A DNA stretch of 64,000 nt from Planctomycetaceae bacterium (lineage in GTDB: Bacteria > Planctomycetota > Planctomycetia > Planctomycetales > Planctomycetaceae), in contig JAKFUG010000014.1 of NCBI GenBank assembly GCA_021732785.1, positions 62,001 to 126,000 on the forward strand. Direction: 5' to 3'. Below are positions 1-64,000 of this stretch, one piece after another (position 1 is the stretch's first letter; each line of letters begins with the position of its first letter). The notes beneath the pieces were generated by a model. That model ran no database searches and was not told the DNA's origin. It saw only the letters and a list, made by a program, of their open reading frames with translations. Made by a program: the position numbers and the translations under genes.

Positions 1-495
1 GATGAAATCCGTCCGATGGGTGGCCGCGGTCCGGGTGGACCCGGTGGTGGTCCGGGTGGACAAGGTGGCCCCGGCGGCGGTGGCCCTGGCGGCGGACCCG
101 GAAACTTCGGTGGTGGTCCCGGCGGACGTGGTCCGCAAGAGGGCGGCCCCGGTGGACGGGGTGGGAATGCTCAAGGCCGTCGTCCGGAAGGCGAACGCGG
201 TCCGGGTGGACCCGGCGGTGGACCGCAAGGCCGTGGTCCGCAAGGGGAAGGTCCGGATGGACCGCCGCCGCCGCCCAATCCGGAACGGATGTTCGAGCAC
301 GCGATGGAATTCGACGCCGACAAAGATGGCAAACTCAGCAAGGACGAATTGAAGAAGTTCATCGACGACTTCGCGGCCATGCACCCCGGTCCTCCCGGCG
401 GTCCTGGTGGTCCTGGTGGTGAAGATCGCCCCGGTGCCGGTCGCGGTGGTCGTCCAGAAAGCGAACGTCCGGAACGTCCTCGCCGCCCGGAGTAA
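1..495 (+). CDS. Gly/Pro-rich EF-hand protein, C-terminal part (5' end outside window)
   Basis: The reading frame is open from base 1, so the gene probably begins upstream; an internal ATG lies at 16. About 80 residues of GGPGG-type low-complexity repeats are followed by one canonical EF-hand loop (DADKDGKLSKDE, about residue 108 on in the visible part), then another Gly/Pro/Arg-rich tail ending in RPRRPE. The loop has Asp at positions 1, 3 and 5, Gly at 6 and Glu at 12, so it should bind calcium. Proteins of this style, with Gly/Pro-rich linkers between EF-hands, are frequent in planctomycetes and usually exported, but the signal peptide would lie outside the window. Exact function is unknown. 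Two hairpins follow the stop codon. Confidence 0.75.
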   Translation, partial: DEIRPMGGRGPGGPGGGPGGQGGPGGGGPGGGPGNFGGGPGGRGPQEGGPGGRGGNAQGRRPEGERGPGGPGGGPQGRGPQGEGPDGPPPPPNPERMFEHAMEFDADKDGKLSKDELKKFIDDFAAMHPGPPGGPGGPGGEDRPGAGRGGRPESERPERPRRPE

Positions 496-560
496 CCGGG
501 TGGACGTCTTCGCCCTGCGTTCGGAACTCACCCCGTGACCGCGCGGGTTGCCACAACCGA

Positions 561-592
561 GCCTCCCGGCTGCGAGGAAGCAGCCGGGAGGC
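561..592 (+). terminator. Perfect 13-bp hairpin downstream of the EF-hand gene
   Basis: The arms 561-573 and 580-592 are exact reverse complements (GC-rich, gcctcccggctgc) around a 6-nt loop. It lies 66 bp after the stop of the EF-hand gene. There is no T-run after it, so it may be an attenuator or a 3' stabilising hairpin rather than a classical intrinsic terminator. Confidence 0.5.
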
Positions 593-618
593 GACGCAAC
601 CTTGACGTGCAAGACGGC

Positions 619-660
619 CCCCTTCACGATACACCCAACCTGGGTGACATCGTGAAGGGG
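619..660 (+). promoter_or_regulatory. Two-part 18-bp hairpin covering the Shine-Dalgarno of the next gene
   Basis: The outer stem is 619-630 with 649-660 (12 bp, perfect); the inner stem is 632-637 with 641-646 (6 bp) around a 3-nt loop. The 3' arm ends in gaagggg (654-660), the only good ribosome-binding sequence for the TTG start at 668, with 7 nt of spacing. A short cttttg follows. It could be a terminator for upstream transcription or a translational control element; the sequence does not decide between these. Confidence 0.5.
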
Positions 661-667
661 CTTTTGC

Positions 668-1648
668 TTGAACGGCGTGCGGTTCGCGATTCTCGGCTGC
701 GGCCGCATGGGGCGACATCACAGCGAGCAACTGCTCGCAGACGGCCGCGGACACGTCACGGCGTTGTTCGATGCACATCGCTCGGCGGCCGTCGGATTGC
801 AGCAATCGCTTTGGCCGGAAGCGCGAGTCTCGGACACGTTCGCGGATCTCATCATCCGCAACGACATCGACGCGGCGATCATCTGCACGCCGACCGCAGA
901 ACATTTCCATCAGGCGACCGAATGTCTGCATCTCGGCTGGCATCTTCTGTGCGAAAAGCCTCTCGCCGCGACCCGCAGTGAAATCCTCGCGCTCATGGCC
1001 GCCGGAGAACGGGCGACCGCACGCAAGCAGGCATTCTCGCTCGGTTACCAGCGCCGGCATACCGCGCTGTATCGCACGCTGCGGCGGGAGGTTCAATCGG
1101 GAAAATGGGGGCGGATTCGGGCGATCGTGTCCCACAATGTCGAAAACTGGCAGCCGACCATCCCCGGCACCTGGCGCGATGATCCGCAGCAGAACCCCGG
1201 CGGCTTTCTGACCGATGCGGGCAGCCACAAACTCGATCAATTGTTTTATGTCACCGGCCTGCAACCACGCGAAGTTTTTGCCCGCAGCCAGACCTGTGGC
1301 AGCCATGTCGAAATCGTGACGAGCGCTTCGGCCCTGCTGGAAAATGATGTGACGGCCACGATCGATTTCATCGGACACGCGCAGTATCTCGGCGAAGATC
1401 TCGCGATTCACTGCGAACGCGCCGACCTGATGATCCGACACGGCGAATTGTGGATCGGCCGCAACGGAACAAGAGAACGCCTGCCGGTCGACGAACCCGA
1501 TTCCAACCCGGTGGCAAGTTTGCTCGACACCATTCTGAACGGCACCGAAGACCGCTCGCCGCCGTCCGCCGCCCTGCCCGTCTACGATTTAACACAAGCG
1601 ATGTTGCAATCGAGCCGCGAGAAAAAGCTCGTGATGATCGATGAGTGA
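668..1648 (+). CDS. Gfo/Idh/MocA-family NAD(P)-dependent oxidoreductase
   Basis: This 326-residue protein has the family's N-terminal Rossmann fold with the dinucleotide motif GCGRMG near residue 10, the downstream ECLHLGWHLLCEKPLA segment carrying the conserved EKP, and a C-terminal alpha/beta domain with the GGFLTDAGSHKLDQ stretch that includes the usual active-site His. It should be a cytoplasmic sugar or sugar-derivative dehydrogenase; the substrate cannot be told. No Tat or Sec signal is seen, unlike the family member at 32098. The start is TTG at 668, chosen because it places the Rossmann motif correctly and has a gaagggg Shine-Dalgarno 7 nt upstream; GTG at 677 is an alternative. That ribosome-binding sequence lies inside a stable hairpin (619-660), so translation may be conditional. 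Confidence 0.85.
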   Translation: MNGVRFAILGCGRMGRHHSEQLLADGRGHVTALFDAHRSAAVGLQQSLWPEARVSDTFADLIIRNDIDAAIICTPTAEHFHQATECLHLGWHLLCEKPLAATRSEILALMAAGERATARKQAFSLGYQRRHTALYRTLRREVQSGKWGRIRAIVSHNVENWQPTIPGTWRDDPQQNPGGFLTDAGSHKLDQLFYVTGLQPREVFARSQTCGSHVEIVTSASALLENDVTATIDFIGHAQYLGEDLAIHCERADLMIRHGELWIGRNGTRERLPVDEPDSNPVASLLDTILNGTEDRSPPSAALPVYDLTQAMLQSSREKKLVMIDE

Positions 1649-1678
1649 TGAGACGGAATGAAACCACCTCATCACTCA
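1642..1678. terminator. Candidate bidirectional terminator between convergent genes
   Basis: The arms 1642-1652 and 1668-1678 (tgagtgatgag and its complement) form an 11-bp stem with a 15-nt loop. It overlaps the stop codon of the oxidoreductase and lies 30 bp before the end of the convergent lactonase-like gene. There is no strong T-run. Confidence 0.4.
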
Positions 1679-1707
1679 CCATTCAGCGATCATCACTCTT
1701 GCCCGGG

Positions 1708-2853
1708 TCAGGTAATGTGCGCACCGCGGGCTTCGACATACACGGCATAGACCGATGTGCTGGCCGTCATGAAGAGACGGTTCCGCTTGGTGCCGCCGAA
1801 GCAGACGTTGCTGCAAATCTCCGGCAGCTTGATTTGACCGATGCGCACGCCTTCGTTCGGTTCAAAAACGTGAACACCATCGTAACCATCGCCCACCCAT
1901 CCGGCACTCGCCCAAATGTTGCCATCGACATCGCAACGGATGCCATCCGCAAACCCGGCTTTTTCTGTCTCGCCATGCCCATCGTTGAAAGTCAATTTCA
2001 TCGACGCGAACTCTTTACCTTTCGCCAGTTTCTTCTCTTCGACGATGTCCCACACTTTGATGTTCTTCGGTGCTTCGTCGTAGTGTGATGCCCCGGTGTC
2101 GGCGACGTAGAGCTTTTTGTAGTCCGGCGAGAAGCAGAGGCCGTTCGGCTTGAAAATTTCGTCGGTCACTTTTTCGATTTTCAGCGTCTTGCCGTCAATG
2201 CGGTAGACGGCTTCCTTCTGGTAGGGCTGCTTGGAATTGTTCGCGGCTTTCTCCCCTTCGTAGTTCATCAAGCTGCCATAGCCCGGATCGGTGAACCAGA
2301 TGTCTCCGTTCGGATGGACGGCCCCGTCGTTGGGCGCGTTGAACGGTTTTCCGTCGAACTTGTCGGCGAGGACGGTGATGCTGCCGTCGTATTCGTAACG
2401 GACGACGCGGCGGTTGCCGTGTTCGAAGGAGATTTGCCGTCCCTGAAAATCGAACGTGTTGCCATTGCTGTTGCCGGCGGGGTGACGGAACGTGCTGACG
2501 TGGCCGTCTTCTTCGAGCCACCGATGCTGCACGTTATTGGGGATATCGCTCCAGAGCAGATATTTCCCGACGCCATTCCAGGCCGGACCTTCCGCCCACA
2601 GCATTTCGTTGCTGTGATAAATGCGCTGAATCGGCGTGTTTCCGATGGCGTATTTCTTGAACCGCGGGTCGAGAGTGACAATGTCGGGGTCGGGATAGCG
2701 CACGGGTTGGCTGAAGGGACCGTAATCGCGCGCTAAGGCGGACATGGCACTCATGCCGATGGCACCGGCAGCGGCGGAAAGAAACGAACGGCGGGGGATC
2801 GAAATCGACGACTGTGGTTCACTCGCTGACGGAACGGTTTGCAGTACGGACAT
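1708..2853 (-). CDS. Tat-exported SMP-30/gluconolactonase-like beta-propeller protein
   Basis: The 381-residue product starts with a twin-arginine signal (PRRSFLSAAAGAIG, about residues 20-33) and continues as an SMP-30/gluconolactonase/LRE-like six-bladed propeller. Recognisable family segments are AEGPAWNG, GNSNGNTFDFQGR, FNAPNDGAVHPNGDIWFTDP, FKPNGLCFSPDYKKLYVADT and ADGIRCDVDGNIWAS, which hold the Glu, Asn and Asp metal ligands of the family. The likely role is periplasmic hydrolysis of a sugar lactone or related ester. The ATG at 2853 is preceded by GAGGAG with about 6 nt spacing. It is divergent from the sigma54 activator and convergent with the cytoplasmic oxidoreductase. Substrate specificity is not deducible. 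Confidence 0.88.
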   Translation of the reverse strand: MSVLQTVPSASEPQSSISIPRRSFLSAAAGAIGMSAMSALARDYGPFSQPVRYPDPDIVTLDPRFKKYAIGNTPIQRIYHSNEMLWAEGPAWNGVGKYLLWSDIPNNVQHRWLEEDGHVSTFRHPAGNSNGNTFDFQGRQISFEHGNRRVVRYEYDGSITVLADKFDGKPFNAPNDGAVHPNGDIWFTDPGYGSLMNYEGEKAANNSKQPYQKEAVYRIDGKTLKIEKVTDEIFKPNGLCFSPDYKKLYVADTGASHYDEAPKNIKVWDIVEEKKLAKGKEFASMKLTFNDGHGETEKAGFADGIRCDVDGNIWASAGWVGDGYDGVHVFEPNEGVRIGQIKLPEICSNVCFGGTKRNRLFMTASTSVYAVYVEARGAHIT

Positions 2854-3277
2854 GGTGGCTCCTCAAGATCGCGAATCCGGAACGCTTCCCCGGTGAAAGA
2901 AGAGAGTGACGCGGGGATGCACACGGTATCACACCGAGAGCGGCTGGAAAACGCATCTGAAGGAGTCGATTTCACTTCTGGCCCTCTCGAAAACAGGGTG
3001 CAACCACCCGTTTTAATGGGTAGAAACCATTGCATTCATGTCTTGGACAGCATTTTTGGCACCCAAGATGCAGCGTAGTCGGAGGGTCGGCGTTGAGGCA
3101 GGCGGCGTGCGCGTTTTTTGTGCATGTTGCCCGGGTTTGTGCCCGCTTAATTGGCAGGACATCGCGAGGGTCTGGTTGAGACCCTTGCTTGCTGATAGAA
3201 TTCTGTGGCGGTTGTCAGAAGAAACTGAGTAAACTGCTGATGAGTGCCGCAGTCGATTTGATCGGAGACGAATTGCC
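2854..3277. other. 424-bp divergent intergenic region
   Basis: This region separates the lactonase-like gene (minus) from the sigma54 activator (plus). I see no convincing small gene or RNA. It contains a candidate -24/-12 element at 3056-3072 and, near 3105-3125, a T-rich patch. It must hold promoters for both flanking genes. Confidence 0.5.
3056..3072 (+). promoter_or_regulatory. Candidate sigma54 (-24/-12) promoter
   Basis: The sequence ttggcacccaagatgca has TGGCAC at the -24 element and ATGC where TTGC is expected; the GG and GC dinucleotides are separated by exactly 10 nt, as the family requires. It lies about 205 bp upstream of a gene for a sigma54-dependent activator, which suggests autoregulation. 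One mismatch in the -12 box and the single occurrence make this tentative. Confidence 0.35.
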
Positions 3278-4390
3278 GTGCAGACAAGGACGCTGCCCCC
3301 GCCATCCGTGCGAGACACCATGACTTCGCCTGCGCACGCTGCGACCTCGGCTCGAACCGGTTCCCAGATTCTCGATGGGATGATCGGGCACGCACCGGCG
3401 ATGGCGGAAGTCTACCGCTTGACGCACCAGGTCGCGGCCACCCCGGCCACGGTGTTGCTGCTTGGTGAAACCGGTACGGGTAAAGAACTTGTGGCCCGCG
3501 CGCTCCACGAGCTAAGCACCCGCAGTTCCGGACCGTTCATTCGCGTCAACTGCGGGGCGCTCAGCGAGAGCTTGCTCGAAAGTGAACTCTTCGGCCACGT
3601 GAAAGGGGCGTTCACCAACGCCTTTGAAAATCGCACGGGCCGGTTCGAAGCCGCACACGGCGGCACAATTTTCCTCGACGAAATCAATTCGATGAGTTTC
3701 ACGCTGCAAGTGAAACTGCTACGGGTACTGCAGGAGCAGGAATTCGAGCGCGTCGGTGATTCCAAAACCATTCGGGTCGATTGCCGGATTGTGGCCGCCA
3801 CGAACCGCGACCTGACCGATGAAATCGAAGCCGGGCGCTTTCGGGAAGACTTGTACTATCGGCTCAATGTGGTGCCGATTTATCTGCCGCCATTACGGGA
3901 GCGTGTCGACGACATTCCGCTGCTCGTTCAATACTTCACGAAGCGTTACGCCGCGGCGATGGGACGCACGATCCCCAAAATTTCCGACGACGTTTTCACG
4001 CTGCTGAAATCGTATGCCTGGCCGGGGAATGTTCGCGAGTTGCAGAATTATGTCGAACGTTCGCTGGTTCTGTGTTCCAACGAACTGATCACTCCCGATC
4101 TCTACCCGCCGCATACCCGCGGGTTGGCTCCGATTCGGTTGGGGCGAGCCAAGGGAGGATCGCTGCAAACGATGTGCAGCGAACTCGTCACCCTCGGCAT
4201 CACCGAAGCGGGCGAAGATTCATCCGAAGTTCACGAACGCGTGGTCTCGCTGGTGGAACGCGAGTTGATTCTGCAAGTGCTTCGCACGTGCCAGGGCATC
4301 CAGACCAAAGCCGCCACGCGCCTGGGGATTAATCGCAACACGCTGCACAAGAAAATCGAGGACTATCACCTCGAAGGCGAAGCCCGGTAA
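3278..4390 (+). CDS. Sigma54-dependent transcriptional activator without receiver domain
   Basis: The 370-residue protein consists of a roughly 35-residue N-terminal segment, an AAA+ sigma54-interaction domain and a Fis-type HTH ([15 protein letters not shown]-like region near the C-terminus). Walker A is GETGTGKE at residues 63-70, and Walker B is GGTIFLDEI. The arginine-finger region [10 protein letters not shown] and sensor [10 protein letters not shown] are intact. The sigma54-contacting loop, normally GAFTGA, is GAFTNA at residues 110-115. There is no phosphoacceptor, GAF or PAS domain, so activity must be controlled by a partner or by expression level, as in PspF-like activators. GTG at 3278 has a GGAGA Shine-Dalgarno 9 nt away; ATG at 3320 is the alternative. 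No obvious target is adjacent apart from the candidate -24/-12 site upstream of the gene itself. Confidence 0.9.
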
Positions 4391-4435
4391 CGCGGCTCAC
4401 CACGACATCGATTGACATCGCTTCGGTCTCACCGA

Positions 4436-5476
4436 ATGATGAACTCGATGGAGATCTTAAGGTACAAACGAATTGGATTTGCTGCCTTCGCGGCGATTCT
4501 TTTCGTGTTCCCGGCCTATACCCTGTTTATTCGGCGAACGCATCCTTCAAGCCCGCCCCCGGACGGTGCTGCGCCACAACCGGCCGTGATCAGTCCAAAA
4601 CCGAATTTGATCAAGATTACGCCATCGCTCTCTCCGATCGAGCCATTTCAACAGCAGAGAGACCGGCTCATCGCGATCCACCGCCCCATGGAACCACTGC
4701 AACCGGGAGACTGGTTGGAGTCACACAGGGAGGCCGGACAATCGTTTGACAAATATTGGGGAACGGAACGAAAACCGCGAGTGGATGCCCATCGTCGCCT
4801 CTTGGTTGTTCCCATCGGTGATACCGACATCTTCCAACTTGAGATTATGCAGCGAGCTGCGGAGTATCTCAGCGCCAATTTTGGCTTGCCGGTCGAAATT
4901 CTCGATGTAGTCGATGTGACGGAGTTCCCAGCGGAAGCCCGACGGGAAACATCGTTAGGGTACGGTGAGCAATTGCTGACTCGGTACATTCTCGATCATA
5001 TTCTCCCGCCGCGACGTTCCAACGATGCTCTCGCCGTCCTCGGCATGACTACACGCGATCTGTGGCCCGGTAAAGGATGGAATTTCGTCTTCGGCCAAGC
5101 GTCGCTGTCGAATCGCGTTGGCGTCTGGTCGCTTGCGCGTTACGGTGACCCCTCGAGGGATGAGGCTACCTATCGGCTGGCACTGGAACGGACGATCAAA
5201 GTCGCGTTGCATGAAACCGGCCACATGATCGGCATTCCGCACTGCACGGCTTACATGTGCTGCATGAACGGCAGCAACCATCTTGGTGAAACAGACCGTC
5301 AGCCCATCGAATTCTGCCCCGAGTGTCAGGCGAAAATCTGGTGGGCGTGCCGGTACGATCCGGTTGCTCGCCTCAATCGCCTCGCGGAACTCGCTCGCGC
5401 TGACGGGTTGCAAGACGCCGCAGAATTCTGGGACGCAGAAGCGATATTGCTGCAAGAGAACGCTGCCACTCGGTGA
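4436..5476 (+). CDS. Membrane-anchored archaemetzincin-type zinc metalloprotease
   Basis: The 346-residue product has an N-terminal membrane segment (about residues 12-32, rich in A, F and I) followed by a Pro-rich linker and a metzincin domain. The zinc site HETGHMIGIPHC is at residues 259-270 and is followed by C-x4-C-x-M and then CPEC, which together match the archaemetzincin signature HExxHxxGxxxC...CxxC with four Cys for a second, structural zinc. The spacing from the Met-turn to CPEC is 16 residues, against 17 in the usual pattern. Archaemetzincins are known from archaea and vertebrates (AMZ1/2) as soluble aminopeptidase-like enzymes, so the anchor is notable. ATG at 4436 is chosen over TTG at 4412; neither has a strong ribosome-binding site. 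Physiological substrate is unknown. Confidence 0.85.
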   Translation: MMNSMEILRYKRIGFAAFAAILFVFPAYTLFIRRTHPSSPPPDGAAPQPAVISPKPNLIKITPSLSPIEPFQQQRDRLIAIHRPMEPLQPGDWLESHREAGQSFDKYWGTERKPRVDAHRRLLVVPIGDTDIFQLEIMQRAAEYLSANFGLPVEILDVVDVTEFPAEARRETSLGYGEQLLTRYILDHILPPRRSNDALAVLGMTTRDLWPGKGWNFVFGQASLSNRVGVWSLARYGDPSRDEATYRLALERTIKVALHETGHMIGIPHCTAYMCCMNGSNHLGETDRQPIEFCPECQAKIWWACRYDPVARLNRLAELARADGLQDAAEFWDAEAILLQENAATR

Positions 5477-5530
5477 ATCCAAAAAGGGCGGATCCTTGGC
5501 GAGCGTCCGCCTATCTGGCACCATACGGGC

Positions 5531-5767
5531 ATGGACACGCCGCACGACGAACCGATGGCCCCGCCGCGGGATAAGCTCACGCTCGACCAATACCTCAAGC
5601 GCGAGGGCTGGACCGGCACGGGCGGGCAGGCCAAGTATGTGATTCAGGAAGGGATGGTCCGCCTGAACGGTGTCGTCGAAACACGGCGTCGGAAGCAACT
5701 CGCCGTCGGGGATCTCATCGAGTTTGAAACCTACCGTGCGACCGTCAAGGACGCGGATTTCACGTAG
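5531..5767 (+). CDS. S4-domain RNA-binding protein (YaaA/YbcJ type)
   Basis: This 78-residue protein is a stand-alone S4 domain: TLDQYLKREGW...GGQAKYVIQEGMVRLNGVVETRRRKQLAVGD fits the family with the K-x-V-x2-G-x-V-x-(V/L)-NG core and R-x-R-K-L-x-x-GD end. Such proteins bind structured RNA, probably rRNA; in Firmicutes the relative YaaA is linked to ribosome assembly. It starts 54 bp after the metalloprotease gene and ends 59 bp before the sulfatase, so it could be co-transcribed with either. Confidence 0.85.
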   Translation: MDTPHDEPMAPPRDKLTLDQYLKREGWTGTGGQAKYVIQEGMVRLNGVVETRRRKQLAVGDLIEFETYRATVKDADFT

Positions 5768-5826
5768 CGGTATTGGTTTTCCTGCGCCCCGAAACCATCC
5801 AACGAACATCATCAGGAACCAAACCG

Positions 5827-7233
5827 ATGAGCAGGGAGACTGCCCGGGTCTTCGCCGCGCTTCTTTGTCTGGGGATGATCCTTCCCGTTCGACTTGAGTC
5901 GACCGAGACACCGAATGTCGTCATCATTTTTGCGGATGACATGGGTTATGCCGACGCTCATTGCTTCGGCGGAAAAGAGGGGCTCACCCCGCATCTCGAT
6001 CAGATGGCGAAAGAAGGCCGCAAACTGACGAGTTTTTATGTCGCGCAGGCGGTCTGTTCGGCTTCACGAACCGCCTTACTCACCGGTTGTTATCCGAATC
6101 GCGTGGGCATTCTCGGGGCGCTGGGACCGCAGTCGAAAAACGGCATCCACGATGACGAAATGACCATCGCGGAAGTCCTCAAACCGCGCGGTTATGCCAC
6201 CGCCATCTTTGGGAAATGGCATCTCGGACATTGGCCGCAGTTCCTGCCGACGCGACATGGCTTCGATCATTATTTCGGCTTGCCGTACTCGAACGACATG
6301 TGGCCGAAGCATCCCACCGCGAAGTTTCCGGATCTACCATTGATCGAGCGTGATCGGACAGTCGAATTCAATCCCGACCAGACGTTTCTGACCACGTGGT
6401 ACACCCAGCGGGCCGTGCAGTTTATCGAAGCCTCGCGCGACAGGCCCTTCTTCCTGTATCTGCCGCATGCGATGCCGCATGTGCCGTTGTTTGTCTCGGA
6501 GCGTCAGCGCGGCCGAAGCGGGCACGGCGCGTATGCCGAGGTGATTGCGGAAATCGACTGGTCCGTGGGGCAGGTTCTGGAATCATTGAAACGCTGCGGG
6601 ATTGATGATCGCACGCTGGTCATCTTCACATCCGACAACGGACCGTGGCTGTCTTATGGCAATCACGGTGGTTCCGCCAAACCGTTGCGGGAAGGCAAAG
6701 GAACCGCATGGGACGGCGGCGTCCGTGTCCCCTTCATCGCCCGCTGGCCCGGCAAGATTCCCGCGGGAACCGAGACCGCGGCGTTGGCGGCAACCATCGA
6801 CATGCTCCCCACGGTCGCGAAACTGGCGGGAGCCGATCTGCCGTCGCAGCGGATTGATGGTGTCGATATTGGTTCGGTGTTGATGTCGCCGACGCCGGTA
6901 ACATCCCCGCGCGAGAATTACTATTTCTATTGGGGACAGGAATTGCATGCCGTCCGCAGCGGACCGTGGAAGCTGCATCTGCCGCATCCCTACATTACCG
7001 TTCCGGAACCGGGTCGCGACGGTCAACCGGGGAAGGTCGTGGGCGTGAAGACCGAACAGGCGCTGTACAATCTCGACGACGACATCGGCGAAGAGAAGGA
7101 CGTTGCCGCGCAGAATCCCGATATCGTTCAACGGCTCACTCAATTGGCGGAAACGGCGCGGGCCGATCTCGGCGACGCGCTGCAGAAACGAAAGGCAACG
7201 AATGTACGACCGGCCGGACAATTCGTTCCGTAA
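5827..7233 (+). CDS. Secreted FGly-dependent sulfatase (arylsulfatase family)
   Basis: From ATG 5827 the product is 468 residues: a Sec signal (RVFAALLCLGMILPV) followed by the alkaline-phosphatase-fold sulfatase domain. PNVVIIFADDMGYADAHCFGG supplies the two metal-binding Asp residues, and CSASRTALLTG (Cys77) matches the C-x-A/P-S-R formylglycine motif. GKWHLGHWPQFLPTRHGFDHYFGLPYSND and FTSDNGPW are the usual family blocks. Cys77 needs conversion by formylglycine-generating enzyme or an anaerobic maturase; no such gene is in the window. The expected role is periplasmic desulfation of a polysaccharide, a common planctomycete trait. TTG at 5773 is a poorer, upstream start. The next gene's frame overlaps its 3' end. 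Confidence 0.9.
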   Translation: MSRETARVFAALLCLGMILPVRLESTETPNVVIIFADDMGYADAHCFGGKEGLTPHLDQMAKEGRKLTSFYVAQAVCSASRTALLTGCYPNRVGILGALGPQSKNGIHDDEMTIAEVLKPRGYATAIFGKWHLGHWPQFLPTRHGFDHYFGLPYSNDMWPKHPTAKFPDLPLIERDRTVEFNPDQTFLTTWYTQRAVQFIEASRDRPFFLYLPHAMPHVPLFVSERQRGRSGHGAYAEVIAEIDWSVGQVLESLKRCGIDDRTLVIFTSDNGPWLSYGNHGGSAKPLREGKGTAWDGGVRVPFIARWPGKIPAGTETAALAATIDMLPTVAKLAGADLPSQRIDGVDIGSVLMSPTPVTSPRENYYFYWGQELHAVRSGPWKLHLPHPYITVPEPGRDGQPGKVVGVKTEQALYNLDDDIGEEKDVAAQNPDIVQRLTQLAETARADLGDALQKRKATNVRPAGQFVP

Positions 7234-10198
7234 CAGTCGAACGATCGATTGTGTGCCACGGCCGTGTCGGCCGTGCTTCGTGGGAAAACGTTTTGCACCA
7301 TCGCACGGCCGACACGGCCGTGGCACACCGCGATCGCTGCTGGGATTGGGTGTCGTCCTCGGCATGCTGTTGTGCGCATCGCCGACAACGGTCGTTGCGG
7401 CCGAGCGGTATTTTGGCGTGTTTCGCGATGGTGCCGTGGCTGTCGATGCGGAAATTCGCGATTGGAACGATGTCGGAGCCGTCCCGAAACTGGCGGATCG
7501 AGAATTGTTCGCGGCGAACAACCCAGTTCAATGGATCATCGATCGTCAACAGCCCGCGCCGTCGATTCCAGATAGTTACGTGGAGTTCTTTGGCGGCGAT
7601 CGGCTGGCCGGCGAAGTCGTCGGCTACCGCGCTGGAGCGGAATCTCCCTTCGACGCTCAGCCGCCGCATTTGCTGGTCCGAAGTGCGGGCGAGGTTCAAT
7701 CGCCGGATGAACTGCAAGCGACCGTCACGCGGGTTGGTCTCGAACGTGTCCGGCGAATCATCTGGGAGCATCGCGGCGCAGGAGCATACCGTCCGGCAAC
7801 GGTCGTTTTACGCAATGGCGGCGAAGTGACTTTTCGCAGTGTTCGCTGGACCGATGCCGGGGTGTCGCTGCTCACCGAACAAGGCCTGCGGTCGATCCCG
7901 TGGAGCGATCTCGCCGAACTTCATTTCCCGCAACAGGACGAATGGCAGACCTATGTGGAAGCCTTGACCGTTCTCTCGCCGGATTTGAAAAGCCCGCTGC
8001 TGACCGTCGAAACCGCGGACGGACATCGCTGCACGGCTTCCACGTCGCGGATGCAGGCCCGGCACTGGGGCGACCGCAATCGTCCCGAGGCGTGGCTGCA
8101 TCTACTGCAACCGGAATGGGCCCTCGATCCGTTGTGGATTCGTTATCGCACCTGCACTTCGTGGACCGCGTTTCTCCCGGAAGAGCCGCCGTTATCGTGG
8201 ATGTCGCCTTCTTCGATCGAACAGACGTCGGTCTTCAGCAGCGTGTGGTTATGGCAGCCGAACCGGTCGACTTTGGGGGAACGGTTGAAAGCGAAAGACC
8301 GCGAGTACACCAGCGGATTCGGCGTTCATGCCTCCACCGATTTGAAATTTCTGCTACCGGCTAGTGCGAAAGGTTTCCGTTCGTGGGCGGCACTCGATCC
8401 GTCGGTAGGTCAAGGGGGCTGCGTCAATCTCGCGGTGATTGCCGATGGCAGTCGCGGGCTCTTTCAACGAGACACGCTGGTCGGTGCGCAAGATCCCATC
8501 GACACCGGCTGGCTCAACTGGAATCCAGGCAGTGTGAAATCGTTGACCCTGCGGGCGGACATGGCTCGCGACAACCGTCCCGCCAAGGCCGATCCGTTCG
8601 ACATTCGGGACATCACCAACTGGTGTGCGCCGACGCTGCAGCTCGATCCGCTGACTTTGGCGAAAGACGTTGCCACGGCCCAGCAGCGACGGGGGGCGGT
8701 GTTGCCCGGTTGGTCGTTGTCCGAAGTGGATGCAGCGTCGATCCTGTCGAAATCGGTGTTCGATAGCACCGACACGCGCGACCTGCGCTTTCGCAAAGTG
8801 CTGCGAACACGCGATCGGTTCGTGATCGCTTCCCGGAGCATAAAGGTAGGTGCCGATCATCGATGGCTATCGCTCGCGATCAGCCGCTTCGCCGAAAACA
8901 CGGCGGCATCCACGGTGCAAATTAAAATCGATGGCCGATCGGCGGGGGAATTTGAAGTCCCGCTGCGACAAGGCCCGATCGATCCCGATCCCCTGCTCGT
9001 CCCCGTTCACGATTTTCAGGGACGCACCGTCACTGTCGAGGCCGTATTGTATTCACCGACGGAGACCTCGTTTGTTGACTGGCGCGGGTTGGCGCTCACA
9101 ACCGAGCGGCCAGGCGTACGGCAACTCTTTGAAGATGATGAGGCCCTCGTGAAAACGCTGCGTGCCGACCGGCCGGTCGTCGAAACTGCTACCGAACCGG
9201 TCTTCTCGGGGAAAATCAGTTTGAAAATGAATCCCGGCGTGGTGGAGGCACCGCAGTACTTTGAAGCCCCTGCCGCGGTGGTGGAATTGCCCAAACTGGG
9301 TCAGTACCGTTTTCTGGTCTTCGCGTGGCAAGGGACTGGTGAGCGATTGGTGCTGCGCCTGGCTCACGAAGGCCGCTTGGGGACCAGCATTGCCGAGGGG
9401 TTAATCGGCCGTGGTGCAGCGGCCCGCAATCGGCTGCGTCGCCGTTCGATTGAAGACCGCGGCTTGCGTTACGGATTTTCGTACGACATCGGCTCGCAAA
9501 AGCCGGAAGAGTTGCCGCCGTTGAGATTGGAGCGGGCCGTGCCCAAAGACTGGCGTTTCGAATCGCGCGATTTGTTCGGTGATTTTGGATCGCTGCAACT
9601 CACCGGCCTTGGACTGGAATGTGCCGAAGGGGGCAGCGGATACTTCGATCATCTCTATCTGGCACGGACGCCGCAGGATGTCGATTTCCTGCGGAGCTAT
9701 CGCGTGGCGTCCAAGTCCCCGCCGCCGAATCCCGATCCGACGTATGCCCAGCGAGCGATTGTCCCGGCCGATTGGGGGCCGATGGTGGCCTCGTTTGCTC
9801 CGGTCTTCGCCATTACTGAAGCGGCACACGGTTTGGTGGAACTGCGCGAACACATGGGGCAAAGCGGTGCATGGCAAACGCACCCACACGATCAGCAACG
9901 GCCCTTCGTCTTCCGCACGGGACTGCATCTCCCGGCCGATAAACCGCAACAACTTTCTCTGCGGGTCTCGCATCTTGCCGACAAGGACTGGTCACTCGTT
10001 GTGAAGGTCAACGGCGAAGTGATTCATCAGGAATTGATCAATACGGCCCTCACCCGTCCGCAGCGGGGATGGGCCTCGATCCGGGTCGATCTCTCCAAAT
10101 TCGCGGGCCAGAAAATCCTGCTGGAAGTTCAGAACGCCTCCAACGACTGGTCCAACGAGCACGCCTTCTGGAAACGAATCGCGCTGGAAGACCAGTAA
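7202..10198 (+). CDS. Large secreted protein with NPCBM-type carbohydrate-binding domain
   Basis: Up to 998 residues are encoded. A hydrophobic signal (LLGLGVVLGMLLCASPTTVVAA) precedes the mature part. Around residues 310-450 there is an NPCBM-like module, shown by WTAFLPEEPP and the diagnostic YTSGFGVHASTDLKFLLP, a fold that binds carbohydrate and accompanies glycosidases and sulfatases. The rest has scattered beta-rich segments with no recognised catalytic motif. The start is uncertain: ATG 7202 lies within the sulfatase 3' end, and the 45 codons between it and the signal peptide pass through a perfect inverted repeat (7251-7328). ATG 7364 would give a very short signal (MLLCASPTTVVAA), and TTG 7346 is a third choice. 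The tandem arrangement with the sulfatase suggests joint polysaccharide handling. Confidence 0.7.
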   Translation: MYDRPDNSFRNSRTIDCVPRPCRPCFVGKRFAPSHGRHGRGTPRSLLGLGVVLGMLLCASPTTVVAAERYFGVFRDGAVAVDAEIRDWNDVGAVPKLADRELFAANNPVQWIIDRQQPAPSIPDSYVEFFGGDRLAGEVVGYRAGAESPFDAQPPHLLVRSAGEVQSPDELQATVTRVGLERVRRIIWEHRGAGAYRPATVVLRNGGEVTFRSVRWTDAGVSLLTEQGLRSIPWSDLAELHFPQQDEWQTYVEALTVLSPDLKSPLLTVETADGHRCTASTSRMQARHWGDRNRPEAWLHLLQPEWALDPLWIRYRTCTSWTAFLPEEPPLSWMSPSSIEQTSVFSSVWLWQPNRSTLGERLKAKDREYTSGFGVHASTDLKFLLPASAKGFRSWAALDPSVGQGGCVNLAVIADGSRGLFQRDTLVGAQDPIDTGWLNWNPGSVKSLTLRADMARDNRPAKADPFDIRDITNWCAPTLQLDPLTLAKDVATAQQRRGAVLPGWSLSEVDAASILSKSVFDSTDTRDLRFRKVLRTRDRFVIASRSIKVGADHRWLSLAISRFAENTAASTVQIKIDGRSAGEFEVPLRQGPIDPDPLLVPVHDFQGRTVTVEAVLYSPTETSFVDWRGLALTTERPGVRQLFEDDEALVKTLRADRPVVETATEPVFSGKISLKMNPGVVEAPQYFEAPAAVVELPKLGQYRFLVFAWQGTGERLVLRLAHEGRLGTSIAEGLIGRGAAARNRLRRRSIEDRGLRYGFSYDIGSQKPEELPPLRLERAVPKDWRFESRDLFGDFGSLQLTGLGLECAEGGSGYFDHLYLARTPQDVDFLRSYRVASKSPPPNPDPTYAQRAIVPADWGPMVASFAPVFAITEAAHGLVELREHMGQSGAWQTHPHDQQRPFVFRTGLHLPADKPQQLSLRVSHLADKDWSLVVKVNGEVIHQELINTALTRPQRGWASIRVDLSKFAGQKILLEVQNASNDWSNEHAFWKRIALEDQ
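7251..7328. repeat. Perfect 25-bp inverted repeat (28-nt loop) at a gene junction
   Basis: The arms 7251-7275 and 7304-7328 are exact complements, built from two ggccgtg units (core ccacggccgtgtcggccgtg). It begins 18 bp after the sulfatase stop and sits in the region read as the N-terminus of the next gene. It could be a terminator-like hairpin or a dispersed palindromic element. The absence of arm mismatches suggests recent origin or strong selection. Confidence 0.85.
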
Positions 10199-10255
10199 TC
10201 CCACGGCCATTCAACACTCGGGACTTCCCCTATCATCCTGTGATGACGATCTTGA

Positions 10256-11503
10256 ATGACAGCGAACGATAACGATTCCACGCCGGCGATGATCGACGAG
10301 GTCTACCGCCTCGAATCGCGGCGAGTCTTCGCGACGCTCGTACGATTAATCAAGGATTTTGACCTCGCGGAAGAAGCCCTGCATGAAGCCTTTGCCACGG
10401 CGGTGGAACGCTGGCCGATTGAAGGCGTCCCTGCCAATCCCCGCGCGTGGCTCGTCTCGACGGGGCGTTTCAAAGCGATCGATACGCTCCGTCGTCGCGG
10501 ACGGCTGAATACACTCAAGGCAGAAGTCGCGGAACGGTTCGAGAATGTCGCCAGCACGAATGCCGCTCGCGCCGACGATGAAATTGAAGACGATCGGTTG
10601 CGGTTGATCTTTACGTGTTGCCACCCGGCGATCGCGCCGAACGTGCAAGTGCCATTGACGCTTCGCGAAGTCTGTGGGCTTACCACGGAAGAAATCGCGA
10701 GTGCGTTCCTCGTCGCCCCGGCCACCATGGCGCAGCGCATTGTCCGCGGCAAAGCCAAAATTCGTGACGCCGGTATTCCAATCTCTCTTCCGGACGAAAA
10801 AGAGCGTCCGGAACGTCTCGATTCTGTCCTCGCGGTCATTTATCTCGTCTTCAACGAAGGTTACTCGGCATCATCGGGGGAATCGCTGACACGAGCCGAT
10901 CTCTCCGGAGAAGCTATTCGACTCGGCCGTTTGCTCGTGGAGTTGCTGCCCGATCCCGAGGTCATCGGTTTGCTCGCGTTGATGTTGTTACAGGAATCAC
11001 GACGCGCAGCGCGGGTGACATCCGATGGTGATTTGATCCTGCTGGAGGATCAGGACCGGACCCGCTGGGATCGGCGGGCGATTGTGGAAGGACAAGCCCT
11101 CGTCGAGCGGGCGCTCTCCACGCGGCGGTTTGCGACTTATACGATTCAGGCCGCGATTGCTGCGGTCCATGCCGGCGCGTCATCCGCGAGCGCGACGAAC
11201 TGGCCGCAAATTGTCGCCCTGTACGATGCGCTGCTGTCGATCAATCCGTCACCGGTCGTGGAATTGAACCGGGCGGTGGCCGTCGCGATGCGCGACGGTC
11301 CACAAGCGGGGCTGTTGATCATTGAGGGGTTGCTGAACCACGGCCAACTCGCCGATTACCACCTCGCGCATGCGGCCAGGGCCGATCTCCATCGGCGACT
11401 GGGAAATCTGGCGGCCGCCCGCGGTGCTTACGAGCAAGCCTTGTCTCTCGCGCAGCAGGAACCCGAACGGCGATTTCTCCGAAGTCGTTTGTCCAATTTG
11501 TGA
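10256..11503 (+). CDS. ECF42-type RNA polymerase sigma factor with C-terminal extension
   Basis: The 415-residue protein has sigma region 2 (about residues 15-85, EEALHEAFATAVERWP and NPRAWLVSTGRFKAID), region 4 (about 105-170, LTLREVCGLTTEEIASAFLV and MAQRIVRGKAKIRDAGI) and a C-terminal DUF6596/TPR-like extension of about 230 residues (VFNEGYSASSGESLTRADLSGEAIRLGR and ALYDALLSINPSPVVELNRAVAVA). That layout is the ECF42 group, which is typically encoded beside DGPF/YCII proteins and has no anti-sigma factor; activity depends on the extension. Six small genes follow on the same strand, three of them with ligand-fold domains of the YCII type or fused to them. It starts 57 bp after the NPCBM gene. 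No ECF42-like promoter is visible directly upstream of it. Confidence 0.92.
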   Translation: MTANDNDSTPAMIDEVYRLESRRVFATLVRLIKDFDLAEEALHEAFATAVERWPIEGVPANPRAWLVSTGRFKAIDTLRRRGRLNTLKAEVAERFENVASTNAARADDEIEDDRLRLIFTCCHPAIAPNVQVPLTLREVCGLTTEEIASAFLVAPATMAQRIVRGKAKIRDAGIPISLPDEKERPERLDSVLAVIYLVFNEGYSASSGESLTRADLSGEAIRLGRLLVELLPDPEVIGLLALMLLQESRRAARVTSDGDLILLEDQDRTRWDRRAIVEGQALVERALSTRRFATYTIQAAIAAVHAGASSASATNWPQIVALYDALLSINPSPVVELNRAVAVAMRDGPQAGLLIIEGLLNHGQLADYHLAHAARADLHRRLGNLAAARGAYEQALSLAQQEPERRFLRSRLSNL

Positions 11504-11557
11504 TTCGTCGCAATTTCAGTCGTTTTCACACCCGCAGGATGGAAAAATTTCCGCAAT

Positions 11558-11584
11558 TGTCGAATCGCGTGGCGATCGTTCGAC
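11558..11584 (+). promoter_or_regulatory. Candidate ECF42-type promoter (TGTCGA-N17-CGAC)
   Basis: TGTCGA at 11558-11563 and CGAC at 11581-11584 are separated by 17 nt, 62 bp upstream of the first gene of the cluster. The published signature for the ECF42 group, as I recall it from Streptomyces venezuelae, is TGTCGA at -35 and CG(A/T)C at -10. The match is exact, but short GC-rich motifs occur by chance, and I found no second copy in the cluster. Confidence 0.5.
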
Positions 11585-11646
11585 TATGTGGCAATTGCGG
11601 ACATATTTCAGACGAAAATCGGCTCCTTGCTCGAAAGTGAAATTTG

Positions 11647-12111
11647 ATGCGTCCACAAAAAGTGCGTCCGTTCCTGTGGTACAACGGCCAGGCCGAAGAG
11701 GCCGCGAAATTCTATGTTTCGCTGTTCAAAGGCTCGAAGATCAACAGCACTGCGCCCGGGCCAAATGGCACCGTCATGGTGGTAGAGTTTGAACTCGCGG
11801 GTACGCAGTTTCTCGCGCTCAATGGCGGGCCGCAGTTCCAATTCACGGAAGCGATTTCGCTGACCGTCGATTGTGACGATCAGGCCGAAATCGATGAACT
11901 GTGGGAAAAGCTTTCCACCGGCGGGCAGAAAGTGCAATGCGGCTGGCTGAAGGACAAATACGGCCTGTCGTGGCAGATCGTTCCGTCGATCCTGCCGAAA
12001 CTGATGTCCGATCCGGCACGCGCGGGCCATGTCATGCAGGCGTTGATGCAAATGACCAAACTCGATATCGCCGGGTTACAGACCGCATACGACAGTGCCG
12101 TCGCACAATAA
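11647..12111 (+). CDS. VOC-fold protein (PhnB / 3-demethylubiquinone methyltransferase-like superfamily)
   Basis: This 154-residue protein begins RPFLWYNGQAEEAAKFYVSLFKGSKI, typical of the PhnB-like branch of the vicinal oxygen chelate fold, and contains AGTQFLALNGGPQFQFTEAISLTVDCDDQAEIDELWEKLS and YGLSWQIVPSILPKL, the standard family ending. Despite the family name it is unlikely to be a methyltransferase; members of this branch are mostly small-molecule binding proteins of unknown role. It is the first gene after the sigma factor and has a candidate ECF42 promoter in front. ATG 11647 follows a TTG codon at 11644; the ATG is preferred. Confidence 0.88.
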   Translation: MRPQKVRPFLWYNGQAEEAAKFYVSLFKGSKINSTAPGPNGTVMVVEFELAGTQFLALNGGPQFQFTEAISLTVDCDDQAEIDELWEKLSTGGQKVQCGWLKDKYGLSWQIVPSILPKLMSDPARAGHVMQALMQMTKLDIAGLQTAYDSAVAQ

Positions 12112-12173
12112 TTCGCGGCGTGTCGCCATGGACGATGGATTTTCCTCTGTCACCAGATTTGTGAGGTTTGCCC

Positions 12174-12656
12174 ATGCACGCGGAACCGCGGTCGGAACAT
12201 CAATGGTTGCAGAAGTTGGTCGGCGAGTGGACCTTCACTTCCGAATGTGACATGGGCCCGGACCAGCCCAGGATGAAAACTGAAGGCACTGAAACGGTTC
12301 GGTCGCTCGGCGGGCTCTGGACCATCGGTGAAGGGGCTGCCGGAACAGCCGAAACGGGAAGGTGGTCGTCCATCATGACGCTGGGGTACGACCCGAAGAC
12401 TCAGCGTTTCGTCGGGACATTCATTGCCTCGATGATGACTCATCTGTGGCCGTATAACGGCACTCTCGATGCCGATCGCAAGGTGCTCACGCTTGATTCC
12501 GAGGGCCCGAGTTTCACTGACGACGGAAGCATGGCCAAGTACCAGGACATCATCGAGTTCATCGACGATAACCACCGGACGCTTTCCTCACGCTTCCAGC
12601 TTCCGGATGGCACCTGGAAGCATTTCATGACGGGCCACTATTACCGCAAGCCATAA
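12174..12656 (+). CDS. DUF1579-family protein
   Basis: The 160-residue product shows the DUF1579 pattern: HQWLQKLVGEWTFTSECDMGP at the start, then GLWTIGEGAAG, SIMTLGYDPKTQRFVGTFIASM and a C-terminal FMTGHYYRKP. The fold is a lipocalin-like beta-barrel and no enzyme activity is established for the family. ATG 12174 has GTGAGG 7 nt upstream, better than TTG 12168. It lies 62 bp after the VOC gene and 31 bp before the YCII fusion, consistent with one operon. Genes of this family often occur with ECF sigma factors and AHSA1 or VOC genes. Confidence 0.85.
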   Translation: MHAEPRSEHQWLQKLVGEWTFTSECDMGPDQPRMKTEGTETVRSLGGLWTIGEGAAGTAETGRWSSIMTLGYDPKTQRFVGTFIASMMTHLWPYNGTLDADRKVLTLDSEGPSFTDDGSMAKYQDIIEFIDDNHRTLSSRFQLPDGTWKHFMTGHYYRKP

Positions 12657-12687
12657 CGTTCAACATCAAGTTTCCCGGAGAGATGCG

Positions 12688-13863
12688 ATGAAATACATGC
12701 TGCTCATCTACAGTGCCGAGAATGGCTGGACCCGCGAAGAATGGACGCAATGCACCGTCGATTCCTCCGCCATCTGTTACGAACTGGCGGCGAAGCGGCA
12801 ATTCCAGGCGGCGGCACCCTTGCATCCCGTGGCGGCTGCTACCACGGTGCGGGTTCGCGAAGGAAAGAGCCTCGTCACCGCCGGGCCGTATGCGGAAACG
12901 ACCGAACAACTCGGCGGATATTACATCATCGATGTGCCGAATCTCGACGACGCCATCGGGATTGCCAGTCGGTTGCCCCCGGCGAAAAAAGGCACGATCG
13001 AAATCCGCCCGGTGTTCGAACTGGACGGAATTCCGTCGGGGCAGAACGCATCGCATGAACAAGGCACAAAACGGCTGATGCTGTTGAGCTACGACGACGA
13101 GCAATACTGGAAAGAGGCGGGCGAGGAAAAGCACAAAGCGGCCATGCAGGAAGCGCTCGCACTCGTTCATCGCATCGACGCACGCGGTCAGTATTGCTCC
13201 GTCGCGCCGTTGCACTTTTCGTCCACGGCGACGTGCGTCAAAGTTCGCGATGGCAAGCGATTGGTCACCGATGGCCCCTTTGCCGAGACGCGGGAAATTC
13301 TGGGCGGATACTACATCGTCGCCGTCAAGAGCGTTGATGACGCCGTGGAGATTGCGACGCAGCATCCGGGTGTTCGGGTGGGGGCGGTGGAAATCCGGGA
13401 GATCTATGAATTGCCGCCGGTGCCGCTGCCCGATGCCACGGAAATCATGAGCAGCCGCGATTTGCCTTTTCCGCGGGAAGCGGTCTTCGCCGCCATCGCC
13501 GATCCCACCCGTTTAGCCCAATGGTGGGGCCCCGCGGGCTTCACGAATACGTTCGACCAGTTCGATTTCCGACCGGGTGGCGATTGGAAATTCGTGATGC
13601 ACGGTCCCAATGGTGTGGACTACCCAAATCACAGTGTGTTCTCGGTCATCACTCCCCCGGAGCGAGTTGAATTCGAGCACGTCTCCGCGCCGAAGTTTCG
13701 CATGACGATGACGCTGGCGGAACTGCCGAAACAACGGACGCGCCTCGTCTGGCGGATGAAATTCGCCACGGCGGAACTGCGCGATCAGATCTTCAAAATC
13801 GCGGGGAGTGCGAACGAAGAGAATTTCGATCGACTCACCAAAGAGCTGCAATCGGCGCATTGA
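12688..13863 (+). CDS. YCII-YCII-AHSA1 fusion protein (DGPF family)
   Basis: The 391-residue protein is three domains in tandem. Residues 1-112 form a YCII/DGPF domain (MKYMLLIYSAEN, AGPYAETTEQLGGYYII), 125-245 a second one (LMLLSYDDEQYW, DGPFAETREILGGYYIV) and 255-390 an AHSA1/START-like SRPBCC domain (REAVFAAIADPTRLAQWWGPAGF, FKIAGSANEENFDRL). The first copy has AGPY where the family has DGPF. DGPF proteins are the standard partners of ECF41/ECF42 sigma factors, although in the studied ECF42 case they were not needed for sigma activity. ATG 12688 has GGAG 7 nt upstream. Its stop codon overlaps the region just before the next gene. Ligand unknown. Confidence 0.88.
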   Translation: MKYMLLIYSAENGWTREEWTQCTVDSSAICYELAAKRQFQAAAPLHPVAAATTVRVREGKSLVTAGPYAETTEQLGGYYIIDVPNLDDAIGIASRLPPAKKGTIEIRPVFELDGIPSGQNASHEQGTKRLMLLSYDDEQYWKEAGEEKHKAAMQEALALVHRIDARGQYCSVAPLHFSSTATCVKVRDGKRLVTDGPFAETREILGGYYIVAVKSVDDAVEIATQHPGVRVGAVEIREIYELPPVPLPDATEIMSSRDLPFPREAVFAAIADPTRLAQWWGPAGFTNTFDQFDFRPGGDWKFVMHGPNGVDYPNHSVFSVITPPERVEFEHVSAPKFRMTMTLAELPKQRTRLVWRMKFATAELRDQIFKIAGSANEENFDRLTKELQSAH

Positions 13864-13901
13864 GAGAAGATCGTCCGGCCGTCACTTGCGGAGAATCGAT
13901 C

Positions 13902-14444
13902 GTGATTTATGTTCTGTATGCTGTCGGAAGTATCGCCGCCCTGATGGGGTTGGTCGTGCTCATTGCCGTGCTGAGGTCGAGCAACTTTCGCATTGCGCGA
14001 TCGCAGTTGATCAACGCCTCCCCGCACAAACTTTTCCCGTACATCAACAATCTCCGGAAGTTTCAGGAATGGAATCCGTACCGCGATAAGGACCCCTCGG
14101 CTCGCAATGAGTTTTCCGGACCGGAAGCCGGGCCCGGAGCGGTGTTTCGCTGGATCGGTGATGCCAACGTGGGTGAAGGGATCATGACCATCGAGAAGAG
14201 TGTCCCCGACAGTGCCGTCCATGTGGATCTGGAATTCCTGCGACCATTTCCCGGTCACAATGCCGTCGCGTTTACACTGGAACCGCAATCGGATGGAACC
14301 GTTGTCAGTTGGAGCATGGCCGGTCGCTATGCGTTGGTTCCCAAAATTGTGGGCCTGTTCATCAGCATGGATCGCATGATCGGTGGTGATTTTGAAGCCG
14401 GACTCACCCGGCTGAAAACGCTGGCGGAAACCGGCGCAGTTTAA
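13902..14444 (+). CDS. Membrane-anchored SRPBCC (polyketide cyclase-like) protein
   Basis: From GTG 13902 the product is 180 residues: a transmembrane segment at about residues 3-26 (YVLYAVGSIAALMGLVVLIAVL) and then an SRPBCC helix-grip domain beginning RIARSQLINASPHKLFPYINNLRKFQEWNPY. This arrangement is common in membrane-tethered SRPBCC proteins thought to bind hydrophobic ligands. GTG 13902 has GCGGAGA 8 nt upstream; the TTG at 13860 overlapping the previous stop would add 14 residues without a ribosome-binding site. It follows the YCII-AHSA1 fusion closely and is probably part of the same transcription unit. Confidence 0.78.
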   Translation: MIYVLYAVGSIAALMGLVVLIAVLRSSNFRIARSQLINASPHKLFPYINNLRKFQEWNPYRDKDPSARNEFSGPEAGPGAVFRWIGDANVGEGIMTIEKSVPDSAVHVDLEFLRPFPGHNAVAFTLEPQSDGTVVSWSMAGRYALVPKIVGLFISMDRMIGGDFEAGLTRLKTLAETGAV

Positions 14445-14507
14445 CAACCGAAGTAACGTCCCTTCGCCCGATCTCCGACCTCGCACCTCTCTTTACGAAA
14501 GCAGACC

Positions 14508-14936
14508 ATGTCCTTGCCCGCCATTCATCCGTACCTGAACTTCAGCGGCCGTTGTGACGAAGCCCTTGCGTTTTACAAGCAAGCCATTGGGGCCGAAATC
14601 CAGATGGTCATGCACTTCAACGAAAGTCCGGAACCGTGTCCGCCGGGCGCGATTCCCGCGGGATTTGAGAAGAAGGTGATGCACGCCAGCGCCAAGATTG
14701 GCGATTCGATTCTGATGGCAACCGATGGCTGCGATCCCGGCACGAAGTTCGATGGCTTCACCCTGAATCTAACCGTGAAAACCATCGCCGAAGCCGACAA
14801 AGCCTTCGCAGCGCTCAGCGACGGCGGCCAGGTTACCATGCCCCTCGACAAGACGTTCTGGTCGCCCCGCTTCGGCATGTTGAAGGATCGCTTTGGCGTG
14901 AGCTGGATGGTGATGGTTCCCGGTGAGATGCCTTAA
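14508..14936 (+). CDS. VOC-family protein (PhnB-like)
   Basis: The 142-residue protein starts PAIHPYLNFSGRCDEALAFYKQAIGAEIQ, contains HASAKIGDSILMATDGCDPG and ends with FGMLKDRFGVSWMVMVPGEMP, a complete PhnB-like single-chain VOC domain. It is a paralogue-type neighbour of the VOC gene at 11647 but belongs to a different subgroup (glyoxalase/bleomycin-resistance style rather than the RPFLWYNG branch). It sits between the SRPBCC and YCII-GyrI genes. No metal-binding assignment is attempted. Confidence 0.87.
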   Translation: MSLPAIHPYLNFSGRCDEALAFYKQAIGAEIQMVMHFNESPEPCPPGAIPAGFEKKVMHASAKIGDSILMATDGCDPGTKFDGFTLNLTVKTIAEADKAFAALSDGGQVTMPLDKTFWSPRFGMLKDRFGVSWMVMVPGEMP

Positions 14937-15003
14937 TCGACTCCGGTTGATTCGGGAAAATGGTTCCCGATTTCCCTGCGTAATTCCTGTGAAGGACGAC
15001 ATC

Positions 15004-15870
15004 ATGAAAGTGGCGGTCTTTGTCAAAGCGTCCAAAGGCTCCGAGGCGGGCGAGATGCCCACGACGGAACTTCTCACCGCAATGGGCAACTACAATGAAG
15101 AACTTGCCAAAGCGGGCATCATCCTTTCCGGAGAAGGATTGCACCCGAGTTCCAAAGGGGCGCGGGTGCGCTTTTCGGGCAAAGACCGCACGGTGATTGA
15201 TGGCCCGTTCACCGAGACCAATGAACTTGTCGCCGGGTTCTGGATGTGGAAGGTGAACTCCCTTCAGGAAGCGGTTGACTGGGTAAAGAAGTGCCCTAAT
15301 CCGATGATGGAAGATTCCGAGATTGAAATTCGGCCGGTCTTCGAAGCCGAAGATTTCGGCGAGGCGTTTACCCCCGCGTTGAAGGAACAGGAAGCCGCCG
15401 TGCGGGCCACCGCGCTGGGATTGAATGCTCCGACATTTCAAGCCGGTCGCGCGATGACCATCGTCGGCTTGAACCAGACCTACACCATGGAAACCCGGAG
15501 CGGCATTCCCCAGCAATGGGAGCGCTTCGTTCCCCGCATGCGGACCATCCCCGCGGCCGATGAGTCATGCTATGGCGTCTGCTGGAACACCAAAGAAGAT
15601 TGCGCCTTTGATTATCTCACCGGCGTGGAAGCGACGGGGACCGTTCCCGCCGATTTCGCCTCCGTGAAATTGCCCGCGCGGCGTTATGCCGTCTTTTCCC
15701 ACACCGGACATGTGTCGGCGATCCCGAAAACCATCGACACGATCTGGGCGAAATGGGTGCCGGAATGCGGGCTGAAGATGGCACACGCCCCCTGTTTCGA
15801 GCGCTACACGGAAGACTTCAATCCGCAAACCGGCATGGGCGGCACAGAGATTTGGGTGCCGCTGGAATAA
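15004..15870 (+). CDS. YCII-GyrI fusion: DGPF domain with AraC-type effector-binding domain
   Basis: From ATG 15004 the product is 288 residues. Residues 1-115 are a YCII/DGPF domain (MKVAVFVKASKGSE, IDGPFTETNELVAGFWMWKV). Residues about 135-288 are a GyrI-like/AraC effector-binding domain (IPQQWERFVPRM, YGVCWNTKEDCAFDYLTGVEA, FASVKLPARRYAVFSHTGHVSAIPKTIDTIW, FERYTEDFNP and a terminal EIWVPLE). GyrI-like domains bind small cationic or drug-like ligands. The fusion has no DNA-binding domain, so it is a ligand sensor or scavenger rather than a regulator by itself. AAGGA precedes ATG 15004 with about 8 nt spacing. It is the last gene of the ECF42-associated set. Confidence 0.87.
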   Translation: MKVAVFVKASKGSEAGEMPTTELLTAMGNYNEELAKAGIILSGEGLHPSSKGARVRFSGKDRTVIDGPFTETNELVAGFWMWKVNSLQEAVDWVKKCPNPMMEDSEIEIRPVFEAEDFGEAFTPALKEQEAAVRATALGLNAPTFQAGRAMTIVGLNQTYTMETRSGIPQQWERFVPRMRTIPAADESCYGVCWNTKEDCAFDYLTGVEATGTVPADFASVKLPARRYAVFSHTGHVSAIPKTIDTIWAKWVPECGLKMAHAPCFERYTEDFNPQTGMGGTEIWVPLE

Positions 15871-15982
15871 CGTGCTTGTTCCACAAGATGATAGCAACGT
15901 CTTACGATTCGCGGTGGGTAAAAGAACGCTTGTTCACGGCTTCGACCCGCAAGAATGCCACGACTGTTAAGGTAATCCGCTG

Positions 15983-16011
15983 TTGTCATTCGTCCAGCCA
16001 TTGGGGACAAT
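15983..16011 (+). promoter_or_regulatory. Candidate sigma70 promoter for the PSCyt/DUF1501 operon
   Basis: TTGTCA (15983-15988) and GACAAT (16006-16011) are separated by 17 nt, 83 bp upstream of the ATG at 16094. Five of six -35 and four of six -10 positions match consensus. It lies in the 223-bp gap that starts the new transcription unit. Confidence 0.4.
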
Positions 16012-16093
16012 AGGGAGATCGGCCGCGTGCCGATGAAATCAGCGGAAACGCTGTGTCTTCGTCCCGCCCGCCTCCTCCCGCCCGAATGACGCC

Positions 16094-18877
16094 ATGCTGT
16101 TACGCCGCTTCACTTACGTCATTTGCCTGCTGACCCTCGGCACAGTCGAAGTTCTCCTTGCGGAAGAAGCCGCACCGGCACCGGAACAAGTGGAATTTTT
16201 CGAAAAGCGGATCCGTCCGCTGCTGATTGAAAAATGCCTCAACTGTCACGGTGAAAAAAAGCAGGAAGGGGGCCTGCGACTCGATTCCCATGCCGCGCTG
16301 CTGAAGGGAAACGAAAGCGGTCCCACCATTGTCGTCGGCAAGCCCGAAGCCAGCCGGTTGATCAAAGTCCTGGCGTACAGTGCCGATGATCTGCAGATGC
16401 CGCCGGCGGGGAAACTTCCCGACGATCAGATCGCTTTGCTGACGGAATGGGTCAAGCGCGGCGCTGTTTTTCCGGCATCCGGCAAGCCAGCGACGACCGC
16501 GGCAAGCGACCCGGCAGCGCATTGGTCTTACCAACCGCTGAAGTCGGCCGTCGTTCCCGATGTGAAAGACACGGAGCGTGCCCGGACGGCGATTGATCGC
16601 TTTGTGCTTTCCAGGCTGGAGTCGCAAGGACTGACTTTCGCACCGCCGGCAGAGCGCGCGACATTCATTCGCCGACTGTCATTGGATTTGCTCGGTCTGC
16701 CTCCCACGTTTGCGGAAGTGCAGGAGTTCGTTGCGGACACGAGCCCTGATGCGATCGATCGGTTGATCGAACGTTTGCTGGCCTCGCCGCATTACGGGGA
16801 GCGCTGGGCCCGCTACTGGCTCGACATCGCCCGTTACGCCGACACCAAGGGGTATGTCTTCACCGAAGAATCGCGGTACCCGTATGCGTATACCTATCGC
16901 GACTACGTGATCGATGCCTTCAACGAAGACAAATCGTACGACCGCTTCGTGAAGGAACAGATTGCCGCCGATCAGTTGGATCTCGGCGACGATACGAAGG
17001 ATCTCGCCGCGTTGGGATTTCTCACAGTCGGTCGTCGGTTTTTGAACAATGGGCACGACATCATTGACGACCGGATTGATGTCGTCACCCGCGGGTTGAT
17101 GGGACTGACCGTCGGTTGTGCGCGGTGTCATGACCACAAGTACGATCCCATTCCGACGGCGGACTACTATTCACTGTACGGCGTTTTTCAGTCATCGAAT
17201 GAACCCGCAGATTTGCCGACGATCGGCTCGTCGCAAAAGCGATCCGATTACGAAAAATTCGCTGCGGAATTGGCGAAACGCGAAAAGGCCGTTGCCGAGT
17301 TCGAACAGCAGGCCTGTGAAAAAATCAGTGCCGAATGCCGGACCAAGGTGACGTCCTATCTCGAATTGATCGCGCGCCCGACGGGAGAATCTCCCATTGC
17401 CGCGGCCCGGTCCTTCGTCAACGGCGACCCGCGCCCCGGTGTGGTGCGACGGTGGCAGGATTTCCTGAAAGAACGGACCAGGCAACCCGACCCGGTCTTT
17501 GCACCGTGGCATCATGCCATCAAAGCCGCTGCCACCGATTTCGCACCGGCGATGGCGGAATGGCTCAATCAAGCCCAGCAACCGGGCAAATTCGATGACG
17601 GTGCCGAGCGGATCAATCGCCGCGTTCGGCAAGCGTTCCTCGAAGAACCACCAACGACGTTCGTCGAAGTGGCTCGCGTTTACGGTCAACTGCTCACGGA
17701 GATCAACCGCGACTGGCTGTCCCACAAGACCGCTCATCCGGAGGCGACCGCCCTGCCCGACCCGATTGACGAAGAACTGCGGCAAGTGCTGTACGCGGCC
17801 GGAACGCCATCAACGCTTTCACCAGAGGACGGCAAGAAGGTCTATGGGCGCGATGACCGCGACAAGCGCAAGAACCTGGAAAAGCAGATCGAAACCTTGA
17901 AAGCGACGTCGGCCGGTGCCCCTCCCCGGGCGATGGTGATGAACGACAATGCCCAGCCGTTTGAACCGCACATTTTCATCCGTGGCAATCCGGGACGCGG
18001 CGGGCCGAAGGTGCCGCGACAATTCCTGGCCCTCGCCGCGGGCCCGGATCGCAAGCCGTTTCAGCGCGGCAGCGGACGGCTGGAACTCGCCGAAGCGGTG
18101 ATGTCGCCCAGCAATCCGTTGACGGCCCGCGTGATTGTCAATCGCGTCTGGCAGCATCACTTCGGCAAGGGGTTGGTACGAACACCGGGAGACTTCGGTA
18201 TCCGCGGCGAAGACCCCACGCATCCCGAACTTATCGACCATCTCTCGCGGCAATTGATCGCCAATGGGTGGTCGTTGAAGTGGCTGCACCGACAGATTCT
18301 GACATCGGCCGTGTATCAGCAGTCGAGTGCCGACAATCCCCTGGCGCGGGCGGTTGATTCGGAAAATCGATTGCTGTGGAAAATGCCTCGGCAGCGGCTT
18401 GATCTGGAAGGGATGCGGGATTCATGGCTCGCGGCGTCCGATCGGCTGGATGACGCCATGTATGGCCGCCCGTACGACAGCATCACCGATGCGAACAGCC
18501 GTCGCCGGACCGTTTACGGAATGGTCAATCGAAACGATTTGCCGAGCGTCTTCCGGTCTTTTGATTTTGCCAATCCGGATGCCAGCGATCCGGAACGCCC
18601 GCAGACATCGGTGCCGCAGCAAACATTGTTCGCGCTGAATGCTCCGCTGGTCCGTGAACAGGCCCGACAGCTTGCCGCGGAAACGGCCGGGCAAACCGAT
18701 CCGTCCGCCCGTGTGATCGTGGTTTATCATCGGGCTCTCGGACGAGAACCGACGACCGAAGAACGGGAAATGGCCCGGCAGTATGTCACGCAACCGGGTG
18801 AGGCCGGCCAGTTCTCGCCGTGGGAACGCTTCGCGCAGGTGTTGCTGCTGACAAATGAGTTTTTGTTCGTGGATTGA
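16094..18877 (+). CDS. PSCyt1-DUF1549-DUF1553 planctomycete cytochrome protein
   Basis: The 927-residue protein has a Sec signal (VICLLTLGTVEVLLA), a PSCyt1 cytochrome c-like domain with haem motif CLNCH (Cys48, Cys51, His52), then DUF1549 (PSCyt2; RWARYWLDIARYADTKGY and VGCARCHDHKYDP, a second CxxCH) and DUF1553 (NPLTARVIVNRVWQHHFGKGLVRTPGDFGIRGEDPTHPELID). This order is characteristic of planctomycetes and relatives. The protein is periplasmic and probably redox-active, but its reaction is unknown; the pairing with DUF1501 proteins suggests a two-component complex, often linked to polysaccharide degradation. The length is normal for the family, and the reading frame is intact. Confidence 0.93.
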   Translation: MLLRRFTYVICLLTLGTVEVLLAEEAAPAPEQVEFFEKRIRPLLIEKCLNCHGEKKQEGGLRLDSHAALLKGNESGPTIVVGKPEASRLIKVLAYSADDLQMPPAGKLPDDQIALLTEWVKRGAVFPASGKPATTAASDPAAHWSYQPLKSAVVPDVKDTERARTAIDRFVLSRLESQGLTFAPPAERATFIRRLSLDLLGLPPTFAEVQEFVADTSPDAIDRLIERLLASPHYGERWARYWLDIARYADTKGYVFTEESRYPYAYTYRDYVIDAFNEDKSYDRFVKEQIAADQLDLGDDTKDLAALGFLTVGRRFLNNGHDIIDDRIDVVTRGLMGLTVGCARCHDHKYDPIPTADYYSLYGVFQSSNEPADLPTIGSSQKRSDYEKFAAELAKREKAVAEFEQQACEKISAECRTKVTSYLELIARPTGESPIAAARSFVNGDPRPGVVRRWQDFLKERTRQPDPVFAPWHHAIKAAATDFAPAMAEWLNQAQQPGKFDDGAERINRRVRQAFLEEPPTTFVEVARVYGQLLTEINRDWLSHKTAHPEATALPDPIDEELRQVLYAAGTPSTLSPEDGKKVYGRDDRDKRKNLEKQIETLKATSAGAPPRAMVMNDNAQPFEPHIFIRGNPGRGGPKVPRQFLALAAGPDRKPFQRGSGRLELAEAVMSPSNPLTARVIVNRVWQHHFGKGLVRTPGDFGIRGEDPTHPELIDHLSRQLIANGWSLKWLHRQILTSAVYQQSSADNPLARAVDSENRLLWKMPRQRLDLEGMRDSWLAASDRLDDAMYGRPYDSITDANSRRRTVYGMVNRNDLPSVFRSFDFANPDASDPERPQTSVPQQTLFALNAPLVREQARQLAAETAGQTDPSARVIVVYHRALGREPTTEEREMARQYVTQPGEAGQFSPWERFAQVLLLTNEFLFVD

Positions 18878-18962
18878 GTGGACGGTTCTGACAGTGATTC
18901 GCCATCGGGAATGACATACCGATCTGATTTCATGACGACGGTATGAGAAAGAGGGTGCGGTG

Positions 18963-20392
<1,430 letters not shown>

Positions 20393-20396
<4 letters not shown>

Positions 20397-21385
20397 TGCC
20401 GACGGACGAGCCACCGCCGCAGATTTCGCCCAGACGTCGCCGAACCGTGCGATTGATGCTCGGCCTGATCAGTGTCGGTGTACTGCTGCATTTGACGGTT
20501 CGCGATGCGTGGGAATGGCCAACTTCCACGCTGTTTTATGCGCTGCCCCGCCCGCTGCTGGCGATTGCGAGTTTACTCGCCGCCGGATTGGCCCGACGAT
20601 TGTCGCAGCGCGAATTTGGGGTTTCCCTTTGTGTCGCGGCAATCCTGTGGGGTTGGGTCGGTTATCGAGACGTGCGCTGGACATCTCCTAAAGTTGTCTC
20701 ATCCGATGAGCGGCCCCTTCGGATCGTGCTGTGGAATGCAGCGCATCTGGCGCGCGGCCGCGCCGTTGTCGCCGCATCCCTCCAGAAATGGGACGCCGAT
20801 CTGATTGGCATCGTCGAAGCGGGGCCCACCGGCAAGCGCGATCTCGAAGACTGGAAACGCCTGCTGCCCGGCTATGAAATTGCATCCCCGCAGAGTCAAT
20901 CGTTGATCCTGGCGCGGGGAAAGATTGAACTGCACGACAAAGTGTCGCTCGGCGAAGACAGTGACGCGATGCCGGCCACGGTCACGCTCCATGAGCAAAC
21001 GTTCGACATTGTGTTGGTTGACCTGCTCAGCAATGTTCGTCTCAGTCGAGCAGCGCCATTACGCCAATTGGTCCGCACGTTGGATGACGCCCCGACGCGA
21101 CCGCAAATTGTGATGGGGGATTTCAACACGCCGCCGGAATCGGTTGGGTTCGATCCCCTTCGCCGTCAGTATCGAGACGCATTTGATGTGGCCGGTGTGG
21201 GATACCGTCCCACGTGGCCGTTTCCGGTCCCGTTGCTGAAGCTGGATTACGTCTGGGTTGGTTCCAATATCATTGTAGAACGATGCGAGCATCTGTGGAC
21301 GACCGCAAGCGACCACAAGCCGGTCATCGTCTCCGTCAGAATCGCTACAACCCCTACCGCATTACCAAATTCTCGCAACCCATAA
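20393..21385 (+). CDS. Membrane-associated endonuclease/exonuclease/phosphatase-fold protein
   Basis: The 330-residue protein overlaps the DUF1501 stop by 4 bp (ATGA), so it is translationally coupled. Residues about 20-90 hold two or three hydrophobic segments, and the remainder is an EEP domain: VLWNAAHLARG, ADLIGIVEAGP, VMGDFNTPPES and LKLDYVWVGSN with final SDHKPVIVSV. The Asn, Glu, D-x-N and SDH residues needed for the Mg-dependent phosphoesterase reaction are present. The family cleaves phosphodiesters in nucleic acids, phospholipids or inositol phosphates; with the membrane anchor a lipid or periplasmic substrate is possible. Topology was not computed. Confidence 0.85.
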
Positions 21386-21461
21386 ACACGGACTACTATC
21401 AAGCAGGACGCATGGCCGCGTACACTTCGTTGACACCGAAACTGCGAGCGGAGCGGGCCTT

Positions 21462-22283
21462 GTGCCAAACCTACATCAAACCACGGGTCGTGCGCTGGAA
21501 CTGCTGACGAAAGGGCTGGCCCCTTTCTTCGAGCAGCAGATGCACGACGTCTTTCGCGACGACTGGGTGGATGTGGCCCGTGCCAGCTTCCGTCAGGATC
21601 GCGCCGTCAGCGTGCTCACGCAACTGCCGCTCGACGAGTGGGATGCGCAGGCGCTGTTGACCGTGATGTGGGATCAATGGAATGCCGTGTTTCGGCAGAA
21701 GCTCGGTTTGTTTGAGCGCAGCCTGGTCAGTGAACTGCGGGAATTCCGCAACCGCTGGGCTCACCAAAGTGAGTTAACCGACGACGACTGCTACCGCGTT
21801 CTGGATAGTGCGCAACGCTTGCTGCACGCCGTGAACGCTTCCGAAGAATTGCTCGTCGATCTCGACCGAATGAAGCTGGATGTTCTGAGAGAACGCCTGA
21901 ATCGACAGGTTTCCGACGATGTACGACGAGCCAAACAAAACCATGCCCGGTGGTTCGAAATCGCCGTCTACGCCTTTTGCGGCATGACGATTGTCGCGGC
22001 GTCATTGATCGTGCTGGCGAATCACAATCTGCTCTCGGCGTTGTTGATCAGCGGCTTTACGGTGGTCACGTTCCTGTACATTTCAATCGTTCGTTTGCGA
22101 ACGAACGAACCGATCCACGGCGTGCATGAGTGTCCGAAGTGCCGCAAGATCATCTACAACGAAGTCTGCCCGTATTGCGAAGCCCCGCCACCGTCGTCGT
22201 CGATTATTCGTCGTGGTTCCTCGACGATCTTGCCGCCGTTCAACGAAACGCCGCGGACTTTGGTCTCGCAACGCCGTGCCTAG
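21462..22283 (+). CDS. Swt1-like HEPN domain membrane protein with zinc ribbon
   Basis: The 273-residue protein begins with GRALELLTKGLAPFFEQQMHDVFRDDW, the Swt1-type HEPN pattern, and carries FRNRWAHQSELTDDDCYRVLDSAQRLL, whose R-N-x-W-A-H stretch matches the R-x4-6-H catalytic motif of HEPN RNases. Two transmembrane helices follow (about residues 165-215), then a zinc ribbon CPKCRKIIYNEVCPYC near residues 230-245. Swt1-like HEPN domains occur at the N-terminus of large ATPase or defence proteins; here the domain stands in a short membrane protein. The start is GTG 21462, set by the position of the HEPN motif. No antitoxin-like partner lies next to it. Function unknown. Confidence 0.75.
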   Translation: MPNLHQTTGRALELLTKGLAPFFEQQMHDVFRDDWVDVARASFRQDRAVSVLTQLPLDEWDAQALLTVMWDQWNAVFRQKLGLFERSLVSELREFRNRWAHQSELTDDDCYRVLDSAQRLLHAVNASEELLVDLDRMKLDVLRERLNRQVSDDVRRAKQNHARWFEIAVYAFCGMTIVAASLIVLANHNLLSALLISGFTVVTFLYISIVRLRTNEPIHGVHECPKCRKIIYNEVCPYCEAPPPSSSIIRRGSSTILPPFNETPRTLVSQRRA

Positions 22284-22311
22284 TGCTCCGTCACGTCCGG
22301 GAATTCGGGTC

Positions 22312-22389
22312 GTGAGCCACTGGCTCCGCCAGTGTCTTTCTTCGATGGAACGCACACCGTTCAATGCACTGGCAGAGCCAGTGGCACAC
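22312..22389. repeat. Near-perfect 23-bp inverted repeat between convergent genes
   Basis: The arms 22312-22334 and 22367-22389 pair with two mismatches around a 32-nt loop (core ccactggctctgccagtg, itself partly palindromic). It lies 28 bp after the HEPN gene and 47 bp before the end of the convergent propeller gene. It resembles the elements at 7251-7328 and 31914-31989 in size and position but not in stem sequence. It may serve both genes as a terminator. Confidence 0.8.
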
Positions 22390-22436
22390 GAAAATCAGGC
22401 CGTGACAATCCACTGGATTCGGATGTCATTTCGTCA

Positions 22437-23282
22437 TTACGGCGCGGGGATCATCTGCGTGACCGTTCCTTCGGGACTGACCTTATAAACCGCTTTTTGA
22501 TGCGGATCCGCGACGAGCAATCCGGTAGCTTCGCTCCATGTGAGACCGACCGGATTCTTCCAGGGTTCTCCCGCGGCGAATTTCTTCGCCTCGTTGCCGT
22601 CGATCTTCCAGAGCGTCTTCGCATACCCGTCGATGACGAACGGAGTCCCGGCTCCATCGAACGTCAGATGATGTGAGAACTGAAACGGCCGCCCGCTGAC
22701 CACCACTTCACGTTGCGCAAAATCGGGCGAGAAGCGAATCACGGCGTCTTTTCCGTGACAGACCGCCCAGACGCGATCTTCCTTGTCGACGGCCATCCCG
22801 CGCACGGCGGCGAGTTCCGTCATAATTTGCGGTTCCCCCCCCGCCGCGGGAATCTTGACGATCCGCTGGATTTCGATATCCGATGACAGGATCGATCCCT
22901 CCGCCGTTACGGCGAGCGTCATGGGAATTCCCACGGATCCCTTCGTCAGCGGCTGCGGTTTACCGGCGTCATCGAAGCGATAGATTTCCCGCATGGAAGA
23001 ATCACCGGCGAGGAGTTTCCCGTCGCGATCGATCGCCAGGCATCGCACGGCATTCAGCGGCGTCCGGAACTTCTTTTCGCCCTGAAAATAGAGTGACAGT
23101 TTTCCGTCCGCGAACTGCCACACGCCGGGCAGATCGCGGTCGGCAATGAAGATGCGACCATCGGGTCCAACGGCGAGGGCGAGCGGATACTGCATCCCCT
23201 CGGCCGCTGACAGTACGGAGGCAAAGAGAGAGAGAGCTACCGTCAGAATTGCAGCGAGTTGCTTCAAAAGTGTCATGTCCAT
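22437..23282 (-). CDS. Secreted NHL/SMP-30-like beta-propeller protein
   Basis: The 281-residue product has a Sec signal (LKQLAAILTVALSLFASVLSAAEG) and repeated propeller-blade sequences: LALAVGPDGRIFIADRDLPGVWQF, VRCLAIDRDGKLLAGDSS, VRGMAVDKEDRVWAVCHGKDAVIRF and HHLTFDGAGTPFVIDGYAKTLWKI. The spacing, about 40-45 residues per blade, fits a six-bladed NHL or SMP-30-like propeller. Catalytic ligands of gluconolactonases are not obviously complete, so a binding role is as likely as an enzymatic one. ATG at 23276 is an alternative start. Confidence 0.78.
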   Translation of the reverse strand: MDMTLLKQLAAILTVALSLFASVLSAAEGMQYPLALAVGPDGRIFIADRDLPGVWQFADGKLSLYFQGEKKFRTPLNAVRCLAIDRDGKLLAGDSSMREIYRFDDAGKPQPLTKGSVGIPMTLAVTAEGSILSSDIEIQRIVKIPAAGGEPQIMTELAAVRGMAVDKEDRVWAVCHGKDAVIRFSPDFAQREVVVSGRPFQFSHHLTFDGAGTPFVIDGYAKTLWKIDGNEAKKFAAGEPWKNPVGLTWSEATGLLVADPHQKAVYKVSPEGTVTQMIPAP

Positions 23283-23457
23283 TCCAATCGTGCCATCACA
23301 GAAGAGATTTCCGATGCCCGGTCGTGCTGTTTATACACGATGCGCCAACACGAAGGCAGCCTGACGATTTCGTAGCCCATCGGGATTCCACTTGACCGAT
23401 TGGCCGTTCTGCAATATGAGCGAGGGGCTTTGTTACTTCCTCGGTGGAACTCGCACG

Positions 23458-24780
23458 ATGTTTTCATTGATTCCAGGCCGGAAACGCCAGTTGCAATCCG
23501 CACAAAAAGCGCTCGAACACGTGCGCAGTGCGCTCAATGTCCCGGTTTCCGTCAAGCTCTGGGACGGGTCGAAAGTTTCGCTCGGCGAAGAAGAATCGCC
23601 CTTCTCCATCGCGGTGAATGGCCCGGGCACGATTGGCTCGCTGATTCGCAAGCCCACACTCGAAAATGTCCTGCGGCATTACGCCTGCGGTCGCCTGGAA
23701 ATCGAAGGGGGCGATCTGATTCAATTCGGCGACACCGCCCGCGTGCCGAATTCAAAAGCCCGATTGAAGAAGCTCAACAAGTGGTTCCTGTTCCGGCAGA
23801 TGCTTCCCTTCGTCTTCGCCGGTGCCGATGCCGCCAAAGTGACGCATGAATTTGCCGACGGCGATGTACAGCGCAAGGCGGGAGAGAACGAACAGAATCG
23901 GGATTACATCCAGTTTCATTACGATCTCGGGAACGACTTCTACGCGCTGTTCCTCGACAAGGAAATGCAGTACTCCTGCGCCTATTTCACCGACTGGGAC
24001 AACACCATCGACCAGGCTCAGCGCGACAAGCTCGACATGATCTGTCGGAAGTTGCGGCTCAAACCCGACGAATCATTTCTGGATATCGGCTGTGGCTGGG
24101 GCGGCTTGATCTGTCACGCGGCCCAACACTACGGCGTGGCGGCGCACGGGGTGACTCTCTCGCAAGCGCAGTACGATTTCGTGCAGGCCAAGATCAAGCG
24201 GCTCGGGTTGGAAGATCGGGTCCTCGTCGAGTTGCGCGACTACTCGTCGCTCGAAGGAACCTACGACAAGATCGCCAGCATCGGGATGTTTGAACACGTC
24301 GGGATTGCGAATCTCCCGGCTTATTTCAAGAAGCTGTACTCCTTGCTGCGGGACAAGGGCATCCTTCTGAACCACGGCATCACGCGCGGGGCCAAGCCCG
24401 ACCGCAAAGGCTTTCGGAAGCTCCGCCCGGAGCACAAATTGATTGCCAAGTACATCTTCCCGGGCGCGGAACTCGACCACATCGGCCATTCCGTGGAACT
24501 CATGGAAGCCAGCAAATTTGAAGTCCACGATGTCGAAGGCTGGCGGGAACACTACGCCATGACCACCCGGCACTGGTGCCAGCGATTGTCGGCCCGAAAG
24601 GAAGAAGCCATCGCGATGGTAGGGCCGGAAAAATATCGTTTGTGGGTGGCCTATCTGGCGGGCGTGTCATTCGCTTTTCTCGACGGCTCACTGCGCATTT
24701 TCCAGGTCGTCGCCTCGAAGCACGCTTCCAAGGGCCAGTCCGAATTGCCTGCCACGCGCGCGGATCTCTACGCCGCGTGA
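23458..24780 (+). CDS. cfa: Cyclopropane-fatty-acyl-phospholipid synthase family methyltransferase
   Basis: From ATG 23458 the product is 440 residues. A SCP2-like N-terminal domain (VSLGEEESPFSIAVNGPGTIGSLIRKPT and YACGRLEIEGGDLIQFG) precedes the methyltransferase domain. This contains IQFHYDLGNDFYALFLDKEMQYSCAYF, the SAM-binding loop LDIGCGWGG (residues 208-216), GVTLSQAQYDFVQ and IGMFEHVG. The enzyme transfers a methylene from SAM to unsaturated acyl chains of membrane phospholipids. Length is slightly above the E. coli Cfa norm of about 380, mainly because of the N-terminal part. GGTGGA lies 9 nt before ATG 23458; an upstream TTG at 23392 is unlikely. Transcription unit appears to be monocistronic. 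Confidence 0.9.
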   Translation: MFSLIPGRKRQLQSAQKALEHVRSALNVPVSVKLWDGSKVSLGEEESPFSIAVNGPGTIGSLIRKPTLENVLRHYACGRLEIEGGDLIQFGDTARVPNSKARLKKLNKWFLFRQMLPFVFAGADAAKVTHEFADGDVQRKAGENEQNRDYIQFHYDLGNDFYALFLDKEMQYSCAYFTDWDNTIDQAQRDKLDMICRKLRLKPDESFLDIGCGWGGLICHAAQHYGVAAHGVTLSQAQYDFVQAKIKRLGLEDRVLVELRDYSSLEGTYDKIASIGMFEHVGIANLPAYFKKLYSLLRDKGILLNHGITRGAKPDRKGFRKLRPEHKLIAKYIFPGAELDHIGHSVELMEASKFEVHDVEGWREHYAMTTRHWCQRLSARKEEAIAMVGPEKYRLWVAYLAGVSFAFLDGSLRIFQVVASKHASKGQSELPATRADLYAA

Positions 24781-24889
24781 TGCGATGGGAATGCGGAGCG
24801 CCGCTCTTCTTTTAGCAGCAATCTGATAGACTCGGGTGTCGAATTCACTCAGATGTCAGGTTGTCACGATCGTAAGACGGGGCCATGAG

Positions 24890-26059
24890 ATGCGCTGTTG
24901 GTTTGCCAGCATCGTCTGCATCGGGATGCTGCTTTCGAGCCTTTCTGCTCAGGCAGCGCTCCCGAAGTTGGCACCACAGGAAGCGGGCTTTGACGCGGAA
25001 ACGTTGGCCGCGATGGACCCCCTCATTGCGACGGGGATCGACGACAAGAAGATGCCCGGATGTGTGGTGTGCGTGGGCCGTAACGGAAAAATCGCGTGGC
25101 AGAAAGCGTACGGCAACAAACGGCTTGAGCCCAAGCCCGAACCGATGACCATCGATACGGTCTTCGACATGGCCTCCATTACCAAATCGGTGGCGACCGC
25201 GACCAGCATCATGCTGCTGGTGGAACGAGGCAAACTCGCCTTGTCGGACAAGGTGTCGTCCTGGATTCCCGAATTCGCGATCAACGAGAAGCAGGACATC
25301 ACCATCCGCGAGCTATTGATTCATCAGAGCGGTTTGCTCGCCGACAATGCCATTTCGCATTACCAGAACGGTCCCGCGGAAGCGATGCAGAAGATTTATG
25401 CCCTGCCGCTACTCAATCCCGTGGGTACGAAGTTTGTCTATTCCGATGTGAACTTCATTCTGCTCGGCGACATCGTCCAGCGCGTCAGCGGGCAAGCGGT
25501 CCACGAGTTTTCGCAACGGGAAATCTTTGCACCGCTGGGGATGCGTGATACCGGCTATTTGCCGCGTGAAGAATTACGGTTGCGTGCAGCCCCGACCGAG
25601 CAGCGCGACGGTCATTGGATGCAAGGCGAAGTGCATGACCCGCGGGCGTTCAAGCTGGATGGCGTTGCCGGGCATGCCGGGCTGTTTTCGACTGCCGACG
25701 ATCTGGCCATCTATGCGTCGATGATGCTCGGCCGCGGAAAACTGGGCGACACGCGGATTCTCGATCCACAAACGGTTTCGTTGATGACCGCCAGCAATCC
25801 GGTTTCGAGCGGCGTTCGCGGACTGGGTTGGGACAAGAAGACCGGCTACTCGATCAATAAGGGCGATGCGCTGACCGACTCCGCTTTCGGCCACGGTGGT
25901 TTCACTGGAACCGTATTGTGGATTGATCCGGAACTCGATTTCTTTTTCATCTTTCTCAGCAACCGCGTGCATCCGAACGGCAAGGGGTCGGTGAATCAAC
26001 TCGCGGGAAAACTGGCCACGATTGCCGCCGGTGCGCTCAGGAAAGCGCCCCCGAAATAA
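24890..26059 (+). CDS. Serine hydrolase of the class C beta-lactamase/esterase VIII type
   Basis: The 389-residue product starts with a Sec signal (FASIVCIGMLLSSLSAQA) and has the S-x-x-K motif SITK (Ser96, Lys99), a Tyr-containing block FVYSDVNFILLGDIV where class C enzymes have Y-x-N, and HGGFTGT at the C-terminal box. Members are periplasmic esterases, peptidases or transpeptidase-related hydrolases, seldom true beta-lactamases. ATG 24890 is chosen because the signal peptide follows directly; an in-frame ATG or GTG upstream (24836) would put 18 residues before it. The closing gap to the PDZ gene is only 14 bp in the convergent direction. Confidence 0.88.
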   Translation: MRCWFASIVCIGMLLSSLSAQAALPKLAPQEAGFDAETLAAMDPLIATGIDDKKMPGCVVCVGRNGKIAWQKAYGNKRLEPKPEPMTIDTVFDMASITKSVATATSIMLLVERGKLALSDKVSSWIPEFAINEKQDITIRELLIHQSGLLADNAISHYQNGPAEAMQKIYALPLLNPVGTKFVYSDVNFILLGDIVQRVSGQAVHEFSQREIFAPLGMRDTGYLPREELRLRAAPTEQRDGHWMQGEVHDPRAFKLDGVAGHAGLFSTADDLAIYASMMLGRGKLGDTRILDPQTVSLMTASNPVSSGVRGLGWDKKTGYSINKGDALTDSAFGHGGFTGTVLWIDPELDFFFIFLSNRVHPNGKGSVNQLAGKLATIAAGALRKAPPK

Positions 26060-26073
26060 CCCCGCATCGTGTC

Positions 26074-27093
26074 TCACGGTTTCGGTGTCGCACCGCTTGC
26101 CACGCAATTGCACACGCCGGTGCGAAAGTCACTGCCCAATGGCAATTTTGCGCGGTACACCGCTCCGCGACGAACGAATCGCAGCGTGATCCGATCCCCC
26201 GGATGGCAGTTCGACGCATAGTCCTGCAAATCCGTAAACGAGCGGACGGTCTGGCCGTTGAACGAGATCAGGAGATCTCCGCGGCGAAGTCCGGCGTGAG
26301 CGGCAGGGGAATTGGCGACCACTTGCGAAAAGCGCACCCCCCCGCCTTGCGAGTGCTGACGTTCATCCACGAGGACGCCGAGACAAGACTCCTGTTCGTG
26401 TCGCACGCTGATTCGCGATCGCCGCGTGCGCAGTTGTCGAATTCCGGCCTCTGAAATCGGCGCATCGTCGGTGAGATGCAGAGCCAAACTGTCGAAAGGA
26501 TAGATGCGTGCCAGATACTTCAATCCGTCATCGCCGCCGAGCCAACGCGAATCAAAGACGATCATGCGTGCCTGCAACGGAAGCTGCGACTCGACGGCGG
26601 CTCCGCGCGGATTGGCCTGGGATTCTGCCGTCTGGTCCAAGTCTCGCACGTGCGCCCCCAGCGGAATGAGATAAGATAGCGCGCGGGCGTGCCGCAGGTT
26701 GGCGTTCGCGTCCAGAATCGACTGCGAATTCTTCGCCAGAATTCGCAGAGGATGCCGGCTCAATTCTTCGAGCGTCGATTCCGCGGCCTCGCAAACGACG
26801 GGGTCCGAAGACAGAAAAAACTCCTGCAACAGCCACAACATAGCTTCCCGGCGAACATCGTCCGCATCGACAATCGCCGTCGCTAATGTCGGGATAATTG
26901 ATTTGGCGCGCGTCAACAATTCGCCGGTCGCCGCATCGCGCACGACTTCCCGCGGGCTGCCCAGTTGGTCGAGCAACTGCCGATTCGAAAGTAATGACGG
27001 TTCTTGGGCGGTGGGATCGGGGACAAAGACGATCAGAACGATCGACGTCAGAACAATGACCAGTCCCAACCACCGCCAGGGCCAGCGATCCAT
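26074..27093 (-). CDS. Membrane-anchored PDZ-domain protein with HEAT-like region
   Basis: The 339-residue protein has an N-terminal transmembrane segment (WLGLVIVLTSIVLIVFV), an all-helical middle region of HEAT or ARM style (LLDQLGSPREVVRDAATGELLTRAKSIIPTLATAI) and a C-terminal PDZ domain at about residues 240-325 (VVANSPAAHAGLRRGDLLISFNGQTVRSFTDLQDYA). There is no protease domain. It is likely a periplasm-facing scaffold that binds C-termini or damaged proteins. ATG 27093 has GGGGAG 8 nt upstream. It lies downstream of the DUF420-like gene on the same strand, separated by a hairpin. Confidence 0.8.
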   Translation of the reverse strand: MDRWPWRWLGLVIVLTSIVLIVFVPDPTAQEPSLLSNRQLLDQLGSPREVVRDAATGELLTRAKSIIPTLATAIVDADDVRREAMLWLLQEFFLSSDPVVCEAAESTLEELSRHPLRILAKNSQSILDANANLRHARALSYLIPLGAHVRDLDQTAESQANPRGAAVESQLPLQARMIVFDSRWLGGDDGLKYLARIYPFDSLALHLTDDAPISEAGIRQLRTRRSRISVRHEQESCLGVLVDERQHSQGGGVRFSQVVANSPAAHAGLRRGDLLISFNGQTVRSFTDLQDYASNCHPGDRITLRFVRRGAVYRAKLPLGSDFRTGVCNCVASGATPKP

Positions 27094-27214
27094 GCACCGA
27101 ACTCCCCACGCGACAGGAAGTCCTTATGCTGCCATGATCCGCCGCGAAATACCAGCACTCTTTGGGAACGGCAGTGGGCGGTCGTATCCTCATTTGATGG
27201 CCGACAGCGTGGAA

Positions 27215-27248
27215 AGCACCCCGGCTGCTTCGGAGCAGCCGGGGTGCT
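27215..27248 (-). terminator. 15-bp hairpin between two minus-strand genes
   Basis: The arms 27215-27229 and 27234-27248 are perfect complements (agcaccccggctgct) closing a 4-nt tcgg loop. It lies 66 bp after the stop of the DUF420-like gene and 122 bp before the start of the PDZ gene. The T-content after the stem on the minus strand is modest (ttcc). Confidence 0.55.
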
Positions 27249-27313
27249 GGCTTCAACTTGGGACTCGACCCGATGGGCTGAGCGCAGGGCGGCGAATCGC
27301 GGGGCGGGGCGAA

Positions 27314-27817
27314 TCAGAACGACTTGACGAACGCGAAGTAGTAAAAAATCAGCCCCGTGACGGATGTCATGGTGATATCGACCGCCGAAGCCCAACCCAG
27401 GAATTTATGCACGCCACTGTGGGCCCCCGGCGCGGGCGGATACCCAAAACCGCGCAATGCGGCGGCGATCGTCACCGCCCACAAGAATGGCGTGGAAATC
27501 GCGAAGATCAGATGAATCCGCAGAACGGTCCGCACCTGCGCGAATTGTTCCGAAGTCAATTGCCTCTCGGCCGATGGCTTCCTGACGACCGCTTCCCATC
27601 CCCCCTGTACGAAGTGAAGATCCACTTCAAACAATGCGACGGCGATCAGCAGGATGCTGCCGAGCAGCAACTGCAGCTTGCGATGCGTTCCATACTGGTG
27701 CCGCACCTTGACGGCATACAAACTGTAGAGCAGGATGGGAACAATCAGAACCAATGCTACGACCACAAAGTCGAGCATGAACGAAGCATGATTGCCAAGA
27801 AATCCGTCGCGCAACAT
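27314..27817 (-). CDS. DUF420-like four-helix membrane protein
   Basis: From ATG 27817 the product is 167 residues with four hydrophobic helices: DFVVVALVLIVPILLYSLY, LQLLLGSILLIAVALFEVD, LRIHLIFAISTPFLWAVTIAAAL and ITMTSVTGLIFYYFAF. The conserved polar positions YGTHRKLQLLLGS and HKFLGWAS resemble the DUF420 (YozB/CtaM) family, whose members help assemble or accompany haem-copper oxidases. No oxidase gene is in the window. An upstream start at 27883 would add a short hydrophobic stretch without clear ribosome-binding sequence. The family call is by pattern and moderately certain. Confidence 0.6.
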   Translation of the reverse strand: MLRDGFLGNHASFMLDFVVVALVLIVPILLYSLYAVKVRHQYGTHRKLQLLLGSILLIAVALFEVDLHFVQGGWEAVVRKPSAERQLTSEQFAQVRTVLRIHLIFAISTPFLWAVTIAAALRGFGYPPAPGAHSGVHKFLGWASAVDITMTSVTGLIFYYFAFVKSF

Positions 27818-27963
27818 GAAAGAATCCACTACGACCGCAATGACTGCGATGCGGTCCCCTGCCGAGACAAAAACAACCCGCAAAGTTAGCAGATTTATCG
27901 ACTACGTCCAACGCCGACGGTTTGGCGGCGAAAGCCAGTCTTGATAGTGAGAAAGCCTCTTTC

Positions 27964-28737
27964 ATGACGAAGACTTCCACGCCGAGGTGGGCGATCTTGA
28001 TGCTGATGGCAACCAATTTCGCCCACACCGAGCCACCCATTGCTGCGGAAAACCGGGCCGTCATGCAAGCGGCCTGGAAGAAATCGATCGACGAAACCAC
28101 GACGGCCATTGCCAAAACGCCCGACCAGGGAGATCTTTTTTCCCGCCGCGGCGACGCTTACTTTTTCTCGGGGGAATTCACGAAAGCCGTCGAGGATTAT
28201 TCCACGATGGTGAAACTCGATCCCGCCTTGGACACGTCCCATTGGCGGCGCGGGATTGCCTACTTCTATACCGGCCAATATGCCGAAGCCGCGGGACAGT
28301 TTGAACGGTACCACTCGTTCGATAACGTCGACCGTGAAAACGGCATCTGGCGGTATCTTTCGCAAGTGAAGGCGCTCGGTCGCGAGAAAGCCCGTGCCGG
28401 ACTATTGAAGTATGCGAAAGATGACCGCGAACCATTTCCCGCGGTGTACGAACTCTTCGCGGGCCGGACAACACCGGAGGCGATTTTGCAAGGAATTGCC
28501 GCCGCGCCGCTTTCCGCCGCCGCTCGCGAACCACGCCTGTTCTACGCGCACCTCTACATTGGCTTGAACGAGTTCATCGAAGGCCGGGAAACGTCGGCAC
28601 AGGAACATCTCGACAAGGCGGTTCGGAATACATGGGCTCCCACCGCCGGCTATGGCCCGCATTACATGTGGGAAGTCGCCCGCGTTCACGAAGAGCAACT
28701 TCGCAAGGCTGCGGCAGAGAAACCCAAAGCCCCGTGA
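27964..28737 (+). CDS. Secreted TPR-repeat protein (NlpI-like)
   Basis: From ATG 27964 the product is 257 residues with a short hydrophobic N-terminus (WAILMLMATNFAHTEPPIAAE) and at least two clear TPR units, QGDLFSRRGDAYFFSGEFTKAVEDYSTMVKLDP and TSHWRRGIAYFYTGQYAEAAGQFERYHSF, plus helical C-terminal repeats ending in HYMWEVARVHEEQLRKAAAEKP. The arrangement resembles NlpI-type periplasmic TPR adaptors. There is no lipobox Cys, so it would be soluble or held by the uncleaved signal. Partner proteins are unknown. Confidence 0.72.
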   Translation: MTKTSTPRWAILMLMATNFAHTEPPIAAENRAVMQAAWKKSIDETTTAIAKTPDQGDLFSRRGDAYFFSGEFTKAVEDYSTMVKLDPALDTSHWRRGIAYFYTGQYAEAAGQFERYHSFDNVDRENGIWRYLSQVKALGREKARAGLLKYAKDDREPFPAVYELFAGRTTPEAILQGIAAAPLSAAAREPRLFYAHLYIGLNEFIEGRETSAQEHLDKAVRNTWAPTAGYGPHYMWEVARVHEEQLRKAAAEKPKAP

Positions 28738-28746
28738 GGCATCACA

Positions 28747-28766
28747 ACGCCGTCTTCATACGGCGT
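28747..28766. terminator. Short hairpin at convergent gene ends
   Basis: Arms 28747-28753 (acgccgt) and 28760-28766 (acggcgt) form a 7-bp stem with a 6-nt loop. It straddles the stop codon of the small minus-strand gene and lies 10 bp after the TPR gene. It is weak evidence for a shared terminator. Confidence 0.35.
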
Positions 28767-29058
28767 CGATGCTGGTCGCGGAGATCAGGACACGATTCAA
28801 AATCGGTGTGGTCGTGTCGATCTCGGCGAGGAGTTGCGCTAGATTGACGTCAGGGTCAATTAGCACCACGTGTCCTTCCACGCAGAGCCCTTCGGGGCAG
28901 CGATGCACGACCAGCGAACAGACATTCAACCCCGGGTGAGATTGAAGCAGGTCGATCACCGTTCGTTCGAGCGGTCGCTTGTCCGCGAACGGAACCGGAC
29001 GATCTTCTGTTGCCGCGGACACGGGCATGGAAGGCAGGGGTGACTTTCGGGAAACCAT
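28756..29058 (-). CDS. Small BON-like domain protein
   Basis: The 100-residue product has the core PLERTVIDLLQSHPGLNVCSLVVHRCPEGLCVEGHVVLIDPDVNLAQLLAEIDTTTPILNRVLIS, which follows the BON-domain pattern (helix, then V-x-G-x-V strand, then helix and final strand). No signal peptide is seen. ATG 29058 has AAGGATG with about 6 nt spacing, making this start convincing; a longer upstream frame is not needed. BON domains often bind membranes or osmotically induced partners, but the match here is not strong and function is open. Confidence 0.6.
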   Translation of the reverse strand: MVSRKSPLPSMPVSAATEDRPVPFADKRPLERTVIDLLQSHPGLNVCSLVVHRCPEGLCVEGHVVLIDPDVNLAQLLAEIDTTTPILNRVLISATSIDAV

Positions 29059-29456
29059 GGCAACATCCTTGGAGCATGAGCACGAACTTTCCGCAGCCCC
29101 CGTCAGCGTAGCAAGCGTTTGCTTCCCGACACAGCAAATCCCGCGCAATCCGTAAAATTCGCGCGATCTTCCGGATCTTTTGCTGTGCATTCTGCCAGCG
29201 TGAATCGTTGCTCAGGCGATCACGTTCGAGTGGTCTTTTGGACTGGATCACAAATCGGTTCGGGTCGCTCTTCCTTGCCAAAAAATGAAAACGATGTTCG
29301 ACACTTATCTTATTTCCAGAAAAAGAGATGCAGACAGAGATCGCCCGGAATTAGAACGGAATCAGAAGGCCGCCGCGGATTCAAGTTAATTGTGAACGAT
29401 TTGGACGGTTTTAATCTGGAACCACAAGGGATTCGTCAATCTCAGGGGGCAAGGAG
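29059..29456. other. 398-bp divergent intergenic region
   Basis: This gap separates the BON-like gene from the short sigma factor. It includes a comparatively AT-rich patch near 29276-29330 (aaaaaatgaaa, cttatcttattt). I see no credible coding frame, RNA or repeat. A weak promoter-like pair ttgtga-N16-taatct lies at 29390-29417. Confidence 0.4.
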
Positions 29457-30467
29457 ATGGTCAGCACTCAGTCGTCACCACGCAGCATGGGACCGACTTC
29501 ACACCGCACTCGGCATCGTATCGTCGAGGATCAAACTCGACCTTCTGTTGCGTCTCACGGTGAGTTGGATGCGTCAGAATGGATTGCGAAAGTCGACCAA
29601 TTGGCCGCCACAGAGATCGCGTTCGTCGATCACCCGTTTTTTCGCCGCCGCAATGCTCAGACGCTCGTCGAAGCGCAGCGTCCTGCGGAGTTAGCAAGAT
29701 CGCCCAAGGTTCGTTCGGTCGGACCGGGCATCGCTTTCATGCCCGAGCTTGTGGGGGCGGCACTGCTCACACATCCCCAGGAGCGGTATTTATTTCTGAA
29801 GCTGAACTATTTGCGGTTTCGTGCCGAACAGACCCGTCGTAAATTAAGACCACGGCAGCCAAATACCTCATTGATTGCCGAGATTGATTCATTGTTAAGT
29901 GAGGCGCACGCCATTCGCAATCACATTGCGGAAGCCAATCTCCGGTTGCTGGTCGCCGCCGGGAAGAAGCTGTGCCATTCACTCGATCAACTCGGCGATC
30001 TCATCGGTGAAGGTTTGATTCCCTTGCTGCGGGCGATCGATTTATTTGATGTCGATCGGGGCTTTCGGTTCAGCACGTATGCGACCTGGGCGGTGCGCAA
30101 TCAAATGCTCCGGATGCTGCGTAAGCAGCGGGCATTGCCGGAACTTGCGCTGACCGATGAGCTGGCGGGCTGGCAGCACATTCCCGACCACCATCCCCCG
30201 GTGCGTGACGAATCGACACCGATCAAACACCAGAGCTTTGTGACGCGATTGATTCTCACGCTGACGGAACGCGAACGGCAAATTGTGCGGGCGCGCTTCG
30301 GCCTTGATGGTGAGCCCGCTGGTCAAAGTCTGGCCGAGATTTCCCTGCAAATGGGGCTGAGTAAAGAGCGGATTCGCCAAGTGGCCATGAAGGCCCTGGA
30401 AAAGATGCGGCTACAAGCCGAAACGGAGGGCGCCCGGTTCGACGAAGATGAATTCAGCGTCCCTTGA
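29457..30467 (+). CDS. Sigma70-family factor with regions 2 and 4, region 3 apparently missing
   Basis: The 336-residue protein has region 2 (from about residue 160: NLRLLVAAGKKLCHSLDQLGDLIGEGLIPLLRAIDLFDVDRGFRFSTYATWAVRNQMLRML) and region 4 (about 265-320: LTLTERERQIVRARFGLDG and GLSKERIRQVAMKALEKMR). Only about 45 residues separate them, too few for a full region 3. The first 155 residues are not conserved and lack region 1.2's usual DPIRxYL. Recognition helix RIRQ is typical of group 1-2 factors rather than ECFs. It probably directs a stress or alternative regulon. ATG 29457 has AGGGGG 7 nt upstream. It is monocistronic, followed by the epimerase fusion after 61 bp. Confidence 0.82.
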   Translation: MVSTQSSPRSMGPTSHRTRHRIVEDQTRPSVASHGELDASEWIAKVDQLAATEIAFVDHPFFRRRNAQTLVEAQRPAELARSPKVRSVGPGIAFMPELVGAALLTHPQERYLFLKLNYLRFRAEQTRRKLRPRQPNTSLIAEIDSLLSEAHAIRNHIAEANLRLLVAAGKKLCHSLDQLGDLIGEGLIPLLRAIDLFDVDRGFRFSTYATWAVRNQMLRMLRKQRALPELALTDELAGWQHIPDHHPPVRDESTPIKHQSFVTRLILTLTERERQIVRARFGLDGEPAGQSLAEISLQMGLSKERIRQVAMKALEKMRLQAETEGARFDEDEFSVP

Positions 30468-30528
30468 TGTCATCCGTCCGATTCGACACCTTAGAGCGAG
30501 TGATGATCAGGAACACGAAGGGCAAGGA

Positions 30529-31908
30529 ATGTCGAAAGCGTTGGTCTTTGAAAGGCGGGTGCTGTTACCCGTCTCGGCGAAAGTCGCTTTCGACTGGCAC
30601 GAACGGACGGGAGCCTTTCAGCGACTCGCGCCGCCGTGGGAGGCGATGGAAATCATTTCGCAGACGGGGGGCATCAAAGATGGCGGTCGAGCCGAACTCC
30701 GCATGCCGGTAGGGCCGTTGAAGCAAATCTGGATCGCTGAGCATTCCGGTTATCGGTACGCCGAGCAATTCCGCGATACCCAGGTGAAAGGCCCCTTTGC
30801 CCGCTTCGAACATACTCATAAATTCACTCCGCAGGATCGTGAGACCTGCTGGATGACGGATCACATCGAATACGAACCGCCGTTGGGCATCGTCGGCCGT
30901 TGGTTCGGCGGACCGATCATCCGCAAGAAACTGGATCGGGTCTTTCGGTATCGCCATCACATTACGAACGCGGATTTGACCGCGATTCGTGCAACGCGGG
31001 AGAAACATAACATGAAAGTCCTCATCACCGGCGCGTCGGGTTTGGTCGGCAAAGAATTGGGCCCTCTGTTAACGACCAGCGGCCACGAAGTCTTTCGGCT
31101 GGTGCGATCGAATCCCTCGGATGCCAACGATATTCCCTGGGATCCCGCCAAGGGTGTTGTTCACAAAGCGCGGCTGGAAGGTCTCGACGGGGTCGTGCAT
31201 CTCGCGGGGGAGAACATCGCCGGCGCGCGATGGAACAACGCCGTCAAGCAGCGCATTCGCGACAGCCGCACCGTCGGGACACGACTGCTCTGCGAAACCC
31301 TGGCCTCCCTGGAACGGAAGCCCAAAGTTCTGGTGTGCGCATCGGCCATCGGGTTCTATGGCGATCGCGGCAATGAAATTCTGACCGAACAGTCTTCGGC
31401 GGGTGAAGGGTTTCTCGCCGACGTTTGCAAGGAATGGGAAGCCGCGTGTGAACCGGCCCGCGCGGCGGGGATTCGGGTCGTGAACCTGCGGATCGGTGTG
31501 ATCCTGACTCCCAAAGGCGGCGCCCTTTCAAAAATGCTCTTTCCCTTCCGTATGGGCGGCGGCGGGGTGATCGGCAGCGGTCGCCAGTATTGGAGCTGGG
31601 TCGCCATTGACGATGTGATTGGCGCGATTCAACATTGTCTCACGCAGAATGAAATCACCGGCCCGGTGAATTGCACGTCTCCCAACCCGGCTACGAATTA
31701 CGAGTTCACGAAAACGCTCGGAGCCGTGCTGCATCGCCCCACAATTTTTCCGCTGCCGGGCTTCGTGGCGAAACTCGCGCTCGGTGAAATGGCAGACGAT
31801 TTGTTACTTGCCAGCACGCGGGTGCTGCCAAACCAACTGCAGGCCACCGGTTATCAATTCCGTTGCCCGACGCTGGAAAGCACGCTGCGGCACGTCCTCG
31901 GTGCATGA
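30529..31908 (+). CDS. SRPBCC-epimerase fusion (TIGR01777 family)
   Basis: From ATG 30529 the product is 459 residues. Residues 1-160 form an SRPBCC domain (LLPVSAKVAFDWHERTGAFQRLAPPWEAMEI and ITNADLTAIRATRE), and residues 163-459 form an extended SDR of the TIGR01777/YfcH type (MKVLITGASGLVGKELGPLLTTSGHEVFRLVR, GVVHLAGENIAGARWN, CASAIGFYGDRG and a C-terminal NLQATGYQFRCPTLESTLRHVLG-like end). The Rossmann motif is G-x-x-G-x-x-G. Fused versions are known in several phyla; substrates of the epimerase domain are not established. GAAGGG lies 6 nt before the start. It is immediately followed by a 30-bp inverted repeat. Confidence 0.9.
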   Translation: MSKALVFERRVLLPVSAKVAFDWHERTGAFQRLAPPWEAMEIISQTGGIKDGGRAELRMPVGPLKQIWIAEHSGYRYAEQFRDTQVKGPFARFEHTHKFTPQDRETCWMTDHIEYEPPLGIVGRWFGGPIIRKKLDRVFRYRHHITNADLTAIRATREKHNMKVLITGASGLVGKELGPLLTTSGHEVFRLVRSNPSDANDIPWDPAKGVVHKARLEGLDGVVHLAGENIAGARWNNAVKQRIRDSRTVGTRLLCETLASLERKPKVLVCASAIGFYGDRGNEILTEQSSAGEGFLADVCKEWEAACEPARAAGIRVVNLRIGVILTPKGGALSKMLFPFRMGGGGVIGSGRQYWSWVAIDDVIGAIQHCLTQNEITGPVNCTSPNPATNYEFTKTLGAVLHRPTIFPLPGFVAKLALGEMADDLLLASTRVLPNQLQATGYQFRCPTLESTLRHVLGA

Positions 31909-31913
31909 TCCAG

Positions 31914-31989
31914 GTAGGGTTTGCCGAGTCTTCGAGGCGAACCTCTTCTGTAACGTTGTGGTTCGCCTCGAAGACTCGGCAAACCCTAC
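31914..31989. repeat. Perfect 30-bp inverted repeat
   Basis: The arms 31914-31943 and 31960-31989 are exact complements (core ggtttgccgagtcttcgagg) with a 16-nt loop. It begins 5 bp after the stop of the epimerase fusion. A tttttt run follows at 31995-32000, so it may act as a terminator, but the arms are unusually long for one. Related forms occur at 7251 and 22312. Confidence 0.85.
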
Positions 31990-32097
31990 GACTACTTTTT
32001 TGGTCCAGTCGGAAACGAATGCATTCTTCGGGCGGCGCCGTTAACATGACGCAACGCTGATTCGTTCTTCCCACCTGCGAATACGGAGCATGCACGC

Positions 32098-33435
32098 ATG
32101 TCGGCACGCCACGGTCAGACTCGTCGAGACTTTCTGCAACGCTCCCTCGCCGGGGCCGCCGCCTTGTCGTGGTTGCAACCGGCACACTGTCTGGCTCAAC
32201 CGAGTGAAACCGTCCGCCATGCGAGCTTCGGGGCGAACGGCATGGCCGGAGCCGATCTCAACGCGATTGCCAGCCATCCCAACGTGAAACTGGTGTGCGT
32301 CGCTGAGGTCGACGAAGCCCGCGCGAACGATCTGCGGAAGAAATTCCCAGACACCCGCGTTTACCAGGATTGGCGGGTGATGCTCGACAAAGAGGCGAAG
32401 AACCTCGATTGCGTCAACGTCTCCACGCCCGATTTCATGCACGCGCCGATGGCGATGTCGGCAATGAACCGCGGTCTGCACGTCTACTGTCAGAAGCCGC
32501 TGACGCACGACATTTACGAGTCCCGCCGCCTCACCGATGCCGCGCGGGAGAGAAAACTCGTCACGCAGATGGGCATCCAGATTCACTCCGCGATCGAATA
32601 CCGGGCCGCGGTGCATTGGATTCAAGCCGGTGTCATCGGCCCCGTGAAAGAAGTCCACTCCTGGAGCAGTAAAAAGTGGGGCGATCCGTCACCGCGACCG
32701 GATAAATCCGATCCCGTCCCGGCGTCGCTCAACTGGGACCTGTGGCTCGGCATGACCACCGAGCGGCCTTACATCGGCGACGGATACTATCACCCCGGCA
32801 ACTGGCGGAAGCGGCTCGACTTCGGCACGGGCACCTTTGGCGACATGGGCTGCCACATTCTCGACCCCGTCTGCAAATCGCTCGAACTGAAGATCGCCCG
32901 CACCGTGAAATCGGTCGGCAACGGCCCCAACGAACACAACTGGGGGAACGATGTCGTCGTCGAATACGATTACACGCCGACGAAATTCACCGATCCGGAA
33001 GGTCTCAAGCTGACCTGGTACGACGGTGACAAACGCCCGTCGAAAGAAGCGGTCGCGGTTCTCGGCGACATGGAACTGCCGGATCAGGGTTCGGTTTTCA
33101 TCGGTCCCAAAGGGGCCATGTTGTTGCCGCACATTGCGTATCCCACGCTCTATCCGGGGGACAAATTCGCCGATGTGAAAAAGCCGGAGTTGGAAGGGAT
33201 CAACCACTGGCATTCGTTCGTGGACGCCGTCCGCGGGATGGGCCAAACCTCCGCAAACTTCGATTACGCCGGCCCGCTGACCGAAATGGTCTTGCTCGGT
33301 GGTGTGGCGACGTTCTTCCCGCAGAAATCGCTGACGTGGGACTCCGCGAAGTTGCAGTTCCCCAACTCAAAACCCGCCACCGAGAAGGTCCGCCGCCCGT
33401 ACCGTAAGGGGTGGGAAGTCGACGGGTTGAGTTAA
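32098..33435 (+). CDS. Tat-exported Gfo/Idh/MocA-family oxidoreductase
   Basis: The 445-residue product carries a twin-arginine signal (QTRRDFLQRSLAGAAALSWLQPAHCLAQ), then the Rossmann domain (SFGANGMAGADLNAIASHPNVKLVCVAEVD), a GLHVYCQKPLTHDIYESRRL block in which the family's EKP is QKP, and a C-terminal domain with FGDMGCHILDPVCKSLEL. Exported members of this family are expanded in planctomycetes; the nicotinamide cofactor is assumed to be bound before Tat export. ACGGAG lies about 9 nt before ATG 32098. Substrate is unknown. It is followed after about 120 bp by an SGNH hydrolase that could act on related sugars. Confidence 0.88.
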   Translation: MSARHGQTRRDFLQRSLAGAAALSWLQPAHCLAQPSETVRHASFGANGMAGADLNAIASHPNVKLVCVAEVDEARANDLRKKFPDTRVYQDWRVMLDKEAKNLDCVNVSTPDFMHAPMAMSAMNRGLHVYCQKPLTHDIYESRRLTDAARERKLVTQMGIQIHSAIEYRAAVHWIQAGVIGPVKEVHSWSSKKWGDPSPRPDKSDPVPASLNWDLWLGMTTERPYIGDGYYHPGNWRKRLDFGTGTFGDMGCHILDPVCKSLELKIARTVKSVGNGPNEHNWGNDVVVEYDYTPTKFTDPEGLKLTWYDGDKRPSKEAVAVLGDMELPDQGSVFIGPKGAMLLPHIAYPTLYPGDKFADVKKPELEGINHWHSFVDAVRGMGQTSANFDYAGPLTEMVLLGGVATFFPQKSLTWDSAKLQFPNSKPATEKVRRPYRKGWEVDGLS

Positions 33436-33556
33436 CTCAACCCGCTTGCGCTTTGCGTGATCCCAGCGCCCGCGCTCCATCCCGCGCTCCCCTTCGCGGA
33501 CTGCGGGTCGCGGCTAAACGATGTGCCTCCTTTACAGCGTGACATAATCAGGAATC

Positions 33557-34504
33557 ATGATGTTGCACCGATTCGCCATTCTCGCCGTGGTTGTAATGAT
33601 ATCGTCCACCCTCCGTGCGGCCGAACCAACCCCACTCGAACTGCTACAAAACGCGAAGCGCGTCGTCTTTCTCGGCGACAGCATCACCGCGGCGGGGCCG
33701 TATGTGGCGAATGTTGAGGCGTGGATGCTCACGCAGAAGTGGGAGCGGCGGCCGTTTGTCATCAATGCGGGACTGCCCAGCGAAACGGTGTCGGGGCTGA
33801 GCGAAGACGGCCACGCGGGGGGCAAATTCCCGCGGCCTGATTTGGCGGAACGCCTGGACCGTGTGCTGGCCGTTACCAAGCCCGACCTGATCATCGCCTG
33901 CTACGGCATGAACTGCGGCATCTATCTGCCGTTCGATGACGCCCGGCATCAGCGGTACGAAGCCGGTTTGAAACATCTGCGCGAGAAAGCCGCTGCAATA
34001 GGGGCGAAGGTGATCCACATCACACCGCCGTTGTACGATGACCAGCGGTCGCCGAAACCGTTTTCGTACAACGAGGTGCTGGACAAATACAGCGATGGTT
34101 TGCTTGCCCATCGAGCCGACGGTTGGGTGGTGATCGACCTGCACCACCCGATGACGGCGGCGGTGAAGGAACACCGTGTGAAGGACCCGCAGTTCACGTT
34201 CCAACCGGACGGTGTCCATCCCAACGCCGACGGCCACTGGTTCGTCGCCCAGCAGTTCATTCTGGCGTGCGGTGACGCTGCAGCGTGTATGTTCGCCACG
34301 CCGCAGGAAATGTTAGCCGCCCACGAAGTTCCGCAAGGTGTACTGCCGCTGGTGCAACAGCGCTCCAACATCCTGCGCGATGCCTATGTCGCCACAGCCG
34401 GCCACAAACGCCCCGGTGTCGCGGTCGGATTGCCGCTCGATCAAGCCGAACAAAAAGCCGCGGAATTGACGAAGCAGATCGGGGTGTTGCTGATGACGAA
34501 GTAG
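33557..34504 (+). CDS. Secreted SGNH/GDSL hydrolase
   Basis: The 315-residue protein has a Sec signal ([18 protein letters not shown]) and the SGNH fold blocks: [10 protein letters not shown] with nucleophile Ser42, [12 protein letters not shown] (block II Gly), [12 protein letters not shown] (block III Asn) and [12 protein letters not shown] (block V Asp/His). It should be a periplasmic esterase acting on carbohydrate esters or similar. Its place after the exported oxidoreductase hints at sugar metabolism, but the 121-bp gap does not prove an operon. The frame ends at 34504. Confidence 0.88.
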
Positions 34505-34587
34505 GACGGTACCTCAGGGGGATGTCCGTCAGAAGCATCCTGAATCCATTGTACTTGGTGAGCGGCGTGTTACGGGAGTCATACAAC

Positions 34588-34953
34588 ATGAACAGCGCCA
34601 ACGGTCACGATGAACGCATCGCAAAAATGACGTTTGCGTCCGTGTACCCCCACTATGTTGCCAAGGTGGAAAAGAAAGGCCGGACCAAAGAAGAACTGCA
34701 TCAGGTGATCACCTGGCTGACGGGCTTCAACGAAAAAATGCAGCAGAAGCAGATCAAAGACAAAGTGACGTTTGAGCAATTCTTTGACCAAGCCACGCTG
34801 AACGCCAACGCGCACCTGATCACCGGTGTCATCTGCGGCTATCGGGTGGAAGAGATTGAGAATCCCTTAACGCAGAAGGTCCGATACCTCGACAAGTTGA
34901 TCGACGAATTGGCGAAAGGCCGAAAGATGGAAAAAATCTTGCGTGCAGAATGA
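34588..34953 (+). CDS. DUF2200-family protein
   Basis: The 121-residue product matches the DUF2200 pattern across its length: [69 protein letters not shown] and [24 protein letters not shown]. It is a small soluble protein of unknown function, sometimes found in B. subtilis and other distant bacteria. GGGAG precedes ATG 34588 by about 10 nt. It is convergent with glpK, with 44 bp between the stops. Confidence 0.9.
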
Positions 34954-34997
34954 GCTGGTCCATGTCTGCCTGATTCGTTCCCCGGCGGCGACGCGTT

Positions 34998-36488
34998 CTA
35001 TCGCTCCCAATGCTGGCTCCTTTCGACGGCACGTTTCCAATCGGCATAGAGGCGGGATCGCTCTTCGTCTGTGCCCGCGGGTTGGAATTCCGCATCGCAG
35101 GCCCAGTTGCGGCGCAGGTCGTCCAGGCCGTTCCAATAACCCACGGCGAGTCCCGCGAGATAGGCCGCACCGAGGGCGGTCGTTTCCTGCACCACTGGGC
35201 GGCGGACGAGCACGCCGAGTTGATCGGCCTGGAATTGCAGCAGCCAGTTGTTGGCCGTCGCGCCGCCGTCCACACGCAGGCCTTTGAGCGGAGTGCCGGC
35301 GTCGGTTTGCATCGCTTCGAGGACATCGCGCGTCTGGTACGCCATCGCTTCGAGTGCCGCGCGGGCGATGTGCCCGCGCGTGGTCCCCCGGGTGAGACCG
35401 ACGAGCGTGCCACGGGCCTGCGAATCCCAGTACGGGGCTCCGAGACCGACGAATGCCGGGACGAAATAGACCCCGGCGTTATCGGGAACGGACTGCGCCA
35501 GCGACTCGGTTTCCGCAGCGGACTTCACGATACCGAGACCATCCCGCAGCCACTGCACGGCGGCCCCGGCGACAAAGATCGACCCCTCGAGGGCGTACGT
35601 CACCTCGTCGCCAATCTTCCACGCAATCGTCGTCACCAACCCCTGTGTTGAAGCGACCGGCGTGCGGCCCGTGTTCATCAACAGGAAGCAACCGGTGCCG
35701 TAAGTGTTCTTCGCCGTGCCCGGTTCAAAGCAGGTTTGTCCGAACGTCGCCGCTTGCTGATCGCCGGCGCAACCGGTGATGGGAATCGCCCGGCCGAACA
35801 AGCTCGGATCGGTTTCGCCGAGCAAACCACTGGACGGCATGACGGTGGGCAACATCGCCCGCGGGATGTTCAACGCCCGCAGCAGTTCGTCGTCCCAATC
35901 GCCAGTGTGAATGTCGTAGACCATCGTGCGACTGGCGTTCGTCGCATCGGTGACATGCCGCTTTCCGCCCGTCAGTCGCCAGAGGAGAAACGAATCGACC
36001 GTGCCGAACAGCACATCGCCGCGTTCCGCCGCGGCGCGGGCGCCGGAGACCGTGTCGAGCAGATGGGCGATCTTGGTCCCCGAGAAATACGCGTCAATCA
36101 CGAGCCCCGTCTTGCGGCGAACGGTGTCTTCCAGGCCGTCCGCTTTCAATCGTTCGCAGCGGTCCGCCGTGATGCGGCTTTGCCAGACAATCGCCGGGGC
36201 GATGGCTTGGCCGGTGTGCCGATCCCAGAGAATCGTTGTCTCCCGCTGATTGGTCACTCCAATCGCCGCGATGTTGGCCGCGGTCGTTTTGGCCTGTTCG
36301 ATGGCCCCTTTGGCGGTGGCCAACTGGCTCGACCAGATGTCTTCCGGATCATGCTCGACATGCCCCGGCTGCGGATAATGCTGCGGGAATTCCTGCTGCG
36401 CCATGCCAACCGGACGGCCATCGTGACCAAACACAATGGCGCGACTGGACGTCGTTCCCTGATCGAGGGCCAGGACATATTTCGACAT
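34998..36488 (-). CDS. glpK: Glycerol kinase
   Basis: The 496-residue product has the normal glycerol kinase length and FGGY-family blocks: [93 protein letters not shown] and [19 protein letters not shown]. It phosphorylates glycerol to glycerol 3-phosphate with ATP in the cytoplasm, feeding lipid synthesis or glycolysis. ATG 36488 has GGGAG 9 nt upstream; the frame runs 196 codons further upstream but that part is non-homologous and antisense to upp. No glpF or glpD gene is adjacent. It is divergent from upp. Confidence 0.95.
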
Positions 36489-36649
36489 GGTGATGACTCC
36501 CGGATGTGCGTCGTGATGATCGTTAATCCTACGCTTGCCGCTTCGCAGATGGAACGCCGCTCCATTTGTCATGCCGCCCTTCGCCACACTTGCGTCTCGC
36601 CACCGCAGGCGGTGCAATTGTGGCTTCGGAATTTGAAACGGAGCAAAAT

Positions 36650-37279
36650 ATGGGGCACCTGAATCACGTCCGACACCCGCTGGTCGAGCACCACTTGGCG
36701 CGACTGCGCGAACGGACCACGCCGCCGCCGGAGTTTCGGCAGTTGGTGCATCGGCTGGCGATGTTGCTGGCGTACGAAGCGACGCAGGACTTGCCGACGT
36801 CGCCCGTGAGTGTGGAGACGCCGCTGACGATGACGACCTGCCAGACGCTGGCGGGGCGTGTCGGGCTGGTGCCGATTTTGCGGGCCGGGTTGGGGATGGT
36901 CGATCCGATCCTCGAATTGATTCCCGATGCGGAGGTGTGGCATCTGGGGGTGTATCGGGATGAAGCGACCGCGCAGCCGGTGGAATACTACAGCAAGATC
37001 CCCGCGACACGGCCGGTCGATGTGGCCCTGGTGCTCGACCCGATGCTGGCGACCGGGGGTTCCGCGGCGGCGGCATTGACGGTGCTGCAAACGTGGGGCG
37101 TGAAGCGCATCAAGCTGTTGTCGATCATTGCGGCCCAGCCGGGCGTGGAACGGATCTGGTCGGAGTTCCCCGACGCGCAGATCCACGTCTGCACGGTCGA
37201 TCCGATTCTGAACGATCACAAATATATCGTCCCCGGACTGGGCGACGCCGGCGACCGCAGCTTTAATACGCTGCGGTAA
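36650..37279 (+). CDS. upp: Uracil phosphoribosyltransferase
   Basis: The 209-residue protein is a standard Upp: [18 protein letters not shown] at the start, [19 protein letters not shown], the PRPP loop [17 protein letters not shown] and [16 protein letters not shown] at the C-terminus, which binds uracil. It makes UMP from uracil and PRPP in pyrimidine salvage. GGAG lies upstream of ATG 36650. A 10-bp hairpin follows the stop, and tgt begins 53 bp further on. Confidence 0.95.
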
Positions 37280-37283
37280 AGTC

Positions 37284-37306
37284 GCCCTGTCGCTGGGCGA
37301 CAGGGC
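37284..37306 (+). terminator. 10-bp hairpin after upp
   Basis: Arms 37284-37293 (gccctgtcgc) and 37297-37306 form a perfect stem with a 3-nt loop, 5 bp after the upp stop. There is no T-run. The sequence resembles a common palindromic motif, so it may be repetitive rather than a dedicated terminator. Confidence 0.5.
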
Positions 37307-37332
37307 TACCTACGAATCTGGACTCTCAACTC

Positions 37333-38451
37333 TTGACTGCCTTCTCCTACGAACTTCTCGCGACCGATCCCGCCACCGGGGCCCGCGTTGGCAAATGGCA
37401 TACGCCGCATGGAACGGTTGACACTCCCGCGTTCATGCCTGTCGGCACGCTCGGCACGGTGAAGGGTTTGACACCCGAACAAATCCGTGCGACCGGGGCG
37501 CAGCAGGTGCTCGCGAACACGTATCACCTCGCGTTGCGGCCCACGGCCGATGTCGTCGAAACGCTCGGCGGGCTGCATCAATTCATGCAGTGGAATGGCC
37601 CGATTCTCACCGACAGCGGCGGGTTTCAGGTGTTCAGCCTCGCGAAACTCACAAAAATCAACGACGAAAAAGTTGTCTTCCGGTCGCACATCGACGGCAG
37701 CCTGCTGGAACTCAGTCCCGAACGGGCGGTCCGGATTCAGGAACAACTCGGGGCGGACATGATCATGTGCCTCGATGAATGCCCGCCGCATGATGCCCCG
37801 CCGGAGAAGATGATCGCCGCCGTGGATCGCACCACACGATGGGCCCAGCGCTGTCGTGAAGCGCAGGTGCGGACTGATCAAGCGCTGTTCGGAATTTTGC
37901 AGGGGGGCACTCATCGGGAAATGCGGGAACGCTCCGCGGCCGGGTTGTTACCGATCAATTTCCCCGGATACGCGATCGGCGGGCTGAGCGTAGGCGAAGC
38001 CCCCGCGGAGATGTATTCCACACTGGATTTTACGGTTCCGCTGCTGCCGACCGATCGGCCGCGGTATCTGATGGGGGTCGGTCGTCCGGTCGATTTGCTC
38101 GAAGGGGTGTTACGCGGCATCGACCTGTTTGATTGCGTCATGCCGACGCGCAACGGCCGCAATGCGACGGCGTTCACCAGTGCCGGAACGGTGAAACTGC
38201 GGAATCTGAAACACCGGACCGACACCGGCCCGCTCGATCCGGAATGCCCATGCCCGGTCTGCACGCGGTTCAGTCTGGGATACCTGCGGCACCTGTTTAT
38301 CGCCGAGGAAATGCTGGGGCCAATTCTCGTTTCCTGGCATAACCTCACGTACTATCAGACGTTGCTGCGGGATCTCCGAGTGGCGATTATCAGCGGGACG
38401 GCGGCGGAGTTCCGGACGCGACAACTTGCCCGCTGGGGCAGTTCTGTCTAA
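37333..38451 (+). CDS. tgt: Queuine tRNA-ribosyltransferase
   Basis: The 372-residue enzyme exchanges guanine 34 of GUN-anticodon tRNAs for preQ1. Family blocks are [41 protein letters not shown]-like [15 protein letters not shown], the catalytic-region [26 protein letters not shown] and the zinc site [17 protein letters not shown]...H. It starts at TTG 37333 because no in-frame ATG or GTG lies before the conserved N-terminus; there is no clear ribosome-binding sequence. Queuosine synthesis genes queA, C, D and E are not seen nearby. Gene follows upp directly. Confidence 0.95.
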
Positions 38452-38492
38452 ACTACCCGCTTCTCGCGCGCCGGGCGGAAGTCCGCACGGCG

Positions 38493-38642
38493 TCAGGGAG
38501 TTCCGATTTTGATCGCGGCCGCATGACCGATTTCCGGTCGACGTGCCGCCATGAAATCGAACACATCGAGGTGTCGCACCCGCGGCGCTCCTTTCGTCAC
38601 GATGACATGTTGACCGGGGTTTTTCCCTTCTGTCACGTTCAT
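38493..38642 (-). CDS. Possible 49-residue protein in the tgt-yajC gap
   Basis: A 50-codon frame on the minus strand runs from ATG at 38642 to TGA at 38493. Its product has a balanced composition, with HVIVTKGAPRVRHLDVFDF followed by MAARRPEIGHAAAIKIGTP, unlike typical shadow frames. No strong ribosome-binding site precedes the ATG (only CGGA adjacent). I recognise no family. It could equally be a remnant of a longer gene: the frame is open for 13 codons upstream of the ATG before a stop. Confidence 0.3.
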   Translation of the reverse strand: MNVTEGKNPGQHVIVTKGAPRVRHLDVFDFMAARRPEIGHAAAIKIGTP

Positions 38643-38726
38643 TCCGACAATGGGTCGCCGTCTAATGCGACGCCCCGATGGTCAGTGAGACACGGGTGAA
38701 ATCGACCCGGTTGCAGGATCAGTCGG

Positions 38727-39077
38727 ATGCTTGGCGGATTGGATTACCTGACGTTGCTGGCAGATGCCGAAAAGGCGCAAGAGCCTTCGTTGTGGGCTTT
38801 GTCGCCGCCGATGCTCGCCATGATTGTCCTGGCGTTTTTGCTGCTGGTCATGCCGCAGCGGAAGGAAAAGCAGAAGCGTCAGGATTTTCTGAACGGCCTG
38901 AAACAGAACGACCGCGTGGTCACGATCGGCGGAATTATCGGGTCGGTGGCGAACATCTCCCCGGATCGAAAAGAGTTCACTCTCAAGGTCGACGATTCCA
39001 CGCGGATCAAGTTCCTCCACTCCGGCATCGCCAGCAAGGTCGAAGACGCGACTTCCGAAGGCACGAAGGCCATTTAA
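38727..39077 (+). CDS. yajC: Preprotein translocase subunit YajC
   Basis: The 116-residue protein has one transmembrane helix (SPPMLAMIVLAFLLLVMPQ) followed by the conserved RKEKQKRQDFLNGLKQNDRVVTIGGIIGSVANISPDRKEFTLKVDDSTRIKFLHSGIASK region of YajC. It associates with SecDF in the SecYEG holotranslocon. Placement upstream of secDF, 97 bp before the chosen start, matches the usual tgt-yajC-secD order. The predicted N-terminus is short and outside the membrane. Confidence 0.95.
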   Translation: MLGGLDYLTLLADAEKAQEPSLWALSPPMLAMIVLAFLLLVMPQRKEKQKRQDFLNGLKQNDRVVTIGGIIGSVANISPDRKEFTLKVDDSTRIKFLHSGIASKVEDATSEGTKAI

Positions 39078-39173
39078 CCCGCCGGCATGATGCCGCGGCC
39101 GGCCCGAACTGGTGTGCGACCAGACGGGCCGGAATCAGTACCAGTCACGCACAAGCCGAATTGGAACGGACGC

Positions 39174-42155
39174 ATGGACGGAATGGGAATGGGCCTGCTG
39201 CTGGCGCAAGCGGCAGGTAATAAAGCTGCCGCACCGGGTGTGCCCTGGCAGGCTTTCGCCACGATCGCACTCGTGTTCATTGTCCCCTTCGTGTTGGGGC
39301 AATTGATCGCCACAAGCCTGAAACTGAAGGAATTCGGCTTCAAGATGGGAGTGGTGCTCTTCAGCATTTTCCTGTCGGCCGCTCCGTTTGTGTATCAGGC
39401 CATGCTGGGCAAACCGATGTCGAAAGCCATTTCGCTCGGCATCGATCTCGCCGGGGGAACCAACCTGATTTACGCCGTCGACCACGTCAAAGCCAAGGCG
39501 GATCAGAAGGTCGTCGATAATGCCACGCTCGACAAGATGGTGGGGGCGATCATGCGCCGCATCAATCCGGGTGGCACGGAAGAACTGACCGTGCGCCGCG
39601 TCGGCAATGACCGCATCGAAGTGATTATCCCCGGTGCCGATCGCGAAGTCGTCGAACAGAAAAAGCGGCAGATCGTCAACCTGGGCAGTCTCGAATTTGC
39701 GATTCTGGCCAACCAGAAGGATCACGCCAACGAGATTCGCATCGGGAGTGAAATGCGGCCCGACCAGAACAGCCATTTCCGCGATGGACGGCTGGTATTG
39801 AGCTGGCGCGATGTCGCCAAAGGTCAGGTGGTTAATGCGTCCGGGGCCGATCGGACCGCCACGCGCGAAGTGGAACGCGTCATCGACGGCGAAAAAGTCA
39901 AAGTCCGTCAATTTCTCGTGGTGCATGAAACGCCGGAGAAGGCGGTGACGGGCCGATATCTGACGCACGCCCAGTCGCAAATGGACGAAAACGGCCAGAT
40001 GGCCGTCGGTTTCAATTTCAGCGCCCGCGGCGGTCAACTCTTTTCGCAACTGACGGAAAAGTACAAGCCCGATAAAACGGAAGGATTCGAGCGCCGGTTG
40101 GCCGTCTTGCTCAACGGTGAAATTCAAACCGCCCCGACCATCCGCACGCGCATCGGCGACCGTGGACAAATCACGGGCAACTTCAAGCGGGAAGAAATCG
40201 ATCAGTTGATCAGCGTGCTCAACGCCGGGGCGCTCGAAGTTCCCTTGATTGAGCAACCCGTCAGCGAGTTCACCATCAGTCCGTTGCTCGGCGTCGACGT
40301 GCAAACCAAGGGGATGCGGGCGATTGTCATCTCGGCGATCGTCGTGCTCGGCTTCATGGGAGTGTACTACCTGCTCGCCGGGGCCGTGGCGAATCTCTGT
40401 TTGATTCTCAATCTGATTACCGTCGTGGGCGCGATGGCCCTCATCGAAGCGACGTTCACCCTGCCCGGTTTGGCCGGTCTCGTGCTGACCATCGGGATGG
40501 CGGTCGACTCCAACGTGCTGATTCACGAACGCATGCGGGAAGAACTGGCCCGTGGTGCCAGCCTTCGCATGGCGATCGAAAACGGCTTCGACAAAGCCCT
40601 CTCCGCCATCATCGACGGCAACGTCACGTCGCTCATCACCGCCGTGATTCTGTACATGATCGGCAGCGATCAGATCCGCGGCTTCGCGATTTCACTGTTC
40701 ATCGGTCTGACGCTGAGCATGTTCTCGGTTCTGTACTTCGGCCACATGTGCTTCCAGATCATCGAACGGAAGAAGTGGGCCCGCACGCTGCACATGATGC
40801 AGTTCATGGGCGAAACGAAACTCGATTTTCTAAAGACGCAAGGGTATGCGTTTGCGTTGTCCGGAGCCGTGATTGTCGCGGGGTTTGCGGCGTTGTTTGC
40901 CCGCGGGGTAAATAACCTCGACATCGACTTCACCGGTGGCACGATGGTCACGTTCGAATTCGTCGATCCGCAAAAGACCGAGGACGTTCGTTCCAAATTG
41001 AGCGAGAAATTCGGTTCGACCATCAGCTTGGAGCGACTCGTGCTCGCCGGGGAGCAAGCCGCAGCGGAAGGCGGGCATCGCTATCGGGTTCGCACAACGG
41101 AAAAAGTCCAGGCGACCGTCACGAAGTCCCTGACGGAAGCCTTCAGCGACAAGTCGATGGCGCTCCTCCGCGTGACGCTGGACCCCGCCGAAGTGACGGC
41201 GATTCCAGCCGATGCCAAATCGGAGGACGGCGGGGAAGATCGTTTTGCAGGCGGCTCGCAGGCGACGTTGAAGTTCAGCGGAAGCGGCCTGAGCACCGCG
41301 ACGGCAGCGGCCTATCTCGCCGATGAACTGCGCCGCATTCCTGGTGAAAAGGAAGGCAGCTCGAAATACGACGCGGCGGCAAGCTTAATCGATATCGCCG
41401 GCAAGACGGCGGCACCGAAAGATGCGGCTGCCACCACGACAACGGAAAAGTTTGTCGAAATGGATGCGAAGGCGATTGGGCAAGTCGCCCCGGCGGACTT
41501 CCAGTCCGCCATCACCGCCATGGCGACGAAGATGACCAGCAACCCGGCATTCGAGGAAGTCAACTCGTTCGATACCTCGGTCGCCACGGAAACCCAGCGC
41601 GATGCTATCCTCGCCATGCTTGCGAGCCTGGCGATGATCGTGGTGTATATCTGGTTCCGTTTTGAAAACCTCTACTTCGGTTTCGCAGCGGTCGTCGCGC
41701 TCGCCCACGACGTCCTCGTGACCCTCGGCAGCGTTTGTCTGGCAGCTTACCTCAGCAACACGCCGATCGGCACGATCTTCATGTTCGATGACTTCAAGGT
41801 GAATCTCGCGCTCATCGCGTCGTTGCTGACGATTATCGGTTACTCGATGAACGATACGATCGTTATCTTCGACCGTCTTCGCGAAATCCGCGGCCGCAAC
41901 CCAGACATCACCTACGACATGATCAACCTCAGCGTGAATCAGACGCTGTCCCGAACGTTGCTGACCGCCCTGAGCACATTCCTGGTCGTGGTGATTCTCT
42001 ACGTCTTCGGTGGCTCCGGGATTCACGGCTTTGCGTTCTCGATGATCGTCGGTGTGATCACCGGCTGCTACAGCACGGTCTACATTGCGAACCCGGTGCT
42101 GTACTGGCTGATCGTTCGCCAAAACCGGAAATCGGGTGCCGTCGTTAAGCCTTAG
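39174..42155 (+). CDS. secDF: Fused SecD-SecF protein-export membrane subunit
   Basis: From ATG 39174 the product is 993 residues. The SecD half begins with a membrane segment (FATIALVFIVPFVLGQLI) and the LGIDLAGGTNLIYAVD motif (about residue 90), then the P1 domain and its membrane block (GAMALIEATFTLPGLAGLVLTIGMAVDSNVLIHERMREELARGASLRMAIENGFDKA). The SecF half starts near residue 550, with VNNLDIDFTGGTMVTFEF and the membrane block LAMIVVYIWFRFENLYFGFAAVVALAHDVLVTLG, GYSMNDTIVIFDRLREI and NQTLSRTLLTALSTFLVV. It uses the proton motive force to pull preproteins across the membrane. The SecF periplasmic domain is about 110 residues longer than usual. ATG 39087 would add 29 residues that do not resemble the family. 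A strong terminator follows. Confidence 0.95.
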   Translation: MDGMGMGLLLAQAAGNKAAAPGVPWQAFATIALVFIVPFVLGQLIATSLKLKEFGFKMGVVLFSIFLSAAPFVYQAMLGKPMSKAISLGIDLAGGTNLIYAVDHVKAKADQKVVDNATLDKMVGAIMRRINPGGTEELTVRRVGNDRIEVIIPGADREVVEQKKRQIVNLGSLEFAILANQKDHANEIRIGSEMRPDQNSHFRDGRLVLSWRDVAKGQVVNASGADRTATREVERVIDGEKVKVRQFLVVHETPEKAVTGRYLTHAQSQMDENGQMAVGFNFSARGGQLFSQLTEKYKPDKTEGFERRLAVLLNGEIQTAPTIRTRIGDRGQITGNFKREEIDQLISVLNAGALEVPLIEQPVSEFTISPLLGVDVQTKGMRAIVISAIVVLGFMGVYYLLAGAVANLCLILNLITVVGAMALIEATFTLPGLAGLVLTIGMAVDSNVLIHERMREELARGASLRMAIENGFDKALSAIIDGNVTSLITAVILYMIGSDQIRGFAISLFIGLTLSMFSVLYFGHMCFQIIERKKWARTLHMMQFMGETKLDFLKTQGYAFALSGAVIVAGFAALFARGVNNLDIDFTGGTMVTFEFVDPQKTEDVRSKLSEKFGSTISLERLVLAGEQAAAEGGHRYRVRTTEKVQATVTKSLTEAFSDKSMALLRVTLDPAEVTAIPADAKSEDGGEDRFAGGSQATLKFSGSGLSTATAAAYLADELRRIPGEKEGSSKYDAAASLIDIAGKTAAPKDAAATTTTEKFVEMDAKAIGQVAPADFQSAITAMATKMTSNPAFEEVNSFDTSVATETQRDAILAMLASLAMIVVYIWFRFENLYFGFAAVVALAHDVLVTLGSVCLAAYLSNTPIGTIFMFDDFKVNLALIASLLTIIGYSMNDTIVIFDRLREIRGRNPDITYDMINLSVNQTLSRTLLTALSTFLVVVILYVFGGSGIHGFAFSMIVGVITGCYSTVYIANPVLYWLIVRQNRKSGAVVKP

Positions 42156-42205
42156 CCTGTCGCTACGACTGCTCCGTAATTGGGAAGTCGTTCTCAAGAA
42201 CTGAG

Positions 42206-42246
42206 GCGACGCTGTTCAAACCGTTCGCGGTAATGAACAGCGTCGC
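42206..42246 (+). terminator. Strong intrinsic terminator after secDF
   Basis: A perfect 13-bp stem (42206-42218 with 42234-42246, gcgacgctgttca) and 15-nt loop are followed directly by five T residues (42247-42251). It lies 50 bp after the secDF stop and closes the yajC-secDF unit. Confidence 0.85.
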
Positions 42247-42446
42247 TTTTTCGTTTCGTCTTGTAGGAAAAGCCGTTTCACAACGGAATCTCTCGCTGAA
42301 CGGCGAATCGGGACTATCGCGTCCCTTCGGCAATGCGCGGCCGATCTCTGCTCTTTCTCGAACGCGCAATCCCCGCCTGGCTCGCGATCGTCGGGTAAAG
42401 TTCCTTGTCGGCTTTACCTGTCTGTCGTGTTCAACAGAGCCATTCC

Positions 42447-45400
42447 ATGCTCCTTCAAACGTGGCTGAAATCGTTCGGAACCTGGATGACGGGGACGCAG
42501 CCCCGGCGGCAAACTCGGGGAGCACGGCTTCCGTCGAATCTGGCTCAGGAAATCCGCACGATGGAAGCGCGGGTGTTGCTGACCGCGACGGCACCGGACG
42601 CGTTGGAGAATGCTCCGGCCTTCGATCCCGCCTCTGCATCCCTGTGGCAGACGGTGGAGTCATTCCCGCAAACCGCGGCCCGCGGAGTCAACGATCTCCA
42701 TCTGGCCGATTATACCCCGCTCGTGCTGAACGAGTCGGCGGTGCGACAGACGCTCGATCGGGCACCCGATGAAGCGAAGTTCAACTTTTCCGTGAATACA
42801 TCGAATTTCACGCTGGCCGACCCCGAGGGACATCTGGAACGGTTTGCCATCTTTGAAACCAGCGTGATGGCCCCCGAACTGGCGGCTCAGTTTCCGGAGA
42901 TCAAAACTTATTCCGGTCGGGGAATCGATGATCCCACGGCCACCGTGCAACTCGATCTGACACCGCAGGGTTTCCACGCACAGGTGTTGTCCGCGAATGG
43001 TCGCTGGTATGTCGACCCCTACTCTCAGGCGAATCACGATTACTACGCCAGCTATTTTTCGAAGGATGCCATCGCTTCGAGCGAAACCAAGGCTAAGCTG
43101 CAGTCCGATCTGCCGCCGTTAGCCGATGTCGTGCAATCGGCGAATGCGTCGGCCGCGAATGCGTCGTCGGGGGAGACACCGCACGTTGCCGCCCGCACGG
43201 GGACGCAGTTGCGAACGTATCGCACCGCCGTCGCAGCGGACGGAGAGTACACCGCCTTTCACGGAGGCACGGTCCCCTTGGCGCAGGCCGCTATCGTGAC
43301 GGCCATCAATCGGGTGTCGGGAATTTACGAGAACGAACTGTCGATCCGCCTGCAACTCGTGGCCAACAACTCGTCGCTGATTTACACGAATGCAGCGACC
43401 GATCCGTATACCAACACCGATCCGAACGCCCTGTTGACCCAGAATCAGACGAATATCGACAGCGTCATCGGCAGCAGTAACTACGATATCGGCCACGTCT
43501 TTACCACGGGGGGAGGCGGGTTGGCGGGACTCGGCGTCGTCGGCAATAACAGTAACAAAGCCTGGGGCGAGACCGGACTCGGTTCACCGACGGGCGATAC
43601 GTTCTATGTCGACTACGTGGCTCACGAAATGGGTCACCAATTCGGGGCCAATCACACCTTCAATGTCTCGGACGGCAATCGAAACGCCGGTACGGCTTAC
43701 GAACCGGGGAGTGGTTCGACCATCATGGGCTACGCCGGCTTGTTCGGAGCCGATGACCTGCAGGCTCACAGCGATGCCTATTTCCATTCGGTGAGTTTCG
43801 ACGAGATCATCAATTATGTAGATAACGTCATCCCGCTGGTGGGCACGCGCACCAGCACGGGCAACACCGTACCCACAGTGAATGCGGGGGCCGACTACAC
43901 GATTCCCGCCAGCACGCCGTTCAAGCTCACCGCAACGGGAAATGATTCCAACGGAGACACCCTCACTTACAACTGGGAAGAGCGCGACCTCGGTGCCGCG
44001 CTCTCGCTGGCCGCTGCCGATAACGGGACCAGTCCCTTGTTCCGGTCGTTCAGTCCCACAACCGATCCCTCACGTACCTTCCTGAACCAGACGGACCTGA
44101 TCAGCAACACTACAACCCGCGGGGAAAAGCTCCCCACGACGACTCGGGACCTGAATTTCCGCGCTACAGTTCGCGACAATCGCGCGGGCGGCGGCGGTGT
44201 CAATACCGACGATATGGTCGTGCATGTCGTCAACACCGGGGCCGCCTTTGCCGTCACCTCTCCGAACACCAACATCAGTTGGAACGGTGGGACGACGCAA
44301 ACGGTGACCTGGAACGTGGCCGGTACGAATGCCAATGGCATCAATGTGGCGAACGTCCGCATTCTGTTGTCGACCGATGGCGGGAACACTTTCGGGACGG
44401 AGCTGACTGCCAGTACGCCGAACGATGGATCGGCCGACATTGTTGTCCCCAACGTCAATACAACGCAGGCCCGGATTAAAGTGGAAGCGATCGGGAATGT
44501 CTTCTTCGATTTCTCGAACGCAAATTTCTCGATTGCCGCGAGTGCCAACCAGTCGCCGGTCATCAATAATCAGACCTTCAGCGTGGCAGAGAACAGTTCC
44601 AACGACGCGAGTGTCGGGACCGTGAGCGCGAGCGATCCCGACGGCGGCCAATCGTTGACCTACGCCATCACAGCGGGCAACGACAGCGGTGCGTTCGCCA
44701 TCAATAGCACGACCGGCGCGATCACGGTGGCCAACGGATCGCAATTGAATTACGAAGCCACTAACAACTACGCCTTAACCGTCCAGGTCACAGACAACGG
44801 CACGCCTGCCGCGTCGGCCTCGGCCACCGTCACGGTGAACGTGACCAACGTCAACGAAGCGCCGACGGCCGTGTTCCTCAATGATGGACCCAATTACGGT
44901 TTCGACGAAAACGCGAGCACGGCGTCCGATGTTTTGTTGAGCCAAATTCTCGTCAGTGATGATGCGCTTGGAACCAACACCTTCAGCATCACAGGAACCG
45001 ATGCCTCCGTCTTCAAAATCGTCGGCAACAATCTGTATCTGAAGGCCGGCACCGTTCTGAACTATGAAGCGAAGTCTCTGTTCGTCGCGAATTTGAACGT
45101 CGATGACGCGACCGTTGGCGGGACACCGGATGCGACGTTTGCCTTCGACGTCTTCCTCCGTGACGTGAACGAATTCAATCCCGTCGTGCAGTCACGACAG
45201 TTCCTGATTGGGGAGAACAGCGTCAACGGAGCGATGATTGGGACCATTGCATCGACCGATGATGACACATCCCAAACGCGGACCTTCGCCATCACGGCCG
45301 GCAACACGAACAATGCGTTTGCCATCAATCCGAACACTGGCATGCTCACGGTCAACAATTCCGCCGCGCTCGATTATGAAGCGATTCAGCAGTTCAATCT

Positions 45401-46826
45401 CACGATTACCGTGACGGATAGCGGCAGCCCGGCCCGCACCGGTTCGGCGGCGACGACGGTCTTTCTGGCCGATCGCAACGACGCTCCGAAAGTGACTCCG
45501 CAGAATTTCATGATCGGAGAAAACAGCATCAACGGGGCCTTCATCGGAACCATCGCCTCGAGTGACCAGGACGCGGGCCAAACGCGCACGTATTCCATCT
45601 CCGCAGGCAACGTGAACAATGCGTTCGTCATTAACCCGAACACCGGTGTTTTGTCGGTGAACAGTGCCGCGGCACTCAACTATGAAACGAACCAGCAGTT
45701 TAATCTGACGATTCGGGTTGTCGACAACGGCGACCCCGCCGCGGCGGGAACGGCCCCCGTGATCGTCTTCTTGAAGGACGTCAATGAATTCACGCCGGTG
45801 GTGCAGTCGCAGCAATTCCTCATCGGAGAGAACAGTGTCAACGGCGCTTTCATCGGCATGATCAACGCGACGGATGGTGACACGGCCCAGACCCGCACCT
45901 TCGCCATCACCGCGGGCAACACGAACAATGCGTTTGCCATCAACCCCACGACCGGTGCGCTGTCGGTGAATAATTCGGCCGCGCTGAACTACGAGGCCGT
46001 CCAGCAGTTCAATCTGACCGTCACCGCGACGGACAACGGTTCACCGACACGGGCCGGTTCCGCCACGGTGACCGTCTTCCTGGCGGATCGAAATGATGCG
46101 CCTGTCGTAACACCGCAGAACTTCCTCATCAGCGAAAACAGCGTCAACGGGGCTTTCATGGGCACGATTGCGGCCACCGATCAGGATGCAGGCCAGACGC
46201 GCACGTTCTCGATTGTCGCCGGAAATACGGACAACGCGTTCGCCATCAATCCGACAACGGGCGTGCTGACCGTCAACAACTCTGCCGCTTTGAATTATGA
46301 AGCGGTTCAACAATTCAATCTGACGGTAAGAGCGACGGATAACGGATCGCCAGCGGCGGCGGGAACGGCACCGGTGATCGTGTACCTGCGAGATGTGAAT
46401 GAAGCCCCGGTTGTAGCCGCGACGCAGTTCCAACTCCTGGAGAACACGCCCAACGGAGCCTACATCGGGCCGATTGCATCCACCGATCCGGATGCGGGGC
46501 AAACGAAAACGTACTCGATCGTTTCCGGCAATACGAACAATGCCTTCGCGATCAATCCGACAACCGGCGTGCTGACCGTGAACAACAGGTTTGCCCTGGA
46601 CTACGAGACCACGCCGGTGTTCAACCTGATTGTCCGCGTGACCGACAACGGCAACCCCGCGCTGTCCGGGCAGAATGCCGTCACCGTCTACCTGCGGGAT
46701 GTGGTGGGCGCAAAACCGGCCGGAGCCACACCGATCCTGGGTCACGATACGACGACCGTCGTCTTGCCAACGGTCAAGAAGTCGGGCCTGCGGTCGTTGT
46801 CGGATTTCCTGAAACGGTCTACGTAA
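42447..46826 (+). CDS. Giant surface metalloprotease with cadherin-like repeats and LEPR-XLL-like N-terminus
   Basis: From ATG 42447 the product is 1459 residues. The N-terminus has MLLQTWLKSFGTWMTG and then IRTMEARVLLTA, a segment homologous to that of the protein at 50587 and resembling the LEPR-XLL sorting motif. A propeptide-like region is followed by a reprolysin-type metalloprotease domain with zinc site HEMGHQFGANH (residues 393-403). After a PKD/Ig-like segment come about seven cadherin-like repeats of roughly 100 residues; typical blocks are FLIGENSVNGAFIGTI, TFAITAGNTNNAFAINP and LTVNNSAALNYEA. The protein is probably exported and displayed on the surface. A propeptide Cys switch is not obvious. 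A membrane anchor was not found. Confidence 0.85.
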   Translation: MLLQTWLKSFGTWMTGTQPRRQTRGARLPSNLAQEIRTMEARVLLTATAPDALENAPAFDPASASLWQTVESFPQTAARGVNDLHLADYTPLVLNESAVRQTLDRAPDEAKFNFSVNTSNFTLADPEGHLERFAIFETSVMAPELAAQFPEIKTYSGRGIDDPTATVQLDLTPQGFHAQVLSANGRWYVDPYSQANHDYYASYFSKDAIASSETKAKLQSDLPPLADVVQSANASAANASSGETPHVAARTGTQLRTYRTAVAADGEYTAFHGGTVPLAQAAIVTAINRVSGIYENELSIRLQLVANNSSLIYTNAATDPYTNTDPNALLTQNQTNIDSVIGSSNYDIGHVFTTGGGGLAGLGVVGNNSNKAWGETGLGSPTGDTFYVDYVAHEMGHQFGANHTFNVSDGNRNAGTAYEPGSGSTIMGYAGLFGADDLQAHSDAYFHSVSFDEIINYVDNVIPLVGTRTSTGNTVPTVNAGADYTIPASTPFKLTATGNDSNGDTLTYNWEERDLGAALSLAAADNGTSPLFRSFSPTTDPSRTFLNQTDLISNTTTRGEKLPTTTRDLNFRATVRDNRAGGGGVNTDDMVVHVVNTGAAFAVTSPNTNISWNGGTTQTVTWNVAGTNANGINVANVRILLSTDGGNTFGTELTASTPNDGSADIVVPNVNTTQARIKVEAIGNVFFDFSNANFSIAASANQSPVINNQTFSVAENSSNDASVGTVSASDPDGGQSLTYAITAGNDSGAFAINSTTGAITVANGSQLNYEATNNYALTVQVTDNGTPAASASATVTVNVTNVNEAPTAVFLNDGPNYGFDENASTASDVLLSQILVSDDALGTNTFSITGTDASVFKIVGNNLYLKAGTVLNYEAKSLFVANLNVDDATVGGTPDATFAFDVFLRDVNEFNPVVQSRQFLIGENSVNGAMIGTIASTDDDTSQTRTFAITAGNTNNAFAINPNTGMLTVNNSAALDYEAIQQFNLTITVTDSGSPARTGSAATTVFLADRNDAPKVTPQNFMIGENSINGAFIGTIASSDQDAGQTRTYSISAGNVNNAFVINPNTGVLSVNSAAALNYETNQQFNLTIRVVDNGDPAAAGTAPVIVFLKDVNEFTPVVQSQQFLIGENSVNGAFIGMINATDGDTAQTRTFAITAGNTNNAFAINPTTGALSVNNSAALNYEAVQQFNLTVTATDNGSPTRAGSATVTVFLADRNDAPVVTPQNFLISENSVNGAFMGTIAATDQDAGQTRTFSIVAGNTDNAFAINPTTGVLTVNNSAALNYEAVQQFNLTVRATDNGSPAAAGTAPVIVYLRDVNEAPVVAATQFQLLENTPNGAYIGPIASTDPDAGQTKTYSIVSGNTNNAFAINPTTGVLTVNNRFALDYETTPVFNLIVRVTDNGNPALSGQNAVTVYLRDVVGAKPAGATPILGHDTTTVVLPTVKKSGLRSLSDFLKRST

Positions 46827-46849
46827 ACCGGGCGTGGGTTGCGTACAGA

Positions 46850-47803
46850 TTAGCCAAACGCCTTTCGCAACAGTTCCAGACTTTTGGGGATGGCGGTCGC
46901 GGGGGCTTCTTTCCCTTCCATCTCGAGGGAAACGTAGCCCCGGTAACAGTGCTTTCGCAGAATCTGGGCGACGCGGGCATAGTCGATTTCGAGTGCGTAC
47001 CATTCGCCGCCGCCGAAGTACGTCTTCGCTTGAACGAGAGCCGCGCGGGGTGCGAGAGCGTCCATTTGTTCGTACATGTTTTCGAGGAAATTGCCTGTGT
47101 CGAGCGTGGCCTGCAACCACGGAGATTTCAGCGCATCGAGGACGCGAAGCACCCCGCTGGCTTCGCGGCCTAATCCCCAGTGATTCTCCAGACCCATCAC
47201 CACGCCGAGTTCCTCCGCCTTCGGTAACAGCGCTTCAAAACTGCGGATGACCCATTCGAAGCCCTGATCGTCGGTCATTCCGGGCAAGCGGGGTTCGATC
47301 CCTTTGTTGGCCATCAGTTCATCGAAACTTTTGCTCGTTCCCCAGCGGCCGGTATTCACACGAATGGTGGGAATGCCAAGTTCGTACGCCAGTTCGAGAC
47401 ACCGGGACGTATGTTCGATGTTGGCCTTCCGTTTTTCGGCATCCGGGGTGACGAATCCCTGATGCGTGGAGAAGCCCATCAGGTCTAACCCCAGCGAGAA
47501 CGCCCGCTGCTTGAGTCGTCGGAGCAACGGCCGGTTGACTTCTCCACCTGCGGCTTTGGCCGCTTCCACCATGTGGACATGCAGAATCTCGACACCGTCA
47601 AACCCCATGTCGGCGGCTTGCTCGAAACAGGTTTCCATCGGCGTCGGCGCGCCTTGAAAATGCCAGAAAGAATACGTCGATACACCAATCCGGTTTCGTT
47701 GTGGGCCAACGGGCTGATTTTGTTCGGCTTGTGCCATTGCGACCGGAGTCATGGCCAGTCCCCATGCGGCCGCGTTGAGCATCGTTCGGCGATTCATGGT
47801 CAT
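46850..47803 (-). CDS. Exported sugar phosphate isomerase/epimerase-like TIM-barrel protein
   Basis: The 317-residue product begins with NRRTMLNAAAWGLAMTPVAMAQ, a twin-arginine-like or Sec signal, and continues as an AP-endonuclease-2-type TIM barrel: IGVSTYSFWHFQG, AADMGFDGVEILHVHM, YELGIPTIRVNTGRWG and VMGLENHWGLGREASGVLRVLDAL with ATLDTGNFLEN. The metal-binding Glu, Asp and His positions appear intact. Family members isomerise or epimerise keto-sugars. It may be in the same transcription unit as the 48-residue peptide upstream (33 bp). It is convergent with the surface protease gene, only 23 bp away. Confidence 0.87.
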   Translation of the reverse strand: MTMNRRTMLNAAAWGLAMTPVAMAQAEQNQPVGPQRNRIGVSTYSFWHFQGAPTPMETCFEQAADMGFDGVEILHVHMVEAAKAAGGEVNRPLLRRLKQRAFSLGLDLMGFSTHQGFVTPDAEKRKANIEHTSRCLELAYELGIPTIRVNTGRWGTSKSFDELMANKGIEPRLPGMTDDQGFEWVIRSFEALLPKAEELGVVMGLENHWGLGREASGVLRVLDALKSPWLQATLDTGNFLENMYEQMDALAPRAALVQAKTYFGGGEWYALEIDYARVAQILRKHCYRGYVSLEMEGKEAPATAIPKSLELLRKAFG

Positions 47804-47835
47804 GTCTGTGGTCCCTGATCAATAAAGAAGTGCGG

Positions 47836-47982
47836 CTACGCGACGGCCCCGGTGGTGTTGACGCAGTCCATGGTTGCTTCGACACGGAACCGCTCGCGGA
47901 TGAAGCTGTCGATGGGATTGTGCGCGGCCGAGACCGTGCCGGCGATCATCAGCCAGGCGGCAATCAAAAACTTCCCGCTCAT
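47836..47982 (-). CDS. Candidate 48-residue secreted peptide
   Basis: A 49-codon frame encodes a peptide beginning with a textbook Sec signal: MSGKFLIAAWLMIAGTVSA followed by AHNPIDSFIRERFRVEA and a final Cys-containing tail (TMDCVNTTGAVA). An A-x-A-type cleavage is expected after residue 19, leaving about 29 residues. AAGGA lies about 8 nt upstream of the ATG at 47982. It sits between modC and the TIM-barrel gene on the same strand. I recognise no family. The start codon, ribosome-binding site and signal peptide agree, so it is a better candidate than most short frames. Confidence 0.5.
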   Translation of the reverse strand: MSGKFLIAAWLMIAGTVSAAHNPIDSFIRERFRVEATMDCVNTTGAVA

Positions 47983-48077
47983 CGATCATCCTTCCGTGCG
48001 ATCCCTCGATTCTCGTCAAAGCCCCGCACGGATACCAGTGGTCGGTTGTGCCGAAAAACTCGCCGCGCGATTTATCG

Positions 48078-48809
48078 TCAGGTCGATTCCGGCGCTAACG
48101 CCGACTTCACACGATGAGGAACCGCAGGATGAGTTTCATGGGAAATCTTAATCGCATCCAATTGAGCAAGCGGACATTCGCCAACCCGGCGGGCGTCGAT
48201 GACAAAGAGTCGGTCGGCGAGCGCTCGGGCTTCCTCACGGCTATGGGTCACATGCAATGTCGTTAAACCCCGATGGCGTTGAATGGATCGTAATAGCGCG
48301 CACAATCGATCGCGGGTCGTTTCGTCGAGTGCGGTGAGCGGTTCGTCCAGAATCAGGACGTGCGGCTCGAATGCCAAGGCGCGCCCTAATGCAACCCGTT
48401 GCGCTTCGCCGCCGCTGAGGTGCCCGACGCCGCGGTCCAGTAGCGGTTCGATGCCGAGCACCGCTGCGAGCTCGGCAACGCGTTTCCGAATCAGGGATCG
48501 ATCGACACGACGGATCCGCAGTGCAAATTCGAGATGCTCGCGAACCGACATCGTGGGGAACAGTGCGAGATCTTGCGGAACATAACCGATTCCCCGATCC
48601 GCGGGCTTCGACGATGTGACATCTACACCGTCGATGAGCACCTGTCCGCGGGACACGGGCCGTAATCCGCAAATGACTTCCAGAATGGTCGTCTTCCCCT
48701 GCCCGGTCGCACCCATGAGAACGGCATAGCCCCCTTGAGGAACCGTGAACGTGATGTCGTTCAGCACGAAGGAACCGCTGCGAACCGTGACGTTGCGGAG
48801 TTCGATCAT
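48078..48809 (-). CDS. modC: Molybdate-type ABC transporter ATP-binding protein
   Basis: The 243-residue ATPase has Walker A GATGQGKTT, the Q-loop GYVPQDLALFPTMSVREH, the signature LSGGEAQRVALGRAL, Walker B VLILDEPLTALDE and the switch His in LHVTHS. It lacks the C-terminal TOBE/mop domain found in longer ModC proteins. Start ATG 48809 overlaps the permease gene's end by 4 bp, so the two are translationally coupled. The family assignment to molybdate rather than sulfate/tungstate rests on the gene order with a ModA-like binding protein. Confidence 0.87.
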   Translation of the reverse strand: MIELRNVTVRSGSFVLNDITFTVPQGGYAVLMGATGQGKTTILEVICGLRPVSRGQVLIDGVDVTSSKPADRGIGYVPQDLALFPTMSVREHLEFALRIRRVDRSLIRKRVAELAAVLGIEPLLDRGVGHLSGGEAQRVALGRALAFEPHVLILDEPLTALDETTRDRLCALLRSIQRHRGLTTLHVTHSREEARALADRLFVIDARRVGECPLAQLDAIKISHETHPAVPHRVKSALAPEST

Positions 48810-49666
48810 TGCCGGACCTCCGCCCCCAGCAACCGCACTATTCCCAGCACGAACATGGCCGCGAGAACCATGAGCAGCGAGACCGCAACCGCCGCTTCGA
48901 GTTGACCGACGCTCAACTCCAGGAAAACGGTTGTGGAGAGGACTTCGGTCCGCATGCGCGTCGCACCGGCGAATACCAGAATCGGCCCGAATTCGCCGAG
49001 GGACCGTGCCCAGGCAATGGTAAACGCCGCAATGAGCCCGCGCCAGGCCTGCGGAAGCACCACTTGCAGGAAGGCCTGACTTCGACGGCAGCCGAGGGTA
49101 AGTGCCACCTGCTCGGCCCGGGGATCGATCTGATCGAATGTTACCCGCATGGTCTGCACCGCGAAGGCACACGCCACCGCGAATTGAGCGAGAATCACCG
49201 CCGGTTGACCGTACGTGACAGGGAAACCGGCACGCTGTTGAAACCACATCTCCAGATTGGTGCCTCCCAGCGGGAGATGAAACAGAATCAACAGACTCAA
49301 ACCAATCACGAGCGGTGGCAGGACGATGGGGACATCAATCGCCGTATTGATGAGCCAGCGGCCGGGGAAATGAAAGCGCGACAGCAGATAACCGAGCGGC
49401 GTGGCAACCCAAACGGAGAGGATGGCCGAGATGGTGCATGAAATTAGCGTCAACCGGATCGCAAATTGAATTTCCGGCTTTTGCAAGGCAGCGACAAAAT
49501 GCGATGGCGATGTGAACGCGATGTCGGCGGCGAGCATCGAAACAATCAGCAGCACATAGCTGCCGCCCAGTCCCCCCATGAGGGTGAGAAACGGCCAGTC
49601 GGAACCGGCCTTGTGGCTGCGGAATACCACGGCACCGGGTTGCGGGACGGAGTGGGGATCTTGCAT
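48806..49666 (-). CDS. modB: Molybdate-type ABC transporter permease
   Basis: From ATG 49666 the product is 286 residues with five to six transmembrane segments, including LTLMGGLGGSYVLLIVSMLAADIAF, IRLTLISCTISAILSVWVATPLGYLLSR and AVAVSLLMVLAAMFVLGIVRLL. The EAA-type cytoplasmic loop is AEQVALTLGCRRSQAFLQVVLPQAWRGLIAAFTIAWARSLGEFGPILVFAG, the ModB/CysT signature. GGAGG lies 5 nt before the start. The ATP-binding partner overlaps its stop and the substrate-binding gene ends 17 bp upstream. Confidence 0.88.
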   Translation of the reverse strand: MQDPHSVPQPGAVVFRSHKAGSDWPFLTLMGGLGGSYVLLIVSMLAADIAFTSPSHFVAALQKPEIQFAIRLTLISCTISAILSVWVATPLGYLLSRFHFPGRWLINTAIDVPIVLPPLVIGLSLLILFHLPLGGTNLEMWFQQRAGFPVTYGQPAVILAQFAVACAFAVQTMRVTFDQIDPRAEQVALTLGCRRSQAFLQVVLPQAWRGLIAAFTIAWARSLGEFGPILVFAGATRMRTEVLSTTVFLELSVGQLEAAVAVSLLMVLAAMFVLGIVRLLGAEVRQ

Positions 49667-49682
49667 CGAGCCTCCGCCCCCG

Positions 49683-50555
49683 CTACTCACGCCACGGCTC
49701 GCCATCGATCGTCTCAAAACCGAATTCGCGATACCGCACCAGACCTTTGTCGCGCGCACTCAGGTACCGTGCGAAGCGGAGGGCATTTTTTGGATGGGCA
49801 CTCGACTTCAGTACGGCAACCACCACCCGCGAGCGAATCGCCTCCAGTTCGGGAACCGCGATGCCTTCCAGACTGTCGTAATCGTGGAGTACAGGGCCAT
49901 AAACGATACCGGCATCGACGGAACCAATTATGACATCGTTGGCCACATCGTTCACGGTCGTTTTGAATACCGTCGTATGTTGCTCCAGGGCCTCCCACTC
50001 CCCGCTGGCAGAGAGTGCCGCTTTCGTCACCTTTCCAATCGCGGTGGCGTCGGTGTTTCCCTGGGCCAGACGGACGTCAGCGCGCAACAGATCCTTCAAT
50101 GCTGTAATCCCCAGCGGATTTCCTTTCTTAACGGCAATCACGACGCGCATTTCGGCCAGCGGAAATTCGTCGGCGATCAGTTTTCGTTCTCGAGCGATTG
50201 TCAGAAAACTGTCGTCCGCAGGGAGATAGAGGTCGCCGGATTTCGAGACTTCCGCCGAGGCCATCAGTGTCTGCGAGGCACCAAACTGCACCTGAATTTC
50301 TTCATGGTATTCCCGTTCGTAATCCTGACGGATCGCTTCCACCACGCCCTTGTTGCTGGCCGCGCAGTAAATGAGGATCGGTTCTGAAGCGACTTCCGTT
50401 TTAGTCGTGTTGGGTAAAGCCGGCCGTTCTTTCAGGCTGAAAATCAGAAGGGCCAGCAATCCCAGCGAGGCGAAGATGGCAATGATCGGCCCTGTGGAAG
50501 AACCCGTGCGGAATCCTCGATCTTGACTCCACGGAGTATTGGCAATTCGCCGCAT
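49683..50555 (-). CDS. modA: ModA-like molybdate/tungstate-type binding protein
   Basis: The 290-residue product has an N-terminal membrane segment (GPIIAIFASLGLLALLIFSL) without a lipobox Cys, then a periplasmic binding fold: ILIYCAASNKGVVEAIRQDYEREY, VQFGASQTLMASAEVSKSGDLYLPADDSF, AMRVVIAVKKGNPLGI-like and GSVDAGIVYGPVLHDYDS. These are the ModA family blocks, with Ser residues expected to contact the oxyanion. It would be an anchored substrate-binding subunit. No ribosome-binding sequence precedes the ATG. It begins 32 bp downstream of the giant repeat protein on the same strand, so read-through from that gene is possible. Confidence 0.83.
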   Translation of the reverse strand: MRRIANTPWSQDRGFRTGSSTGPIIAIFASLGLLALLIFSLKERPALPNTTKTEVASEPILIYCAASNKGVVEAIRQDYEREYHEEIQVQFGASQTLMASAEVSKSGDLYLPADDSFLTIARERKLIADEFPLAEMRVVIAVKKGNPLGITALKDLLRADVRLAQGNTDATAIGKVTKAALSASGEWEALEQHTTVFKTTVNDVANDVIIGSVDAGIVYGPVLHDYDSLEGIAVPELEAIRSRVVVAVLKSSAHPKNALRFARYLSARDKGLVRYREFGFETIDGEPWRE

Positions 50556-50586
50556 GGGGGTGCATCAGGCAGAAGGAAAGATTTAA

Positions 50587-53500
50587 TTACACGACGACGC
50601 CGGTGGAATTGACCTGCACCTTAATCGTCCCCGTGCTGCTCAGTGTGGGCGTGAGACTGTCGGCGACACGAATCGTCAGGTCATATGTCCCCGGAGGCAC
50701 GAAGAAGAGGAGCGATTGCGTGGTTGTGATCACCCCTGTCGTGGAATCAATCACGAACGCGTCGCGCAGCGTGCTATTACTCGACACGTTGGTATAGACG
50801 GGCGGCCCGCCCCCATCCGGATCGGTCGAAGTCACCGTGCCGACCACGGTCCCCGCGGCCGCTCCGGTCTTCACTGCAAACGTGGCGGGAACGATTGCCG
50901 GCGGCTGACTGACCTTCGTCAAATTGACCGTGAGTTGAGCGGTCGATGTCAACGCGGGGTTGCCGTTGTCTGTCACGGAAATCGTGAGATTGAACGTCGG
51001 CGTCGTGGCAAAATCGAGCACTGACGATGTCTTGACCGCGATTAACCCCGTGGTCGCATTGATCGTGAACGCATCGCCGGTATTGCCCGCGGTGATCGCA
51101 TAGGTCAGCGTCTGGCCTTTGTCCTGATCGAAAGCCACGGTGTTGTAAGCCAGAACGGTGGTTCCCGCGGCCGAATGCTCGGGAATCTTGACGGTGGCGT
51201 TGTACAACAGCGGCGCGTCATTCACGTTCGACAGGGAAACAACAAGCGAAGCCGTTGAACTCAACGCGGGATTGCCATTATCCGTGACCTGAATCGTCAG
51301 GTTGTAGAACGGCTCATTTTCAAAGTCGAGCCCGGCGGCATTCGCAACGGTAATTTGCCCGGTCGCGGCGTTGATCGCGAACGTGTTGTTGCGATTCCCT
51401 GCGGTAATGGCATACGTCAACGTCTGGCCGGCATCCTGATCTTTGGCGATCAGGCTGTAATTCAGCACATTGGTCCCGGCAACGGAGTTTTCCGGAATCG
51501 TGACGGCGTGGTTGTAGAGCAGCGGCGCGTCATTCACGTCGGTCAGTTTGATACCGAGTTGAGCCGCCGACGTGAGCGCGGGCGTGCCGTTGTCGGTCAC
51601 AGAAATCGTGAGCACGAATGGCGGTGTATTCTCGAAATCGAGTGCGGCCGAATTGTTGACCGTGATCTGCCCGGTGGTCGCATTGATGGCAAACGCATTC
51701 GCGGTGTTCCCGGCGGTGATCGCGTACGTTCTCGTCTGCCCGGCGTCCTGATCTGCCGCAATCAGGCTGTAGTTGAAGACGTTCGAGCCGTTGGCCAGAT
51801 TTTCGGCGATGGAGATCGTGTGGTTGTAAACGCGAGGGGCATCGTTCGCATCGGTCAGTTTGATGCCGAGTTTCGCCGACGAGGTGAGCGCCGGATTGCC
51901 GTTGTCGGTGACGGCGATCGTCAGCACGAAGGGCGGCATGTTCTCGAAGTCGAGCGCGGCGGAATTGTTGACCGTGATCTGCCCCGTCGCGGCATTGATG
52001 GCGAACGCATTCGCGGTATTCCCGGCGGTGATCGCATAGGTCAACGATTGGCCGACGTCCTGGTCGGAAGCGATCACACTATAATTGAAGACGTTCGTTC
52101 CATTGGCGAGATTTTCGGCGATGGCAATCGTGTGGTTGTAGACGATCGGGGCATCGTTCACGTTGGTCAGCTTGATGCCGAGCAGCGCCGAAGATGTCAG
52201 CGCGGGATTGCCATTATCGGTAACGGAAATCGTCAGCACAAACGGTGGCGTGTTCTCGAAGTCGAGCACGGCCGGGTTATTGACCGTGATCTGGCCGGTG
52301 ATCGCATTGATGGCGAAGGCGTTACCGGTGTTTCCGCCGGTGATCGCATAAGACAGCGTTTGGCCAACGTCCTGATCGGTGGCGATCAAGGCATAGTTGA
52401 ACACGTTTGCCCCCGCGGCGGTGTTCTCGGCCAGTGAAATCGTGTGGTTATAAAGATGCGGTGCATCGTTGACGTCGAGCAGTTTGATGCCGAGTTTCGC
52501 GGAGGACGTCAGGGCGGGATTGCCGTTGTCAGTCACGGAGATCGTCAGCACGAACGGTGGCTTGTTCTCATAATCGAGCGCCGTCGTATCGTTGACGGTG
52601 ATGTGTCCCGTCGCCGGATTAATCGCGAAGGCATTGCCGGTATTGCCGGCGGTGATCGCATACGTCAACGTCTGGCCCGTGTCCTGATCGAAGGGGATCT
52701 GGCTGTAGTTGAAGACGTTCGTTCCGTTCGGCGAGTTTTCGGCCAGTGAGATCGTGTGGTTATAGACGATCGGTGCATCGTTCGCGTCCGTCAGGAAGAT
52801 ACGGATCGAGGCGGCGGTGGAAAGGACCGGGGTGCCGTTGTCGGTGGCGGTGACGGTCAGGTTGAACGGCGGGTCATTCTCGAAGTCGAGTGCGGCCGGG
52901 TTATTGACCGTGATCTGTCCGGTCATCGGATTGATCGCGAACGCGTTCTTGGTGTTCCCCGCGGTGATGGCATACGTCAGCGTCTGGCCAGCATCGGTAT
53001 CGGTGGCTGCGGTGTAGGGAACCACGGTTCCGGCCGGGCTGTTTTCGGTCAGGAAGAGGACCTGGTTGTGGAACGTCGGGGCGACATTCGCGAAGCCGGA
53101 GACTTGCGAGCCGACGCGCACATGGCCGCCTCCTTCCGTCACGAACTGAGCGAAGAAGTTGCCGTTGATATCGTCGACAACAATCGGTGCAACAGTCCCG
53201 CCGTTGACGGTTGCTGTCGCGAGACCAGCGTTTGCCGTCAGACCGACCGTGCTGTTCGTAGTGGTAATTGGCCCGGTCACCCCTGTGTTGCCGCTGCCGA
53301 AGGTCACGGCACCGGCGTTGGCATTGGCACCGTTCGTCCATGTCGGACTACCGAAGACGTAGTTGCCGTTCGCGAGAACCGTCATGCCGAAATCACCGGT
53401 CCTATCGAACGCCGTGGAGCCGATGAGGCTATTCGCCGCGGTGACCGGCCCCGGTGTTCCTGTCAGACCATTGCCAATGGTCACGGCCCCGGCCATCGCG

Positions 53501-55641
53501 GCGGCTCCGTTGTTCCAGACGCCGCTGGCAACGACGTAGTTCCCATTCGGTAAGGCAGTGACGCCATTAAAGCTCATCGCTGGTGACGAATTGGTTCCCC
53601 CGACGTAATCCTGGTTCGTGCCGACCAGACTGTTTGCGAATGAAACCGCGCCAGTCATTCCTGTTGCGCCGTTGCCGAAAGTGACGGCACCTTGGTTGTT
53701 GTTCCAATTGAAACTGTTGACGACATAGTTGCCATTGGTCAATGGCGTAACACCGCCCACTCCGACAATGTCGTTCGCTGAAGTCCCCACAAGGCTGTTG
53801 GCGGGAGTGACGGCTCCGCTGACCCCCATTGTGCCATTTCCCCAAGTCGCGGCACCCGCATCGACGATGGCCCCGTTGTCCCATGTGTCGCTGCTGACGA
53901 CGTAGTTGCCGTTCGTGAGGGGGGTCACACCATTGGCGACGCCATTCGCGCTGAGAGTGCCCACTCGATCGTTGGCCGTCGTCCCCACCAGACTGTTTGC
54001 CACGGCGACCGCACCGACGGTGCCAGTGGTCCCATTCCCCCACGTCACCGCTCCGGCGTCGACAATCGCGGCGTTGTCCCACAGGGAGCTGGACACAACG
54101 TAATTTCCGTTCGTCAGGGCAAGCACACCATCGCCGACGCCGGGAAGGAACCCGACCGCATCATTGATGGTCGTGCCGACGAGACTGTTCGCGGCGCTCA
54201 CAGCCCCCACAATACCGGTGGTTCCGTTCCCCCAGGTGACGGCACCGGCCTGAGTCGCCGCACCGTTCGTCCATGCGGTGCTCGAAACCACAAAATTTCC
54301 GTTGGTGAGAGCCGTGGCGGCGAATGAACCGACGAAATCATTCGCAGTGGTGCCGACGAGGCTGTTGCCGTTATTGAGCGTCCCCGTGCCGCCGGTGGCT
54401 CCATTCACCCACGTGACGGCCCCGACATCGAGAGCCAGCGCGCTATCCCACCGGGCGCTGCTGACCACGAAGTTTCCATTGGTGAGCGCGGCGACGCCAT
54501 TTTCACCGTTGAACGCGGCGCCGACGCCATCGCCAGCTTTGATGCCCAGCAGACTGTTCGCCAGACTGATGGGTCCCACCACGCCGGTTGTTCCGTTCCC
54601 CCACGTGACCGCCCCGGCCCCGGTCGCCGCGCCGTTGGCCCATGCCGGGCTGCTGACAACGTAGTTGCCATTCGTCAGCAGCGTGACGGCATTGTCGCCA
54701 TTGAGATCCGTCCCGACCCCGTCCAACGCGCTGGTGCCGACGAGGCTGTTACCCGCAGTGACGGCACCCGTCATCCCGGTGGTACCGTTCGCCCAGGTGA
54801 CCGCACCGGCAAACGCATTCGCGCCGTTAGACCACCCGCCGGATACAACGACGTAATTGCCGTTCGTCAATTCCGTGACACCGGTCCCGCCATTGAGATC
54901 GGCACCGGTGCCATCACCGGCGGTCGTGCCCACGAGGCTGTTCGCGGCCGCGATTGCCCCGCTGACACCCACGGTGCCGTTGCCCCATGTCGCGGCTCCG
55001 GCATCCACAGCGGCGGCGTTATCCCACAGCGACGCACTGACGACGTAGTTGCCATTGGCCAACGCGGTAATGGCACTCACCGCATCGCCGTTCAAAGCGA
55101 TGTAGCCTTGACCGACGAGATCGTTCGTAGTGCTGCCGACCAGGCTGTTCGCGGCGGAAACGGTGCCGTTGATGCCGTTGACGCCGTTACCCCAAGTCAC
55201 AGCCCCGGCATCAACGACGGCGGCGTTATCCCACTGGCTGCTCGCGACCACAAAGTTGCCGTTGGTCAGCGCCACCACACCATCGCTGCCGAGGTGATCA
55301 TTCGCCGTGGAACCGGTCAGCGTGCTGATGAGCGTGCCATCGGCACCATTAAAGAGATAGACCGCTCCAGCGTCCTGCCCCCCGGCATCATCGAACGGCG
55401 ATGTGATCACCACATTGCCAGTGTTCAGCACGACGACGGTTTGACCGAACTGGTTTCCGGCCGCGGGATGGGGATCGACGAATTCGGAGAACGCCGCGGC
55501 GAGCAACACCCGCGGTTCCATCATACGAACATCGATTGCCAACGCGGATCGCAACCGGGCCCCGCGCGGACGTGCCTGACGCAGATTTCTCGAACCCGAC
55601 AGCCAATTGCGGAACGAATTCAACCAACCGGTACGGAGCAT
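50587..55641 (-). CDS. Giant surface protein with about 12 GNYVV-type and 8 cadherin-like repeats
   Basis: From ATG 55641 the product is 1684 residues. The N-terminus (LRTGWLNSFRNWLSGS, then RMMEPRVLLAA) resembles the LEPR-XLL motif and the N-terminus of the protein at 42447. A first section contains about 12 units of some 70 residues marked by GNYVVSSxxWDN and GAVTWGNGTTG, as in the DUF5650-like repeat group; a second has eight cadherin-like repeats of about 98 residues marked by YNHTISLAEN, LTYAITAGNTGNAFAI and LTISVTDNGNPALTS. No enzyme domain or C-terminal anchor was found. The repeats are highly regular, so DNA-level repetition is extensive and an assembly check is sensible. Calcium binding is expected from the cadherin-like domains. 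Confidence 0.85.
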   Translation of the reverse strand: MLRTGWLNSFRNWLSGSRNLRQARPRGARLRSALAIDVRMMEPRVLLAAAFSEFVDPHPAAGNQFGQTVVVLNTGNVVITSPFDDAGGQDAGAVYLFNGADGTLISTLTGSTANDHLGSDGVVALTNGNFVVASSQWDNAAVVDAGAVTWGNGVNGINGTVSAANSLVGSTTNDLVGQGYIALNGDAVSAITALANGNYVVSASLWDNAAAVDAGAATWGNGTVGVSGAIAAANSLVGTTAGDGTGADLNGGTGVTELTNGNYVVVSGGWSNGANAFAGAVTWANGTTGMTGAVTAGNSLVGTSALDGVGTDLNGDNAVTLLTNGNYVVSSPAWANGAATGAGAVTWGNGTTGVVGPISLANSLLGIKAGDGVGAAFNGENGVAALTNGNFVVSSARWDSALALDVGAVTWVNGATGGTGTLNNGNSLVGTTANDFVGSFAATALTNGNFVVSSTAWTNGAATQAGAVTWGNGTTGIVGAVSAANSLVGTTINDAVGFLPGVGDGVLALTNGNYVVSSSLWDNAAIVDAGAVTWGNGTTGTVGAVAVANSLVGTTANDRVGTLSANGVANGVTPLTNGNYVVSSDTWDNGAIVDAGAATWGNGTMGVSGAVTPANSLVGTSANDIVGVGGVTPLTNGNYVVNSFNWNNNQGAVTFGNGATGMTGAVSFANSLVGTNQDYVGGTNSSPAMSFNGVTALPNGNYVVASGVWNNGAAAMAGAVTIGNGLTGTPGPVTAANSLIGSTAFDRTGDFGMTVLANGNYVFGSPTWTNGANANAGAVTFGSGNTGVTGPITTTNSTVGLTANAGLATATVNGGTVAPIVVDDINGNFFAQFVTEGGGHVRVGSQVSGFANVAPTFHNQVLFLTENSPAGTVVPYTAATDTDAGQTLTYAITAGNTKNAFAINPMTGQITVNNPAALDFENDPPFNLTVTATDNGTPVLSTAASIRIFLTDANDAPIVYNHTISLAENSPNGTNVFNYSQIPFDQDTGQTLTYAITAGNTGNAFAINPATGHITVNDTTALDYENKPPFVLTISVTDNGNPALTSSAKLGIKLLDVNDAPHLYNHTISLAENTAAGANVFNYALIATDQDVGQTLSYAITGGNTGNAFAINAITGQITVNNPAVLDFENTPPFVLTISVTDNGNPALTSSALLGIKLTNVNDAPIVYNHTIAIAENLANGTNVFNYSVIASDQDVGQSLTYAITAGNTANAFAINAATGQITVNNSAALDFENMPPFVLTIAVTDNGNPALTSSAKLGIKLTDANDAPRVYNHTISIAENLANGSNVFNYSLIAADQDAGQTRTYAITAGNTANAFAINATTGQITVNNSAALDFENTPPFVLTISVTDNGTPALTSAAQLGIKLTDVNDAPLLYNHAVTIPENSVAGTNVLNYSLIAKDQDAGQTLTYAITAGNRNNTFAINAATGQITVANAAGLDFENEPFYNLTIQVTDNGNPALSSTASLVVSLSNVNDAPLLYNATVKIPEHSAAGTTVLAYNTVAFDQDKGQTLTYAITAGNTGDAFTINATTGLIAVKTSSVLDFATTPTFNLTISVTDNGNPALTSTAQLTVNLTKVSQPPAIVPATFAVKTGAAAGTVVGTVTSTDPDGGGPPVYTNVSSNSTLRDAFVIDSTTGVITTTQSLLFFVPPGTYDLTIRVADSLTPTLSSTGTIKVQVNSTGVVV

Positions 55642-55922
55642 CGGCACACTTTCACACTGATGGGCATCGAGAACACTGTCAAAGTTCGCGCGGGCGCAAT
55701 TCCAAGCATGACCAGCATACGTCCGTTGACCAACCTCGTGCAATATGGAACGACGGAGTTCGGAGGTGTTCCAGAGGGCGTAATTTGCACGATTTCCGCT
55801 TCAGAAACCGTTCTTGTTCAGGATCATGATGCCTGCGAATTGTCGAATCCCGCGCTGCGGATTATCGTGGCGAATGCGTGCCTGTCGTGCGAGTTTCCAT
55901 TTTCCTTTCGCGGATGTGATCG

Positions 55923-57266
55923 ATGTCTGTCCCGGCACCTCAACTGATTGAACGGCTGGTGAACCTGCTGGACCCGAGCGCCGACGTATTTTTGAACGTC
56001 TCCCGGGAAGAAGCCCTCGCTCGACTGGCCACGGGCGACACGCAGCAGATTCTGGGGATTGAAGGGCAATTCGCTCTGGTGCAAAAGACCGGGAAAGTGA
56101 TTCGACTGGCCCGGTCGATCGGTCGTCCGCTGCGATATTTCATCGCCAAGCACCACGCCGGACCGATTCTCATTGTTGCCGACCGCATCGACGCCATCGC
56201 GGGGTATTTGAAGCAGGAAGGTTTGCTCGAACAATTTCATTCCAGCTACACGCGCATGGTCCCCGCGCATTATCTCGTCGAACTGGCACTCGTCGGCTGT
56301 CCCGATCCGAATCCGTCCTATCGCCGTTATTTCACGCCCGAGCGAAATCGCTGGTCGACGGATCTCGACGAAATCGGCCGCCGGTATCTCGGCGCGGTGA
56401 AAGACGTCCTGCTGAAATGGCTCGACAAAATTCCGAAAGCGGAACCGTTGGGGGTGATGTTCTCCGGCGGGATCGACAGCGGTTCGATCTTTCTGATGCT
56501 GCATCACTGCCTGCTCGAACGGAAGGAATCTCCCGCGCGGTTGAAAGCCTTCACGCTCGACGTCGGCGGCAGCGGGGCCGATCTCGTTCAGGCGCGGGAG
56601 TTCCTGCGGTCACTTAACAAGGAGTTCTTTCTCGAACCGGTGGAAGTCGCTCCAACGGCAATCGATATTGATGCGACACTGAAAGTCCTCGAAGACTATA
56701 AGCCGCTCGATGTGCAGTCCGCGGCGATGGGATTGGCATTGTGCCGGGGGATTCGCGAACGGTATCCCGACTGGAAATATCTTGTCGATGGCGACGGCGG
56801 CGACGAGAACCTCAAAGATTATCCGATCGAAGAGAACACGGAACTGACGATTCGCAGCGTGCTCAACAACCCGCTGCTGTATCAGGAAGGCTGGGGCGTC
56901 AACGCCATCAAGCACTCGCTGACCTACTCCGGTGGGCAAAGCCGCGGGCATGTGCGGTCGTATGCACCGGCGCGGCAGTGCGGTTTCTCCGGGTTCAGTC
57001 CGTACGCCTTGCCCAGCGTGATCGAAGTCGCTGAAGGGATTCCGTTCATCGAACTGACCGATTGGCAGCACGACAAGTTGTACGCGCTGAAAGGGGAAAT
57101 CGTCCGCCGCGGAGTGAAGGCGATCACCGGTGACGACATGCCGGCCTTTGAGAAGCGCCGTTTCCAAAAGGGAACCGTCAGTGACGATGGTTTCCGCCAG
57201 ATGTTTCCTGCGCATGCGGCTGAATACCGTCGGCGCTTTGATCGGGTGATGCAAGGGTTCAATTGA
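55923..57266 (+). CDS. Asparagine synthetase-like ATP-PPi enzyme without glutaminase Cys
   Basis: The 447-residue protein begins SVPAPQLIERLVNLL, with no N-terminal Cys2, and its first 150 residues are a degenerate glutaminase-like region (QQILGIEGQFALVQKTGKVIRLARSIGRPLRYFI). The synthetase part has the PP-loop FSGGIDSGS (Phe180-Ser188), VGGSGADLVQAREFL, LVDGDGGDENLKDYP and KAITGDDMPAFEKRRFQKGT. It should adenylate a carboxylate and accept ammonia or an amine rather than glutamine amide. Such proteins occur in beta-lactam, lasso-peptide and cell-envelope pathways; no precursor or protease gene is adjacent. It is followed after 51 bp by an SGNH protein, so the two may be functionally linked. 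Confidence 0.82.
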   Translation: MSVPAPQLIERLVNLLDPSADVFLNVSREEALARLATGDTQQILGIEGQFALVQKTGKVIRLARSIGRPLRYFIAKHHAGPILIVADRIDAIAGYLKQEGLLEQFHSSYTRMVPAHYLVELALVGCPDPNPSYRRYFTPERNRWSTDLDEIGRRYLGAVKDVLLKWLDKIPKAEPLGVMFSGGIDSGSIFLMLHHCLLERKESPARLKAFTLDVGGSGADLVQAREFLRSLNKEFFLEPVEVAPTAIDIDATLKVLEDYKPLDVQSAAMGLALCRGIRERYPDWKYLVDGDGGDENLKDYPIEENTELTIRSVLNNPLLYQEGWGVNAIKHSLTYSGGQSRGHVRSYAPARQCGFSGFSPYALPSVIEVAEGIPFIELTDWQHDKLYALKGEIVRRGVKAITGDDMPAFEKRRFQKGTVSDDGFRQMFPAHAAEYRRRFDRVMQGFN

Positions 57267-57270
57267 GTGG

Positions 57271-57291
57271 GTGGTCAGTGGTCAGTGGTCA
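57271..57291 (+). repeat. Three tandem 7-bp repeats (gtggtca)
   Basis: Three perfect copies of gtggtca lie at 57271-57277, 57278-57284 and 57285-57291, directly after the stop of the asparagine synthetase-like gene. A ttttt run follows. It could be a slippage-prone short tandem repeat. Confidence 0.7.
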
Positions 57292-57317
57292 CTTTTTCAA
57301 CCGCTCATGGAGGGGCG

Positions 57318-58574
57318 ATGCAGCGTCGACGGCTTTGGTTGTTTCGCGGGATTGCTCTGTTGATGAGCGCCGTGGTGGCGCTCGCCGGTGCGGAAGTTGC
57401 CGTGCGCGTGTGGCAAACGGGGAAACGCGCCGCGGCCAAGGTCGAAACGAAGCCGGATGCCAACGGTTGCTTCCCGGGTTACGACACGCCCGGTCGCAAC
57501 TACGAATCGCAGGAAAACTTCCCGCCGATGGTGTTCGATGCGGTGACGTGTTATCGCCCGGAACCGGGACATGTCGGCCGCGGTGCGAAGATCAACGCGC
57601 AGGGATTTCGATTTCACAGCCGTGTCGACGAAACGCCGCCCGAGAACACCTTCCGCGTCTTTGTTCTTGGCGGCAGCTTTGCTTATGGGGCCGGTTGCCC
57701 CGATGAAGCGACGTACTTCCGCGTCGCCGAGAATCGACTGCGCGAACAGTTTCCCGATCGTCATATTGAAGTCGTGTCCGCGGCTTGCGGAGCCTTCAGT
57801 TCGTTGCAGGAACATCTCACGCTCATCACGCACGTAGCCCGCTGCCATCCGAATTTAGTCGTGTTCATCACAGGAGCCAATGACGCTTACTTCGCCACCA
57901 TGGGCCAAAGCGTTCTGGAAGGGAACGATTTTCTGGCGTACGGGGCGGCGATTCAGGGGTGCATTGATGGCGAGATTCTGCCGCGCTATTACCACGGACA
58001 AGTCTTTCGCGACCCACGGGCCCCCTTCCCGCCGCTGTATGAAGACTACACCCTTAAAGTCCGGTGGGTGTTCGATAAGGTGGCTTACGGCGCGACAGGG
58101 AACCCGACGCAGCCCCTCCCGCCAATGCGGCCCATCCCGTTCAGTACCGCGGACGATTTTTTGTATGTGCAGAAATTGAACGCGGCATGGGGAAAGATGG
58201 AATCTGTCCCCACGCTGTTGTTGCTGCAACCCATCATCAGCACCACGGCCAAACCACTTCATCCCGCCGAAATACAAATTCGCGACAGCCACACGAAAGA
58301 GTTTCACGGACTGCTGGGCTACGTCCACGATGAGATTCGCCAGAAAGTCCAGGCCCAGTCCGATATTCACTGGCATGACCTGAGCGATGTTCTTTCGGCG
58401 ATGACGGACAAAGAGTGCTTTTTCGTCGATTGGGTGCATGCGGGGGAAACGGGCCAGCGAGTAGTGGGAGAACATCTCGCGAAGTTGGTCGCCCCGTACG
58501 TTTCCGACAGCGCTGCGACGGTGAAGGAACGCGTGCCTGAAACGGACACGCCGAAGGAAGAACTCGCCCCCTGA
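57318..58574 (+). CDS. Membrane-anchored SGNH-fold protein
   Basis: From ATG 57318 the product is 418 residues. An N-terminal membrane segment (RRRLWLFRGIALLMSAVVALAGAEVAVRV) precedes an SGNH-type hydrolase domain: VFVLGGSFAYGAG with candidate nucleophile Ser120 (GGSF instead of GDSL), VVSAACGAFSSLQEHL and VFITGANDAY with the block III Asn, and a late DWVHAGETGQRVVGEHL supplying the Asp/His. The fold matches the family of envelope-linked O-acyltransferase or esterase-like proteins. AGGGG lies near ATG 57318. It follows the asparagine synthetase-like gene and may share its role. Confidence 0.8.
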   Translation: MQRRRLWLFRGIALLMSAVVALAGAEVAVRVWQTGKRAAAKVETKPDANGCFPGYDTPGRNYESQENFPPMVFDAVTCYRPEPGHVGRGAKINAQGFRFHSRVDETPPENTFRVFVLGGSFAYGAGCPDEATYFRVAENRLREQFPDRHIEVVSAACGAFSSLQEHLTLITHVARCHPNLVVFITGANDAYFATMGQSVLEGNDFLAYGAAIQGCIDGEILPRYYHGQVFRDPRAPFPPLYEDYTLKVRWVFDKVAYGATGNPTQPLPPMRPIPFSTADDFLYVQKLNAAWGKMESVPTLLLLQPIISTTAKPLHPAEIQIRDSHTKEFHGLLGYVHDEIRQKVQAQSDIHWHDLSDVLSAMTDKECFFVDWVHAGETGQRVVGEHLAKLVAPYVSDSAATVKERVPETDTPKEELAP

Positions 58575-58665
58575 CAGTCGCGGCTCGAAAATTGGGTCAA
58601 CAAGCGGTATCGAAATGGACGATGCGCCCCACAGGGAACGGAGTCCAATCCCGCGGGGGTTTAAG

Positions 58666-59238
58666 ATGCGTCGATATTGCCGATGGTGGAGTCTGGCGAT
58701 TCTGTGCGGGCTGTTCAGTCATTCTGTTCACGCCGCGAATCCCGCCCCGTTAGCGACGCGATTCGCGTCCAATGATCGCGGCAACGTTTCTGCCCCGGCC
58801 ACGACGCCGGCTGTCAACAAAGCGACTTCAGCCCCTGTCGGACCGTCGAAAACCGCAACGCAACAAGCGTTTGGCGACCGAATGCAGGCCGCACAAAAAT
58901 TCCAACTGCGGCAACAACAAGCCAACAACGACCGTCCGAAACCCACGACCTGGCAATTGCAAAATCCGGCCAATCCGCAGAACAATTCGCCGACCGAAAT
59001 GACCGGTACCATCGCCCCGAATAATTACTTCGGTTCCCAATTCCACGATTGGAGCAACGTCTCCCATCCAGAACCGATGACACAGTTGCCGTTCAATCAG
59101 AACTTTGTGCCGACGATCGATCAGTCGAATCTCTACACCGCCCCGAATTCTTATTACGGCGGACAGTTCTCGAATTGGAGCAACATCAGCACGGGCCAGC
59201 CGGAAATGAATCCGTTCGGCGGCTGGAATTATCCCTGA
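58666..59238 (+). CDS. Secreted Gln/Asn-rich protein with two WSN repeats
   Basis: From ATG 58666 the product is 190 residues. A Sec signal (WWSLAILCGLFSHSVHAANPAP) is followed by a Thr/Ala/Gln-rich region. The C-terminal 75 residues contain two copies of a pattern AP-N-x-Y-(F/Y)-G-x-QF-x-x-WSN-(V/I)-S separated by a FNQNF...TIDQSNL segment. I recognise no family. The repeat resembles a small interaction or surface-coat motif. GGGGGT lies before the start. The gene is monocistronic in appearance. Confidence 0.68.
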   Translation: MRRYCRWWSLAILCGLFSHSVHAANPAPLATRFASNDRGNVSAPATTPAVNKATSAPVGPSKTATQQAFGDRMQAAQKFQLRQQQANNDRPKPTTWQLQNPANPQNNSPTEMTGTIAPNNYFGSQFHDWSNVSHPEPMTQLPFNQNFVPTIDQSNLYTAPNSYYGGQFSNWSNISTGQPEMNPFGGWNYP

Positions 59239-59338
59239 AACGGGACGACGATCAGAAATCAGGATTGGGAATCGTTGTCACTCGACGCGTCCCGATTCGC
59301 TGTTCATGATGGCGGGACTTCTCATGGAGGCCTCGGTC

Positions 59339-60115
59339 ATGCCCCTCAATTCCTTCACGCTCGTTGCCGTTGCGACGGGAGTTTTCGTCGCTTTGCTCGG
59401 ACTCCAATTCTGGGGATATCAGGCCGGCCGACGCCACAAGAAAGCCCACACGGTTATTCCGTCAGAAGCCGCGGCGGTTGTGGAAGGGGCCGTGTTCGCC
59501 CTATTGGGGTTGCTGCTGGCGTTTCAATTCAGTGCGGCGGCGGGTCGCCTGGAGACGCGCCGACATTTAGCCGTTCGAGAAGCGAACGCCATCGGTACGG
59601 CCTATTTGCGGTTAGATCTGCTCGACACCGAGTCCACGACGGCCATGCACGGACTCTTTCGCGAGTATCTCGAATCGCGCATTCATGCGATTGAGGCCAA
59701 AAACGACATCCGGCTGGCTCTGCAGGCGTACCGCGAAACGGAATCCCTGCAGCAGACCATCTGGTCGAACGTGATGGCATTGAGTCGCGACAAGCCCGAC
59801 TCGGTGCGGATACTGCTGGTCTCTGCGATCAATGAAATGATCGACGTGACGACCGAACGGAAAACGGCCGGGCTGACCCATGCCCCGATCACGCTGCAGT
59901 GTTATTTAATTGCGCTCGCCATGGTCGGTGCGTTCATCGCCGGCGGTGCCATGTCACGGTCAGAGCGGCTGCCGCGGTTTCACATGCTGATCTTCGCGAC
60001 GGTAATTGCGACGACGATTTTCATGATTCTCGATCTCGAGTACCCCCGCCTCGGCTTGATCCGAATCGGAGTCGCCGATCAGCCCATTTACGATTTACGG
60101 GAAATGATGAAATAG
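59339..60115 (+). CDS. Bestrophin-like (DUF4239) membrane protein
   Basis: From ATG 59339 the 258-residue product has four hydrophobic segments: FTLVAVATGVFVALLGLQFW, VVEGAVFALLGLLLAFQFSAAA, TLQCYLIALAMVGAFIAGGAM and FHMLIFATVIATTIFMILDLEYP. The pattern of a Glu/Gly-rich first helix pair followed by REANAIGTAYLRLDLL and a cytoplasmic helical domain matches DUF4239, the bestrophin-like family proposed to be anion channels. The start is set by GGAGG 8 nt upstream; ATGs at 59306, 59309 and 59324 are possible longer starts. It converges with rpoD. Confidence 0.68.
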   Translation: MPLNSFTLVAVATGVFVALLGLQFWGYQAGRRHKKAHTVIPSEAAAVVEGAVFALLGLLLAFQFSAAAGRLETRRHLAVREANAIGTAYLRLDLLDTESTTAMHGLFREYLESRIHAIEAKNDIRLALQAYRETESLQQTIWSNVMALSRDKPDSVRILLVSAINEMIDVTTERKTAGLTHAPITLQCYLIALAMVGAFIAGGAMSRSERLPRFHMLIFATVIATTIFMILDLEYPRLGLIRIGVADQPIYDLREMMK

Positions 60116-60254
60116 CCAAGAAATTTCCGGCGTTCCCGAAGTTTGAGTGCATTGCGGGAACGACAAGACCGTCTTGATCCGCGAGCGGACATCGAAACGA
60201 TTCCTCCGCGCGTCCGTCTGCATTGGCATCCCGTGGAATTCTGTCCGAAAACGC

Positions 60255-60289
60255 GAACACCCCGACAGTCGGGGACTGTCGGGGTGTTC
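60255..60289. terminator. 16-bp hairpin between convergent genes
   Basis: Arms 60255-60270 and 60274-60289 (gaacaccccgacagtc) form a perfect stem with a 3-nt loop, 140 bp after the bestrophin-like gene and 28 bp before the end of rpoD. A tttt run follows on the minus strand. It probably terminates rpoD and perhaps both genes. Confidence 0.65.
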
Positions 60290-60316
60290 GATCCCTCCAT
60301 GATGATTGCTCCGCAC

Positions 60317-62017
<1,701 letters not shown>

Positions 62018-62600
62018 ACCAAACTTCCTTGTTTGGGAGGCGGGGAATCGGGCACAAATTGACGAGCAGAGCGGAACGACCGCACGGTACGGCGTTTCGC
62101 GGAGTCGGGGATCAACACCAGATACAAACGAATCGGTGTTGAAGAAAGTCGTCGCTATCCAATCCGACGACGGGGCTGCTCGCAACGAGGGGGAGCGCCT
62201 TGGTGTCTAACCGGTTTCAACGGTCCGGGAGCCAGGCCAAACTGACCGCGATTTGACTGACTGCGATATGACGGGGCATCGTGCCCGAGAGAGGCTCGCA
62301 TCGAAAGCATCCTTTCACTCGTTGCGAATCCGACGTCGACGATCCATCGTCAACGGAATTCGCGAATGCTATCACAACTTCCCAACCGGCGCTCCACGAG
62401 TTTTCCGTTTACGAAAAAAATCCGCCAGTTTTTTCTCGGGCGGGAACTGACGCCCTTTTCAGGGAACGAACTCGGGGTCGACGATGTTGAAGCCGGTTTA
62501 CCCATGTGGCTATACTCGGAGTCTGTTCAGCCGCTCGTTACTGCCGAAACAATGATCCCTGGTAAGACCGCCAGTTGCTCTGGTTGTCGACCTCTGTCGA
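62018..62600. other. 583-bp divergent region between rpoD and citrate synthase
   Basis: No additional gene or RNA is evident. It contains a good promoter for citrate synthase at 62487-62516. Small frames at 62253-62620 overlap one another and lack ribosome-binding sequence, so they are not called. The rpoD promoter must lie here but could not be identified by eye. Confidence 0.45.
62487..62516 (+). promoter_or_regulatory. Sigma70 promoter for citrate synthase
   Basis: TTGAAG (62487-62492) and TATACT (62511-62516) are separated by 18 nt. Four of six -35 and five of six -10 positions match consensus. The expected start site is near 62523, giving a leader of about 78 nt before ATG 62601. Confidence 0.6.
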
Positions 62601-63767
62601 ATGAGACCGTTCATGACCGCTGACGTTGCCGCGATTGAATCTGCCGAGAAAACCGCCGCGCGTGGACTCAAAGGAGTGGTTGCGGCCGACACCACCATTT
62701 GCGATGTGGATGGCGATCTCGGCAAATTGATTTATCGCGGCTATAGCATTGATGAGCTTGCCGTCAGCAGTTCCTTTGAAGAAGTCTCGTACCTGTTATT
62801 CAAGGGCAACCTTCCCACCCGACCGCAACTGGCGGAATTTAACGACGTGCTCATCGGTCACCGCGAGCTGGAAAAGCCGGTGCTCGATTTCCTGAAGAGT
62901 CTGCCCGTCAGTACGCCGACGATGACGGCGCTGCGGTCCGCGGTTTCCGTCTCCGGCGCGTACGACGACACCGCCGAGGACGACAGCCCGGAAGCCAACT
63001 ACACCAAGTCCATCCGCATGACGGCGGAGATGACGACGATTGTCGCCGCGATTCGGCGACTGCGCGATGGTCTCGAACCGATCTCCCCACGATCGGACCT
63101 CAGCCACGCCGCCAACTTCATGTACATGCTGAATGGCACCGTCCCGTCCAAAGACGCGGAACGGGCGATGGACCTGATTCTGATTCTTCACGCCGAGCAC
63201 GGCCTCAATGCCAGCACCTTCGCCGGCCGGGTGATTGCCGCGACGCTGACCGATCTTTACTCGGCCATCACGGGAGCGATTGGTGCCTTGAAGGGACCGC
63301 TCCACGGCGGGGCAAATACGGAAGTGCTCCACACGCTCCAGGAAATCGGCTCGGTCGAAAAAGTCAAACCGTATGTCGAAGCCACACGGGCAAAAAAAGG
63401 CAAGTTCATGGGGTTCGGTCATGCGGTCTACAAAGTCGAAGACCCGCGGGCCAAGCATCTGAAGGAACTCTCGCGGAGGCTCAGCATCGAGACCGGCGAA
63501 CCGAAGTGGTACGACATGTCCATCGCGATGGAAAAGGAAGTCAACGCCGTGATCCATCGCTATTGCAATGTCGATTTCTACTCCGCCAGTCTCCAGCACT
63601 ACATGGGGATTCCCGGCGACCTGTTTACCTGCGTGTTCGCCGCGAGCCGCATTGTCGGGTGGTGTGCCCACGTGCTGGAACAACTCAGCGACAACAAGAT
63701 CATCCGCCCGTCGTCGAATTACATCGGACCGGCAGAACGGTCGTACGTCAGTATCGACAAGCGCTAA
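62601..63767 (+). CDS. gltA: Citrate synthase
   Basis: The 388-residue protein has the type I citrate synthase length and motifs: GDLGKLIYRGYSIDELA, LHGGANTEVLHTLQEIG with His235, GFGHAVYKVEDPRAKHLKEL with His274 and NVDFYSASLQHYMGIP with Asp325, the catalytic triad. It condenses oxaloacetate and acetyl-CoA at the entry of the TCA cycle. ATG 62601 and 62613 are both possible starts; neither has a strong ribosome-binding sequence. It is followed by a hairpin. Confidence 0.95.
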   Translation: MRPFMTADVAAIESAEKTAARGLKGVVAADTTICDVDGDLGKLIYRGYSIDELAVSSSFEEVSYLLFKGNLPTRPQLAEFNDVLIGHRELEKPVLDFLKSLPVSTPTMTALRSAVSVSGAYDDTAEDDSPEANYTKSIRMTAEMTTIVAAIRRLRDGLEPISPRSDLSHAANFMYMLNGTVPSKDAERAMDLILILHAEHGLNASTFAGRVIAATLTDLYSAITGAIGALKGPLHGGANTEVLHTLQEIGSVEKVKPYVEATRAKKGKFMGFGHAVYKVEDPRAKHLKELSRRLSIETGEPKWYDMSIAMEKEVNAVIHRYCNVDFYSASLQHYMGIPGDLFTCVFAASRIVGWCAHVLEQLSDNKIIRPSSNYIGPAERSYVSIDKR

Positions 63768-63768
63768 T

Positions 63769-63828
63769 CCGCTCGCGCTTTGCAAGATCCCAAAGATCGC
63801 GATCTATTAGTCCTGCAGAGCGCAAGCG
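63769..63828 (+). terminator. Imperfect inverted repeat after citrate synthase
   Basis: Arms 63769-63784 and 63814-63828 (ccgctcgcgctttgca and tgcagagcgcaagcg) pair imperfectly around a loop that itself has a 10-bp palindrome gatcgcgatc (63795-63804). It starts 1 bp after the stop codon. A related copy of the left arm occurs at 33444-33467 after the oxidoreductase gene. Confidence 0.45.
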
Positions 63829-63960
63829 TGGGTCGCAACCACTCCGGCCGTAGCGGTCGTGCATGTCCTGGCAGTGCAACTCGATCCGCGATTCGCAAAT
63901 GGTCGATGCTGAACGTGGACCCTGCTTTTCTCGGTGTCCGTCGGCTTCGAGGACCCTGCC

Positions 63961-64000
63961 ATGCGGTTGACCTGGGCGATTGTGACGGTCGTACTCTTGA
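63961..64000 (+). CDS. Start of a gene with a signal-like N-terminus (3' end outside window)
   Basis: ATG 63961 is preceded by GAGGA with 7 nt spacing. The first 13 codons (MRLTWAIVTVVLL) form a typical start of a Sec signal peptide or membrane segment. Too little is visible to assign a family. Confidence 0.5.
   Translation, partial: MRLTWAIVTVVLL

Follow-up and report, generated by a model that had tools for sequence, protein, structure and literature searches.

What a HEPN domain of the Swt1 kind does in a short protein with two transmembrane (TM) helices and a zinc ribbon is the question raised by a gene of a Planctomycetaceae bacterium (GCA_021732785.1, contig JAKFUG010000014.1). The gene lies in a stretch of 64,000 nt (positions 62,001-126,000 of the contig, forward strand), referred to below as the window. 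Its features, together with the gene directly upstream, are as follows:

20393..21385, forward strand: Exo_endo_phos (EEP) protein, next to the HEPN gene on its upstream side and a neighbour at some loci (PF03372, E 1.7e-17)
21462..22283, forward strand: compact Swt1-HEPN / two-TM / zinc-ribbon coding sequence (ORF, 273 aa, GTG start)
21489..21836, forward strand: HEPN_Swt1 domain, residues 10-125 (Pfam PF18731, E 4.4e-36)
21747..21764, forward strand: R96-N97-R98-W99-A100-H101, candidate RNase active-site motif (Rx4H; alignment conservation)
21960..22016, forward strand: first TM helix, residues 167-185 (hydropathy 2.36; terminus of AlphaFold2 helix 128-185)
22035..22091, forward strand: second TM helix, residues 192-210 (hydropathy 2.07; AlphaFold2 helix 190-213)
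22131..22178, forward strand: zinc ribbon C224-x2-C227-x8-C236-x2-C239 (pattern common to compact homologues)

The protein belongs to the Swt1-like HEPN family by the curated cut-off of Pfam: profile PF18731 is matched end to end (positions 1-115 of 115) with 124.1 bits versus a cut-off of 27.5. The N-terminal Swt1-type HEPN domain, the R-N-x-W-A-H stretch, the two TM helices and the CxxC...CxxC ribbon, all described in the initial annotation from the letters of the DNA, are thereby or by the further features listed above confirmed as observations. The AAA+ ATPase region that follows the HEPN domain in HmaC/DUF499-type proteins is absent, the ORF stopping at 273 aa. A search against NCBIfam gives nothing above a cut-off for the 273-aa protein, and a PADLOC search of the same protein gives no family at E <= 1. 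The start column of the window protein coincides with the first Met in 66 of 101 aligned rows, whose starts had been picked by a script close to the expected place.

The combination of parts, which the initial annotation did not recognise, has been in print since 2013. Anantharaman et al. (PMC3710099) describe a group with an N-terminal HEPN domain, two TM helices and a C-terminal Zn ribbon, exemplified by Plim_2023 and by gi 325108440 of Planctomyces brasiliensis, and list it in their Table 1 as 'ZnR with two TMs (Plim_2023), active'. In that paper the group is predicted to be an active inner-membrane RNase for membrane-side RNA processing. Matched against this published description, the window protein has the same layout with its parts in identical order, the examples are likewise from planctomycetes, and no feature was found by which the two could be told apart. 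Within the literature searched, Plim_2023 is found only in the 2013 paper. What is new here is the distribution of the group, its separation as a single clade from HmaC-type proteins, and the findings that it can be missing where its neighbours are intact and that no partner gene is constant.

Three known systems resemble the window protein in part. Swt1-HEPN-AAA+ ATPases (Ava_2192/DUF499 type; HmaC in PADLOC) have a homologous N-terminal HEPN domain, with an R....H motif of like kind in all five long proteins inspected in full, but the eight tested are 1047-1122 aa long and carry the HmaC ATPase region where the compact protein has TM helices and ribbon. Eukaryotic Swt1 has the HEPN fold in common, whereas its HEPN dyad is fused to a PIN domain, is described as inactive and is placed at the nuclear envelope (PMC3710099). 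The KEN domain of Ire1 and RNase L is also an RNase of the HEPN superfamily; it is kinase-linked, and the published analogy with it concerns membrane-side RNA decay (PMC3710099).

An AlphaFold2 single-chain model (38 sequences; mean pLDDT 86.2, pTM 0.67) consists of a helical bundle, a long helix (residues 128-185) that connects the HEPN part with the first TM segment, and a second helix (190-213); the ribbon contains strand residues, and pLDDT falls below 50 at residues 246-267. The top row of a VIA-align comparison is the C-terminal domain of yeast Swt1 (4pqz; Z 8.6, rmsd 3.5, 125 residues), a Z value that helical models can reach without true kinship, and the rows for 2hsb (Z 6.4) and 5yjc (Z 5.3) are interspersed with unrelated helical ones. 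A Foldseek search against the PDB gives no match at E <= 0.001. The VIA-align score is not conclusive for a helical model and, like the missing Foldseek match, calls for caution about the reading developed below; the HEPN assignment is based on the Pfam profile. When solved chains are searched by sequence and by profile, the matches are weak only, the best being those of the ribbon to RNA polymerase subunit E'' (E 0.99) and Nop10 (E 0.4).

Conservation was assessed in an alignment of the window protein with 100 homologue loci (101 rows). Outside the window's genome there are 104 matching places, and all but four were used, the omitted ones being a partial match (G036), both pieces of the gene in G056 and the second piece in G051; the rows take in two HEPN-ATPase proteins of about 1095 aa (L168, L171) as well as one that is truncated by the end of its contig (L153). 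R96 and H101 are present in 101 of 101 rows each, and N97 in 100, so that a test set beforehand, for homologues lacking the R/H pair, finds none. The ribbon cysteines are nearly as constant among the rows with a residue at the respective position (C224, 96/99; C227, 96/99; C236, 96/97; C239, 96/99). The ribbon is found in 95 of the 97 fetched compact homologues, with a spacer of 8 in 95 of 95, and is absent from L169 and L152. At the level of the alignment, the conservation of motif and cysteines is far beyond chance.

The protein thus carries a conserved Rx4-6H motif, the sequence criterion for catalytically competent HEPN RNases, and is a predicted RNase on that basis. It could instead be a catalytically idle HEPN that binds RNA or protein as a membrane scaffold, similar to eukaryotic Swt1 with its HEPN described as inactive (PMC3710099). 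Many other residues are invariant too (D61, W73, F77, R86, E91, L92, R93, D115, R119 and L121), which indicates that the fold itself is under strong constraint. However, an idle site would need neither R nor H, and both are kept in homologues with as little as about 28% identity to the window protein; the authors of the 2013 paper also class the group as active (PMC3710099, Table 1). We regard an idle scaffold as decidedly improbable. In a literature search that covered mainly papers outside subscription journals, no test of RNase activity, nor any other experimental study, of a member of the group was found, which weighs on the side of caution for an active enzyme.

The membrane part is less uniform. 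With a simple and crude hydropathy threshold, both TM segments are detected in only 57 of the 97 compact homologues; 37 show a single segment and 3 show neither, a point against a membrane-anchored enzyme. In the 57 homologues with both segments above the threshold, K and R number 208 in the 15 residues before the segments, 18 in the loop and 106 in the 15 residues after, a pattern that fits an N-in/C-in arrangement with HEPN domain and ribbon on the cytoplasmic side. Drawing on the model and on this charge pattern, we predict that both domains face the cytoplasm and that one long helix joins the HEPN domain to the membrane. Within the first TM helix, in a segment that is otherwise variable, C173 (21978-21980) is conserved in 90 of 100 rows; a role in redox sensing, in lipid attachment or at a dimer contact is conceivable.

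The gene is widespread within the window's family, with a match in 100 of 150 genomes, 79 of 119 good-quality genomes and 44 of 58 genera. It is not indispensable, as a third of the family genomes have no copy; this absence is also a point against the resident role preferred below. A single match is found in 95 of the 100 genomes, and in the window's own genome the protein and the Pfam family each match once. The remaining five genomes have two matches each: two compact copies in G022, one compact and one long protein each in G064 and G096, pieces on two contigs in G051, and two pieces in G056. The compact copies of G022 (L130 and L152) lie on different contigs, and it is L152 that is without the ribbon. 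In G056 (G056:C2:90404-91092) the gene is split into two pieces that lie in different frames, and the matched part of either piece contains a stop, pointing to a decayed gene or an assembly error. A further family genome (G034) was the only one added by a profile search (E 7.7e-5), and was dropped because only the profile end matched and the DNA there has no HEPN match and a different membrane-type ORF.

Wider samples give the same picture. In an order sample 113 of 170 genomes match, all 113 belonging to the window's family. Of 392 genomes sampled across the phylum, 37 match, 24 from the family (24 of the 28 family genomes among those listed) and 13 from outside it; the latter have 14 places where nothing but the HEPN part matches, within frames of 420-1186 aa. 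A scan of genome contigs gives 41 loci, namely 37 compact ones, one cut at a contig end (L069) and three of the HEPN-ATPase type (L070-L072). The matches include Schlesneria, Thalassoglobus, Planctomicrobium, Planctomyces and many Planctomycetaceae MAGs, as well as a few odd ones, for example Kuenenia (L057) and Rhodopirellula (L045). As far as these sequence samples reach, the compact form is limited to the window's planctomycete family.

The nearest relatives found outside the family are the N-terminal HEPN domains of HmaC/DUF499-type ATPases, and the compact HEPN domain therefore probably derives from such a protein. Eight long HEPN proteins (L070-L072 and five from plasmids) were tested, and all eight match the HmaC family of PADLOC with 926-1155 bits from residues 161-169 onwards, that is, just past the HEPN domain. 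In a tree of the HEPN domain (77 compact and 23 ATPase rows, with 22 closely similar compact rows thinned by eye) one branch with an SH-aLRT of 97 parts compact from ATPase rows; rows L182-L195 were called ATPase from frame length without a profile, and L168 and L171 from length and a GGGKT stretch. The split takes one change on this tree, and two when a 24th ATPase row is kept (L195), since that row, with an end branch of 5.65, is placed among the compact ones. For 13 of the 18 genera with at least two rows, the rows fall on one side of a branch. Five genera (g1, g23, g42, g47 and g53) fail to group, g23 consisting of two copies of one genome; these five and the second change in the presence of L195 count against a simple history. 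Taken together, the sequences fit one origin and mostly vertical descent. We infer the root of the tree and the direction of change, from the ATPase form to the compact form.

In two loci of the genus g34 (L078, L079) genes for a DUF1501 protein and an EEP protein stand before the HEPN gene; in five other species (G034, G108, G117, G134 and G144; loci L174-L178) DUF1501 and EEP adjoin with no HEPN gene after them, the site in G144 (L175) being only partly visible as about 700 bp separate EEP from the end of the contig. A profile search of these five genomes detects no HEPN gene, the chance match in G034 aside. We infer a loss of the HEPN gene in the five species, not a late gain elsewhere. The HEPN gene is dispensable, and there is no sign of an antitoxin-like dependency.

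The genomic neighbourhood bears on the question whether the protein works with a partner. Towards the HEPN gene, the window has upstream a DUF1549/DUF1553 protein, a DUF1501 protein and the EEP protein, in this order; downstream follow an SGL-type protein on the other strand and a CMAS protein. The initial annotation reports no adjacent partner ATPase, and for these five neighbours this is borne out. The EEP protein has a hydrophobic N-terminal part, and no solved relative of it is found at E <= 0.01. When neighbour families are clustered over 101 loci, no constant neighbour emerges; the largest families are DUF1501 (24), DUF1553 (23) and EEP (13), of which DUF1501 and DUF1553 are mostly upstream. 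Constant linkage with a housekeeping operon, a second test set beforehand, is likewise not seen over these loci.

Where EEP adjoins the HEPN gene, it always lies upstream on the same strand, with gaps of 76-380 bp; this is so at 13 loci, in seven genera, out of 89 that have 1500 bp or more of upstream sequence. EEP proteins occur in 85 of the 150 family genomes, mostly apart from the HEPN gene. Omitting 11 genomes with a weak or partial EEP and counting G034 as without HEPN, 59 genomes have both genes, 41 HEPN only, 15 EEP only and 35 neither (Fisher p 0.001). If the full set of 85 EEP genomes is used, the counts become 63, 37, 22 and 28 (p 0.036). The p values ignore relatedness, and the co-occurrence is a weak association. 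On the HEPN tree, EEP adjacency takes 8 changes, compared with a mean of 12.3 and a lowest value of 8 in 300 shuffles. EEP was considered as a partner and set aside, being viewed as an old neighbourhood often broken up and not as a pair; a loose connection in function is the other reading.

The same data bear on a HEPN toxin of a toxin-antitoxin pair, for which EEP would be the candidate partner. HEPN domains are toxins of such pairs elsewhere (HEPN-MNT, from a reference title in PMC11090510), and EEP recurs upstream on the same strand. On the other hand, the 101 loci lack a constant adjacent antitoxin gene, 41 of the 100 HEPN genomes have no clear EEP match (37 when weak EEP matches count), five species have EEP without the HEPN gene, and the gaps between EEP and HEPN leave no overlap. 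A toxin-antitoxin pair is accordingly very improbable.

Defence remains to be weighed, as the initial annotation had proposed a defence or abortive-infection module besides a membrane-localised RNase. The protein would then be a solo HEPN RNase that acts at the membrane once infection triggers it, with death or stalling of the cell as the outcome. The kinship with HmaC-type ATPases speaks for such an effector, and so does the patchy absence inside one genus, also typical of defence genes. At the five plasmid places that were opened, the proteins are annotated 'Swt1 family HEPN' and have 1086-1122 aa; a DUF1156 gene is in view at four of them, and brxL further on at one, where a relative on a Meiothermus plasmid adjoins a helicase and a DUF1156 protein. 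This last place, on a plasmid of Meiothermus taiwanensis (L196, 5529-24444), shows a row of helicase, DUF1156 protein, Swt1-HEPN-HmaC ATPase and ATP-binding protein, continued by a vWA protein, a tubulin-like protein, a hypothetical protein and brxL, and hence a defence-like island around a homologous HEPN domain. The compact protein itself, however, has no PADLOC family, and five of seven window neighbours searched with PADLOC are without a match; an SGL-type protein has a weak one (PD-T4-6, E 4.7e-4), and in the CMAS protein it is the methyltransferase part that matches mad2 (E 4e-19). Phage records contain no match, viral contigs no confirmed relative in a scan reaching close relatives only, and of 45 matching plasmid records none covers 80% of the query. 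The gene is mostly in single copy and its descent is clustered by genus. A one-family clade, mostly single copies, no constant neighbour and absences beside intact neighbours together disfavour both a mobile defence gene and a toxin-antitoxin system, and we consider an anti-phage effector unlikely.

The reading that we prefer, with somewhat better than even confidence, is a chromosomal, mostly vertically inherited resident of the family: a cytoplasm-facing, active endoribonuclease of the Swt1-HEPN kind, anchored in the inner membrane. Of the two proposals of the initial annotation, the membrane-localised RNase is well supported as a prediction by the domain, the invariant R and H, the two TM helices and the ribbon, and the defence module is not favoured; its interpretation is in this sense partly supported.

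In other HEPN RNases, two HEPN domains pair. By analogy, two HEPN domains of the resident endoribonuclease would pair and bring their Rx4H motifs together into a single site that cuts RNA independently of metal. The ribbon may grip RNA or a ribosome- or translocon-bound transcript, or may sense zinc or redox state; stress or the ribbon would gate the RNase. The protein may then cut membrane-near RNA under some stress, as proposed for Ire1-like systems; what triggers it, what it cuts and what the ribbon contributes are guesses, which weakens the proposal. As to its origin, the HEPN domain would have been taken once, in the family ancestor, from an HmaC/DUF499-type defence ATPase, making the compact protein probably a domesticated form of a defence-type HEPN. 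The full sequence of events, in which a defence HEPN was freed from its ATPase once, gained a membrane anchor and a zinc ribbon and was kept for the stress decay of membrane-near transcripts, is a doubtful though conceivable extension of this reading. If true, it would give bacteria an equivalent of Ire1-dependent RNA decay, and this in a group noted for its unusual membranes.

HEPN RNases have mostly been studied as toxins and defence effectors. A membrane-anchored HEPN protein that most genomes of a family carry, with an invariant motif, is a candidate for a defence domain turned to normal cell physiology. Planctopirus limnophila, in which genome-wide transposon insertion has been performed (PMC10632474, whose main text mentions HEPN 0 times), would make the prediction testable.
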